A stretch of DNA of 64,000 nucleotides from Polytrichum commune. Lineage: Eukaryota; Streptophyta; Polytrichopsida; Polytrichales; Polytrichaceae. The stretch spans positions 34,926,527 through 34,990,526 of the forward strand of contig OX485808.1 in assembly GCA_950295325.1 (NCBI GenBank), read 5' to 3'. The notes under the pieces were generated by a model. It ran no database searches. It was not told where the DNA came from and saw only the letters and a program-made list of their open reading frames with translations. Shown one piece after another: positions 1 through 64,000 of this stretch (positions are counted from its first letter, which is position 1; every line of letters starts with the position of its first letter). A program made the position numbers and the translations under genes.

Positions 1-1073
1 TGACCCTCCGGATCACAACAAACCCTTGCCTCCACTAATGCATTACCTCACACAACTCGCCTACCATGATGCCGTCTGCAAAGTTTACTTTACACTCACC
101 AATTAAGGGCATCTCCTGAATTTGTGACTCCATTGCCAACATGCGGGCGTGGCATGCGTCAATTTGTATACATACCCCCGTCTTCTCCATGCAGGCATGG
201 CATCGCATGCTAGGTTTCGCATGGAGGTTGAACAGAAGAGAAATAGGACAACACTGTTTCCATTTCAACATTCAATGCTTTTGTGTGCAACACTAGCATC
301 AACCAATCGATCACGCCATTGACTGGCAATAACACCAACTTAGATGACAGCTAGGCAAGTGCAACATTGTAACGTGGAAGCCATGCTGAAAGCCAATGAA
401 CACTTACTTGATCCACCAGTTTGAAACAAGAAGTTGCCTAACAAAATTTGTATATAAAGCAATTTGTGTTAATCAGGAATACATTAGGTTAGTCATCGAA
501 CATTCTTCACAACGTACCTCGCTTGATCGTTGGGGTCCTCACCAGTCCAGGTTCCGGTCCAAATCTGGTCTCAGGGTTGTTTTAGCTACATCATTTGCCG
601 GTCTATAATACACCGGCAATGGATTTTGATATCACATTTGTTCGTTCGGGGGATAGGCCTCCATGTGGAAGAACCTTGAGTGGAAACACTAAGAGGTAAA
701 GTTAAATGAATGAAAATTTTGATGTCTAGGAATTACAAGATTTATCAAGAAGTAAGTGACCAAAATTGAGTGAAACATGGGGTTTTCCATCAAGAGGCTT
801 CTTCCTCCAGCTGAATATAGCCAGCTCGTCCGACAACACATGATTCGACCTCCGTATAAGTTAGTACCAGACCTCCTCTACCTCCAACATATCGATGCAC
901 CTTCACATCGTTAATCGATGCTCAGTCATCTCCGTTGACACACTTTCAAAATGGAAAAACACAAATTCTTTCATAGAGGCTCATACTGGCTACCTTTTCC
1001 CGATAATTGTCAATTAATGTAGACTCAGAGGGGCATGTCCTTTAGTGAACGGCTTAAAGTTGTGCCCAATGCT

Positions 1074-1128
<55 letters not shown>

Positions 1129-1973
1129 ACATGAGTATGGTATTTGGCAGGAAATAGTGTCTACAGACCTCTAGTTTCAGCTTGGCAATTGATCTTGACG
1201 ATCGTAGACATCAGGGGCCATTTCAAAAGACGTCGTATGGACCTCACGGTAATCCGCAGCACCAATGACAGTGCAGGAATGGAGAGGCAGCAACTAACTC
1301 AAATACTCTGATGTTGGGAAAATTTTAGTTTGCAAATGGTAGTGTCCATCCTTATCCTCAGGTGCTCCTGGAAGGAAATCCTGAATAATATCTATGAAAC
1401 AGAATGGACAGATCTGCATATTATTCAATGGCATCAACTTCCTGTATAAACATTTATTTTTATTTTAATGAGTATGAGGCTAATCCACATCACGAAATTT
1501 ACTCAGTGCGAAAGAGCAGCTCTAGCTCTATCATCGTAACGAGGTGTGGCAGCAGTAGTGGGCCTCACAAGGTTGAGTTTGAGATCCATCACAAAACATC
1601 ACGTCCAGCCGGTGCAGGTTTGATCGATGTCCTCACACTTCTCGCCAGCGGCCGCGAGCTATCGAGGAGCTCATCAAAAAGATGCAGCAGAGCCAGCGCC
1701 AATAATAATCTTGATGAATGCATGAGTACGATATACACCTTAGGTTAGCCGATTGTAGGTGTGTACTTTGCCTCAAAGCTGAGAGTTGAAGTGATCAAGA
1801 CGCATGATTATATAGTTGAAAACCCTCCATCACTAACCTGCAAGTGTTTTCTTTTGGTCTATTTGTGGGCCATACCTGCACAGGGTGTTCTGTATGCACA
1901 TGTCAAAGCGCCATAGCTCATGATCTTCTTCTTTGTCAATTGTCCAAGTGAAAGTTTGTAACATCAAGTTGTC
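1..1973. other. Gene-poor flank left of the kinase gene
   Basis: I see no supportable gene here. The open frames at 35-271, 396-608 and 1404-1748 show no recognisable domain. The only clear structure is a GA dinucleotide microsatellite at 1077-1126. The right end lies downstream of the minus-strand kinase gene and should include its 3' untranslated region. Confidence 0.6.
1077..1126. repeat. (GA)n microsatellite
   Basis: An uninterrupted GA dinucleotide run of about 50 bases. It lies about 850 bases beyond the stop codon of the minus-strand kinase gene. GA/CT runs are common in plant genomes and the length is likely to vary between individuals. Confidence 0.97.
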
Positions 1974-3668
1974 TCACGAACGAGCCATCCGTCGTCGCAC
2001 GAAATTACTATCCCTGTACACGAACATGGATGGATCATGACGATCATATATTCCTGAAAGCAGGAGTTTGGCATTCCCGAGCATCAAGCAAATATCTTCA
2101 AATTCAGGACGAATAGTTGGATCAGGGTGCCAACAACTCGTCACAATAAATTTCAAGTAAACGGGACATCGCTCTGGTTCTGGCAGCGCCGGCCTCTCCT
2201 CTTTCGATATACGGATCTTGAATGCGCGTGGATAATCTTCACAACCAAGAGCCTCCATAGGGGACTTCCAAGTCAACAATTCTCCTAGAATCAAACCAAA
2301 GCTATAGACGTCCGTCTTCAATAGATCAATTGGCTCTTCTGGCTCTTCTGGCTCATTGAACAGCTCAGGGGCCATGTACTCGGTAGTACCAGCCCGTCTC
2401 CAACCTCGAACTTCTTTGGCATTTTCCATAGCTTCACCAAAGTCAATGAGCTTGATAGTGGCGCCTTCAAGAATTCCATTACCGTCCATTCGCTTCAAGC
2501 TGCAAATAATATTCTGAGGCTTGAGGTCTCTATGAGCAACATGGAAATTCCGTTCCATACCGTGCAAATATTGCATAGCCCTTGCAATTGGCAGAATCAG
2601 ATCAATCGCCTCTAGAGGAGAGAATCCGTCCATCCTTTGAGTTCCTGACCACGGTAAGAGATTAATTGCACGCTGCAATAGATTCACTTCTGGGTTTTTC
2701 TTAAGATACATAAGCTTCTTCAGATCTAAATCCAGCCATTCCATCATAAGAAAAGGAACTTTTCCTTTCTCACTCCACCGACTTGGCGGTTCAATCCCCC
2801 AATGTCCGACTAGTCCCACAATGTATGGATTATGGTATTTCGCCATGATTTCTGCTTCTTTCTGAAATTTCAGAGCTGGCATGTCTCCAGGAGGTACACC
2901 ATCAAGGTGAGGCATGTCATCTGGAGACACATAACCAGGAAGAGGCATTTTCACTGCGAAGTCTTTCCCATAAACCCATGGGAGTTTTACTACCACACCT
3001 GACGCGCCTTTGTTATCACATGAGACTCCGTCCTTACTCAGAATATTGAGGTTGAAACTTCGCAAAAGTTCCTGAACAAGTTCAGGTGGAGGTGACGACA
3101 CCGGTTTGCGTTCATGCCGGTACAGTTGAGCAAGCTGGCAACGTTCTGAATGATATTCTGGATCATGTTGTGGACGCTTCAACTCTTTAAAAATCATGGC
3201 CTTCAAGCTATTTTCATCAGATTCTCTACGAGAAATAATTGACTCACCAACATTCTGGCCCCGAAGAGACTTTATCAAATCTTTTTGACCGTTCAGAAAG
3301 TCTTGCAGAGTCATACTCCGTGCTCCCAACTGAACCACGTCAGTTGCCCTTTCTAAGTCAAGCAGAACCTCAACAAAATGCTCTGCAAACTCGCGTGATA
3401 ATACTGCATTTAAAATCCACTGCTCACTCATACAGACGTCCACCAAACTCTCAGCTTTACTTGCAGCAACACGAAATTCACTGACGGCACCAACTGGTGT
3501 TTTATCCGAAATTTTTCGAAAAGCCTGCGTCAATTTGGAAGCCAAATCTTGACATTGCTTCATATTCATGTGCAGAAGCTTCTTCTCTGATGGTCTGTCT
3601 TCTCTACAGGCCTGGATTATGCCTTCCATTTTCTGACAAACAATATCCAGATGCTCAAGGCTCGGCAT
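1974..3668 (-). CDS. Protein kinase with helical N-terminal domain, intronless
   Basis: Predicted 564-residue protein kinase from one uninterrupted frame. Residues 1 to about 160 are helix-rich without membrane segments and resemble the four-helix N-terminal region of plant MLKL-like and bryophyte kinase proteins. The kinase domain runs from about 205 to 535: glycine-rich loop near 220-225, VAIK-type Lys240 (FAVKM), helix-C Glu271, HRD at 379-381 in AHRDLKPQN, DFG at 409-411, APE-type motif MAPE at 432-435, and DVYSFG in helix F. All catalytic residues are present, so it should be active, probably a Ser/Thr kinase by the HRDLKPQN motif. Between Lys240 and Glu271 there is an unusual Pro/Gly/Asp-rich insert with an imperfect internal repeat. 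The gene is divergent from the pseudokinase gene starting at 7924, with a long inverted repeat between them, and the N-terminal domains look related. A role in immune or stress signalling is inference from family and context. Confidence 0.88.
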   Translation of the reverse strand: MPSLEHLDIVCQKMEGIIQACREDRPSEKKLLHMNMKQCQDLASKLTQAFRKISDKTPVGAVSEFRVAASKAESLVDVCMSEQWILNAVLSREFAEHFVEVLLDLERATDVVQLGARSMTLQDFLNGQKDLIKSLRGQNVGESIISRRESDENSLKAMIFKELKRPQHDPEYHSERCQLAQLYRHERKPVSSPPPELVQELLRSFNLNILSKDGVSCDNKGASGVVVKLPWVYGKDFAVKMPLPGYVSPDDMPHLDGVPPGDMPALKFQKEAEIMAKYHNPYIVGLVGHWGIEPPSRWSEKGKVPFLMMEWLDLDLKKLMYLKKNPEVNLLQRAINLLPWSGTQRMDGFSPLEAIDLILPIARAMQYLHGMERNFHVAHRDLKPQNIICSLKRMDGNGILEGATIKLIDFGEAMENAKEVRGWRRAGTTEYMAPELFNEPEEPEEPIDLLKTDVYSFGLILGELLTWKSPMEALGCEDYPRAFKIRISKEERPALPEPERCPVYLKFIVTSCWHPDPTIRPEFEDICLMLGNAKLLLSGIYDRHDPSMFVYRDSNFVRRRMARS

Positions 3669-3919
3669 GGCTGACGGCTATTGGGGGGCAGACATAATTT
3701 CAAACCTGGCCATCTTCGTGCAAGACGCATGGAGCGGATGATTGTTCACTCAGTGAATGAACGCACTCAAGAAGTCGTCTCTCCCGATGTTACAACCCTT
3801 TAGAAGATTATTATCTTCCCTTCCATCTGTAGAGTTTCCATGTATGTAAGCTATTGATTACTACATAATTAAGCTCAGAATAGAATTCATATGAGCTTGT
3901 CTCGTTCTACGAAATAATA

Positions 3920-4905
3920 AGTTCTAGTGACACATTCTTTTCATCCAGAATGCACATTAGCCATACCTACCAAGAAAGAGCAAGTTCGTGAAGCCACTTC
4001 AAGCAAATCCTAGTAATGTTCCGGTCTGAAACGCATTCGACAGTAACAATTACAGAACATTTGATCTCCACCGGGCCCCTCGGAATACATGTGGTAAGTA
4101 TAGAATGATCACTATAAAGCCACCACAAATATACGTAACTCTCACCCAGATCGCACCGTTTTTACCTAGACTGAGGCAGAGACAATATACCTGTGATGCA
4201 CATTTCAGGAGATGCACTCTTCCCCCCCGAACATTGTTGTGAGTACTTCGCACCTTCTTGAAGGGAGATACTTCGGAATTGAGCATGCACGGGCATAACT
4301 GACAACGGATCAAGGGCAGCCACAAATTCAAACCTGGCCACGAGACGAATACCGTACCATCAGGACTTATCAAGCGCATACTTTTCCATGTTAAGAAGCC
4401 GGCTGCACATTTTTGTGGACAGCGAAGAAAATGAAGCAATTGCTGAATTCAGGCTACCTCTGGCTGATCTATGCAGGATGTGGGCCTCATCTGGCTTCCG
4501 TCATGCACCAGTGCCACCCGGAGAGGGCTTCAGAGCCGCGTCAATTGGCCGCAGCTCTCTCGGACTCACATTACCACGCTAAGGGAAAACTGAGACGCAG
4601 CTCGCCACACTCGCGCAGTATGTGACAGCAGAGGAAGGAATGAGGCGAAGAAAAAGATGGCTGCCTAACAGGTAACAAAATTGCTCCGGGATGAATCGGT
4701 CAACTCGACGAACATCCTGAAGCCAGGGTATCTGAGATCTTCCAGGGTAGCCATGCGGTAGAGATAACAACAGCTTCACTTAATTGCTATTAGACTCAAG
4801 TCACCGTCAGAGGGAGGACGTTAAGTTCCCCCCACGAACTTTTGGGGGGAGGCATATTCGGGCAGGCGCAGCCGCCGCCCAGAAAATCAAGATTTTCTGA
4901 ACCCG
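3920..4905 (+). repeat. Left arm of long inverted repeat
   Basis: This arm is the reverse complement of 5119-6107, with a small number of substitutions and short indels. Read outward-in, it starts AGTTCTAGTGACAC, contains a CCCCCCACGAACTTTTGGGG hairpin near 4829, and ends near the TCTGAACCCG motif. Mirrored open frames (4050-4439 and 4579-4779, minus) exist only because both arms carry them, and they match no family I know. There is no convincing target-site duplication at the outer ends, so an inverted duplication explains it at least as well as a foldback transposon. Confidence 0.9.
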
Positions 4906-5118
4906 TGCCTAGCGCGCCTGCACGCGATTCCAATATGGAATTTGTGGATAAGTGGGCTTCAAAATGCAAGGGCAAATTGGCAATGATTTTTTTGAAGTGG
5001 GGTGGGCGGGCAATAGTTTTCTGCGCAGATTCCGATATAGAATTTGTGGATAAGTGGGCTTCAAGAATGCAAGGGCAATGATTTTTTCGAAGTCAGCCCG
5101 GCGGCAGCAGTTTTCGGT
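4906..5118. repeat. Spacer of the long inverted repeat with two direct repeats
   Basis: The asymmetric centre of the palindrome is about 213 bases long. It contains two direct repeats, at 4926-4996 and 5028-5096. Each begins GATTCC(A/G)ATAT and continues through GAATTTGTGGATAAGTGGGC. Because the spacer is not self-complementary, transcripts across it would fold into a hairpin with about 985 paired bases and this loop. Confidence 0.75.
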
Positions 5119-6107
5119 CGGGTACAGAATATCTGGATTTTCTGGACGGTGGCTGCCCCTACCCGAATATGCCTCCCCCCAAAAGTTCGTGGGGGGAACT
5201 TAACGTCCTCCCTCTGACGGTGACTTGAGTCTAATAGCAATTAAGTGAAGCTGTTGTTATCTCTACCGCATGGCTACCCTGGAAGATCTCAGATACCCTG
5301 GCTTCAGGATGTTCGTCGAGTTGACCGATTCATCCCGGAGCAATTTTGTTACCTGTTAGGCAGCCATCTTTTTCTTCGCCTCATTCCTTCCTCTGCTGTC
5401 ACATACTGCGCGAGTGTGGCGAGCTGCGTCTCATCAGTTTTCCCTTAGCGTGGTAATGTGAGTCCGAGAGAGCTGCGGCCAATTGACGCGGCTCTGAAGC
5501 CCTATCCGGGTGGCACTGGTGCAAGACGGAAGCCAGATGAGGCCCACATCCTGCATAGATTAGCCAGAGGTAGCCTGAATTCAGCAATTGCGTCATTTTC
5601 TTCGCTGTCCACAAAAATGTGCAGCCGGCTTCTTAACATGGAAAAGTATGCGCTTGATAAGTCCTGATGGTACGGTATTCGTCTCGTGGCCAGGTTTGAA
5701 TTTGTGGCTGCCCTTAATCTGTTGTCAGGTATGCCCGTGGATGCTCAGTTCCGAAGTGTCTTCCTTCAAGAAGGTGCGAAGTACTCACAACAATGTTCGG
5801 GGGGGACGAGTGCATCTCCTGAAATGTGCATCACAGGCATATTGTCTCTGCCTCAGTCTAGGTAGAAACGGTGCGATCTGGTTGAGAGTTACGTATATTT
5901 GTGGTGGCTTTATAGTGATCATTCGATACTTATCACATGTATTCCGAGGGGCTCGGTGGAGATCAAATGTTCTGTAATTGTTACTGTCGAATGCGTTTCA
6001 GGCCGGAACATTACTAGGATTTGCTTGAAGTGGCTTCACGAACTTGCTCTTTCTTGGTAGGTATGGCTAATGTGCATTTTGGATGAAAAAAATGTGTCAC
6101 TAGAACT
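5119..6107 (-). repeat. Right arm of long inverted repeat
   Basis: Reverse complement of 3920-4905. The two arms encode mirrored open frames of nearly the same length (129 aa in both; 66 versus 67 aa), with only scattered differences, so the duplication is recent or the arms are homogenised by gene conversion. The outer end (CACTAGAACT, ending at 6107) is sharp: similarity stops immediately on both sides. Confidence 0.9.
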
Positions 6108-6109
6108 CC

Positions 6110-6152
6110 TGGGCTGCAGCTAGGCTTTAGCCAAAGAGTACTCTGCAGCCCA
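6110..6152. repeat. Short hairpin beside the inverted-repeat edge
   Basis: TGGGCTGCAG at 6110-6119 is perfectly complementary to CTGCAGCCCA at 6143-6152, with a 23-base loop. It starts within three bases of the outer end of the right arm and has no counterpart beside the left arm. Confidence 0.6.
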
Positions 6153-7923
6153 ATGTGACGTTTCTGCAGTCGTTTGAGGTTTATTTGATTTCCTCAAAAT
6201 AGGGCCAGATACAACAAACGTGTTGCCCTCCCAATCGAGAGACATGTTTGCACACCCAACAGAAAAAGGCCCCGTCTAGATGAACGCTCATATTTTGTTC
6301 GAAACGTGTTTCAAATACTCCTTTGTAACGCCGAGTATGAATGGTTTTGCACAAATGTATTACTTTTGTGCTAAAAACTTTAAACCTCTGTCAGCTTGTC
6401 GTCTACTCCTGCTTGAGGGGCAGTGTCCATCACACCTTGCAGACCAGCGTTCTAGTTTTCCTGTTTGTTTGTACATGAAATTCTGTTTCATATTTTCTAT
6501 CTGCGATGTCGTGAATGGGAGAGGAAGAGCTTCGAGAGCAGAAACTCAGAAAGCTGCCGACCTAAGTAGATAGATCATGTCAAATGCCTCATATGTAGCT
6601 ATGCACGATCTACATGCATTTTTAACGAGTTCCTGAAAGTCTTCAGTAAGAAACGTGAAGTAATCCATAGATATTTTCTTGTGCCATGAATAATTCTGGA
6701 TCTTATAAGGCCCAATCTTGCAAGCAATTGAAAGTGGCTGAGGTCCTTGTTGATTGTGAAATTAATTTAAAGAACTGGGTCACTTTCCAACTTATTCTGT
6801 AAACTTACACATGTATTGATCTGTTGGACGTGGTTAATATTGGTATTTTCATATATCTGCAGTTACCTGTGTCCAGTGAGCTGCTCTTTTATGAGGACAC
6901 AATGAAGGGTCGTACCGACCAAGATTTCAGTAAGTTCACTACTATGTCAAAACTGATGTCAAAATCTTTAAGTAGGAACATTACAAGGAGTAGTTTGAAG
7001 TGATTTGAAGGAATATTTTACAGCGTGTGAGTTGAATTTATATTCTTAAGATCTAAAGTGTTCATATGCATAAAAATTATGTACATATGTTCTTTTCTAA
7101 GGGGGATGGCTAGCTAGTTAATATGCAATTCTTGGAAAAGCGGAGCACTGGGAAATCGGCTGGACGTTCACTATGAGTATAACACAGGTCGCATAACATT
7201 TCCTTCATTAATTGCAATAACTAGCTTGTTGTACTATAGGGCTTGTATTATATTTCTGCGTCTAGCACAAGACATGTTACTGGCAGTGGTTGTGCGCATG
7301 GGTCTGCTCTAACAACATAGGATTTATTGCATCAATACAGTCATTTCTTGTTGAGTGTCTAGATTTTTGTCTGCCACTGTAAGTAGGGGGTCTTGTGGAA
7401 ACACGAGATCTAGTGAATAGAAAAGCCTGCAGGGGCGCTGAGCGTCAGGTCCTTCTATAGAGGACTCGAAATGTACTGTGTTGTGAGCATCTTATCGTAT
7501 CTCTGATGGAATACAGTAAGAATATTTTTCGGAAAATGCATCTTCAACATTTTGCAGAGCCCCATGTGTAAACCCTTCGTTAAACTCACCACATCACGAG
7601 AACTCGTTGCACCCAGTGTCTCAAGTTGTATGCCGTCGTAGTGTTGCAATGTTAATTCTTTGGCAGCTGGACGACAACTGAAACTTTTGCAAGTGAACTA
7701 ACATGCATTGAAATCCCCAAGTTGAAAACAACTGATGATGCGTGACACCTGATAATGTATTATTTCAAACAGATCAAAGATTTGTAAAAGAGCAGCAGCA
7801 AAGCACTGTCAGACTCCACCTTCGAAGAGCTGCTATCAGCATGCTCAGTTCTTTTGCAACTGTTGGTATATAGCATATCTCTTTCTGAGGATCTCATTCC
7901 TTTTGATCACAAATGTGTACGTC

Positions 7924-8871
7924 ATGGATGACTATGTGGAACAAGCCGTTCGAGCAATAGAAGGTTATATGAGTTCTCAAGAATCTTCGCAAGCTACTAA
8001 TAGCCTTACGGTGAAGAATATTGACATCACTGAGCCCCAAGTACTATTCACCCAGCTTCAGGTTACAAAAAGTGTTCTTCTGAACCTTACTAAGCCTCAG
8101 CGGGAACTGCACAAGCCGTTACATCGCAAAGTCTACTATGCAGTAGAGAACGCCGGCACCCTGGTGAAGAACTGGTATGAGACAAGGAAAGACTCTGACG
8201 CAATTGTGCCAACGGAGAAGCGAGAACATCTTCTTGATATTCTTCTAACTTTGCGGTGGTGGACATGGGTAGTGGCATTACAAGAGGGAGAGAGGTGCAC
8301 ACGGGATGCAAATGTTTATGGAACGACTTGCCCCTTGGAATTTGGGGGTGTCTTGAGATTTTTGCTTGAGTCTGACTCTGCTGCAACACCAAGGACCTTG
8401 CCGTCATATGCATTTGAAGTGTGGCAACAAGAAACACATGGTACATTGCAGGAGATCCTAAAGTGGACTAATGAAGGTAGCAAACAGGATGATGAGCAAC
8501 ACGAACAACCTGATATGGTGCTCAGCTTTGTAAAGGCCGCAGGTATGCCTACTTTTACAGTGTTAGGCATGAGTTCCGCACCAATTCCTCGAAATGATTC
8601 TAAACCAGAGGCAATAGGGTACGATCTGACCATCGACCTTACTCAAGATCTGCTAGGAGTTAGTCATAGGGGATGGGTAGTCAGAACCAGTTTAGGGCAA
8701 GAGCCTTGTGTTTTGAAGAGAATGAACAGTGAGGAATGCGAGCCCCTTGACCTAGCGCAACTGTGGCATCCACACATTGTGCACTTCATCCACTATTGGA
8801 GAGAACCACTGACCCAGTATTTGTTTCTAGTTATGGAGCTTATGGACGGTGATCTTGCAAGATACATAAAA
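7924..8871 (+). pseudogene. Pseudokinase exon part upstream of the TAG
   Basis: The first ATG of the open frame is at 7924; the frame is open a little upstream but without another ATG. It encodes 316 residues: an alpha-helical N-terminal region with a segment (about 72-117) that lines up by eye with residues 65-112 of the 1974-3668 kinase, and the kinase N-lobe through the hinge (VMELMDGDLARYIK). The glycine loop is poor (LLGVSHRGWVV), the ATP-contact Lys is present (CVLKRM), and HIVHFIHYW is a typical beta4 segment. If translation ended at TAG it would give an N-lobe-only fragment. Confidence 0.7.
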
Positions 8872-11800
8872 TAGAGCCCTAAACCTCCATTCTCAATGCC
8901 TGTAGCGATTGATGTCATGTTACAGATTGTCAAGGGCATGCTTTACTTGCACGAGATGGACATAACGCATCCACTCCTCAAAAGCTCCAACATCTTATTT
9001 AAGCAGGGAAAAATTCGTGAGGAATATCAGAAAGAAAAGTTTCTGATCAAGCTTGGAGGCTTTGGATCTCCAAAGAGGAGAGATTCTAGAGGAAGTGATG
9101 CGCTTAAGAAACGGGATGTGGAGCGGTTCGGCCTAATTTGCTTAGAATTACTGACAGGAGAGGTGCAATTTGAGGAGGATTCTTGGGAGATTGATGTGCA
9201 TATTACGCCAGAGGTTCCAGATACCACACCGCCACTTTTAAAGGATTGCATCACTCAATGTTTGGCTGCACAACTGAGTTTTTCAGAAATTTTGGTGATC
9301 CTTCTGCTGGCAGAGTGTCAAATATTGCAGAGTTCACTCGATGACACATATTCATCGAGTCAAGGCATAGTCGACAACAAAGGACATAAACCGTTCAAGG
9401 AACATGCCCAAGGTTGAGTCAGTTTGGAGTGATATTGTGTGCATGCAAACTTTTTTATTTATTTATGTGATGAATTTTAAACATTAATCCCTGACAATAT
9501 CTGTCATGCCATGCAGATCATGCAGCCTCTTCAGGCCAAGCCTCAACCTTCGCGGCTAACCCTGGGGTACTTAGTCATAACCTCCTGAAATGTAATTCGG
9601 ATTGTGAATCTTTGATTTGTTTAATTTGAAGGACTAGCGTGAAGTCTAGCGTGAAGTCTAGCATCTGTCTTCTGTTGTGGTCATGTATCCTAACGTTATT
9701 CTTCAGATTCACATTTAGAATCGCGTTTCTTAAGCATCGTGAAGTCTAGCATCTGTCTTTCTGTTGTGGTCATGTATCCTAACGTTGTTCTACAGATTCA
9801 CATTTAGAATCATAATTGAAATTAACTTTGTGATCTGGGAATTGTTAAATCCAGCATTATCAGTGGGATGACCTCTACATGGTTTTGGGTAGTGAATCTC
9901 ATGTAGGGGTCATTAAAGATGATGCCAAATTCTTGCACCTGGGAAATTCTACACACCAGTCATAGCATTCTCTCTTGCCAAGCTCTACTAACAATGTGAT
10001 CTAGATACTCCAGAGCTGCGAATCCACACTCCAGCTATCCTAAGGAAATCTACTTGTACTTTTCAGGCCTGTGATGTGTATCAGTTGTATCCAAAAGAGG
10101 ACGATCCAACACCAATGAACGCAGGTGTTACTCTAATTTTCTTCCATGGTATTCCCAAGGTTCCAAAAGAATGGATAATGTCGTGGAGGACCCGGGATAA
10201 CAAACATCTATGGCCACAAATGTGGTTGCCTGGAGATCTAGGTGGAAATATACGTGTGCTCTCTGTATCGTACTATGGTCGTCCTAATGGGATTCACGAG
10301 GATGCGCTTGCCCTGTTTGAGATACTGACAAACAGGTACATGTCATGATCTTTTGCAATTTAAGCACAATGTTAAGTACGCATTCTCTAACTATGTCAGT
10401 TTTTTCTAATCACCATGTCTTGAATAATCCCATCATTCTTGGCATTCTAATCATGCAGGTGGAGATTGTGATGTATTCAGGCCAGAATGGAAGCTTGCGC
10501 ATTCGCAACAAAAGATTGTACTGGTTGGACATTGCTTTGGAGGGCTAGTGATCAAGACTCTACTTACAGAGATTAACAAATTATCAAGGATTCAGCTGAA
10601 TGAAAACGAAAGCATGAGACGACAAAGAAAAATATGTGATAGATTTTTGGAGAATGTTAAGGAAATTGTTTTCTACAGTGTGCCTCACTCTACGGACAGG
10701 GAGCAAGTGTTTCAAAACTACATCACTAGATGTAGTGAAACTGGCCATCTCTTACGACGAAGTAGCCTTCTGCAGAATATTACAAGGAACACCAAACAGT
10801 TCAGTCAAGAAATGGTACAGCTTAGCAAAGACTTCGAATCGAAGTTGGGTTACAGGACGATGATCCTTGCTTTCTATGAAGAACAACCTACAAATCTGGT
10901 AAGCATTCTGGATATTTCTAAGAAACCCTTTGCTCTGCGACCAGGAACCTTCCTAGGAAAACCTGTGCATAATTTGATCAGCGCCAGTTGAATCAATCGA
11001 GTTTGCTATAACAAAGAATTAAGTCAGAGACGCCATGGAGACTTGGGACTTAGGGCCGGTTCACACTATGCCCAAGTCGAGAGGAGAAGCGTCACTTTTC
11101 TAGACCAAACTATTTCGAGAGGAGAAGCCTTTGGGTTGAAAAAGTATATTAAAATAATCCACGGCTAAAAATGTTCGGCCTCTCGACGGAAGTTTGGGTC
11201 GAGCATTTTGCTTGACCCAAACTTGGCTCGAGAGGCCGCACTCTTCCCGCCATATTTTCCTAAAAGTGTTGCCACGTAGGCTCTTTTGGAGGCGACGTCC
11301 TTTGGACTTTGGCCTCTATTGTGAAGGCCGAGAGGACGAACTTTGGACATTTATGCATTTTCATTGGTGGAAACGCTTCTCCTCTCGAAGTTTGGCCATA
11401 GTGTGAACCGGCCCTTAGCTAAATGCACGAGAACTGTTCTTGGGCGGTGGAGAGAACCTATAAATGTAAACTTGCACAGTACGGTGAAACTTGTCAAGTT
11501 CCTAGGTATTGATATTTCTATATTATCTGGTCAAAACCCATTTGGAAAAGAATTGTTCAAATTTTTGTTTAACACCAATACTAGGACCTATGTGTATTGC
11601 AGAAAGGTGCGGTAACAGTTTCAGATGATTCATCTCAAAGGGTTCAAAAGAACTGGGACTGCCACACCATTGATGGAGACGATCACTTTGAACTCTGTCG
11701 ACCAGATTCCAAGGAGCATATTGGCTACAAAAAGCTAGTGGAAAGCATTCAAAGCTGCGTGCAGTCTGAACCCAAATTCAAAGAACCTATAAATACTGAT

Positions 11801-14800
11801 GAAGATCCTATTGATCAGGACTGTTCTTTCACAAAGTTTTTACCCGTCCACATCCCAAAACCTCGAATTGAAAGTCAAAAAAGATTGCAACCTGTCCCAA
11901 AACGGGTAATTTCAAAACCAACCCGTCCATGGAAAGGTTGAAGAAAAAACAACCCGTCCCAAAACCGGTAATTTCTAAACCAACCCGTCCATGAAAAGGT
12001 TAAAGGAAAAAACAAATCGATAAAGATAACCCGAAAGATGTCGGCATGTGATTGGTGCACTTGCCACTTGGAAACAATAGTATCTTACTATCTTCGTTCA
12101 TTTCTGCTTTTTCTATTATAATTACCAATTTGCCAGCCTGCCACTGCCCCATTTTGTCTGTTTGTCCACAGACTAGTTCAGAGAAACTGAACTAGACTCA
12201 GTCACTCAAACTCAGCCGGTTCATTTGAAACTAACTCGAATTCAAGAAGTTGGAGAGTGCCGCTGGAACAATCTCCTCCTGCAATCTTGAACTTCAACAG
12301 GTGTTTTCTCAAACTCAACCGGTTCATTTGACGACTGCAATCAAGTTATCTCTCACCGGTCTCTCAGTTGCTTTAGCTTTCAGTTGCATATGTTCGATTC
12401 ATTAGCATCCTAAATCTTGAGAGTCTTATTCCTCTCTTTTGTTGTGGGTTGAGTGCAGATTCGAGGGCTGTGCAGGAAATTTTTGTCAATTCGAGTTAAA
12501 CCCTAGCAAATTGCAGGGTTGAGCTTGTAAGTTGTTGGGTCAATGTATGAGTAGATATTTGAGCCTTACATGTGCCTAAGATAGTGCAAGCGTTGTCTAT
12601 TTATTAGTTGGATTGATTTTGCAGGTTCAAGTGTCAAGCCCCATCACGATTCCGATGAAGAAATTGTGACACTTTCAAGTCCGATGTTCCAAGGTCTGCA
12701 AGTTTAGAGAGACGGATAAATTATCACATTATTCCAGTTGAAAACACCGATTGGAATTATGCAGTGATGCTTGTTTGGAGAAACATGAAGGAGAGGAGAA
12801 TTCATCCACTTCTTTGAAGGGTAAGTAGCTCTTTATTTTTGAACTTTTTAACATGTTTATATATACTAATTCTTATTCAATTACTAAGTTTACCTTTAAT
12901 TATAATCTTTGACATTATGTTAAAAAGGTTCTAAATTTTGTGGTTGATGAATTAATGTATGCAGGTGAATCAAGCACTTCAAGATTGATAGTTTGATTGG
13001 GTATTAGTGGTTTGATTGCATTATGCTTATATTCACATGTCATATATGACATAATGTAATTGATATTTGTACCATTTTTTTTAATTTAAAAAAATGTTAT
13101 TTTTAGAACCCGTCCAAAGTGAATTTGACACGTCCCAAAACCGGTTCATTTTCTAAGAACCCGTCCACTGGAAATGTTTTTTTTTATGAACATGTCCCTA
13201 GACATGTTAGGGACCTTGTGAAAAAACACCCCTGCTATTGATACTGGTGGATATCCTAGGACGGTGGATATGATCCTTTCTCCTAATGTGCAACGTTGTT
13301 CCTTCGAAGTCTTTGACAGAGTTTCAAGTGGGTGAGCTGGATAGCCTGCCCGATCCCAGAATACTTACACAGGCTTCCATAGATGAGGACCAATACTTCT
13401 GGGCCACCTGTGCCAGCCCTGGTAAGTTTCAACACTTTGTTGCCAAGTGTCCATATCCATGTCACATTTTAAGGTGGTTACAGCCAATCCATCACGATGT
13501 GTGTTGCTTTGTCCAGAAAATTAATATACACCTATTGGCTCCTATCATAACATTATTCAGATCCATAACAGTGTTTTGTGGGATGTACAGTATTCCACGG
13601 AATATTCCTTGATATTTTTCACATTCCATATGAAATTGGGAAATATTAGGGAATAATCTATGGAATATTGTCAATCCTCCAAAACACTGTTATGAATCTG
13701 AATAATGTTACGGTGTAGGATACTTTAATCATATTGTAAAAGTGAATCAAGAACAATGACTCGTAGATGCCTCGTAGATTTCAATTTAGAGGGTGAGCTT
13801 GATGGAGATATGTGTCAGTCCAGTGTATGTTAGGCATGGCTTCAAAGTTATTACATTTATTAGTATAATACACCCGTTCGAGTGCATGTTAGGCATGCCT
13901 TCAAAGTTATTACATTTATTAGTATAATGCACCCGTCCGAGTGCATGTCAACATGTGTGTATGGAAACCTTGAGGGTGTTCTTAAGAGTGAAATCACTTG
14001 GTTTCATACATAAAACTGCATAATGCACTGATCCTATCATGGAATGGAATGTCCTAACACACTTGAGCTTTAAGACCCCATAGTACATAGTAATAAGATG
14101 CATATACCACGTGTTCAACTTGTCTATATTCATGAAACCTCCATAACGATTTCTAGGTAATACAATCAGAAATGTTCTTGTTGTTGGTTGTAGTTTCAAT
14201 TGTTCTTTGTTGTGAAGACCATGAGGAAGTGCGATGTGGAGACTCTTCCCTTGGGGGGCCAATGTGTACTTCGCATATCCTTAACAATCTTCAGGTTGTG
14301 TTAAGACTAATCATAGAAGTAGACATATCTGGTCAAAGTTAGAACGGGTATGATCATGTCAGTTTGTCAATCTATGTCATGAACTCCTCCACTTAAACGA
14401 GAAAAAAGCATGTGGGCGAAGAGGTCCTTCATTCAATGTTCATCTTTTCTCACGAAACTGGAATTTAGATATATCTCTCGAGAGTTAGGCATCATTGTAA
14501 TATGGTAAATTAATGGTCGGACATGCTTTTATGCTTATGTCCATAGTCAAGCCCAGCCCGAAAAGGGCGGAGTAGCCCGCAAGCGAAGAGGCTCTTCATA
14601 AATGCTCCCACGGGAGCCAATGTTTATATCTATCTGTCCATAGGCAAGTAACAACTTTTTTGTTATATTGTTGGACCAGGATATCCGTTGCTCTTGGAGG
14701 GAGAGTCTAACCTTCCTGATGGGCTGAGTGGTAGTTGTTCCTTGGAGTTGGGAATGGAGAAATTAAATCCGTTTCTCTTGGAGGGAGAGTCTACCCGGCC

Positions 14801-15503
14801 TGTTGTGGTGAGTGATAGTGATTACTTGGAGTTTCTTGAAAAGGAGAGAAGTGGCCTTCTTGCAACCCAAAACAAAGCCCAGAAAAAGAGAATTTTGTTG
14901 AGGTTGGCACAAGACTTGAAGGTTCTTCCACCAGCAAATCCTTCCATTTGTGGCCCTGAGCTTGATATTTCTAAATGGAGGTACATTCTTGATGAACTCA
15001 TTATGGAATTAAGGACCGTGGTGAGGAGAGGCTCTCTAGTATTACGCAGCTCTGGAGTGTACGTTCTCACATCTACTCCATACTGTCTATTCTTGAAGTT
15101 GTTGGCTAACTTAAAATCTGACGCGAATATGTTGCTCCTGGAGGAATGTTTCGAGCTACCTGATGTGGTGAGCAGTGACGATTACCTCGAATTCCTTGAA
15201 AAGGAGAAATGTTGCCTTCTTGAAACCCAAAACAAAGCCCAAAAGAAGAGAATCTTGTTGAGGTTGGCACGAGACTTGAGGGTTCTTCAACCACCAAACC
15301 CTTCCATTCTTGGCCTTGACTTTCAGTTTGAAATTGATCAATGGAGGTACACTCTTAGTGAACTCATCGCTGAAATGAGGACTATAAAATCCTGGAGTGG
15401 GGCAATACACAACTCTGGAGTGTGGGTTCTCACAAGTACCCCATACAAAGACATTTTGGAGATGGTTGCTGAAAACATATGCAGTGAATCCAGTGTAATT
15501 TGA
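7924..15503 (+). CDS. Pseudokinase / alpha-beta hydrolase / duplicated-domain fusion gene with in-frame TAG
   Basis: Composite gene model. Exon 1, 7924-9412: helical N-terminus (about 1-120) related to the divergent kinase gene, then a kinase-like domain. Exon 2, 9517-9566. Exon 3, 10067-10335, and exon 4, 10481-10898: alpha/beta-hydrolase of the SERAC1-like type. Exon 5 starts at 11603 and carries the DDHFELCRP region with the expected catalytic His. A probable exon ending at 13421 joins in phase to the last exon, 14680-15503. Phases of exons 1-5 agree (1, 0, 2, 0); the link from exon 5 to 13.3 kb is unresolved. Kinase motifs are degenerate: Lys265 kept, HRD replaced by HPLLKSSN, DFG replaced by GGFG. 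Codon 317 (8872-8874) is TAG with the same frame continuing on both sides. The hydrolase elbow reads GHCFGG, with Cys where Ser is usual. It may be a pseudogene, two genes, or a gene with one nonsense allele. The hydrolase and pseudokinase assignments are firm; the full-length fusion is inference. Confidence 0.6.
8872..8874 (+). other. In-frame TAG inside the kinase-like domain
   Basis: The reading frame is identical before and after this stop (frame 1 in both halves). The text just after it (SPKPPFSMPVAIDVMLQI) is the expected start of the kinase C-lobe. No GT-AG intron of plausible length can remove it. So it is a nonsense mutation, a readthrough codon, or an assembly error. Confidence 0.85.
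9636..9810. repeat. Tandem repeat in intron (about 85-90 bp, two copies)
   Basis: Two consecutive copies of a unit beginning CGTGAAGTCTAGCATCTGTC and containing GTTGTGGTCATGTATCCTAACG. They lie in the intron between the pseudokinase-side exon (ending 9566) and the first hydrolase exon (10067). The first copy is preceded by an extra short GTGAAGTCTAGC repeat. Confidence 0.8.
10067..10898 (+). CDS. Alpha/beta-hydrolase (SERAC1-like) exons with Cys nucleophile position
   Basis: Two exons (10067-10335 and 10481-10898; intron 10336-10480) within the fusion model encode the core of an alpha/beta-hydrolase. The beta strand and oxyanion region reads VTLIFFHG. The nucleophile elbow is VLVGHCFGGLVIKTL, with the TGC codon at 10533-10535 in place of Ser. 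A conserved EIVFYSVPHSTD segment follows. An alternative acceptor at 10458 would break the frame; the one at 10480 keeps it. This family occurs as the N-terminal module of bryophyte HNL immune receptors and as SERAC1-like lipid or signalling enzymes. With Cys it may be inactive or act with a thiol nucleophile. Confidence 0.8.
11053..11414. mobile_element. MITE, PIF/Harbinger-like
   Basis: A 362 bp element with terminal inverted repeats of about 45 bp beginning GGGCCGGTTCACACTATG, flanked by TTA on both sides (11050-11052 and 11415-11417). A TTA target duplication and GGGCC-type termini fit PIF/Harbinger-derived MITEs. It has no coding capacity. It sits in the intron between hydrolase exons 10481-10898 and 11603 onward. 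Confidence 0.85.
11603..11845 (+). CDS. C-terminal hydrolase exon
   Basis: The acceptor TATTGCAG is followed by KGAVTVSDDSSQRVQ and DGDDHFELCRP, the region that supplies the catalytic His in SERAC1-like hydrolases. It joins in phase 0 to the exon ending at 10898. The frame stays open to 11941, but from about 11846 it runs into CCCGTCC-rich repeat sequence, so the true exon end is not clear. Confidence 0.65.
11846..13225. mobile_element. CCCGTCC-motif-bounded insertion
   Basis: An approximately 1.4 kb stretch with repeated CCCGTCC / GTCCCAAAACCGGT motifs at its left end (about 11846-12000, two units of roughly 55 bp) and again at its right end (about 13108-13175). The interior has a second direct repeat around CTCAAACTCA(G/A)CCGGTTCATT (about 12206 and 12309) and no open frame of note. 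A palindrome AACATGTCCCTAGACATGTT lies at 13189-13208. It appears to interrupt the gene after the last clear hydrolase codons. The class of element is unknown. Confidence 0.4.
13373..13421 (+). CDS. Probable short exon of the fusion gene
   Basis: Acceptor TTACACAG and donor CCTG|GTAAGT bound a 49-base exon reading ASIDEDQYFWATCASP plus one base. Its phase (1) matches exactly the exon starting at 14680. The same frame is open upstream to 13286 (PSKSLTEFQVGELDSLPDP), so the exon may begin earlier, for example after the CTTTGACAG near 13319. Confidence 0.4.
13549..13710. mobile_element. Hairpin MITE
   Basis: About 162 bp. TAACATTATTCAGAT at the left is complementary to the right end (ATCTGAATAATGTTA-type, with one mismatch region), giving arms of about 32 bp that continue through CATAACAGTGTTTT. 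It lies in the intron before the duplicated-domain exon and has no coding potential. Confidence 0.75.
13816..13948. repeat. Tandem repeat, about 64 bp, two copies
   Basis: Two near-identical units containing GTTAGGCATG(G/C)CTTCAAAG, TTACATTTATTAGTATAAT and CACCCGT(T/C)CGAGTGCATG. They are intronic in the fusion-gene model. Confidence 0.85.
14680..15503 (+). CDS. Exon with tandemly duplicated unrecognised domain
   Basis: The acceptor GGACCAG at 14673-14679 opens a long exon ending in TGA at 15501-15503. It encodes two copies of a domain of about 115-120 residues (about 14775-15120 and 15121-15480). Both share DYLEFLEKE, TQNKAQKKRILLRLA and, near the end, VLTSTPY. A third, partial start (PLLLEGESNLPDG) precedes copy 1. 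The domain is helix-rich and basic around the KAQKKR segment, with no membrane segment or signal peptide. I do not recognise the family. The phase fits the exon ending at 13421, so it is probably the C-terminus of the pseudokinase-hydrolase gene, but it could be a separate gene. Confidence 0.6.
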
Positions 15504-16125
15504 AAACAAAAATTGGGGATGGGGACTAAGGGCAAGGGCAAAACCATAGAGCATGCCCAACCGTAGCGCCATACTGCTGGCTAATGGTATTCGCCCATTC
15601 CGCCTATCAAGGAAGCAGCACTGCCAAGCATGATTGCTTCACACAACCCTACTCCTCTTACATGAATGTTGGCGCAAGCAGTTTTCGGAGCAGTGCCTAC
15701 CATTTGGATAACGTTTGGCAAAGAACTCCACTGATGGCCTACTTTCCAATTCACCTATATCAGTTCATGGCAAGCCATGCTGCCGCATCTGAGAGCGCGA
15801 ATGGTAAACGTCTCAAGGGCATAAACTTACGTCTGGATGCGGAAGAATAAGTTTGCCGCTCCTTCATGCACGTATCGTGAGGCTCTAGAAAAAAAGAACA
15901 TGGAAAAAATGCCTGCCTTTTGGAACTCCATTGCGCGCCTCTATGAACTATAGAATGGAGTCATTCTATTGAGCCGCTGTAACAATAAGGTAGTTACCGG
16001 GTGCCTACTACAAGCGATGGTAAGGTGACATGTGTCCATTACTGGGTATGGTGGTCATCGTGATAGGATCATTGATTGCGTGTGAGAATGTGTCTCCTCT
16101 CACCCAATTAAGAATAGACACTACA

Positions 16126-16560
16126 TGTCAACAAATCTTCTTGGCCACAAGCTAGATGAAGGAGCAACATGTCTAGCCCGATCCCTCAAGATAAAGTGGG
16201 ATGTGAGCAAGTTCTATGTGGCTTTTGACACGGTGAAGGAGCATCACGTTTTGGGGATAACCGAGGATGATGTCAAGTCCTGAAATTGTGCAAGCAGAAA
16301 GTCGGAAAGTTGTTAATTTCATAACATTGATGGTTTGTTGTTGCGTGACTACCCCAAGTTTTCCACCATGTTCATGATTGTAATGGCAAAGAGGCAGCAA
16401 TCCGCCTTAGCGGTGGATGGGTTGGGGGATGTAGCTAAGGCCATTGTCATAGACTTACTGGAGGGGGTGTAGCACCTCCAACTGTAGCTGTTGCTAAGGA
16501 TTTACGTAGGGTAGAGGGTGCAAAAAATGCAAAGGAGGTTCATAATGATGATGAGGATGG
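16126..16560 (+). pseudogene. Transposon-type DNA-binding protein remnant
   Basis: Broken coding-like sequence in several frames. The first piece reads KIKWDVSKFYVAFDTVKE then GITEDDV, followed after a stop and frameshift by LLRDYPKFSTMF, ALAVDGLGD and, in another frame, APPTVAVAKDL. The order and spacing resemble the NAM-associated/SANT-like proteins that often accompany PIF/Harbinger transposons in plants. Stops and frameshifts show it is not functional. The assignment is by eye only. Confidence 0.35.
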
Positions 16561-17214
16561 CAATGGTGCCTCAATTGTATAACCCAAACATTAGCTTCAT
16601 TTGGATTCATAGGTAGAATTTGCACTCAGTGGAAAAAGAAAAAGGAACATCAATGTATTTTTATAGTTGACGTGCGATGTTTGTTCACCAATCCCTACTC
16701 ATGATTGTGTGGCCATGGGAGGTGTAGGGTTGGCTTAATGCCTACTTGTGGTAGGTGGACCTTTGCACACCCCATGTTTAGTGCACTGGGATTCAAGTCA
16801 GCTCAAGCTTCTCACTTTCCCTCTTGTTATAAATCTAGAGCTAAAGAGAACTTTGTAATGCTATCAGCATCAAGGGTTGCTCTTATGTGACCACACAATT
16901 GGGTTAGGGTTTGATATTGATCTAAATGGTTGCTTTATGTAAATATGAATGGTTGTTTGGTTAAGTGAATGGTCTAATTTGAATGGTTGCTTGCTTTCTA
17001 ATGTGAAGAATGCTTCTTGTGTCCGTTTGTTGTAGTGATTAGACATAGTTGTTTCTTATTATGCCTCTTTGTGTTTGTTCTTTATTGATGTGAGCACGAC
17101 CTCAAGTGCATAGACTCTTTGCTAGGTTGTATGTGTTGCTAATTTTATTGGCTAGATATCATGATTGCAAGTTTCTATTTGTATGATGGCTTGTATTGTA
17201 TGGAATACAATTTG

Positions 17215-17655
17215 GTGGATCCCAAGGACCAAAAAGTTGAACATCACAATGGCGTGACCAAAGACCACAATGTTGTGGCCAAGCATCAATATAATGTCAT
17301 GCATGGTATCCGTTGTGATGATTATGAAAGTCTTGAGTTTTTGATGGCCATGGATCGTAGTTTTCACAAGTTGTGGGATCGATTTTAAGATAACATAGAT
17401 GAAGATAAATTGGTGGATGGCAAAGACCAAAGAGCCACGGCCAAAGTCTCTAGAATGATGTGACCAAAACTCATGCGACCAAGCATCAAAAATATTGGCA
17501 AATGATTAAAAATCCATGTTATGCTAATTTGCAAAATTTTTTGGTAAACCAATGGTATTTAATCACCTTCATGTGGTTCTTGGCCACATAATTGTGGTCT
17601 TTGGCTATGACTCCGTGGCCTTTAGCTTTTGTTCCTTGGCATTTAGGAACCATGA
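17215..17655. mobile_element. Inverted-repeat element with CCAAAGACCACAAT arms
   Basis: The left arm (about 17215-17290, GACCAAAGACCACAATGTTGTGGCCAAG) is complementary to the right arm (about 17560-17655), where TTGGCCACATAATTGTGGTCTTTGG is found. Similar CCAAAG motifs lie between them. It looks like an old foldback or MITE copy; ends and target duplication are not clear. Confidence 0.5.
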
Positions 17656-19136
17656 ATCTTATCTTGTAATTAATGTAAGGATTTTAAAATTTTCTCTTAA
17701 ATTTATAATAACACACAAAGCTAGTGTGAATATATAACTAATCTCACAACTTCTTTTTGACAATAATCACAATGTTTTTTTTTTTTTTTGTTGTGTTTGG
17801 TTGTTGTTGGTAAATATCATTTTGAGGCCCATGATGCTTCAAGATGATTAATTTGTATATCATTTCAATGTGTTTAATATTATTTTAGGTTTGTATTACT
17901 CCCTCACATGTGTCCATACCACTGACCAACAAAAATTGAAGATTAGTAACACATCACAAGGTGTCTCAGTTGTTATCCATGTCACATGACACCCTTTTCA
18001 CAAATCAAAAGTATTGAGGTATTTATTATTATTATAACATTCATTTCAAGAAGACAAATGTACTGTACATGCAAACATGTTCCTTTGCCATGATTGAGCC
18101 GAGTCTCCATATACAAAATTCCTCTTATTGATTGATTCTAAGTGTGCCCACACTTAGCACGTACCTACTGCACCAATAAGTATAAACAATGCAAGCTTCT
18201 CCTCTCACTCGTGTGGAAAGTTTAAAAAAATGCTCATTTAGGACTTAGGGTTTATATTGAGGAACTTGACCATGGAAAGTTTCCGATGACACTAATTTTA
18301 ACCTTAGGTTAATGATATGAGTTATGTATGTACCCTTGGTTACTTACCCTACTCGTCTATACTTTTACTATTCATTCTATCCATGTAAGCTTTCAATATC
18401 TTTCCACAAGAGCATATTTAGTCTCTTTTAGCATAAAGTCATTAAATTTAAGAAACATTTGCTTAATGGATTAACATATGATTTTTACATTTGGAAGTGG
18501 ATCACATGGTGAGAGAAAGAGAACATTGACTCCAGGAATGGCATGAAAGAAAACCACTTTAGAGCTTGGAATCGCAACCATAGCCGCAACATGATTGTGC
18601 TTCCTCAAGTTATTTCTTCCCAAAAGGAGAGTGACATAAGTTAGTGCCAAGTATATTGGATTTTTGAAGGGTGGGATTTTCTTTTAATGCGGATTCATCG
18701 GTTATGATATTTCTCGACAATGAGGCGATTGTTTAGGAAATCAATACATGGGCCAATCGAAGCAATTGAAGACTCGGTTGTTAATGAGGTAAGATTGTCT
18801 ACTTGGTAAAATACAAATAGGTTAAGGACTCATCAAATTTCATGAATAAATGATAGAGAGGAAGGGAATACCATGATTGCTATGCAAAACCTTTTTATGA
18901 TATTTGTAACAATAAGAAGGACCTTGTTAGTGAGAAATTAGGTCAATCCATGCATTAGGGTTTAGGCACTTTTTCTTTTAATCTAGGTTAGGCTATACAA
19001 TTTCATTGCGTATTACATACATTCTTGAAGCAATCTGACGCTTTAGTAAATTTTGAAAGATTTTGATAATGTTTGTTTATGGCTTGAACAATATGAGTTG
19101 CTTAAGTCATTTGTATGTATCCTTCAAATACTAACA

Positions 19137-22100
19137 ATGACCATCCAAGAGCTTCGACAGGACCATGTTTTGCAATCTACGCACGAGAATGAAAGTTCTC
19201 TTAATGCTCAGCACCAACAACATCATATGAGCACAATCAAGAGATTCACACGTGGATGCATCTATCTCTTGTTGATAATGTCACCTATTTTATGTATAAA
19301 GATGATGCACCCATTCTTTTTGAAAAACTCACGACTATCAAACACATTTTATGTTCCTCTACACGAATCAAGAATATTGGACAACATATCATGGAGTGCA
19401 CATGAAACACATTTTAGTCATGGTGGGAGAAAGTTGAAGCAAGTTGCACCTGGAATTGGTTATTATTCAGAGATTGGTCCGCTTGGAAACATGTACTCAA
19501 CTTCAATGCAATTAGTGATTTTATATGTAAGAAACAAATTAAAATACTTTCTTAAGTAAGTTTATGGGTGCAAGAATTCTTTGGTAATTTTTTTTGGATT
19601 CATAGGTGGTGACCGCTACTAGTTCTTGGCCACTGATCATGGTAACAAGAATTGCACATAAACAATATAATGGGATGTGACATCTTGCTCCCAAAATGCA
19701 CTAAACTGTCCAGTGGGATGACCACGCAATCATTGTAGTGAGACCAGCTGAAACAATGATCCTCATAAGATTGAGCTTCTCCATGTTTTATATAAATGTG
19801 ATGAAGTATGTTGTATTGCATAGAGACGAAAGTGTCCCTAAATGATGCAGAATGTCTTATGGGCAAATTTTGCATCAACTAATGAATATTGTTCACAAGG
19901 AATGCTAATTCATGTTGATTGTGATGCCAAATCATAGTGATTGATGTGTCCTATGCATCTTCATTATCTGGATTAGGGTTTCTTACTGTATGCTTATCAT
20001 GATAACATTATCAACATCCGTGAGGCCGTGTTTCTCTTCCCCCGGGAATCAACTTAGTTGGTTCTATTCGAATGTGAAAGAACAGTGCAAGACACACATC
20101 TTCACTTAATTTAGCCATAATGTGAAGTGAATGGAAAAATTATACTGGGTTTGGAAACGTATTTATTTAATTTCAAGGATTGAATTCTTTTGTGATTTCT
20201 CAGGTGGACATTAATTTCTTTTTCAATTTCCTTTCTTGAACAGTGCGTTTTTTGCAGCGTTGAAGATTCATGATGTAAAATATCATCTATTGGTAGACAC
20301 CGGCAGTCAACTAACATGGTTGTTTTGTAAACCTCCAATTAAAACCGCCCACATACCAAGCTCAGATGCCGTAAGTCACTTCCACCAAACATCTATTGAA
20401 AGTTGGGTACGAATTTTAGTGTTGTTAAAATAGTAAGGTTGGAATTTAAGGGTTTAGTATTTGTTAAAATCCACTAGATCATTCTAGAAGCTGCATCTAA
20501 TTTCAAAAACAAGAGACTCAAAATAAAATAAATCATAATGACTTAAGCTTTGGACAGTTTCATATTCGACACCATAATATGTGCTTCACTCTAGTTCTAA
20601 AACATTTGGTAATTGATGTGGTTGGAAGTTTGTTCATTATCCACACTTTTTCGGAGTCCAAATCACTTGAACTAAATGATGTTGTTCTTCATAACATCAC
20701 ACGACCTACAAGACGTGCATCCACCAAGGCCTCGTAGTTGACCATGAATCATTGAGTCGTATTACTCACACAGTTCTCATGATGTGAGCTATGACCCACC
20801 CAGCCAATGCCAGACCCCATGCGGCATACATGCATGCATTTATGCATGCCATCGTAATTTTCAGCATATATAGTTTCGGTAATCACAACCATGGGTAGGT
20901 CCAATTGTCAGTCCACCTTCAAAAGTGAACAATACTTGAGTTGAGTACTATGGATTCTGTGAAGGTGACCCACCATATATGGGACCAAATGCTCCCAAAA
21001 TTCCTTGCACCAAGGTGCAACACCCTAGTGTTAAGTGATGCTATGTTGCTACTCTTATTATTACTTGTCAAAAATAGGATATTACGCCAACTCTTATATT
21101 CATAAACTGGTTTGAGATGACCCTAAACTACCGGGTGATAGTGGAGAGGTACCCATTTCCAAATGAAGTGGTTGGCGGAACGATTCCTGCTGTGAAATCT
21201 TCTCTTTACTTGATGGGAAAAAAAACTAGCTAGGTAGGTAGGAAGCCAGGAACTCACCCACCGCGAGGTAGACAGTAAACCCCACCCTATACCAAGAGGA
21301 TTCTTGAGCAGGGTACGACTGACAGGCTCAAATTCACATCAGATTGCCCGACGTTGGTTATTTATTTATTTATTTATTCATTCAGATGAAATCAACAAAC
21401 AACTTGCCTTGATCAATTGTCGGCATGAAACAACTTTGAGACCTAGACTCTAGATTTTTGTTTCCATTTGGCCGGTTAATAGTTACTTAACCTTGCATGC
21501 AGGCTGTGTGTACCCCGGGTCCCCATGGACTATACCAGCCCCACAAAAGGATGTTGCTTCTGAGCAGATCGAGCCTTGGTGCGGGTTTTTATTCTTGCTA
21601 CATAAACAATCGATACTATTGCAAGGATATTGCTTATGCCGGGGGAGTGAAAGTGAAAACATTGATCGTGATGGATAGACTTACAATGAAAAAATACAAC
21701 ACGGAGTCATCGTCACCGGACCCGAAAGTAGTTTTAGGGTAAGTGGGTGCTACTCATCTCTTGATCACATCGAAGTACTTAAATTACAATCTACTATGCA
21801 TTTTTTGGAACATCGGATTGGCGAGGACCATCACATTCTTGAGCCCGGGGGGGGGGGGATTTAAGTTTGGTGAGCCCAACACCTAGCCCCCAAGATGCTC
21901 GCATAAGCTATAAATAAGTTGAATATTGGTCCAAATTCATATTGAATTTGAAAGAAGGGGAAGGTTTTTATTTATTGTAAATATAAGAAACAACAATATT
22001 TTCGTAATATTGGTGGGGGTCCAGTTCAAAGAGGTGGGTGTTTAGCCATGGTTCGATTAAATCAAGTTTTCAACATAACGAGGATAGTATGTATTTCAAA

Positions 22101-24693
22101 GAGGGGTCCAGTTTAATACATAACAAATACACACAACTTTTGGTTGCGTTCCGTGGGACCAGACCTATCACGTGAGCACAATTATCTTTTACTTCCGGTA
22201 TCGCCCATTTATGGCGAGCACTTAGGTTGTGTATTATGAACTTTTCAACAAGCAGCTGTAAATTATCAGATTTTTGTTAATCGCAGCCGCTTTCTTTGGA
22301 AAAAAGTCCATCATGTAGTGGCTTGATAATAATGTTATGTACAACTCGGGCAAACATGAAACGTTGTGAATATGAATCATAAAATCTTAAATTTTTGCAA
22401 TGTTCCAGATCCCAGTCAAGTTGTATACATGGTTTAGGTGTGCACACGTGTGTAAAGGACCCGTCGGTGTGATACAAAGCGGAGTCGATGGAGTTCTAGG
22501 CTTGATGCCGACCATTTTATCATTGCCGAACCAACTTGCACAAAAAGGCTTGACAAGCAAGGTGCTAGGGATTTGTGTTATAAAGTATTTGAATTCATGG
22601 GTCGAACACCCGCGTGAGGTTGGAGTCTTGTCATTCGGAGGTGATATAATTCGACCACAAGACCAAATGACGTGGATACATATGTTGAAAGATGAAAAAT
22701 TTCCAAAGTATGATGATTTCTCCCAAATAATTTGTTCGCCATTTTCACATAATTTCAATTTAATATGTATATACAAGATACCGAATGAGGGTTTATAAGA
22801 ACATGGATGATTTGTTTATACGCAAGGGGAAAAAATAAAAAATACCTGCGGTGTTTGTGCACTGACATGAATGAGAGGATATTTACCTTATATTGATCAT
22901 GGTGTTTTGTGGTTAATCTCATTATTTTGCATGATAGTAGAATAATTTGATTACATGAAGCTCATCTTAATTATTTAAGTAGTTTGAATTGGTTCATAAC
23001 GTTACTCATCTCCTTGGGTTGCTTTGTGCCCGGTTCGTGGGTTTATGAATATATACATGTAATTGGCCTAGGATCATATCAAATATATGTTGGAAGAACT
23101 CATATTTAACGTTGAATTTGAGTGAATTTCACACAATAAATATGCAAAATATCCTCTTTTGACATCGTACCCGAAACTCAAAAGGGGGGAGGGGTGATTA
23201 TTCAACCTAGTTTTGTACAAATGAATAGCATGTTATGAATTTTGTGGAGAGAGAAGTGCACCATAAGGCCTTCGCCCAAGTTTCTCAAAAGAAGAATTTA
23301 TTTCACCCAGATGTACCTTATAGCCCCCAAAATTCATATGCGCTAATCCATGTCAAGGCAATACTTGTCATCGCCCAGTATCACACTTCAATGACTTTGT
23401 CAATACAATGAATTTGTCAATACAAAGTGATTCATGAGCATACACCCAAGGAATGTCAAAAAAGAAAATCTTCCCAATTGCTTATACTTTGTATACAAAA
23501 TCAAGACAATTTACTCCAAGATTTCAAGTTCTTTCCTTGCACATGATACTACTATGTAGTCTTAGATTTGTATGTATAGTCTCTGTTAGTGTCACGAAAA
23601 TTCTGTATATAGAAGGTCCAATGCCTAAAGATGGCTAACTCATAGCCCCCAAATTCATATGCGCTAATCCATGTCAAGGCAATACTTGTCATCGCCCACT
23701 GTCACACTTCAATGACTTTGTCAATACAATGACTTTGTCAATACAAAGTGGTTCATGAGAATACACTCAGGGAATGTCAAAAAAGAAAATCTTCCCAATT
23801 GCTTATACTTTATATACAAAATCAAGACAATTTACTCCAAGATTTCAAGTTCTTTCCTTGCACACGATACTACTATGTAGTCTAAGATTTGTATGTATAG
23901 TCTCTATGTCAGAGTGTCGCGAAAATTCTGTATATAGAAGGTCCAATGCCTAAAGATGGCTAACTCAAAGAGGTTCTATAAGGTTATGTCCTATGAAGAA
24001 AAGACCCATTTTTTAAGTATCCATGTGCACATTAGGTTTTCAGGTGGACTTCTGAGTCGAATCCACATAGGAGAATTCATCTATCAATTTTCTGAAGAAC
24101 AAAAGCAAGGAGGGGGAGATGCAAGGCTCATTTTTGATACCGGAACCACGGTCACGTACGTGGTATCTCATGTATACAACGCACTCAAGATACATGTGAG
24201 TACTATGGAATTTTAAGTAAATCTTCATAAAAGCGAAGAAATTTAGAGATTCGATTAGGGGATTGTTGAATCGATACCACATTGGTTAAAACAACTTCAT
24301 AGACGTGTTGCGCACTCACCTATCAAATCTAGAAACATTTTGGTTGTAAGGGAATAGGAAGCAAAATCAATACCTTACTCTTCAGCATGTGTGTGATGAA
24401 AAATCTAATTTTGACAAGTCATGACTGATGTGACCGTGTGACGCATCTTTGTGGTTGTTTTAACAAACTACGTGGTCAATCATGTCAACAATCTGCTTCG
24501 ATTATTGTGCCACCAGTTGAATTATGATGACATTGAGGATATTGATTGCAAAATATTGATATATAACCAATTGAAGCATTTGTCACTTTGTAGCTTACAA
24601 GCTAGACCTAGATCCATTATGGGTTCATTATGGGCTTGTTACATTGATTTGTTCAATTATAATAAATTAGTAGTGTGGTAAAAAAAATGCTTT

Positions 24694-24735
<42 letters not shown>

Positions 24736-27700
24736 GTGTAGGTTCACAACTCTAGTGTAAATTTTCATGCTTGGTCTTAGTATTAAAGAAAATTTCATGC
24801 ACTTTACTTATTTTGTATATCCTCTTATATGATTAAATATCATACACACATTTAATTGAAGAAATCAATGTTAGAAATTGAGTCAAGACTTTTCATAACT
24901 CAACATGTTAATTGGTGTGATTTGTATGCTATTGTTGAATCCGTTCACTACAAACATATGCATCCAAAGCAAATGATAGGCTTTGTCCCTAGAAAAAAGT
25001 ATGGTCATGCGTCACCATAAAATGATATGTGCATCTACAACAATGACATGATTACATAATTTCTCTTACTGACGCAGGTTGATTGCCTAAGACTCATATG
25101 CTAATAGTGATTCAAAATAAGATGTTTGAAATTCAATTGTTCTTATATTGATATAAAAAAAACATCAAAATTAAAAAAACACTTCCATTGCATTCCATAT
25201 ATACATATGCATGCATGCATATAGATTCACACTAGTACTATTCATAAAGTTACACAAATAGCATGGGCCACACCAACTCTACGTTTTATATTTGATTTAG
25301 GTGTTTGAATAGTAGTGAAACCCAAGTTCTTCTAGCAAACAAGTTTTTTGAATACTCAAAAATTTGCACACTCCCAATTAGTGTAGGCTCCACACTCATA
25401 ATTAGTGTGGTCTCCACACTTAGAGCACACTTTGGGTGTTGGCATGGCTACAGCTTCACAAGTTAGCGATATCTCTTGGATATAAACAAATAAGTGACGA
25501 ATTTATGATGGATTTAACCGAAGGTGCGATGGCTAGACAATTGGTTGACAAATTCAAACTATGTTGGTACAGGTATGTTACAATACACGTATTAACTTTG
25601 ACATTGTGGTTCTTTTCAAGGAAAAAGAAAAGGAAAAAGGCTTTCCAAGTTCTCCTTTCCTATTGCTTAGGACGGATTTTCATTAAGGTCCGGGTCCAAG
25701 AACATGAGGTTCAAAACACCCATGAAGGAACTTACTATGAAATGAAATTGGTTTCAAAGTCTAAGAAGTCAAAATACTAGTGGGATTAGAAGTGCATTAA
25801 GTTGGGGTCAATCATGTTAATTGCTTAGAGTAACGGAGTGTGGTGACCTCTATGAGATCGTTTGGCTACTATGAACCTAATGATGCAGTTGGACGAAAGA
25901 CTTGAAGATTACCTAGTGTTACAATTTGAACGAGGGAAGGAAACCTATTTGTTATGGAGTTGCAGATTTGGGTACTTGTAGTTTACCTCATAGTGACAAA
26001 GAACCCATGGCGTCAAACCCGTGATACTTCGAGTAGTGCACATTAAGTTGAGTATTTGCTTCAGTTGGGACTAACAAGATTTGGCATAAAAGTGACACTT
26101 CCACATTAGCGCCACTTCATTTTCTCACACTTTAGTCTTGGGTCCTCGTGTCAAATCCTTGCGTCCAAAATGCTCTCGACCAATAGAAGGGCAATAGAAT
26201 CACTCGATTTCAAAGTATTTTTGGTCTTGGACCCTAGTGTAAACTTGCATGTATTTCAATCAATAAGGTTTTTAAATTAGGTTCAAGGTTTAGGATTTAA
26301 TATCCAAGACTTGGATAAGTCCAATACTGCTAGGTAGAACTTCAAGAAAATCAATACCAAGTGTTTATTACTAAACAAGTGTGCACAACCCGTAACTATG
26401 ATCTCTCTTTTTTGGCACAAAAAAACAAAGAAATAATTTTCTTATTAAAAAAAAGAATTTCTAGAATATGACAATCAAGTATATGAGTCATGGAGAATTG
26501 ACCTGTGTCATTGAGAAATTGTCCTACGTCACTTGGAATTATGCAAATCTACCACACTAGTAGATTTGCATATTTCTTTCACCAATGCAAGCGATTGCCT
26601 AGGTCTCATATGTTGATAGTGCGCTTAATAATGGAACAAAGGTGCCAAAGGAGGATCTAAACATGGATACTAACGATCATGGAATAAATTTGATCATGTT
26701 CTAGGCCTACAACGGAAATGAAGGTGTTTTGGTATCTTGAATTTGAAACAATCACTCTGACTTTCCAAGATGGCATTGGTGGGTTTGTTGCGGAGTATAT
26801 GATTGAGCCTGCACAATATCTCGTACGTATTACGGTAAGTTATAATTGCGTGTGCTTAAAATATTTTCCCATGAATTTCACAATGTTCAATATATTTCAT
26901 AGTACTACCAACATATGAGTCCTAGGCAATTGTACTATGCAGTGAAAGATTTGTTGCATGGGAATCATCACAATCTCAATATGTATAATTATGTATGTTG
27001 TGGAGTATATGATCGAGCATGCACAATTATGTCTTATACATTCCTTGGTAAGTTACAATAATGTGCTTGAAAAGCTTATATTCCCATGAATTTAACGACG
27101 TTCAATATACTTCAAACTAGGATCAACATATGAGTTCAAGGCAGATGTCTTATGTCAGTGAAAAACTTGTTTCATGGGAACTATGATAGTTTCAAGATGT
27201 ATCATCTGACATGCGTATGAATTTGGTGTTCCTGGTTGGAGTCCTCAGCGATCCACAAACATCAACGCCTTCATATGTTCGCTCATATTGGAATTTAAGT
27301 ACCAAACTCCAAACCAGTTTAACATCCTTGGAGGTATGTGATGTTATCATCATTCCATTGCTTCAAGTCTAACAATAGGTTAAAATTCTACCTAGTATCC
27401 ACTACCAACATATGAGTTCTTGACAATTGTCTTGTGTCATAAAACGAAACATGTTAATCTATCACTATGGTAGTACTGCAAATTATCCAGTGATGTAGGA
27501 CACTTTTCCATTGACACACATCAATTGACACTTTACCCAAGACTATATAGTATGTTTGTAGTGCCCATAACAAACATCACTATATTCGTTAATTTGGCAT
27601 TTTTTTGGCATTTTGAGACAGTTACAAATATAAGAACATGGATAAATTAAATCACACAAATATTGGAGAATGTTGTAAGATGCAAATACTTTGAAGCGGG

Positions 27701-28281
27701 TGCTCATATCAAGAACCCAATTAAGAACTCATATCAAGATGGTTTATGTAGGACGACCCAAACATTAGACCATGTTGTTGTGGTCCATATATTAATTTGA
27801 GACAAGAGAAAGTCTCAAATTAACGAATATAGTGATAAACGTTCAATTCCATTGCAAATTGTAATGAATGGACAATGTTCTCAAATGGCCATTATATGCA
27901 TCCTCCAAGAACCCTCCTTTAAGCCTCAACACGACTACTCATAAAGGGAGGGCTCATGACCCTCATCCGAAAAGAATCTTATTAGATTCTTGTGTAGAAT
28001 CATGAACATCATTTGAACAAGAGAGCTTAGGGTTGGTTTAATTCACACCTGTATCAACACTTCAAAATTTCATATTTTATTCATACGGTGTCCAAAAATT
28101 ATACTACAAGATGTTGAAATTGTGTTAATTTAATGGCAAACAAGACCCAGAAAAGTGAAACGTTTCCACGTTTGTTTTGACAGGTACAGCTTTCCAAGGC
28201 CACTTGGTTGTATTTGACAATGAAAATAAGCAAATTGGATGGTCGACACGTCAAGACTGTAATATAGATAAAGTTTTGTGA
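19137..28281 (+). CDS. Nepenthesin-like (A1) aspartic protease, nine exons
   Basis: Predicted 551-residue aspartic protease. Exons: 19137-19492, 20244-20370, 21503-21738, 22438-22790, 24044-24195, 25454-25572, 26705-26834, 27249-27333, 28184-28281; all phases close. Residues about 40-57 form one hydrophobic segment (GCIYLLLIMSPILCIKMM), so a type II membrane anchor or signal anchor is likely. The first catalytic motif is VDTGS (Asp137, followed by QLTWLFC), the second FDTGT (Asp389). Other family hallmarks are GVDGVLGLMPTILSLPNQLA, VLSFGGD, FNILG and LVVFDNENKQIGW near the C-terminus. These match plant membrane-anchored or secreted nepenthesin-type proteases. The donor ending exon 4 (22790) is the weakest call. 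Introns are long (about 400-1250 bp) for this window and hold several local duplications. The gene looks intact, but divergent residues next to both catalytic sites mean activity is not certain. Confidence 0.75.
23321..23967. repeat. Tandem duplication of about 322 bp in a protease intron
   Basis: Two consecutive near-identical copies (about 23321-23642 and 23643-23967), each starting TAGCCCCCAAA and ending AAAGATGGCTAACTCA. Each copy has an internal TTTGTCAATACAATGA direct repeat. The second copy ends about 75 bp before the exon carrying the second catalytic Asp. Confidence 0.9.
24697..24733. repeat. (CT)n microsatellite
   Basis: About 36 bases of CT dinucleotide in an intron of the aspartic protease gene. 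Confidence 0.95.
26791..27215. repeat. Tandem duplication carrying part of a protease exon
   Basis: Two copies of about 210 bp (about 26791-27000 and 27001-27215) share GGAGTATATGAT(T/C)GAGC and the downstream intron including a GGTAAGTTA donor. The first copy holds the 3' half of exon 7 of the aspartic protease; the second is a diverged copy with a shifted frame. It is not needed to close the exon phases. Confidence 0.75.
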
Positions 28282-29026
28282 GAACATACCATAACATTCC
28301 ACCATGATCGAGATCATACTAAAATTCGTCAAATTTTATTGGACTTTTTATGTTACGCTAGCGATTTTTAGGTAGCACATTGTGGAAACAATACATCGAA
28401 AGCTTTTTGATACCGAGGGGACCAAGCAATCCAATTTGATATTGGTAGATTGTTTGTGGATTGTTAGTGGATGTGCTCCCCTGACCCTTAAATGTTTGAG
28501 AGGTCCAGACTGGCCATTGTATGCATAGAATAGCGAATTTGAGCTACATACTTTCAGTTTTGTTAAGTTGTGTTAAAAGGGACCCTATCTTGAAATCTTC
28601 TTCTTCTTCAACTATTCTTTTCAAAGCAGCTTGATATCTTGATGTTATTTAAGATTTAAGTTCAATTACACAGTTTGGGTGCCCTTAGATGCAAATACAA
28701 ACGTTGCATTTTGATCACCAATGTCAAAGTAAGAATACGTTTTATTTGCTCCTTGGCATAAGGCAATGTATAAAAGAAGATTTCAAACCCATAAATACAT
28801 AACATATGATTTTTGAGCTCAATGAGGCCTATATAAATTGTGTATTTGATCGTATATGGGGAACCTACGTCCTTTGAGGGTTAAGCATGATAAAATCATA
28901 AAATGCATTTTCTTCCACTTGATAAAGTTCAAAGAAAGTTGTGCCAAATTGAAAAGTCATTGTGCAAATGCAATTACATAACTCCAAGTTTACAATGAAG
29001 TGCTATGTTAAGTCATATGTCCATAT

Positions 29027-29102
29027 TGAACCATTTGACTCATGATACCATCATAGCCTATTTCAACCATTTGACTCATGATACCATCATAGCCTATTTC
29101 AA
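29027..29102. repeat. Short tandem duplication (37 bp, two copies)
   Basis: Two adjacent copies of a unit containing ACCATTTGACTCATGATACC and ATCATAGCCTATTTCAA. No coding context. Confidence 0.9.
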
Positions 29103-29364
29103 TGTGTGAAGCATGTTCCAAGGTCAAGCAAATTCAGGTCAAATTCATGTTGGTGCAATTGAGATGGAGTGAGGCCTACATCTACACTACTCCATGGGCC
29201 TACTTTATCTTAACATCATATAAAAACCCTATCATACATACCTCATACATGCAAACCTTGCCTTCAACATTATCCTCCTTACATGTACGATGTATGGGAC
29301 ATGTTCAGTTAATACCTCTTTTGTGCACCCATTTGGTGAGATACTACTGAAGTAGAGTGCACCC

Positions 29365-29505
29365 TTAAAAGAGTTGGAGGGGGGGGGAGGTCTTAAAATA
29401 CACTTATCTCTCCCCAGACTCCCCTATTTACTTTACAAACCAAAGTGAAACTATACACATCCCACATGTATATTGTACACCCATTACCCCTCCCCCCTCC
29501 TAGGG
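29365..29505. repeat. G-tract / C-tract hairpin region
   Basis: A GGAGGGGGGGGGAGG tract near 29370 faces CCCCTCCCCCCTCCTAGGG near 29490, giving an inverted repeat of about 20 bp with a 100 bp loop. It may be an old MITE end pair. Confidence 0.5.
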
Positions 29506-29641
29506 CGATAGTACAATACTTCACATCTATATGGACTCAATTTGGTTTCCAACATACTTTGTGATATCCATTTGTTCAGCAATAGAAAAGAATCAGATCC
29601 CTATGTAGATAGAATTCATTCCTAATGAACTTGAAACTTCT

Positions 29642-29987
29642 CGGGGGGGGGGGGGGGGTAGTCATTGGTTGGAGTAGCAATATATGTGCGAACAAATGAT
29701 AGGGTATTTTAAAAACATGGGGGCAAAAAATTATAAATGGACTTAAGAGTAATATAGGGTATCAAAAATGGCACTGGACATCTTTAGAGTACTATAGGGT
29801 ATGAAATAATAGGTAATTTGGAATTATAAGTAATGCAAGCCATTTTTCTATTAACCCAAAGTAGAAATTTACATAATGATAGCATGTGAAAAAAAGAAGA
29901 GAATTGAAAGTAATACCCCCCTATAAAATAGTGGTTGTTCGCACCTATATCCTTAACTTTTTAACACACTGCCCCCCCCCCCCCCCG
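29642..29987. mobile_element. MITE-like element with poly-G termini
   Basis: About 346 bp. The left end is C followed by 16 G, the right end a matching run of C followed by G. Inward, TATGTGCGAACAA on the left is complementary to TTGTTCGCACCTATA on the right, so similarity extends past the homopolymers. No coding capacity. Confidence 0.6.
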
Positions 29988-32392
29988 AGTGAAACTTTCA
30001 TACCATTTTAAATTACAAGGGCAACTATGCCCGATTTTAGCAACATATTTATGATCAAGAACTTGAATAAGGAATCCAACTCTTTTATGAAGGCTTAGAA
30101 ATCAAATTTGAGAAGAACTAATAGCCATAAAGTCGAAGTTCTCAAGTTGGAGCAGCTACTAAGAATACCATTTTCTTTCTAAATTTAATTGGCGAGATAG
30201 ATGAGGGAGTTCAATAAAATTAGAAAAGGTGTATATTCAAATTACAAAATCATGAGAATTTGATTTATAAAGTTGGAGTCTATAAACCTATTCTAGAGGT
30301 GGTCAACGTTCATTGATTAGATGATGGGTGTCTCTCATAATAAGCTTGAATGCCAATTTTGAAACAAATTTGGTTTAGGGTGTTGTCCACGCTACTAAAG
30401 AGGGTTGATCTTGCAACTGGCATGAAAATTTGCTTCCTCCAAAGTCCAAGTTAGTGACCTTCTACGAGCTTCAAAAAGCTACAGGGCATCATTCTCCTTC
30501 AAATTGAAATAAAATCGAACTTGACTTGCACCTATCTATTAGAATGATTGGGGTTGTTGTTTCATGAGCACTCTGACATGAGCATGCACAAACATAGGTT
30601 TCATAGGTCTTTGACAAATGTATATAGGTGGTGTGAGTGTATCAGGCAAGGTTGCCCTTTAAAAAAAAGCGTGCTAGAACGCCCAAGTGGAGCATCATCC
30701 AAAGATAATCAACAATATAATGAATTAAAAAACAACTTGCTCTAGTTGTTCTAGAATGCAAGTTGTTTTCAAGGACTTCCAATAGCCAAGTGACCAATTT
30801 CACTTTTTGAAGTTTGGCTACTCGTTTTTCCAATTAGTTGCATGCATAACTCATATTCTTGGGAACATGCTTCCTCTCATTATCCAACTTTGCATTGCCC
30901 TAAAGAGTATGTCTAGAAGTCAAAGAGTTGCATAATTCTCATCCTCTTAGTAGTTCTTAAGAAAATTGAATTGTAAAGGTGGCCCTCTACAATTGAGCAA
31001 TTTGTTTGCCAACTTTGGCTCCCATTACAATTTAGTTGCAACGACGCATATTTACAAATATTCTTTACAACTTACTTTAATAACATGAGAGGAAAAATAT
31101 CATGGCTCACAAGAAATGAAAAACCAAACCCAATTGGAAGGTAGACGACTTTCACATTGTGGGGACATGCACAAATTTGAGCCCACAATGAATGAGATCA
31201 AAATTCTCAAATCTGATAGAATCCACCAAGTCATCAAAATAGACACAAACACCAAAATTTGCATTTGGTTCATTAATGGCTACTTACAAGGTTTGCAAAT
31301 TACAGTTTGCCTCTACATCCATGTATTTTTTTACCCCTTCTCTAAAATACCAATGCAAAAAAATTCAAGCACAGTGTAGTGGACAACTCTTGATCCTTGC
31401 ACATGTTTGAATAAAAGTCAATCAAAACAATATACTGACTTTGAATTTTGTTTTAAAAAACAATAAAACATATTAAAAACATATATTTCTCTACAAAGCC
31501 AAGCAATATATGTTGACAAAAGAATCTCAAGAATAGCCTACATATTTTAAAAGATGGTGCAAGTGAGTGTGCAAGTAGTGATATTGAACAAGTAATTATG
31601 AAACCTTTTTTCAACACATGACAAAATCACATTGAATTCATGAGTTTTTACAAAAGATATTTAATATTGACCTCAAGTATATGATGAATTCATGGACTAT
31701 GGAAAACTAATTAAGTTTTAAATAATAAAGGTCATGAAATTTACGTCCAAAACTAGATCTAGCCATTTGCCTTTGAGCATTATTTTTAATGATGAGTATT
31801 GAAGATCTCATCTTGGTATTCTATATTTGGGTATGTAACACAACAATAAATGTCATCATAAAATAATATCAATGTAAACAACATTTTGCTACTACTTTTA
31901 GGCGTTTGACACAAAAAAATATGGTTTTAAGATACCGGAGCATTTTTTTGGTCCACTTTACCATGCTTGCACCCAAAAAAAATTATGAATGTATGATTTT
32001 GAATCCATGCATACTAGGCATGTGATGTATTCTAGCCATGGTGGAAGACTATAGCCACAAGAAGGTGGATTGATCTACATTTGACAATTTGGATAAAGTA
32101 TAATTTGTAATCAAGTAACAATCTGTACTTATGGTCATGTCTTCACATTTTTTTATGAAGGAAATTATACAGTCCACTCTCATATTTGTTAAGTATTTGA
32201 AGCAAGAAATTTTATAACACTTATGTGATATTAACGCTTTAACACTTATCGGGGTAGCATTGACAATTCGTAACACTTCTGTGACTTTGAAATTTGAAAA
32301 TAAGACTTATATAAATAAAGGATAAGAATACATAAGATATGAATGTCTTCATACATCTAAGCGTAATAAGAAAGAAAAAAATCTATAGTGGT

Positions 32393-32686
32393 TTAGTGAT
32401 CTTGTGCAATCCAAGATCCTATTTCTTTTTGAAGTGTTTGAATGCTCTGGATGAAAGGTGTAATATCAATAGGTCGTTGTTCCGAAAATTGTTTCAAGGT
32501 CACCAATGCACTTTCAACATCCTTGAATCCTACTCTATCTTCCGCCACATCACTAATTTGCATATTATGAACTTCTTCAACGGGTTTATTGTCAACTCCA
32601 TCACTTCCTCCATCAAACATGCCTATAATTTCCTCCTTAGTAGGTTTGTAGGGAGTGTTTAGATCAATTTTCAATTCATAAGTCAT
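32393..32686 (-). pseudogene. Possible transposase C-terminal remnant
   Basis: A 97-codon minus-strand frame with ordinary protein-like composition: acidic middle, then DVESALVTLKQFSEQ and an amphipathic helix to the stop. The style recalls C-terminal tails of pogo/Tigger-like transposases, but there is no DDE motif in the window. No upstream partner exon was found. It may be the last exon of a decayed element. Confidence 0.25.
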
Positions 32687-35600
32687 GAATTTATGAGTCC
32701 CACTTTCACTCTCTTTAAATACTAATGCTAGTTATTCCAATAAGGTAGTATTTTCTTCCAACTTTTTTTTGTGTATTGCTTCCTGAGCTTCTCCATTTCT
32801 CATAATGTCCTCCTTTGCTTCCATATTACCAAAAAAGCTCAAAAGAACCATTATGTTTCAAACTATTCATGATTGTTAATGCAATAACTCCAAGCTAAGT
32901 AATCGGGCTCTAAGCAAATGTTTTAACCTACTATACATTTGAAGGTGATTTTTTGCATGATGTATGCATGTAATAATAATTTCATCCAAGTTATAAATTT
33001 TTGTAGCCTTACTTTTATTCAAGTTAATACTTATTGAGGTGAGTGTATTGAAGAGGGGAGCATAATTTTTCTAAATCACCGTAACGATTAACATTTAACA
33101 CTTACAAGTGTAGTTTTTGGAGATTTATTAAGGAGTGCAATGATCTTAACACATATGTGATTTAAACACTTATCGGAATAAAACTTATCGACCGAGGATT
33201 GTAGATCTATCATGTAACTAGATTCACTACCATTGTTGGAAAATTTGGAGAATTCTTTAGCAGCAGAGGCTTGGGGAGTTCACTACGATAATATTAGAAA
33301 ACAACGTGCGGGAAAACATAGGGTAATTTATATTCACAAAAGGAAAAAATTAGAATTTTCTTAGAAGTAATACAGGTGAGTATGTATGGTAAAATTTGTA
33401 TTATAAAAAATATAGGCTTGATACAAATAACGCATATTTTTAAAATATTTGTAAAAATATACAGTAGGATTTAAGGATCCTAGGTTTTTTTGAAATAGGG
33501 GTGTTCTTTGTGTTCAGAGGTGGGAAAATTTTGGATGAATAACTACGTCGATTCAGTCGAAACTCAGTACCGTTGTGTTTAATTATGCGTGTAACTTGAT
33601 TGAGGAACATGGGCTGATTTTGTTGTTTGAAATTTTTTATGAATGTTCACTCTTAATGTAAAACCTGTTGTGCCTTGGATTTTGGTGACTTAGTACTTTG
33701 AATGCTCTTAAACCCTTTGGAGCAAAATTAAATGATTATAATGAACATACCTAGCTTAAAATTAGAGCTTCATCAAATTTAAAAGTAATTATAGGGTCAT
33801 TTAAATAACAAGAAATTAGCAAATTATATAATAATACAGGTGAAAAAATTAAGGATGGATAATTAAATATCCCTTGAATAATTACCCTTGTCACGCACGT
33901 GTATACATATATACATGTCTAGTGAACTCCCCGAGAGCAGAGGTTGACAAGCATGCCTCTCCTCCTCCATATATCTCTTGGATGTCTTCCTTGTGCAACT
34001 CTGCATTTGGGGAGAAAAGAATGCAAACTTGCATCTTTGAGTTTAACATGCCACAATAAATGACCTTGAAATGACAAACAATACGCATTCCAGGATACAA
34101 ATTGAAATTTATTGATGTTGTACATGAGGTGACATTAAGTTTAACCACCACTCTATCTTTGGAGCAACAATATTTTTGGATCTCATGGTGAATGTTGAAT
34201 TTTTGTTTTGTGAGTCCCTCCAAAGTTGGTTTTGAGAATTCACAGTCAAGTCATTAAACGTGGCATTGTTGAATACAATATTACTTTAATATTTTGTTGA
34301 AGTCCGACAATCTTCCATCTTGCAATGATGGCCTAGAAAAGAATGCATCTGCACCAGATTCACTTTGCTTCATCACAAATGCAAACAATAAAATGAGTAC
34401 GTCTTCATCACACAAAATGTAATGAAAATCCATTAATTATAACATTATACTCCATGTATTTACACACAACATGAATATATTTTACATTTACATGTATTTT
34501 CAAAGAATCCTCCTGTTGCAAAGGAAAGACTTTTGGAACATGTTCAATAGTCAAGAACCTCAAGTTTAAACTTATGCATTCACTCATCCATGTTAATCCT
34601 TTGAGTGGTATGCGAAGATTTCCAATATCACAAAAAATTGTGTGCATAATAGAAAATCCACTTTCAATCCTATATGTTGAACTCATGCTAATAATGATGT
34701 GATGGATACTGGTGGGCCTCTTATGGATATTATTATATTCATAAATGTTGAATCAAGGCTTGCCAAATTGGCAATATGAACCAAACCTGTCATTGAAGAG
34801 GGAAAAGACCTCTTAGTGGTTTTGTCCGCACTTGTCTTCAATCCCTGCAAAAGAGAGCAACTTGGCTTAAAGATCAAAAACAAAAAGCCTCAAGTGCAAG
34901 GCTTGGAGCAACCAATAGAAGCTTAAGATTAATGGATGCAGAGATTACCAAAGTGACAACAACCAAGAACCAGATTGAGCTCAAGCTCAAGGCTTTAGCA
35001 CATAGCCAAGAAATCAAGACAAAAGCCAATGCCATAGAAATCATTAGCCAAATTGTGAAGAAAAACAAGCCACAAGCACAAGGCTTTTGACTGATATAAC
35101 AAATGCCCACATAGTATGTTTGATAGATGAGAAGAGGAATGCACGCAAGATTGTGAAGAGTTGGCAAAAACGTGAGTTTGACAACTCACGGAGAATTCAA
35201 ACTCGTGATAGAACCCACCCTCCGAAAGGATGGCAATACACCTTATCATGCATCATAGGTAACCATGATTAGTATAAGAAGATCAGGCTTACATTCACGT
35301 TCGTGCAAGAACACCAACATTTCTTTCTTTTTTTACTTTTCTTTCAAACCCATTATCTAAGAAATGGAAAGGAAACAAAAGTATTTCCAATGATGAATAT
35401 AGTATGGTAGTTTGTACCCAATGAATATTGATTGATGATATGCTCAAGAAATTTATGTCGTATCTTATTGTTTAGGGTTTGTCCAGGTCATCATTTTGCT
35501 GACTAGAACTTGTCAATTAGGATGTCCATGTAATGAGTTCGCCATCTCACTCTTACTCTTCCCGCTCTAGTTTGAAAGGACTGTGGTAGTTGCCTTCCCT

Positions 35601-37581
35601 CTTCAAGTAATGATTTCATCTCTCTCCTTCGTACCCTTTAAGTACTCACGGGAAGGTGAGTAGTTAGGTTTTGGTGTGTGTCTTGAGCTCTTGCCTAGGA
35701 GTGTATGACAAGGTGTTGCTTATGTAGGTTTTGGTTGTGTGTGATACCACAGCCTTGCGGTACACAATGTAGTAAAGAGGGAACTTACTTCACAATGTTG
35801 TTTGATGCTTGGTTAAGCTTCTTGATTTATTTCTAACCTAAGTTCGAGTCTTAGAATATGTTGAAGTCCTTTTATGTGAGTAATATGCATCTTGTTGTAG
35901 AAGTCTTTCAATATATCTCTTGATTAACATTATTGGTTGCAAATCACATTCCCGTTGTTAAATCACAATCTACATGTTTTATGAACATGTGAATAAGTAA
36001 TATCTAATACTATATACAAAACCGTGTTCAAATGAATCCTTGGTCTAACCTAGAGACCTGATCATAAAATCACAAAACAAGAAGAGTTATAATACTTAGT
36101 ACGATGAAATTCATACAATTTTAATATATGTGGACCACAACATAAACTAAATTAGAATTGTTGCTTTCAACAAACTAGATAACCAAAGAAAGGAGAGTGG
36201 ATGACGAGGCACATGAGCAGCAAGTCACCCACCTACTCAACCTAATTACCAGTCATAACCAATCAACTCATGAAATCTAAAGTTATAGATGATATCGTGT
36301 CTCCATCGATGAAGCATTGCAACAATTTATAATAACCCTTTTGCTCTTGGATGAGCAATCAATTATGAAGCATATTCCAAGCTTACAACCACAGATTTTC
36401 ATCGTATTTCTTCATTTTTGTGTGGCTGTCCTTTAGTGTAGACTTTCACATAGATTGATCAGATAAAACTTGGAATGGGAACATTCTATACTCGTGAACA
36501 GGGACTTTTAGTAGCAGATACAATGTATTTGTGTAAATTTGCAAACTCTCTCAGACATGGAAAATTTGTGAGCTTAAATCTCCCGCATAAGATGATCTTT
36601 AGCATTTTAATTAACAGGTGCGGCAGGACCATGGCTGAGCCAACTGCCGGCCGTATTCACAAGTACGTCTCAAATTTTCGTTATCGAGCCTTCTTGACTA
36701 TCTAAATTTTTATCTGAGCATTCTTTTGGAATGTTGTTCTAATCTTGTATAGCTATGGCTTCGTGTGAGTTGGAGGATCATCTGGAGTTTTCACTGGAGG
36801 TTTTGCTTTGCTTGTTTCGTGCTGCATTACAAATTTCCCATCCCTAGTTGTAGATGGCCAGCAGCATCAACGAGAAGAATAATTGTGGCCATAGCCATTA
36901 TGCAGACGTTCCAAGCGTGAGGGATTTGATGCAGTTAGTTAAGGATTAATCTCTTGTGAAGATAAGTCCAGTTGGGCTGGTAAATGCCTGCCTTACGTAC
37001 ATGGAGGACATTCCAAGGGCAGAGACAATTATGCTTTATAAAAATCATCTTGAATTTCAGGTTAAGATTTGTAACGTACATATTGATGACCAACTAACTT
37101 ATGTCCATTTAATCACTTGGTCTGCATCACAAAGTATGCCTTCGTACCTTCTGGAAAGTGATTTCATCACCAAAGCACTGTTGATGATAACTTATTTATT
37201 CTGCTTATTCTGTTCTTCATAAAGTGTTTGATGATTTATCTGTTTTACTTATTTTAACTATGGGAAAGAAATTCTTGTAGGATGTGCAGTGAGAGAATCG
37301 ATATATGTACCAAGACCTCGTGCGAGTTTCATTGAGCTGGCCTGTGCGTAATGGCTTCCCTTCGTGTCCATTTTCACAGCTGTCCATGTTGCAAGCCGAC
37401 CAGCTGGTGGACAGCCGCTGGTACATCTGGCACTGTGAATCCATGCCAACAATTTATTGGTGGTTTCGTTAAGACACATTGAACCGACAGAAGAAACTGA
37501 TGATCACAGTAGCTACTGATTAAGCCATAAAGCTATGTCTGTGGTGTGAATGAACGATCGACATCAGTCCAGCGATATTGT

Positions 37582-38445
37582 ATGAACTGTGTCCGTGATG
37601 TAACGGACGAATATATGCATAAAAACCTGAACAAGCTCGCCAACAATGTCAGAGAGAGTTTTCTCTACTCCTCTAGCACCGCAAGGCTTTACAATATGCA
37701 GATGTTCCAGACACGCTTCGGCAAGGTTTGGTCATGGGAGAATGATACTGCATTTGTGGAGAGCATGCGCCAGGGGCAGATGTACGAGGAGTCGACATTC
37801 GAAGAGCACCTGGCGCCCATAGTTGCAAATGCATCGGTAATGTTGGACATCGGTGCACACATTGGCTCCCAGTCCCTTATGAGCGCGCACGAGAATCCAG
37901 ACCTCCAGATCATCGCATTCGAGGCGCAGGAGAAGATGTTTCGGCTCCTGTGCAAGAACTTGGACGAGAACTCGATACGGAACGTCGACGCACGCAATGT
38001 GGCGGTAGGGCACGTGTGCCACCCGAGCGTAGGCATCGCGAACTTTGTGGAAGACCACGGAGTCGTGTCCCCCGATGTCATTTATGGCGGTAACGTGCCG
38101 TTCAACTTAGGCGGCATCGGACTCTGCGGCCCGAACGCGAGCGAGGCTACCTCCGTGGTGCCAATGGTGACCATCGATAGCTTGCAGCTTCCGCATGTGG
38201 ATTACATGAAAATAGATGTGGAAGGCTTCGAGCCTCTCGTGCTGCTAGGCGCACAGGAAACCATTAATCGGTGCAAGCCCGTGATTCTGTACGAGCATAA
38301 TGAGAAGCGACCTATCCAAAGCGCGCTGGACCACTTTGGACTCCAACGGGACGCTTTGCCGGAGTCAGAGGAGCTTCTTAAATCCTTGGGGTACAACAGC
38401 ATAACAGCCCTCCCTCCTTTCAACTGGATCGCCAAGGTCACATGA
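37582..38445 (+). CDS. FkbM-family methyltransferase, intronless
   Basis: Predicted 287-residue S-adenosylmethionine-dependent methyltransferase of the FkbM type, usually acting on hydroxyl groups of sugars or polyketides. The SAM-binding motif I is MLDIGAHIGSQS, the acidic beta2 end is IIAFEAQEKMFRLLCKN, and the conserved VDYMKIDVEGFEPLVLLGA segment is complete. The ATG at 37582 is the first in the frame; an in-frame TAA lies at 37528, so any N-terminal extension would need an upstream exon. No signal peptide or transmembrane helix is evident. The gene has no intron and is clearly more GC-rich than its AT-rich surroundings. FkbM genes are common in bacteria and large DNA viruses, so transfer is possible; the substrate is unknown. 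Confidence 0.85.
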   Translation: MNCVRDVTDEYMHKNLNKLANNVRESFLYSSSTARLYNMQMFQTRFGKVWSWENDTAFVESMRQGQMYEESTFEEHLAPIVANASVMLDIGAHIGSQSLMSAHENPDLQIIAFEAQEKMFRLLCKNLDENSIRNVDARNVAVGHVCHPSVGIANFVEDHGVVSPDVIYGGNVPFNLGGIGLCGPNASEATSVVPMVTIDSLQLPHVDYMKIDVEGFEPLVLLGAQETINRCKPVILYEHNEKRPIQSALDHFGLQRDALPESEELLKSLGYNSITALPPFNWIAKVT

Positions 38446-38474
38446 TGCTCCTCGTGACCTTCAGATTGGCACAG

Positions 38475-38916
38475 GTTGTGTCTCTTGTGTCACTATCTTG
38501 ATTGATAATGTGCATATAGCTTCTCCTTTCATATGCTAGGTCCTACTATTCTCCAATCCGCATTCCTTGAACTCTGCTCAGAAGAGAAAGATAGAAAGAC
38601 AAAACTCCTTTTCAAACATTGAGCATCTGTGTACACAGTTGAGTATAGTCCAAGAAAATATAAAGAGGTGGTTGACCACCATCTGATGACATCAACTGAT
38701 TATACCACCAGACTTCGAGGTTACGAGTTGAGTTCGCAATTTAAATTTAGAAAGTTGTGATCATCTTAGAATAATCAATTCGCAACACTAGGAAATAAAC
38801 CTGACGTTTGTGTCTCTCGTGCTAATATGTTGATTTATAATGTCCACACCTCTTCTCCTTTCACATACTGATTCCAACTATTCTCCGGTCTGCGTTCCTG
38901 GAACTCTGCTCAGAAA
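38475..38916. repeat. Direct repeat pair downstream of the methyltransferase gene
   Basis: Two diverged copies (about 38475-38583 and 38811-38916), both starting TGTGTCTC and ending GGAACTCTGCTCAGAA or a close variant, 336 bp apart. They begin 30 bases after the methyltransferase stop codon, so part of its 3' region may be duplicated. Confidence 0.7.
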
Positions 38917-40290
38917 TTGACAGGCTGCTAAAGCATGCTAGCAGAGTATAGAGGTTTCCAATAAATTCTCCATGTTATTTTGAGAGCGACACATGGTTTG
39001 AGCATAATAGAAGATTATAAATTGAAGCCTCAAGCCTCTCAGCTTCGATTGAAACTACCTACAATCTTGGCTCGATGCTCGCGTATTATTCTTGAATTTA
39101 GGAGGCTGTGAACAAATTGAATGCAAGCTGAACAATACTCTAAACAGATCTCGACTTCAGAGTCTAAGAAATCCTCAAGCATCTTACTTTCTAAGAACCA
39201 CTCAAAAGAGACACCGATACACTTTCTGTGTTGATCAACAGTCACTTGCAACTTGACTTCACTTTCACTTGAAGAACGAGTTGCTAACACTTACACTTCC
39301 GAATCACATCACATATGTAGTTGACTTTGATTGGCTGCCAACTTTAGGTCCATCAAAGAGACCACCACTAGGTCTCTTCCCACAAGGCAGAGCCAACAAA
39401 CTATTGGAACACTTCAAATGGGTGCATTCAAAGCTCCAGCTGCAAGTGCAAGTGACAATGTATTGTAAACAAGAGCCCACGCAAGGTTTTGAATTACTTT
39501 CTTCATAGTTGCACAACATAAGGTAGATGGGTCTTATATGGTTTTTTCCTCGACAAGTCCACTTCATGGGTAATGAAACACACAATTAGTATAAGATGGT
39601 TAACAGATCCAAATCAAGGTTGTCACATTTTGCTCATAATTTCGGAGCTCATATGATTATCTTAGTCATTATCAAATTGAAGATAAGTGTGATCATTAAA
39701 TGATCATAAAGGTCCCCCATCAATTATATTTACTATTGAGCCTAAAAATTTTAACATGTTTTGAGCACATAGTCCAACCTCTTTAGTGATATGATAGATA
39801 GATAGCTACGTAGATAGATAGATAGATAAATAGATACGCCAACGTCGATTGGGGGCAAGCGTGAATGTAGAGTCACTTTGCCCACAAGCTACTGCCACCT
39901 TTCGGTGGTGGATTAATGTAGCGGACCAAATGAAACGTAACCCAACTGGGGATGAGAGGGATAGGGGGGTATAATGGGAGGAGCACTTCTAAGGAGGGTT
40001 GGAGGGCTTGGTTTCAAGTTTGCGTTTGTTGTGGATGATGGTAGAGAGAGAGCGAATGGTGGTGGTATGTAATTGGGTTTGCATTGTTTTGATATATCTG
40101 GGGGGGAGTTTGAAATGATCGTTAAGGGTTTGGAGGGCCGAAGTGTGAATTCCTCCTCATTGGCCAATGGTGAGGACAATCAGTGGTTGAATTTGCTAGC
40201 TACAAGTGATGAGTGGGGTGTATTTGTCAATCTTCCTTTGTGTTGTTGTTTCTGGGAAACAGTCATGGCAATATGTGAATCAATGTAATG

Positions 40291-41512
40291 GGGGCCATTC
40301 ACGGTTGGGACACTACTTTTGGCCGTCTAACGGAAAACGGACTTTTTTGGACACGGGTAGATCACTTAGTGCATTTTAAAAACGACGTGCGGCATAATAT
40401 AGAGAGGATTAAAATCATTTGAAATAAAAATTATAAAGGAGTTTCAAATAATGAAGGGGCCATTAAATGTAGACAATCCCATTATAAGTAAGTTAGATGG
40501 ACATAAAACGTGGGCCATTATTTTTTTGTAAAATTAATATAGGGGTTGAAGATAAGGATTCCATGCTTTCCCTCAACACTCGTCAATTGCGTTAGGAAGT
40601 AGATTAGCTTTTATTACTTAAAAGGAATATAGAGTACAACAAATTACAGTGACTTGGACAATATAAGTAATGGAAGGGTGCAAACAAATGGGCCATTTTT
40701 GAAATTTAAGTAATTATAGGGAGGCTTTAATTCAGCCCTTGAAGGTAAATAGTCCCAAAACAAAAAAAAACCCCAGCTGCACGTGGTGCACAAAAATGCT
40801 TTGGAGTGATCTACCCGTGTTTTTGGATAACTTCACATGCTTGGTATGCTTAGATTTGTATTGTGAAGCATATTTTGGATCATACCTACATTTCATACTT
40901 CATATCGAGTACATTGACAAAGTTAATTTAGAAGAAATAGGGTCATCTAAGATATCCTTTTGATTCCTTAAAGGACATTCAGGAGTGCTGTCTTAATTGT
41001 TCACCTTAGGATCAAGGAATGAAAAGGACAACAAGAATCAATCGAAACAATCCCAAAAAATTTCCTCACACTCATCGTTCAAGTGTGTACCAATAGAACC
41101 AAATATGTATTGAATAGCAATTGCCCAACTTTACATGTGGCACCAAACATGTCCAAATATACATATACTCACGGCCACACGTAAAAAGAACGTCTAGTAT
41201 TAGAATTGAACAAAAACATTTATATGAATGGACACATGACACTTTTACCAAGGTACCAAGATACATAACAGGATATAATTGACCACCAATGCACACCTGA
41301 ATAGCAAAAAAATGCCACTAATGTGGCCTAGGGTTTAGGGTGATTATTAAATAATAATAATAAACTTTCTTGATAAAGCTTATGAACTATCTACTTATTT
41401 ATGTAAAATTTATTGATCAAATAATAGTAAATCATGATAAAAACCAAGATCAATGCGACAAAGTCCTTAAGTCCTTTGTCCCAAAAGTAGTACCCCAACC
41501 GTGAATGGCCCC
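40291..41512. mobile_element. Non-autonomous TIR transposon, 1.2 kb
   Basis: Terminal inverted repeats begin GGGGCCATTCACGGTTGGG and extend about 37 bp with two or three mismatches (left 40291-40327, right ending 41512). AATG is found directly outside both ends and may be the target duplication. The interior is AT-rich with no transposase frame. Confidence 0.75.
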
Positions 41513-42164
41513 AATGGAGTTTGATGTTAGTAGTGGTTTGGTTGTGAGAGGGTCATGGATTTAGAGGCCTTTGATGAGAAGAATGTCTAGCTGAAAGCAA
41601 GGTGAGCATATGCACAAGGTAGAAAGGCATATGCAAGGGTTTAACGGGATAGTGTGGGACATTGTTGTTGTTGGAGGTAGTAGAGGAAGATTTTACCATT
41701 AATGAGGCATTTCCATCAACTCTAGCTAGTGATTGGGAGAGTAGGAGTTGTCAAACGTGTTCAAGACCCTTGTGGAAGCCCTTGAGGATAGGATGGGTGC
41801 AAATTCACAAGAACGTGAGGCCATGTGCCAACGCAAGAGCCTCCGGAGGGGCGTAGTAACTAGAATGGGAAATGGAAAATTTTGGGCCGGAAGAGCCAAT
41901 CTCTCCGAAGTAAATGCATTTTTTTGGAGCTACACCTAACCACATACCACTCAAATATTAAGAAAAAGTAACCAAATAAGGGTTGTCTACCTTACATCAA
42001 TTGCATCCACCACTTGTTCATCCCTTGAAGCAATATTAGTAAAAGTAAAAGTATTTATAGAACTCAATGTGTATAGTAGATATCTTATTTAATAATAGAA
42101 ACTAAAAGCTGTAAAATCAAGTACATTTAATTGAGGTTGTATTAAATTACATTGGAGCCTTTGC

Positions 42165-43803
42165 TTGTATACCAACAATAGGCCCTGCATCATTGACGAC
42201 CAACACCACCGGATAATGGTAGCGCTAGAGAGATCCAACGGCTCAGACCTTTCCAAGGATGTTGAGAACCAACATCAACATGGTTCGGAAGTTGTTGAGA
42301 GTTCATTTGGTTCAAATATAACTATGAATGGCAAGAGTCAACATCAACTAGAGAGCTTCGATGGCTCAAATATTTTCAATGACAACTAAGGATCCACATC
42401 AACATGGTTCGGAAGATGTCGAGAGTTCTTTTGGCTCAAATATTTCTGTAGATGGCGAGAACCAACATCAACAAAAGAGCTCCGATGGCTTAAGCATTTT
42501 TAATGATATTGAGAGTCCACATCAACATGTATCGGAAGGTATACAAAGTACTTTTCGATCCAGTGTTTGTATAGAGGACGAGAGCCAACGTCAACTAGAG
42601 AGTTCCGATGGCTCCAGTGTTTGTACAGAGGATAAGAACCAACATTAACTAGAGAGCTCCGATGGCTCTAGTGTTTATATATTTATATATTTATATTTAC
42701 TAAAATAAAATATTAAATATTAAATAAAATATACTAAAAATAGATTTATATTTATAGATTTGAAGAATGAATTTATAATACTCATCTGTTATTAATTCAT
42801 TTTTCAAATCTGTTTTATTACAATTTAATTAAATATTAAAATACAGATTATTTTGAATAATATTAATAATAGGATTCATAAATACTCCCAAAAATACTGA
42901 AGCTATTACACATATAAGTATACTAACTTCAATTGAACTTTTTGATAAAATAGAAAAGGAAACACCTGTATAATTTTGTATATAAGGAGTTATTTCTTTC
43001 TTTTCTCAGGTTAATAATAATTTAACTATTTTTAAGTAATAGTATATAAGAATGAATATTTAAAATATTTTATAAAAGTTATATTTTATTTTTAATAAGA
43101 ATAAGAATTTTTATTTTACATGTCTATATAATTTTTATGAAAATAATAAAAAATTTATTTAATTTATTTAATAAATTCTGAAACGAATCACACTCCTTCA
43201 TACACATCAGGAGTCCATTGATGAAAAGGCACCAATGAAACTTTAAATCCAATCCCTACCATAATGCATATAAGTGCAATTAAATTTCCTGAAGAATTAT
43301 ACATTTCTCTATTTATAATACCATTTGCTATTTTTTGAAGTTGAATTTCTCCTCCAGATAAGTCATACAACCAAGAAAAACCATAAGCTAAAATTGATGA
43401 GCTCCAGTGTTTGTACAGAGGACAAGAACCAACATCAACTAGAGAGTTCGGATGGCTCCAATGTTTGTACAGAATATGAGAATCAACATCAACTAGAAAG
43501 CTCCAATGACTCCAATGTTTGTACAGAGGACGAGAACAAACATCAACTAGAGAACTCCAATGACTCAGACATTTCCAGGGATGTTGAGAACCAACATCAA
43601 CATGGTTGAGAAGGTCTCGAGAGTTCCCTTGACATTTCTACAAATTTTGAGAATAGAGATCAACCCGTAAAGGTAGCTCGAGAGAGTTGTGACGTCAGCT
43701 CCCACATTTCTATGGATGCCCGCTCCGACAGTGAAAGTGAGTGGGATCGCAACAATGAGAGAAGATGTTATAAGAAGAAGCCCTATAAACGCAAGAGAAA
43801 GTG
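42165..43803 (+). pseudogene. Decayed acidic tandem-repeat protein gene, split by plastid DNA
   Basis: Repeats of about 17-20 residues around ENQHQ(L/H)(E/G)SS(D/E)GS and CTED run from 42165 to about 42675, and again from 43395 to 43610. A non-repetitive tail with a basic, nuclear-localisation-like end (YKKKPYKRKRK) stops at 43801-43803. The frame is broken by a 1-base insertion near 42385, a CAA-to-TAA change near 42644, a TGA at about 43607 and the 0.7 kb plastid insertion. Before decay it was probably a nuclear, Gln/His/Ser/Glu-rich repeat protein. The function is unknown. Confidence 0.65.
42676..43396 (-). mobile_element. ndhB: Nuclear plastid DNA insertion (NUPT) with rearranged ndhB
   Basis: A very AT-rich insert in the middle of a tandem-repeat gene. 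On the minus strand, 43400-43190 encodes the end of ndhB exon 1 ([20 protein letters not shown] through [11 protein letters not shown]), followed by a group II intron-like start (GTGTGATT). Then most of the intron and exon 2 is missing, and 43035-42817 encodes the ndhB C-terminus (EITPYIQNYTG, ICVIASVFLG, FMNPIINIIQ). A TGA interrupts the C-terminal part just before EKKEITPY. The insert is bordered on both sides by GCTC(T/C)AGTGTTT from the host repeat. Confidence 0.85.
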
Positions 43804-46532
43804 ATCAAGAAATCTCAAACATGAGAAATATTTTTACAGTAGATTAGGTTACTTAGGTGGTATATATAATGAGTAAACAGACAGAGTGTAGTTTCTAAAA
43901 ATGGAATGTGAAATTGACCCATTTTGTTGTGGTGTTACCATTGAATCTGAGTGAACAGTGTTGTTGCCAATGCGCACCAGAACTTGCAAGTTGATTATTC
44001 TATAAGAAATTTGAGACTTTGTAACAAGGCTATAAATAATGGAATTGAAACCACAATAATCATATTCCCAACTCGTATAAGTATAGAGCATTGACACAAT
44101 TAAATCACTTGGGAGGGTTGTGAAAGATTATGAGAGATAGAATTATTTGTATATGTTTATTGTATTCTTAACAAAAGGCAGTGTCTATTATGAGGTTTTA
44201 AACACATAAATATAATAGACATATGTTCAAACCCCACATCCTTTAAGGGTTGAGTTTCCATACCCATTTGAGATGCTTCAAACCTTGGACAGTCAAGTGG
44301 GGTTATGGATCTTGGCCTATGTAAAATATTCTATAAAGATTTTGGATTTCAATTTAGGTTTTCTTCTTTTCACTACCTAGTAGGAATGTATTGACATACT
44401 ACCAAAATAACGGCTCCGCGATGCTCCATCCAACCATTCTCGATGATATATGATTTAGGTAGTAGAGAAAATAATAATAATAATGTTTTAATGTTTTAAT
44501 GTTTTGTATTATCAAATATGTATTGTTTTAGATTTGGATATTGAGGCCGTTTATAAGTTGTTTATTTGAATATTGACATGTACCATTGGGAAGGAAGGTG
44601 GGGGGAAGGCCAATGAAGACTATCTCCTACATGTTCACTTTGAAGAATTGATTTCACAATGATATTATAATTTCATGTTTCTTGGCATTACCCTATATGA
44701 ACTCGAATAAAAGAAATTAAGGGTAAAAAAATCTTTAAAATTGTTGGGGTTCCAAGTCAAAACCAAGATGTATTATAAAACGTAATTCAATCTAAATACT
44801 TGCTTTGAAGTGAACATACGAAAGAGGGTTGTACAAGGTGAATTTAAACTACATCAATTGGAACTACACTAACTAAGGTACTTAGTGTCATATTATATTT
44901 TATGTCATTGTGGTAAGTTTTCTTATGACACTTCTTATGATTAAGTTTACAAGTACTATCATGGATGATTGAAATTTGGATGAAACACATCCTAATAACA
45001 TGAAACAAAGTTTGATATATTTTGCATCCTAGCAATTCTATAATGAAATTTTGTCATGGATGATTGGAATTTGGATGAAAAAATGCTTAATAAGTGACAA
45101 TAATTGCAACTATATTGTGATACTATAATGCCTAATTTTTTCTACAAGGAATGACAAAAAATGTTAGGCTTAGTGTTTGTAACACTACATATGCAATTTA
45201 CAATTAGTACTGAGCAAGACAAATAGAATTGGTGACACTAAATACCACATTTAGTGTAGCAACCTCATCATTGTCTTTCACCAAGGATCTTCAAAGTCAT
45301 TTGACTACAAATAAAAGTATTCTAAGTGATCCATCCCCTCGGATACTAGGACTCGTCACTTCTTGAATGGGATAGCATCATGGATTTTGGTTCAAAACAC
45401 CTTCCCCTAGGAGGTGCGGTTGAAAACTACACATCTCAAGTTTGTTGTTAATAATGTTCAACTTAGGTATCAATTTGGTTTAAGATAGAAACCACTAGGG
45501 GTACAATGTTTTCTTTGCGTTTTCATCCTACCCCGGTCATGAAACTTTGTCCAAGCATTCTCCTAACACATATTCAAGTAAAATTGGACTAAGTCCAAGT
45601 CCAAAATTATAACATGTTGAATTCTATCCTAGGATCTTACAATAAGATTATATGATAAGATCCTTTGATAGAATATGCAAAGTTGATAATGATAATATTA
45701 TAGAAATTGTTTCAATTGTATTTTCATCATTCAAAAAAATTTTATTTTAACACCAAAAAGAGATATTTGGATTTTTCATATTTTAATAGCATAAACATCA
45801 AGTAACCGCTCCCAAGGGGTGGACTTTTCATACAACGTATGAACTATGTAAGTGGTCGAAAGGACATTACTTGAGGCATTAGCGTACACAAAATACATAT
45901 GTGGTATTATTTTCCTCTAGTGTGTACATTTAGAAAGGCTATTGATAATTTTAAAGTGAAGGTAAATGTACAAAAAAAGGCCATAAGATTTAGAGACTTT
46001 TTTAAAAATAGATGTTCTAATTTCATCCAATTTGCAGTTTTATCCATAATTGTGACATGGGGATAGTCTTTAATGACTACCTTGTTCATTCTTGTTAGGG
46101 CTTGCATTTGGGTTTTAGGTTTTACAAACTAGAGGCTCTTGGAGCAATCATGGGCTACCTTGAGTTCTACTCTTTGGATTCCTTATGGCTAAGTTATTGT
46201 GCTCTTGTGTTTGTTTGTTTGATGGCACATTCATTGAGTTACATGCTATGGATGAAAAAACACTCAATGACTTTCTCATTGAAAAGTGAAAGTGGATTTT
46301 AGAAGTAATAAGATCCATTTTTAATTCATCAATCTTATTTTTTATGTAGTGGAGGCATTTATCAAATTGGATTGGAAAGCTTAGTATAAATACATGAGTC
46401 CATTTTTAGTATGTTGTTAGCACATATACATTTTATTTTATTTTTCCCTCTATAAACTTATTTTATATAGGAGGATTAATTTCGTAGTGACCCATGCACA
46501 TCATTTAGGTTTCCAATGAAGAGTCATGTCAT

Positions 46533-46740
46533 GTCTGCACCTGCATGGGAACTCTTCCTTGCTGGGAACCAATGTGACAATACCCAATCACTTAAGCCAT
46601 TAAGCTCCTTTGGCATGTGAAGGAACTCCAACAATTAACTTGGGAAGAATGAAAGTGATGTCAACTTGAATATTTGTAATTTTGACCAGGTATTGTCACA
46701 TTGGTTCCCAACGAGGAAATTTTCCCACGCAGGTGCGGAC
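46533..46740. mobile_element. MITE-like element with 50 bp inverted repeats
   Basis: About 208 bp. The left end GTCTGCACCTGCATGGGA... and the reverse complement of the right end agree over about 50 bp, ending in GGGAACCAATGTGACAATACC. The short interior is non-coding. Confidence 0.8.
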
Positions 46741-47309
46741 AGGAAGATTGGGCAGTGAAGGAGGCATGGGAGGGGCAGGGCCCAACCGAATGAAGATGTG
46801 ATCTAGCCTAGGGCAATCCATGAAGTCATTCCAGTCGGTCTAATGAACTGAAAAGAAAAGTATATATTGATTAAAACATTCTAAATTGTTTCAAAATATT
46901 AAATAGCACAATGTTTCATTCTGGGACCACTTCAGGTTACACCAAGAAAAAATGTCAGAGTTAAAATGAATTTTGAGATCCCCAAAAGACATATTTTAAG
47001 GCCTACATTATTCACTTGCATGGTTCAATAGGTTTTGTGGTAAGAGAGGCAAAAGAGGTGCTCTAGTAAAAAAAAGGCAAGGACCCATGGCAAAGAAATG
47101 TTGTTAAAATAAATTTTTGATAATGTTTTTGGGGGGAAGAGAAGATGAAGACGAGAGAAAACAAGGAGAATGGTTAAACTTGATTTTTTTCCAAAGATGC
47201 CTTTTTGGGGCATATATTAAAAAAATCAGCACATTCACTTTTTGGTGCATGGTCATTCCTCTTGATGCACATTTGGTTTACACCTAGTGAGGGCCCCAAC
47301 GGCTTTGTA

Positions 47310-47405
47310 AATTTCTTTTTTTTTAAGAAATCGAACCATGAAAGTTGGACCATGAAGTCGGACCATGAAAAATGGCCATTTTCCATGGTCTGGCTTCATG
47401 GTCCA
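47310..47405. repeat. Hairpin of CCATGAA/TTCATGG motifs
   Basis: ACCATGAA repeats on the left (47336, 47348, 47363) fold back on TTCCATGG and CTTCATGGTCCATGG on the right. The right side ends with GTGTAAACCGGCCCTTA, which resembles the terminus of the MITE at 11053-11414, so this may be the remaining end of a related element. Confidence 0.5.
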
Positions 47406-47484
47406 TGGTGTAAACCGGCCCTTATTGGGTCAAATCGAGTTGTTCTGAAGATTGTGCACGGGCTTCCAATATCGGTTACACTCT

Positions 47485-47543
47485 TTATTGGGTGGGAGTG
47501 TCTAGCTTGGCCCTCATCCAAGCAAGACACTCCCACCCAATAA
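47485..47543. repeat. Near-perfect 26 bp stem-loop
   Basis: TTATTGGGTGGGAGTGTCTA and the following GCTTGG pair with CCAAGCAAGACACTCCCACC and CAATAA: 25 of 26 positions are complementary, with a seven-base loop. This is shorter than a usual plant microRNA precursor, but the arms have small-RNA length. A very small MITE remnant is the simplest alternative. Confidence 0.6.
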
Positions 47544-47977
47544 TGGCTTGTAGCCCAGGGAATAACGTTCACCCTTAACCCCAAATTATATATCAACTTC
47601 TACATAGTGATGCACATTGGCAATCTGATTGTCCATTGAAACATTGATCCCATGATTACATAACTTTTATTGAAGTACACTGGAAAGCAAACACTGAAGT
47701 AAAGTCAGGATTAGTAAAGTATCTATAACTTTATAAAAGCAACTAATAATCAAACTAAAAGTTGCAAACTTAAGCCACTTTTACTTTGACCTATCACTAT
47801 ATTAAGGAACTTTTGAATGCGTAGAGCATTTCTCATCTCGTTCGGAGCACATCTCTTGTTCATAGCATCTCTTGCTGTGATCTTGCTTCAAGTACCGACT
47901 CTGGGAAGAGGAAACCTATCGGAGTTAGGGTAGGAAGTGAAACCCTAATTGTCTATCTTGTATAGGGTGGCTTTCTG

Positions 47978-48844
47978 ATGGAGTTCAGGAGTGAGAAGAC
48001 TAAAGATGGGGTTGACATCATTCCCCGTGAGCTTGCAAAGTTGAAGGATATTGTGGACGACAGGAGCATCGATGATGAAGAAAAGGCTCAACAGAGGAAG
48101 GCAGACATGATAACTCAATATAGAACCGAGATGATGGTTGATAGCTTGCGGCGCACTATCTATCTCGCCATCAGGAATGGTGGTTCCGTCAATGAGACAG
48201 GACGTAAACTTCACGAGATGATCACATTAGAGCATGGCCGAAAAATAGAGGTTTGTAAAATTCTTGTGGAGTGTTGCAGTCGGGAGAGAACGTACCAGAG
48301 ATACTATAGTCTTGTTGCTCAAAGATTATGCAGCATGCGTACAGGTTACAAAAAGAGCTTTGTCGATTGTTTCAGAGAGCAATATGTAATGGCCCCTCCG
48401 ATGCAGACCACTAAGCTCCGAAATGTAGCAAAGTTCTTTGTTCATTTGTTGGGTGCAGATGCCCTTCCATGGCATACATTATCCTACCTCTGGCTCACGG
48501 AGGACACCACCCCGTCGCTACTCGTTTTCATGCGGGTCTTGTTCCAAGAGCTTGCAGAGCACTTAGGGCTGTCGGAGCTCAAAGTCCGCCTCGCAGAACC
48601 ATCATTACAAGATTCCCTTGCTGGAATCCTTCCAAAAGACAAACCCAAAAACACACAATTTGCTATCACTTTCTTTACTGCCATTGGTTTGGGTGATTTA
48701 ACAGATAGTTTGCATGACTACGTTAACAGCATACCCGACATCATCAAGAACCACAGCCAACCTCCGGCTACTCGCAAACGACTGGCTAGTCACAGGGTGT
48801 TCCGAGTGCCAAGACAGTGCTGCAAATACCCTCTGCATCATTGA
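47978..48844 (+). CDS. CWC22-like splicing factor fragment (MA3 half), intronless
   Basis: A 288-residue frame clearly related to the second half of CWC22, the spliceosomal protein that loads eIF4A3 during exon-junction-complex assembly. Recognisable stretches are VDSLRRTIYLAI, VECCSRERTYQRYY, KLRNVAKFFVHLLGADALPW, VLFQELAEHLGL, FPKD-like LPKDKPKNTQFAITFFTAIGLG. The N-terminal MIF4G domain that contacts eIF4A3 in full CWC22 is absent, as is the SR-type tail. The ATG at 47978 is the first in the frame; a short charged leader precedes the conserved part. Loss of all introns suggests a retrocopy. The frame is intact over the whole conserved region, so it may be expressed; the C-terminal 30 residues look frameshifted from an ancestral basic tail. 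Confidence 0.75.
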   Translation: MEFRSEKTKDGVDIIPRELAKLKDIVDDRSIDDEEKAQQRKADMITQYRTEMMVDSLRRTIYLAIRNGGSVNETGRKLHEMITLEHGRKIEVCKILVECCSRERTYQRYYSLVAQRLCSMRTGYKKSFVDCFREQYVMAPPMQTTKLRNVAKFFVHLLGADALPWHTLSYLWLTEDTTPSLLVFMRVLFQELAEHLGLSELKVRLAEPSLQDSLAGILPKDKPKNTQFAITFFTAIGLGDLTDSLHDYVNSIPDIIKNHSQPPATRKRLASHRVFRVPRQCCKYPLHH

Positions 48845-49465
48845 AGATTGTACTCACGAGGACAGGAACAAATGTACCAAGAGGCCCAACACAGGGAAAG
48901 CTGTGAAACAGAAGTACCACAGTAGAATGCATTCTGAGTAGTGCATTTTCTGCAAATAGGCTCTGAAATTGACATATTCTATTGTAAAGTAGCCATTAGA
49001 AAAAAGGTCCGGATATTCAATCACGTTACCAGTGTGCACCAGAACTTGCAAAGTAGAGGAGATGTCACAATTATTGTCCTTGCACTGAATACAAGAGAAA
49101 TATTGTCATCAGTGTATCAAATGTCACTATGATTAAAAATTTGAGACATACACCACGTGTTGAATGTACAATCATTAGCAACCTACTAAACAGTGTCATT
49201 CCCAGTGGTTGGTATAGTCAGACTTGCTCCACCTGTGAAGATTTTAGAATACTATTGTTGCAATTCTAAGATGCAAAGGTCCCCCTCATGTACATACAAG
49301 CGGGGTTTCATGTATTGAATTCTTTACAACACAATGAAGGTCAGTTGAACCACTTCAACTAATCAGAAAATCCAAACTTTTCTCTTCATCAGTGCTTTCC
49401 TAACACATCACTGGTAACCAGCAGAATAAAGCTTTGAAGTTCAAGTGCAGCCCTAAAATAACTAC
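48845..49465. other. Intergenic region between convergent genes
   Basis: About 620 bases between the CWC22-like frame (plus) and the YIPF gene (minus), so it should hold both 3' ends. The first 90 bases continue coding-like in another frame (HEDRNKCTKRPNTGKAVKQK), consistent with a frameshifted former C-terminus of the CWC22 copy. Nothing else is recognisable. Confidence 0.5.
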
Positions 49466-52400
49466 CTAAAAGTGCACTAGAGTATCATGATAAAAATATG
49501 TGAAGAAATATAGCTTGAGCACAAGTGCCAATCCCAGCTGCAAAACTGCTGAGCCTGTGACTATAAGAAACCACCGTTCACTTGCTGTCTTGATATGGGA
49601 CCGGATGTTGATAGCTAGAAAGGCAGCTGACAGGAGACCAGCTATTCCCACAACCACCCATCTCATGATATCCCATGGTACAACAGAAAGGAACTGGAAC
49701 ACACAAGAGAAACTGTCAAGAAAAATTTATTTGCTTAGCAGAAACATCTGATAAAAGTGAAAGTCTGACTTAATCTATGTAACACCAGATTTTGAGATTT
49801 ATGAACTACATAGAAGCATCAAATATTCATTATCATGGGTAAAAGGTGGACTGACGAGCTTACCGAGGCCGGGATGAAGACAAAGAGTGAATAGCCATAC
49901 AGGCACCAAAGCTGTACAAGGCCGGAGACAACACCCAAGTACTTGAGAAGGAAGTAGAGACCCAAGGGTATCACTCCAACATAACCATAGAATATGAAGG
50001 CTGCCCATGACACCTTGTTGACATCATAGTGCCAGGAATCTTTGCCACTTTCACTTTTGTGAGATGAAAGGTATGCTGCAAAGTTTCCTAATGCTGCTGT
50101 TACAAATACCAATGTTGAGCAGATCCAGAATGGTCCATACCTACATGTTGTCAACAACAGTTGTACTCAGTAGATGATTACCACAACCAGGTTTTCAGAT
50201 TGTAAAAACACCCTAGTAAATCTACAAATACATAATAGCCTTCAAATTCTAGAGAAATGCATTGGAAAATGATGATAGAAATGAGGTTGAAGCTAGTGTA
50301 CATGTCAGGGTTATGGCTGGTTTTCTCCACAAAATCACCCTTCAATGGGAAAAGCGAGTCCCGTATGCGATCGAGCACATCATTTGTGTCCACATTGAAA
50401 AAGGGTCTGTAAGCCACAACACTGAAGTAACTCTGCCATCCTGATGGTACAGATGAACCACTTCCTCCTGCTTGACTTCCATGGCCTGGATTCGAGAATG
50501 AATCTGCTTCCATAGATGACCAGATCAAATACATCAGACTTCAGTCATACTAATCTCAAAAGTTGGCCCAGAAACCACAGCCATCAGTTCACCAGAAAAA
50601 TAAAAACCTGTAAGCAGAAAACAGACCCATGGTTGATGAATATAATCCATCCATCAATTTAATCACTGGCCGGACTCTAAAAATATGGCTGACATACAAT
50701 ATCTATACTAATTCAAAGACATAGATCAAGCATGGAACAAAGTTGAGACCAAAACAAGAAATAGGAGAGTGCTCCAAACCTTCCAATCCTGATTTACAGT
50801 ACAGCAGACATATTTGCAAGAACATTCACTACCTGTGACAATTGTCTAATATCTTCACCATACTATTTGTATACAGGTAATTCTAGTCAACAAGTACAAA
50901 ACGTCAGGTATATAAACGCACTAGAACTTATGTATAGAATGTCTTGTGACATTCTGCTTACAAATGAGACTCGGCTGTATTTGCAGACCACACTTAAGGA
51001 AAGATGCAAATTAAAAGCTAATTTGCACCCTATCAAAGCTGCAGCACTCTTGTGGCACTGCTAATTTGCGCGCTGCATGTTGCTAATAATTAGCTGGATA
51101 AAGACTTGGAGATTAAGAGATAGGTCTTAATGGTTGAGGCACTCGTAATGGAATGCTAGGGAATTCTGTTCAGGGAAGTAGGGTCGCGTGCCTAAGATGA
51201 GACATAGAGATGAGATTCTCCTACAAGAAGATTTGTAGCAGATATCATCAGATTTGGAATGACATTCCATGTTCATTTATTTATTATAGAAGAACATTAA
51301 ATTTATTTTCCGGTGGAAGAGCCATGCAAACTGTCAAAACTAAGTGCCAGAAAGAGTTGAAAATACTACATACCATCAGCATCGCGAGGAGGCTGAAATG
51401 ATCCAGCGACCTTCCCTCGACTCTCATTTGGGGGGAAGGTTTGTAGGTTTGATTCTACACAAATAGCAAACAAAGCGTCTCAGTCAGAAAATGTCTTCTG
51501 CCATGAGATAAGCAATTTTTGCAGTCCTTTACTTTTGAGGAAGATATAATGAGTCAGAACTATCCTCACCTTGAAACTGCAATACTTGATCCGTGCTTGC
51601 AGCCACCTGAAAAACAAGCGCACAAATACATGTCGTGAAAATGTTGACCTAGTTCACATCTGTGTCAATAATTTTCAACAATCTTACTCTGCATACCCTA
51701 ACAAAGTGTACCCTATCTGATTATAGAAAGATCATCGAATTGTATGGAACCCTGAGTGACCTCTGCAAGATAAGGTCTTGCCACCAATCTTCACCCTCGC
51801 ATGCGTGCGATATCCGGAAAAACTATTATAGAAAAAGAACCAAGACATCATTCGTATCGGAGCTCACGAACTTCAAAGTCTTCAAACCGAGTCGAGAGAG
51901 GAATATGCCATGAAGAGTGACATGTCGGAAGGAAAAAAAACAGTCACTATCGCACATCAACCCTAGTGTAAAACCTCGCAGTCATCCGACCATCTGGCAA
52001 GTGACCATAGCCCAACAAGCTAGCAGTCTCTCGCTAGCGTCTAATCGGATTTGCGATATCCAGATGATTTTGTTACAGAAATATAAAAATGAAAAGGGAT
52101 CAAGAAACCACATGTATCGCAGTTCACGAACTTAAAAGTCTTCAAAGTGAGTGGAGGGAGGAAAATGCTATGAAGACTGACAGGAAATAACGAAACAGTC
52201 ACCATTGCACTTCAACCCTAGTGCAGAACCTCGCAGCCATCCAAATGATCCCTGCAACTGACCCTAGTCCAACCAGCTTGCAGTCTCTTGCGTGCGTCTA
52301 ATCGAAGCAAGTAAACGCAATCCCTTCAAGAAATCTCATCGAGGACTCTCCTTCCAAAAGGACGGAGACAAGCCAGCGAATGCTACCTCTCAAGAACTAA

Positions 52401-52482
52401 CTTAGCAGATTGTACAAAATGCACGTACCGGCACAGATCCAGACACAGTCTCAGAACCGAGGCTGTGGTAGCCGTTCGACAT
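49466..52482 (-). CDS. YIPF1/YIPF2-like Golgi membrane protein, six exons
   Basis: Predicted 292-residue Yip1-domain protein. Exons (minus strand): 52482-52429, 51606-51570, 51454-51374, 50503-50302, 50140-49864, 49693-49466; all phases close, with GT-AG introns. The N-terminus is cytosolic and polar, including NLQTFPPNESRGKVAGSF and PPRDAD, typical of plant YIPF1/2-type proteins. The core has SYFSVVAYRPFFNVDTNDVL and the conserved YGPFWICSTLVFVTAALGN, followed by four more hydrophobic segments to the C-terminus (five in total, as usual for Yip1 proteins). Such proteins bind Rab GTPases and act in ER-Golgi traffic. Length and exon layout are normal for the family. The 5' leader probably extends upstream of 52482. 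Confidence 0.92.
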
Positions 52483-54813
52483 TGTGCCCGCTAATTCTCT
52501 TCACATTCAACACAGAACGTAAGGGACCTCGCTTCGCAGCCACGCAACAAGAAACCTAAACAAGTAGTCCAAGAGTTCGTCCGACTGCCTGCCAGGATCG
52601 TCCAGATCGGACACCGCCAGACCCCCGGCCTTCCTTCCGCACTGCTTCCTTCCGGACTACTTCCTTCCTAATCGGCTCGATGATCGTGTTGTGTTGTGTT
52701 GTGGTGTGATTTGGTTCCGAGAGACGATGAGCGTGGCGACGATGCGGATGAAAGACTTCAGTGGAGCGCCATAGCCAAAGCCAAACCCATAGCCATAGCC
52801 GCTGTGCCTACTAATTAGTTCGGGACGCACAAAATGCATTATTTTCCCAGGCTGCCCATTCCTTCGTCATTGCGGATGGTCATCCTCGAGGATGATATTC
52901 ATCCATCTGAACATGGCGTGCATGCTCCTTTATATAACTGATGGCCGCTCCATCCAAGAGCGTAAGGGGCCAAGGGCTATTAAGTTAGAACGATTCCTTC
53001 TTATTTTTAAGAGAGCCGGAATGGCAACAATCATTGCAGTGATGAAGCTATATGTGGATGATAGTACATGCTTCATCCAACCACGGACACAATCATCCAA
53101 GTTTTGATGATTTCATCCACTCCTGTAATTTTTTGAGATGTTTCTAGCAATATCATCCACATAAACAACATAAATATTTGGTTTTATTTTTAGATTTTGC
53201 AATATCGCCCAAAATAACAAGGCCAATCAAAACTCATAACGATGTGCCATCCATGGAGGGATGATATCATCCATTCTATTCGGATTATATCCATGAAGTC
53301 ATGTGTTATGACTATATTACCAGCTTAAGTACATGGGTGCAAAACCATGGGAGCATGCAAAGTCATCCACTCTAGTGCAATCGATAGAAACTCCGGTCCC
53401 TTTCAGGGGCTGGCGTGAATAGAGTGTCCGTTCGTAATGCCAACAACCCAATGTCCACAGGACATGGGGAAGCTGGGACAATACTACTCTCCTCTTTCGA
53501 GGATGGACACTATAGTAACCGAGAAACAAATAACATGGGCCAATCATGGCCCACAGGGGTGCATGCCTTTTAAGTATAATTAGTGTCATTGTAATGAGAG
53601 TGAACACCAAGTCATGATTCCTCGGTTGGTTGTGGGAGGATGTTTGAGTTAAGACGTTCTCACTCTAGTGCATAACTTATGTGCTTGAATGAATGAATGC
53701 ACAAAGTAGGCCTTGGGGGGGGGGGGGGGACGAACTTCTAGTAAACAAGGGCCATAACCCAAGGGCAAGGCATGAGATTTAGGGAAAGCTCAACCCACGG
53801 GGTATTGCAATAGCATAGCTAGGTGGATACCGCCAACAAGGGAATGCATTACCACATGTTGTAAGGTGAAGGCATGTAGTATCATCGGTTCTCATTACTA
53901 TAAGTTTCCTCTCTTTTTCCCTCATACATTTATTTGAAGAATTTCAAAACCAAAATATTGGGGGAAAGGCATGGAGGTGTGCAATGAGGGATGTGGAGAG
54001 TGGGGATGTTGGTGTGTATATATGTGTCCAGGTTGCATCGTGTGGTTGTGAGGTGGACATTTGGGGAGATGTAGGGGTTTTTCAATGTATCACATGTCTC
54101 TACTTTTGTGATGGTAGGGAGTATTTGCAATGTATATTTTTTGGGGTCTCCTGGTTTGTGTTGGAGGATGTATATATGTGTGGCGTGTGTGCAAATATTT
54201 TGTAAGAAGGAGTTTCATTATGTGTAGGATCACAATCTTCATGATCCAACACAAAATTAAAAAACCATAAAACACCTAAAGAATATGTCAACCTTTGATG
54301 TGTTATAAATTATTGTGTAAAAGTAACCACGTAGAACTAATCCCAAGTAGGATGGTAATGAAATAGCATTCAGTTGATCACTTACAACTGAAATGAGTTT
54401 CAAGGGCTCCCACCATTTAATTTCATGGTCAAGGCCCTTGGCCATAGTGTAAAGTAGCCCTAACTCAAGTGTTAAGAGGAATCTAATAAGTTTCGATAGT
54501 TTCAATAATATGACAACGGATAAATTCATTCATCGCATCGGAGTGTCCAAATCTGCTAACTTAAGGAAGTTCGGTCTCAAATGAAAAGCGAAAACGCGAC
54601 GAGAGAGAGTCTTCGTAACTTCGCTTGACGATGGAGACGATTGTCATCGCAAGAGCACGAGCAGCCAAGCCAAGTGAAGCTTGTCTTCATCCAACCCAAC
54701 CAACTTTACAAATTTTGAAGCCAGCTCTCCTCCGCGAATCGCATTAAGTCTTTCTCTTCTCCAAGGTTCTCCATCAATGCATTAGCTTGATTCCTTAGTA
54801 ATCTACCTTCAGG
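52483..54813. other. Divergent intergenic region between YIPF and pfkB genes
   Basis: About 2.3 kb containing both promoters. On the minus strand a TATATAAAGG motif occurs near 52930, about 450 bases upstream of the YIPF start, as a possible but unproven core promoter. A run of 15 G lies at about 53715-53729. At 54440 a GTGTAAAGTAGCCCTAA motif resembles MITE ends elsewhere in the window. No gene is supportable. Confidence 0.5.
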
Positions 54814-57800
54814 ATGGAAGCGCTCTCGCTTCTCCCTCCCTCACTTGTATTTTCTGCTCGCCATGGCAGGTTCCGTGGCTCATCCGCCATCCCCAAGCGC
54901 GGAGGACCTACTCTCCCACCCAAGTACCATCATCACCACTTCTTTCTGCACCTTTCAGCCCCGTCTCAGCTGCTGCAATCGCCTGTTGAATTTGTCAGGT
55001 ACTTCATCTAATTTTGGTTCAATTTGATTCAAGTCGTCACGCAGGTGATGTAGGAGCTTAATTTTATGGGGAATGTGTGTGTTAAATTTGCCAGGTACTT
55101 CATCTAATTTTGGTTCAATTTGATTAAAGTCGTCACGCAGGTGATGTAGAAGCTTAATTTTTATGGGGAATGTGTGTGCTGGTTTTGATTGTTGCAATGA
55201 GATAGAGAGGAAATTGGATACAGTAGCTTAATTTCTTTGCGAGCTATGAGGGGAGGAGATTCTAGGCGGTTTTTGTTGTGGTGGTGTTCCGACGTATGTG
55301 GAATCGAAGAATTTGTGATGCTTGATGATTTTCACAATGTGTGAAGCAGGAGGCCCGTCGGATCGAGAATGATGAGCTCTATAGTGGAGGCAACCGTGGC
55401 CGAGGAGACGAGAAATGCAGGGAATCCCTCTTTACTTGAGAAACGTGTGCTGGTCAGTATGCACATCCACTATTACTTCAACCTCGCAGATTGATGTGAT
55501 CCATTCACCGTAATGCGTCGCTTCTAATTGTCTTCAGCAACTGATGTCAAAGGGCAAAAGAAAATCTTGCATACCTCTGTTTCTCGCTGTCCCGGAAACA
55601 TTGCAGATGTGAGGTGCCCTATAGGGTTGGTGTGATGTCATGCAGACTACGTCTTAAAAGATGTTGAGAACAGTGAAGTTGATGTCCTGATGGTTAAGAT
55701 AAGAACAAGGCAATGTGAACTCTGTCGATGGGAATTCTAGTAACATACATGAGTCTGATTGTAGGAGTCACGAAAAGAATGTGCAGCACATATCAAGCAA
55801 CAAACTCTTATATTTGGTCACCAATGATCACTTCCCTTCCCAACACTACAGTGGTAGCTTATGTTAATGATTGAAGCTGCTTTATTACGTGTTGTTTGCA
55901 GGTAGGATGCGGGGGTGCTGCACTTGATTTCTTGGCCAGTGTAGAGTCCTTCCCAAAACCTGACGACAAAATTCGCACTACTGAGTTGCAAGTAAGTCGA
56001 GCAGTTTCTAATGTGGTTGCTTCAAATCGTAGCTTCTCACCCAATTCTCTGCGCCAACACCCTCTCCCTTTTAGTCCCTTTTAGGAGTGCTCTGAAATTG
56101 ATACTGGGAAAGATAATTCTTGATCGAGAAAGATAAATATTTGTTCAGAGAGGTTTCTCAACTAATTTCCAGGAAAACTTTTGTTCTGTATTCCTGTATC
56201 TGCAGACAGGTTGAGATAAGGATTTGCTGTTTTCTTTACAGGTACAAGGTGGGGGCAATGTTGGGAATGCACTTACTGCTGCAGCACGTCTAGGGATAGA
56301 TTGTAGGATTTTCACAAAGGTAAATACAACTATCTGTGTCTTCAGTTGTTATTAAGAAAACAGTGTTTGCTTTTACAATTTTCTGAGTACCGCTCATTGG
56401 AGGTCACATATGTTGCAAACTCTGGAGATGTGCTGGACAGTCATTGAGTGCCATGACTTTGACATTTAATATGCATCATCTCTATAGGGAGAAAATGGAA
56501 GGAATGAAAGCTTACAACATTACAGGAGTGTTGTGTGGTAGCCTTCCAGGGGCATTAAATTGGCTCCAAGTCTTTATTATGTGACTAGACCAAAGAGACA
56601 ATAGATATGTTCACATACCTTCAGTACATCTGAAAGAAACCCATTTTAAGTTGTGAAAGAGCTGGTTTTTATTTGTGCAACACTTGCACGCTTGATCTGT
56701 TCAAAGACGAGGTGCGATTGAGAAGACTTCAAATAGAAGTTACCAAGCTTGTGGTAAGTTCTGCATATTGTATTGAGTATGTAGATAAGTGTAACATGAA
56801 GGAGGACTTATTTCACAAATCTCAACATTTAGTCATCTGTCTCCCTTAATCAGGAAGGTTTTGTGTTACAGGTTGCAAATGACGGACCAGGTGCACAAAT
56901 ACTGGCAGAGCTGCAAGGTGACGGAGTTGACACCTCGAATGTTGTGGTAAGACATGGTCCTGGAGCCACTTTGAGTAGTGTCTCATAAAAGAAGAAGAAC
57001 TATAGGATTTGATTCCTCACTGAGCTAACCGACAATCTCAAATCTCATTTGGAGAGGTAATCCAATTGCATATGTGCTTATTCTTTTTATGAAGGCTCTT
57101 GTACATGCTCAAAGCATGGAACTCTCCTACTCTTTATCATCTTTATGTGGCAGTGCAGGTCGCTGAAGGTGTATCTCCATTCACATATGTCATCGTTGAC
57201 ACAGAGCAGTACGTTGCACCCTGTATAGTAAAGCTCTAGTTTGGACAAGTCTAAAAGAGACATTTTAATCATATGCACAAAGAATTCTATTTCCTTATAT
57301 TAAGTCTGCAAATCCTTTTTTCCAATGGATAAAACCATGAAGAGAACTTGTGGGATCTGTATGAACGGCAATGTTGTTGGAATATATAAATAGGAGGACT
57401 CAGACAAGGTTGCTGCATTTCCAAGTTTGAAAGATCACCTGCGTGCTAAGATATCTCTGATGTATTCTGGAATAGACACTGACTGTTCAGCATGACATTG
57501 CAGACATACTCGGACATGCATTCACACTCCAGGATACCCAGGATTGGAACCTCACGAGTTAACTCCGGCCATTATCACTACGCTGCTGAAGGAGGCTGAT
57601 ATGGTGTACTTTGATGGGCGCCTTGTAGAAACTGCTCTACTACTGGCAGAAGAGGTGAGATGGATACATTTTACAGTGTCCCCAGTCAATGTTAGTGCAG
57701 AACTCTCATGTTTACTTTGCAGATTTTCTGGAGCTACGATTCTCATCACGTTTGAAATAAAAACGTGGTAGGGGATTACACCTTCTCTTGCAGGACACCC

Positions 57801-60091
57801 TAATCAATTCAATGGCTATTTAGCAAAACAAAAGATTCAATGTCTAGCCATTAATTTGCAGCTCCTCTAGTTCCAACACTAGAGGGTTTTAACCCTGAAT
57901 TCTTGTGCAGAACAACACCAACACTCAGCAAGTTTGATATTTGACTAGATTCAGGGTCTCTTAGACCTTATATCTGAATGAATTGTGTGTCACTTGCAAA
58001 TGTGCACTCGTTAATATGTGGAAAACTTGGTCTACTGATTCAATAAGAGATTAACCTTGGTAAAGTTTGGGACTGCAGGCGTCAAAGAGACAGTTGCCAA
58101 TTCTTGTAGATGCAGAGCGTCTAAGAGAGGGCCTAGATGAGATGCTGGGGTATGCAGACTATGTTGTAGCATCTGCCAAATTTCCCCAGGTTTATTCTAT
58201 CCCCGTATATAATTTGTTGAGTTTTTGGTCCAAATGTTCTGCCTAATATTCTACAGAAAGTTGACAATGGTTGAAGGGAAGTATATTTTTTACATCATTT
58301 GGCGGCCTTCGTTCCTAGGTAGGATAGTGGTTCACCTCCTTCTTTAGATGAGGGCACCCTGGACTTCAAACAATCTAGATTATTAGGTAATGAGCCCAAT
58401 TTGGGCCTCCTGCTTGCTATTCTACTAATTTCGTTGTGAATGTGCATCTGTGTCACTTGCATATATCCTGGAAAAATATGTCTGAAGACGATAATCACTG
58501 TCATGTGTGTAGATATGGACATCAGCACCAACACTGGGGGAGGCACTACTTACAATGTTATTGCGACTTCCACGTGCTAAGTTTGTCATTGTGACACTTG
58601 GTGCAGATGGGTGCATTATGCTGGAAAGGCACATTTCAGGTAGGAAAGCTCTTGCCACGACCTACATAGGCTTCTTCAAATGAGTTGTTGTTAAATCACT
58701 TTGTCTTCAAGTCATGTATGTGGCAATACACATGTTCATTTTACAAAAGAGCTTCTTCGAAGTATGTTTGACGCAGCTGCCTGTTGGGAATGCCCCTACG
58801 TAATTGAAAATAAGAAAGGGTTTTAAAGAAGTAATGTGGGGCATACTAATCTTCAATCTCGTACATTTTGTAGCTTTCAAGTTCAGAAATTTTCAAATGA
58901 ACCTCTATGGGTTGATTCACAAATATCTCTGTATAGTTCTATATCCATGTATATCTGATGTTATGTAAAATTCGTAATTGCTGCAACTTGTTGATATGAA
59001 GTGAGTTTTGACTTGAAACCAGAATCCACTGAAGGTGAATTACTTGACGTGAATCTCCTTGTGGATTCATTGTCAAAACAAGGAGAAAAACTTCGCCATC
59101 TGCCTCCATCTGTTGTTTCTACTAAGGTTAGACATCTTTCATAAACCACGGAATGACTGTGAGGCTTGATAAAGATTGCTCACTCTCTACAGTAGCCACA
59201 CCAGACCTTTTTGCGTAAGACGATTGGCTTGGTTGGAGCTTTTTGCAGGTGGGGTGGTTGGGTGCTGCTGGCAAGAAAGAGATATGGGGAAGGTTTCTGC
59301 TTGGAACAGCAGAAAAAATTCCTGCTTCAGAGCTAGTAGATACCACAGGAGCTGGTGATGGATTTATAGGTGGCATCATGTATGGTATGGAAGTCTTTTC
59401 AAACTCTTTATGTTTTTTAGCTCACTTTAGGATGTGGAATAAATGCAGAGCTTGAATTATATCAATGCAGTCATTGCACCTACTGTGTCACAACTAGTAT
59501 TTAGATTGTTATTTAGTTGGGTCATGGTTCTACATGGGAATCAGTATGCATAGCCTTTGGAAAGTCCAGTATGAAGGCTTCACTGCATCTCATATATGAC
59601 CTTGTTCAAACTTTCATGATTGTCTTCTTTCCGCGGTGCAGCTCTTTTACATGGCCTGACTCGTGAGAACATGCTCAAGCTTGGGACGGTGGTGGTAAGC
59701 TGTAGAACTAGACTCTAGTTATTATTTCAAATGTACATCTACGTGTAGATAGCATTTTTTTAGTTTACTGTCATTGCTTTTGCTATGTCTTGGTGAGAGT
59801 TTCAGCTACAAACTGTAGTCTTCAACTCATGAGCTAGTTCAAGACCAGTGATGTAAGAGTCCAGTATCAAGATACAACAATTATATATGACTCGAAGCCT
59901 TGTGGTAACTATGGAAAAGGTTAATTAGGCTCCCCAAAAGGGAAACTACTGGCTGAGGGAGCAGTTCTAGAGTGAATTAAGAGTACCGTGCATCTGTTCC
60001 TTGTGTGCAGGCTGCTGGGAGTTGTCGTGCTCTTGGAGCCCGCTCTGGACTTCCTAAACGAACAAATGCAATGGTTGCCGCCCTTCTGTAG
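54814..60091 (+). CDS. pfkB carbohydrate/nucleoside kinase, thirteen exons, organelle-type leader
   Basis: Predicted 447-residue ribokinase-like protein. Exons: 54814-54998, 55350-55452, 55902-55991, 56242-56319, 56872-56946, 57159-57208, 57504-57654, 58079-58189, 58513-58639, 59023-59126, 59249-59384, 59642-59694, 60011-60091; every phase closes. Residues 1-62 are Ser/Pro/Arg/His-rich with few acidic residues, consistent with a plastid (or mitochondrial) transit peptide; internal Met start codons at about residue 70 could give a shorter form. The core begins VGCGGAALDFLASV; pfkB signature 1 is GGGNVGNALTAAARLG, and signature 2 is DTTGAGDGFIGG with catalytic Asp395. TFVILD-type strands and CIHTPGYPG match the plant pfkB group to which pseudouridine kinase-like proteins belong. 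The exact substrate cannot be read from sequence. The gene looks complete and functional. Confidence 0.93.
54989..55181 (+). repeat. Tandem duplication spanning the first splice donor
   Basis: Two copies with a 96-base period (54989-55084 and 55085-55181), identical but for a few bases, from AATTTGTCAGGTACTTC. Both contain a potential donor CAG|GTACTT, at 54999 and 55095. Splicing at the first keeps the pfkB frame. Splicing at the second adds exactly 96 bases, but the codon run meets a TAA within the added sequence. Confidence 0.9.
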
Positions 60092-63000
60092 AACAATCTG
60101 GTGCTGATTGCACTGTCTCATTTTTGTGCTGACCACTTTGACAAGCTGTGTCTCAGAACAGCATGTTAGAGTCATCCCAGATACATGGTCAGTAGCACAT
60201 GTACAAATCGAAGCTGAAAGTGTGCTCTGTAGAATGTGAATATTGGTTTGCATTCTTACAATCTATGATTTGTGGCTATTACATTCACAGGCATGTGGGT
60301 GGTGAGAAGATTGCATACACTCTACAATTCAAGTGTTGAAGTGACATAGCAATGTTAAACTTCCCTTAAACTGGCAGCAGCACGGTACTCCAGTTACTAT
60401 TGACCCATGTTGTCCATGCTGTTCAGGCAATTGTGAGGTTCTCTAGTCTACAGGAAACTGATGTAATTACATTCTCATCATTGGTGAGCAGCTTGTTTCT
60501 ATATAGTGCTGACACCTTTTTCCAAGAGATAACCATTTCTTGTGTTTCCCTATTTTATTGATGACTTAAATTGTACTCTTGTGATTCACAAGTAAAGGAC
60601 TTCCAACTTCCAAGTCTTGTCTCCCAACTGACCTTGAATCAGTTCAAGTCAATTGATTCAGCCAAAGTTCACCACCTCAACTCATCACATTGATGATCAG
60701 ATTTGAGCCACCACCACTCGCTCAAAATCAGCCCCTTTATCAGTGTCATTTCATGTGTTCCTAATTTGGACTTGACCCTCCTACTTAGGTATAAACTCCT
60801 TTGTGACTGAGTCCATTTACCATTAGGATCACTCGATTTTGTAGTTTTTCATCTTTTGGCTTTGACTTTCTTGTTGCTTCTAATTATCAACATGGGGATC
60901 AGAATCTAGGGCAATTCTCTAAACTCTGTGTTTGCACAGTACTGGGCGAGAAAGCAAGGACATTCTTACACTAAACTACTCTCTTCCTTGAATCCTTGTG
61001 TATAGCAATAGAAATAAACCTTAAAGATGTATTCAAATGCACAGGAATCTCTTGTAATTAGAAATGAGGTGCCAAACACATTTTTCCAAATACAAATCAG
61101 TCTAGTCACAAATAGTAGAACCAAGTTGTGCCTTCTGGTACTACGGGCCACTTCACACATGAGCCAAGAGCTGTGACCATGAAATTGTGAGAGCCCAAAA
61201 GAAAGTGTCCAAAGGTCATCCCAAGACACCTCCAAAATCAAGTAGTGTAGTCACGGACCCTTAAGTGAAGTGTGAAGTCATTTGTGACTAGGGCCTCAAC
61301 CAAATGCTATTTCAATGAATATTTGTTCATGCACATCCTCACACATGATAAAATAGAATAAGTTGACAGTTGTGAGCGTTTGGAGTGCCATAGTCTCCTG
61401 GTTTTGTGTTAGACCTACCTCCAAGAGGTGGTTTTTGAAAATAGTCCAAGTGACCATGAAACATGATCCATTTGATGCCATGTAGGAATCCATGTAGACT
61501 TTACATCCATCTTGCATTCACATACTCCGTTGGTCCCTCAAGCGTAGTGTGAAGCGAACTTGGACCGGCTCCACCTTTCCCACGAATGAGAGTGCTTGAA
61601 GTGTAACGGTCATGGGCATTTAGTCTCGTGTGTAAAGTGGCCCTAAACCACCTGATGTATTCTTTACTTATGGTTATGTCCTAGGAATACATATAACTTT
61701 CATTTGGGGGTACTTACTTGCTTCGTAAAATACACAATTGCAGTTTTTTTTCTAGAAGGATTTGTGGTTTTTTTTTCCATTGAGAAATGTAAGTCCCAAG
61801 GGTACTTGGTTGATACCCAAGCACACCATGTTCTTTATCTAGTTTGGCCACACTAATTAAGAATACCAATCTCTGCACCAATACTATTAGGCCCACAATT
61901 GTGCAATTCACAATAAACCTCAATTATTGGATGACATGCACCACATTAACCTCTAATTTCTCAAGCAAATGAAAGGCTTGTTTTGAGTGCATTCCCCTTA
62001 ATGGTGGTTGTGAAATTTTCATGGACAAGTTTTAAGGTTAAGATGGTTTTTATCCATAGGATCTTGAACATAAGAGACAAGCTATTTTGAGGGGGGAAAT
62101 GGCCATAAAGAACCCTTTGGATTTTACATTGTAGCAATTGAAAGAAGGGATGCACAAAGAAATGTCACGTTTTATTCCTCAAAAAATACTTTTGATCAAT
62201 CATATTCACCTAGAAACTAAGCAGAATAACCGCATATTGTCCATGTTTCTAACTACATATATGCAAAGAATTCCTTAAAAATCACAATGTGTCCAAAAGT
62301 TTAATTAAATGGTTGACGTGAGCACAAAAGCCATTTTTATATGAACATCATTTTTAAAAAAAAAATTATCAAAATACACATCACTGATGTCCATGCAAAG
62401 TTTGCATGGGAGTGGCAACCATTGAGCCAACACCCTCACATGAGCTCCCAACACAACCAAAAACATGGCCACTTCCCACTTTGTCACTTTCTTAATTATC
62501 TCTAAATTGCATGGCCCATGTTGGCTTGATATTTCTAGTTATTCTGATTGCAAATGAATGAGTTAGGTGGGGTTTAATGCATGGAAGAAATCAACCATCA
62601 CCCCAAAATGGTTGCTTGGAAAGTTAGGGGTTACATCAAAAATTTGGTGTTCTGAATTTTAAGAGGATTAACATGTTGGACATGGTGCTTGAGATTTTAA
62701 GTTAAGGTAACCACACCCATTTTGAACACTTTGGCAATTTTGGGTTCTCATAGTGATATGACTAACATGCCAAGTATTTCTTCGAATTAGCCTATTAAGT
62801 GGATTCGGCAACTACATAACTCGATATTATTGAACAAGAACTCTATTTCTTATGGAATTTGTAAGTCAAGAGTTTTCATGACCCATTGTGGCACATGGAG
62901 ATTCGTTTGTGCCACATGTCTCGGTGATGCACTACATGTTACACTCGATAATGTACTTCTTGAATAACCTAGAATGATCTTACCTAACACTTCATGCTTG

Positions 63001-64000
63001 TGAGCATGTGGGATCACAAGTGACATGCCAATCATGTTTCTAGTACCTCACACATAATTTATTGAAAGTGTAAACTTAGAAACTCCAAGATCTTATCTAT
63101 GTTGGAACCTCCACTTCGACACTTGTTTATGTCACGTGTGCTACACAGTGGACTCGCAAATGTGTGCACATTGGTCATACTTTGCCTCCGCTTGATTCCA
63201 AATCGAGGGTGATCATGTAACATGTGATTCGTGTCCACTATACCTTAAATTTAAGATGACCTTGAAATGGGTCACAAAATGAAACAGGCCCGGTGCACCT
63301 ACCTTAGACTTGGAAAGGTGGTTTCTAAGGATTTACAAATTTCTAAGTAGATTGTAGAATCGGTGAGCAAAGTATGGGAAAAAGGTCTTCTCCACCATTA
63401 GGTTTAGAAATGGGCTTTTGTATACGGATATAAGATCCTCCAATGTGGAGCTCGTGGTCCAATATTCTCAAAGTTAGTGCACCCAAGAAGACAACCTCCA
63501 TAGCATCCCACACATGTGTAGATGTGTTGTCGATCGTCAAAATGTCACATTACACACTTTGTAGTCATATAGGTTTCGTGGCCCACCCAAAGAGGTTGGT
63601 TAGCCACATAAACTTATTGTACCATGCCCACACAAAGGTTTAAAAAAACACACAAACACACACATAGTCATAATCTAATCTTGGAACTCATGAGGGCTTA
63701 CCTGAATATGATATGCATGAGGGCAAGGGAACCTCCAACGGATACAAAATGCACAAAATAAGGGAGAGAGCACATATGAGACAATTGCAAGTAAGGAGGG
63801 TATGTTTTACTTGTATTTATCATACTATACAAGTCATGGTTTCAATGACGTGGCACCTCTATCGAGTTTTTATTTTTATTTTTCATTAATATTGATGAAC
63901 TATTGTTAAAGGGGTCCAGCTCTTGGAAGTAGAAGTGAGTAAGTAAATTTCCAAAATTGCTCTTCACTTGCAACAACCAATTCACGAAGAAATTGTCTGA
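60092..64000. other. Gene-free right end with MITE-like sequence
   Basis: No supportable gene after the pfkB stop codon. The first few hundred bases should be its 3' region. The remainder is AT-rich, with a TIR-bounded element at 61146-61643 and short domain-free open frames. Confidence 0.55.
61146..61643. mobile_element. MITE-like element, GGGCCACTTCACAC ends
   Basis: About 498 bp. The left end GGGCCACTTCACACATGAG is complementary to the right end CGTGTGTAAAGTGGCCC with few mismatches. Inside, GGACCCTTAAGTGAAGTGTG (61256) and a diverged copy near 61535 suggest that one element inserted in or next to another. No coding capacity. Ends resemble the GGGCC type seen at 11053-11414. Confidence 0.65.

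Follow-up and report, generated by a model that had tools for sequence, protein, structure and literature searches.

Whether a moss gene can join, in one protein and without an NB-ARC domain, the two enzyme modules that head separate classes of bryophyte NLR receptor, and whether such a gene works as a pair with an active kinase lying head to head with it, are questions raised by a locus in a 64,000-nucleotide stretch of Polytrichum commune DNA (hereafter the window). In two sources kinase and hydrolase N-termini mark separate bryophyte NLR types (PMC3352924, PMC11218826), namely PNL, the protein kinase-NBS-LRR class of mosses (Xue 2012, PMC3352924), and HNL or Hyd-NLR, the alpha/beta-hydrolase-NBS-LRR class of bryophytes (PMC3352924, PMC11218826), the second source also treating the integrated domains of NLRs. 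No description of a kinase-hydrolase receptor was found among titles and abstract openings of the open PMC literature, which is not proof of its absence. From comparisons confined to this one plant genome, we consider it fairly probable that a moss-type gene for one protein is present at the locus as a decayed tandem copy, and that this gene belongs to an atypical NLR-type lineage combining the N-terminal modules of PNL and HNL.

The sequence-only reading had used exon phases to link a pseudokinase exon through a very short exon to a hydrolase, and a later phase-1 pair of exons to one with a duplicated domain, and much of that arrangement holds. Exon 1 (7924-9412, plus strand) exists and carries a helical domain and a kinase fold (Pfam Pkinase, 1.3e-17 to 1.5e-17, read across the stop in the window), but it is split by an in-frame TAG at 8872-8874, and its donor is weakened, reading GTTGAG against GTGAGT in the sister copy described below. 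The 50-nt exon 2 (9517-9566, plus strand, phase 1 to 0) is confirmed and would join pseudokinase to hydrolase, with matching phases and an open frame in the sister. The two hydrolase exons are also as proposed, exon 3 (10067-10335, plus strand) beginning the alpha/beta-hydrolase-like domain with the motif FFHG and exon 4 (10481-10898, plus strand) carrying the nucleophile elbow GHCFGG, with Cys replacing Ser. An exon 4 acceptor at 10459, which implied a frameshift shared by both copies, was ruled out, since a relative has matching phase-2 sites and the acceptor at 10481, 22 nt further on, gives that phase; with this change the sister frame is open. Intron 4 contains a MITE-like insertion of 362 bp (11053-11414, unstranded) with a TTA target duplication, and the sister is without the insert.

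Exon 5 is where the window copy is most visibly broken. Its first half (11603-11815, plus strand, with the motif DDHFELCRP) ends in the target site CTATTGAT, and is followed inside the exon by a 1,419-bp hAT-like transposon (11816-13234, unstranded) with an 8-bp target duplication and similar inverted ends, an element with many genome copies (at least 101 matches, 40 of 982 candidates having been scored). The second half (13243-13421, plus strand) has lost its frame through a local 2-nt loss relative to the sister and runs into a stop. The phase-1 junction proposed at 13421/14680 is present, but the segment taken as its upstream exon is this second half, out of frame after the transposon. Exon 6 (14680-15503, plus strand) has two copies of a domain of about 120 residues, for which no fold was assigned, and so the duplication noticed in it is confirmed; the sister has three. 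With no uninterrupted reading frame left, the window copy is a pseudogene, a damaged duplicate of the fusion gene, and as a working gene it fails on the stop, the transposon, the frameshift and the weakened donor. It is very improbable that it acts through a truncated product of 316 residues that stops at the TAG and comprises helical bundle and N-lobe: the frame before the stop is open and nearly identical to that of the sister, but the transposon and frameshift in the exons after it are as in decay, and premature termination in exon 1 of a gene with several exons usually leads to message decay.

What the gene looked like before this damage is suggested by an intact sister, in tandem 58 kb upstream of the window copy at C6:34876324-34882487, with 98.6% identity across the first 3.25 kb and 92.6-97.5% in the later main blocks. 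None of the lesions (stop, transposon, frameshift, weak donor, MITE) occurs there, and six exons give a single open frame of 1,298 residues comprising helical bundle, pseudokinase, hydrolase-like domain and three repeat units, all five intron phases matching and the 1,298 codons having zero internal stops. The difference of three units against two is in frame, and could reflect either a gain in one copy or a loss in the other. Given the five matching phases, the open 1,298 codons and the kinase-hydrolase order at seven of eight hydrolase-exon matches in the genome, the sister structure is judged to be beyond chance. At those seven places a same-strand kinase exon of the family precedes the match by 1.0-2.6 kb; at the hydrolase fragment C5:2073242 no kinase was recognised on reading the plus-strand frames of at least 85 codons in the stretch L071. 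Phase 2 between exons 3 and 4 and phase 0 between exons 4 and 5 recur in the relative L018 and in the distant L020 (the latter read by eye), the same sites bound exon 5 in L019, L021 and L022, and the order of kinase and hydrolase with these hydrolase-intron phases is common to two other lineages. Candidates for a 50-nt exon 2 in the same phase, from a search for a fitting exon, occur in L018 and L019, and the sequence of exon 2 has no clear conservation among the relatives. In the copy at C6:19.03 exon 2 is apparently 49 nt with a poorer donor (read by eye), so this copy may fail to keep the frame on splicing there.

These data bear on the simpler idea that two or three adjacent genes, for the pseudokinase, the hydrolase and the repeat domain, merely stand side by side. 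The shortness and poor conservation of exon 2 would suit it, as would the presence of the repeat domain on C3, C4 and C5 with neither kinase nor hydrolase exons in the sequence read there, but the sister frame runs open through all five junctions, hydrolase exon accompanies kinase exon at nearly every match, and the hydrolase-intron phases are the same in the two other lineages; we regard adjacency as unlikely. The fusion of pseudokinase and hydrolase in one gene, as first proposed, is probably real, being well supported at the level of sequence by the intact sister and by the two other lineages, in which order and phases agree. The terminal repeat exon looks to have been captured from a stand-alone gene family, its acceptor and phase-1 start resembling those of the C3 stand-alone unit genes. 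Nothing was recognised on reading the frames upstream of the stand-alone units, and an AF2 model of 28 repeat units (pLDDT 53, pTM 0.44) led to no fold assignment.

In exon 1 the kinase motifs are degenerate, HPLLKSSN standing instead of the HRD motif and GGFG instead of DFG, so that both catalytic aspartates are lost. Across 25 kinases compared, the HRD aspartate is absent solely in the two rows of the pseudokinase clade, and the DFG aspartate in these two and in L067. Modelled by AF2, the pseudokinase exon of the sister has four N-terminal helices and a kinase fold (pLDDT 63.9, medium confidence), and all 50 Foldseek matches listed for it are protein kinases, these kinase-only matches giving no placement for the N-terminal bundle. 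The N-terminal domain was compared through a profile, an HMM of 20 kinases for which the best of 200 shuffles scores 1.0. It matches the head-to-head kinase (5.2e-12), the C6:14.6 kinase (6.5e-17) and C6:19 (0.0011), and the sister N-terminus weakly (0.034). That the two head-to-head genes have this domain in common, as had been suggested, is borne out by the family HMM; the direct BLASTP comparison of the two is not significant (E 0.36-0.44). Weak matches at E up to 1 were returned to RPW8 in 7 of 27 kinases and to MLKL_N in 4 of 27, and for the sister protein Pfam returned no match to MLKL_N. In both plants and animals MLKL-type proteins combine a helical bundle with a pseudokinase, and the present protein resembles them in that order, in the four modelled helices and in the weak matches of some related kinases, but differs in the missing MLKL_N match of the sister and in its extra hydrolase and repeat domains.

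In the hydrolase-like domain of the window the nucleophile Ser of G-x-S-x-G is missing, and Cys stands instead; window and sister both read GHCFGG, all four C6:19 copies GHGYGG and L020 GHSLGG. Matches to hydrolase families in Pfam all fall below the curated cut-offs (Abhydrolase_6 best at 0.0049, Abhydrolase_1 at 0.011, with a window query that had one X and a few extra residues from the acceptor at 10459), the joined sister exons 1-4 at 0.01 match kinase families alone and no hydrolase family, the best lipase in a PDB profile search stands at E 0.24, and the L020 hydrolase has 0 matches against PDB sequences. SERAC1 was returned by no search, the label SERAC1-like being that of the sequence-only reading.

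At the window locus NB-ARC is not found, as had been noticed. By phmmer the NB-ARC of L021 matched only L021 among the window and the stretches L001-L028, and frames of at least 240 codons in the window, L001, L025, L026 and L028 are all otherwise assigned; no LRR was found at the locus either. Among the relatives, four at C6:19 Mb continue into LRRs and one of them has NB-ARC. Exon 5 is followed by LRRs in L018, L019 and L022, where the stretch read, stopping inside the LRRs or beyond them, contains no NB-ARC. At C6:19.03 the next long frame of the relative encodes NB-ARC (2.6e-37) together with LRRs, and its acceptor is of phase 0, as is the end of exon 5; this NB-ARC frame has a helical N-terminus of its own and could be a separate gene. 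Of 20 examined kinases with the N-terminal domain, at least 10 are followed within 1.5 kb by an NB-ARC match, and this together with the C6:19.03 relative supports the link to PNL- and HNL-type receptors that had been drawn. With PNL the locus shares a homologous N-terminal helical domain and kinase, but in the window lineage the kinase has degenerate catalytic motifs and stands ahead of a hydrolase, and NB-ARC and LRRs were not found at the window. With HNL or Hyd-NLR it shares a hydrolase-like domain followed, in relatives, by LRRs or NB-ARC-LRR, but a kinase module precedes that domain, Ser is replaced by Cys in the window pair or by Gly at C6:19, and NB-ARC was not found in the window.

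The head-to-head neighbour is a kinase of active type in one open frame (1974-3677, minus strand; Pkinase 2.7e-26) with an N-terminal helical domain of PNL type. Its activity had been read from the letters, and the catalytic aspartates are indeed present, in HRDLKPQN and IDFGEA; no NB-ARC was found near it by phmmer in the window or in the flank L026. A 95% copy lies at C6:34870627-34872327, both copies are open, and the kinase was duplicated together with its pseudokinase-hydrolase partner. Apart from that copy, its closest relative is 67 kb away from the C6:19 set, again in divergent orientation. Between the head-to-head genes is an inverted repeat (3920-6107, unstranded; arms 3920-4593/5434-6107 and 4591-4905/5119-5433, 97-98% complementary), and cross-matches suggest that it also adjoins the sister copy.

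Co-duplication of the pair and the divergent linkage in a second cluster lend support to the two-gene idea, and have to be set against another, that the pair is an ordinary NLR fragment in decay, left over from a PNL/HNL gene that lost its NB-ARC-LRR, and that the sister too drifts without function. Some relatives carry NB-ARC or LRR, one copy is already broken, and pN/pS between the tandem copies does not depart from neutrality in either gene, with 23 nonsynonymous (stop counted) and 10 synonymous differences in the kinase-hydrolase gene (p=0.21; exons 1, 3, 4 and the first half of 5, exon 4 from the acceptor at 10459 and so with a few extra residues) and 33 and 10 in the head-to-head kinase (p=0.71). 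But the sister frame is intact over its whole length, the head-to-head kinase is open in both copies, and both kinds of gene are linked in the second cluster, and we hold such decay to be quite possible, short of probable. Somewhat improbable, and put forward tentatively, is a two-gene immune module of an active kinase with a double pseudo-enzyme scaffold (Cys/Gly hydrolase), descended from a kinase-hydrolase-NLR in which NB-ARC-LRR was swapped for a captured, repeated bait, the two genes having long stayed together, as in the two clusters, and having been duplicated jointly. Like paired NLRs and integrated domains, it would be a divergent gene pair with an additional domain that seems to have been taken in as an exon; it differs from them in that NB-ARC was found in neither gene.

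What we infer of protein activity, partnership and immune role for the pair is as follows. The product would have a helical bundle resembling RPW8/MLKL, a kinase fold lacking the HRD and DFG aspartates, a Cys-substituted hydrolase-like domain and repeated terminal units. Most likely the pseudokinase-hydrolase would serve as a scaffold or as a sensor, with the captured repeats forming an integrated bait or a surface for binding and the divergently transcribed active kinase being the partner that phosphorylates it; the helical bundles would mediate association or membrane action. A lineage with kinase and hydrolase together, altered catalytic residues in one clade and linkage to an active kinase would offer a system in which to ask whether the enzymatic N-termini of NLRs act by catalysis or as scaffolds, and would be a case of plant receptors that end in a different, repeated domain rather than NB-ARC-LRR.

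Six exons of one predicted gene lie in the plus-strand stretch at 7.9-15.5 kb, and the anatomy proposed by the sequence-only reading (a pseudokinase, a 50-nt exon, hydrolase-like exons and a duplicated domain) proved real when the exons were placed and the frames read. Exon 1 (7924-9412) carries a kinase fold in which HRD has become HPL and DFG has become GFG, and exon 2 (9517-9566) is followed by the hydrolase-like exons 3 (10067-10335), 4 (10481-10898) and 5 (11603-11815 with 13243-13421), with the motifs FFHG, GHCFGG and DDHFELCRP, the last of which we take to be the catalytic-histidine motif. Exon 6 (14680-15503) holds two aligned units of a domain of about 120 residues, for which a Pfam scan gave no family above cut-off (best E 0.2). 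That this is a working gene was not borne out, and the window copy is broken: exon 1 has an in-frame TAG (8872-8874), exon 5 is split by a 1,419-bp element (11816-13234) with 8-bp target duplications and inverted ends that are alike, and the exon 5 remainder, with a local 2-nt loss relative to its sister copy, runs into a stop. The element has 101 or more genome matches, with 40 of 982 candidates scored; identity is 95-98% in many of these, and it is presumably hAT-like, given the 8-bp duplication and the end motif. The first donor reads GTTGAG against GTGAGT in the sister, and intron 4 holds a 362-bp element with a TTA duplication. Elsewhere in the window, open frames carry an FkbM methyltransferase domain (37531-38442; Methyltransf_21, 3.3e-14) and an MA3 domain (47966-48841; 3.6e-17).

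The genome searched was the 408-Mb Polytrichum commune assembly, in which the window is C6:34926527-34990526 (C6 being contig OX485808.1). The sister copy, 58,126 bp upstream (C6:34876324-34882487), has none of these lesions and is 98.6% identical over the first 3.25 kb and 92.6-97.5% over the later main blocks; its six exons, in phases 1-0-2-0-1, encode 1,298 residues in a single frame, three repeat units among them, using an exon 4 acceptor chosen to fit the phase of relatives. The minus-strand, head-to-head kinase (1974-3677) is also duplicated (95% copy at C6:34870627-34872327), and the order of the two genes is identical in both tandem copies. No selection since the duplication can be claimed, because the kinase-hydrolase exons (1, 3, 4 and the first half of 5, with the stop counted as nonsynonymous) show 10 synonymous and 23 nonsynonymous changes (p=0.21), while for the kinase the counts are 10 and 33 (p=0.71). 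A large inverted repeat (window 3920-6107), whose arms of about 0.99 kb each comprise two blocks and are 97-98% complementary, with 213 nt between the inner arms, separates the head-to-head genes; cross-matches suggest the same repeat, almost spacer-free, at the sister locus.

The hydrolase exon has eight genome matches at E up to 0.001, and seven of them are preceded on their own strand, at a distance of 1.0-2.6 kb, by a family kinase exon. These seven are the window and sister copies, four at C6:19.01-19.29 Mb and one at C6:14.6 Mb. The probable fusion predates the tandem duplication. The eighth, on contig C5, is 61 residues with a stop inside, and no kinase was found among plus-strand frames of at least 85 codons in the surrounding stretch. 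One C6:19 copy (L018) has five open exons in phases 1-0-2-0, the first two of which hinge on a 50-nt exon found by searching for a fitting one; the exon sequence is the same in L019, the two being close copies to be counted once, and the C6:19.03 copy seems one base short there. The exon 3/4 and 4/5 phases are independent of this exon, and those of the C6:14.6 copy, read by eye, are likewise 2 and 0. Both enzymes lost their standard catalytic residues within one clade: the C6:14.6 copy keeps HRD, DFG and a serine nucleophile (GHSLGG), whereas all four C6:19 copies have glycine at the nucleophile. That clade (the sister and three C6:19 rows) has 100/100 support in the kinase tree; its wider grouping with the head-to-head kinase clade is unsure, because support is 82/90 with long branches. 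A family kinase at C5:49395650-49397700 has GFG for DFG and retains the HRD aspartate.

Twenty related kinases were fetched, and at least 10 of them are followed on their own strand, within 1.5 kb, by an NB-ARC match (126 of 466 NB-ARC candidates scored), which is the protein kinase-NBS-LRR (PNL) arrangement. At C6:19.03 a 1,202-residue frame carries NB-ARC (2.6e-37) and LRRs; its acceptor (TGTCAG/GTG) is phase 0, matching the end of exon 5, and it may be a separate gene, given a helical N-terminus of its own (RPW8 2.7e-4, below cut-off). LRRs follow exon 5 in L018, L019 and L022, in whose fetched stretches NB-ARC was not found. In L018 (C6:19008000-19017990, minus strand) the LRRs, similar to one another, form one open frame that comes straight after the hydrolase exons and spans at least 1,603 codons, to the end of the fetched stretch. 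The window and sister copies instead end in the repeat domain, which has 39 genome matches: 27 at C5:44.87-45.74 Mb, nine on C3, one on C4 and two here. Some of the 27 have stops inside the match or frame. The C3 unit starts at a likely phase-1 acceptor resembling that of exon 6, a likeness consistent with terminal-exon capture; no such acceptor is seen in the C4 copy.

A shared N-terminal domain had been proposed for the two head-to-head genes, and this stands in part: an N-terminal HMM built from the 20 related kinases (best of 200 shuffles 1.0) gives 5.2e-12 for the head-to-head kinase, 6.5e-17 for the C6:14.6 kinase, 0.0011 for C6:19 and a weak match of 0.034 for the sister, but direct BLASTP between the sister and head-to-head N-termini is not significant (0.36-0.44). 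The sister N-terminus matches C6:19 at 2.6e-7 and C6:14.6 at 0.001. At E up to 1, RPW8 matches 7 of 27 kinases and MLKL_N 4 (best 3.9e-6 and 0.0031), and neither matches the sister exon. Outside its twin, the closest relative of the head-to-head kinase (C6:19353681-19357330, two pieces, 40 and 49% identical) lies 67 kb from the C6:19.286 kinase-hydrolase copy, divergently oriented as in the window; in the stretches read, neither kinase proved to have an NB-ARC next to it. The case that the two genes form a pair is circumstantial, its best evidence being linkage in two clusters. PNL and alpha/beta-hydrolase-NBS-LRR (HNL) are separate classes in passages of PMC3352924, and parts of PMC11218826 likewise keep hydrolase-NLRs and kinase-NLRs as distinct types. 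The locus points to a lineage that mixes known receptor modules in a combination not found described in the literature searched.
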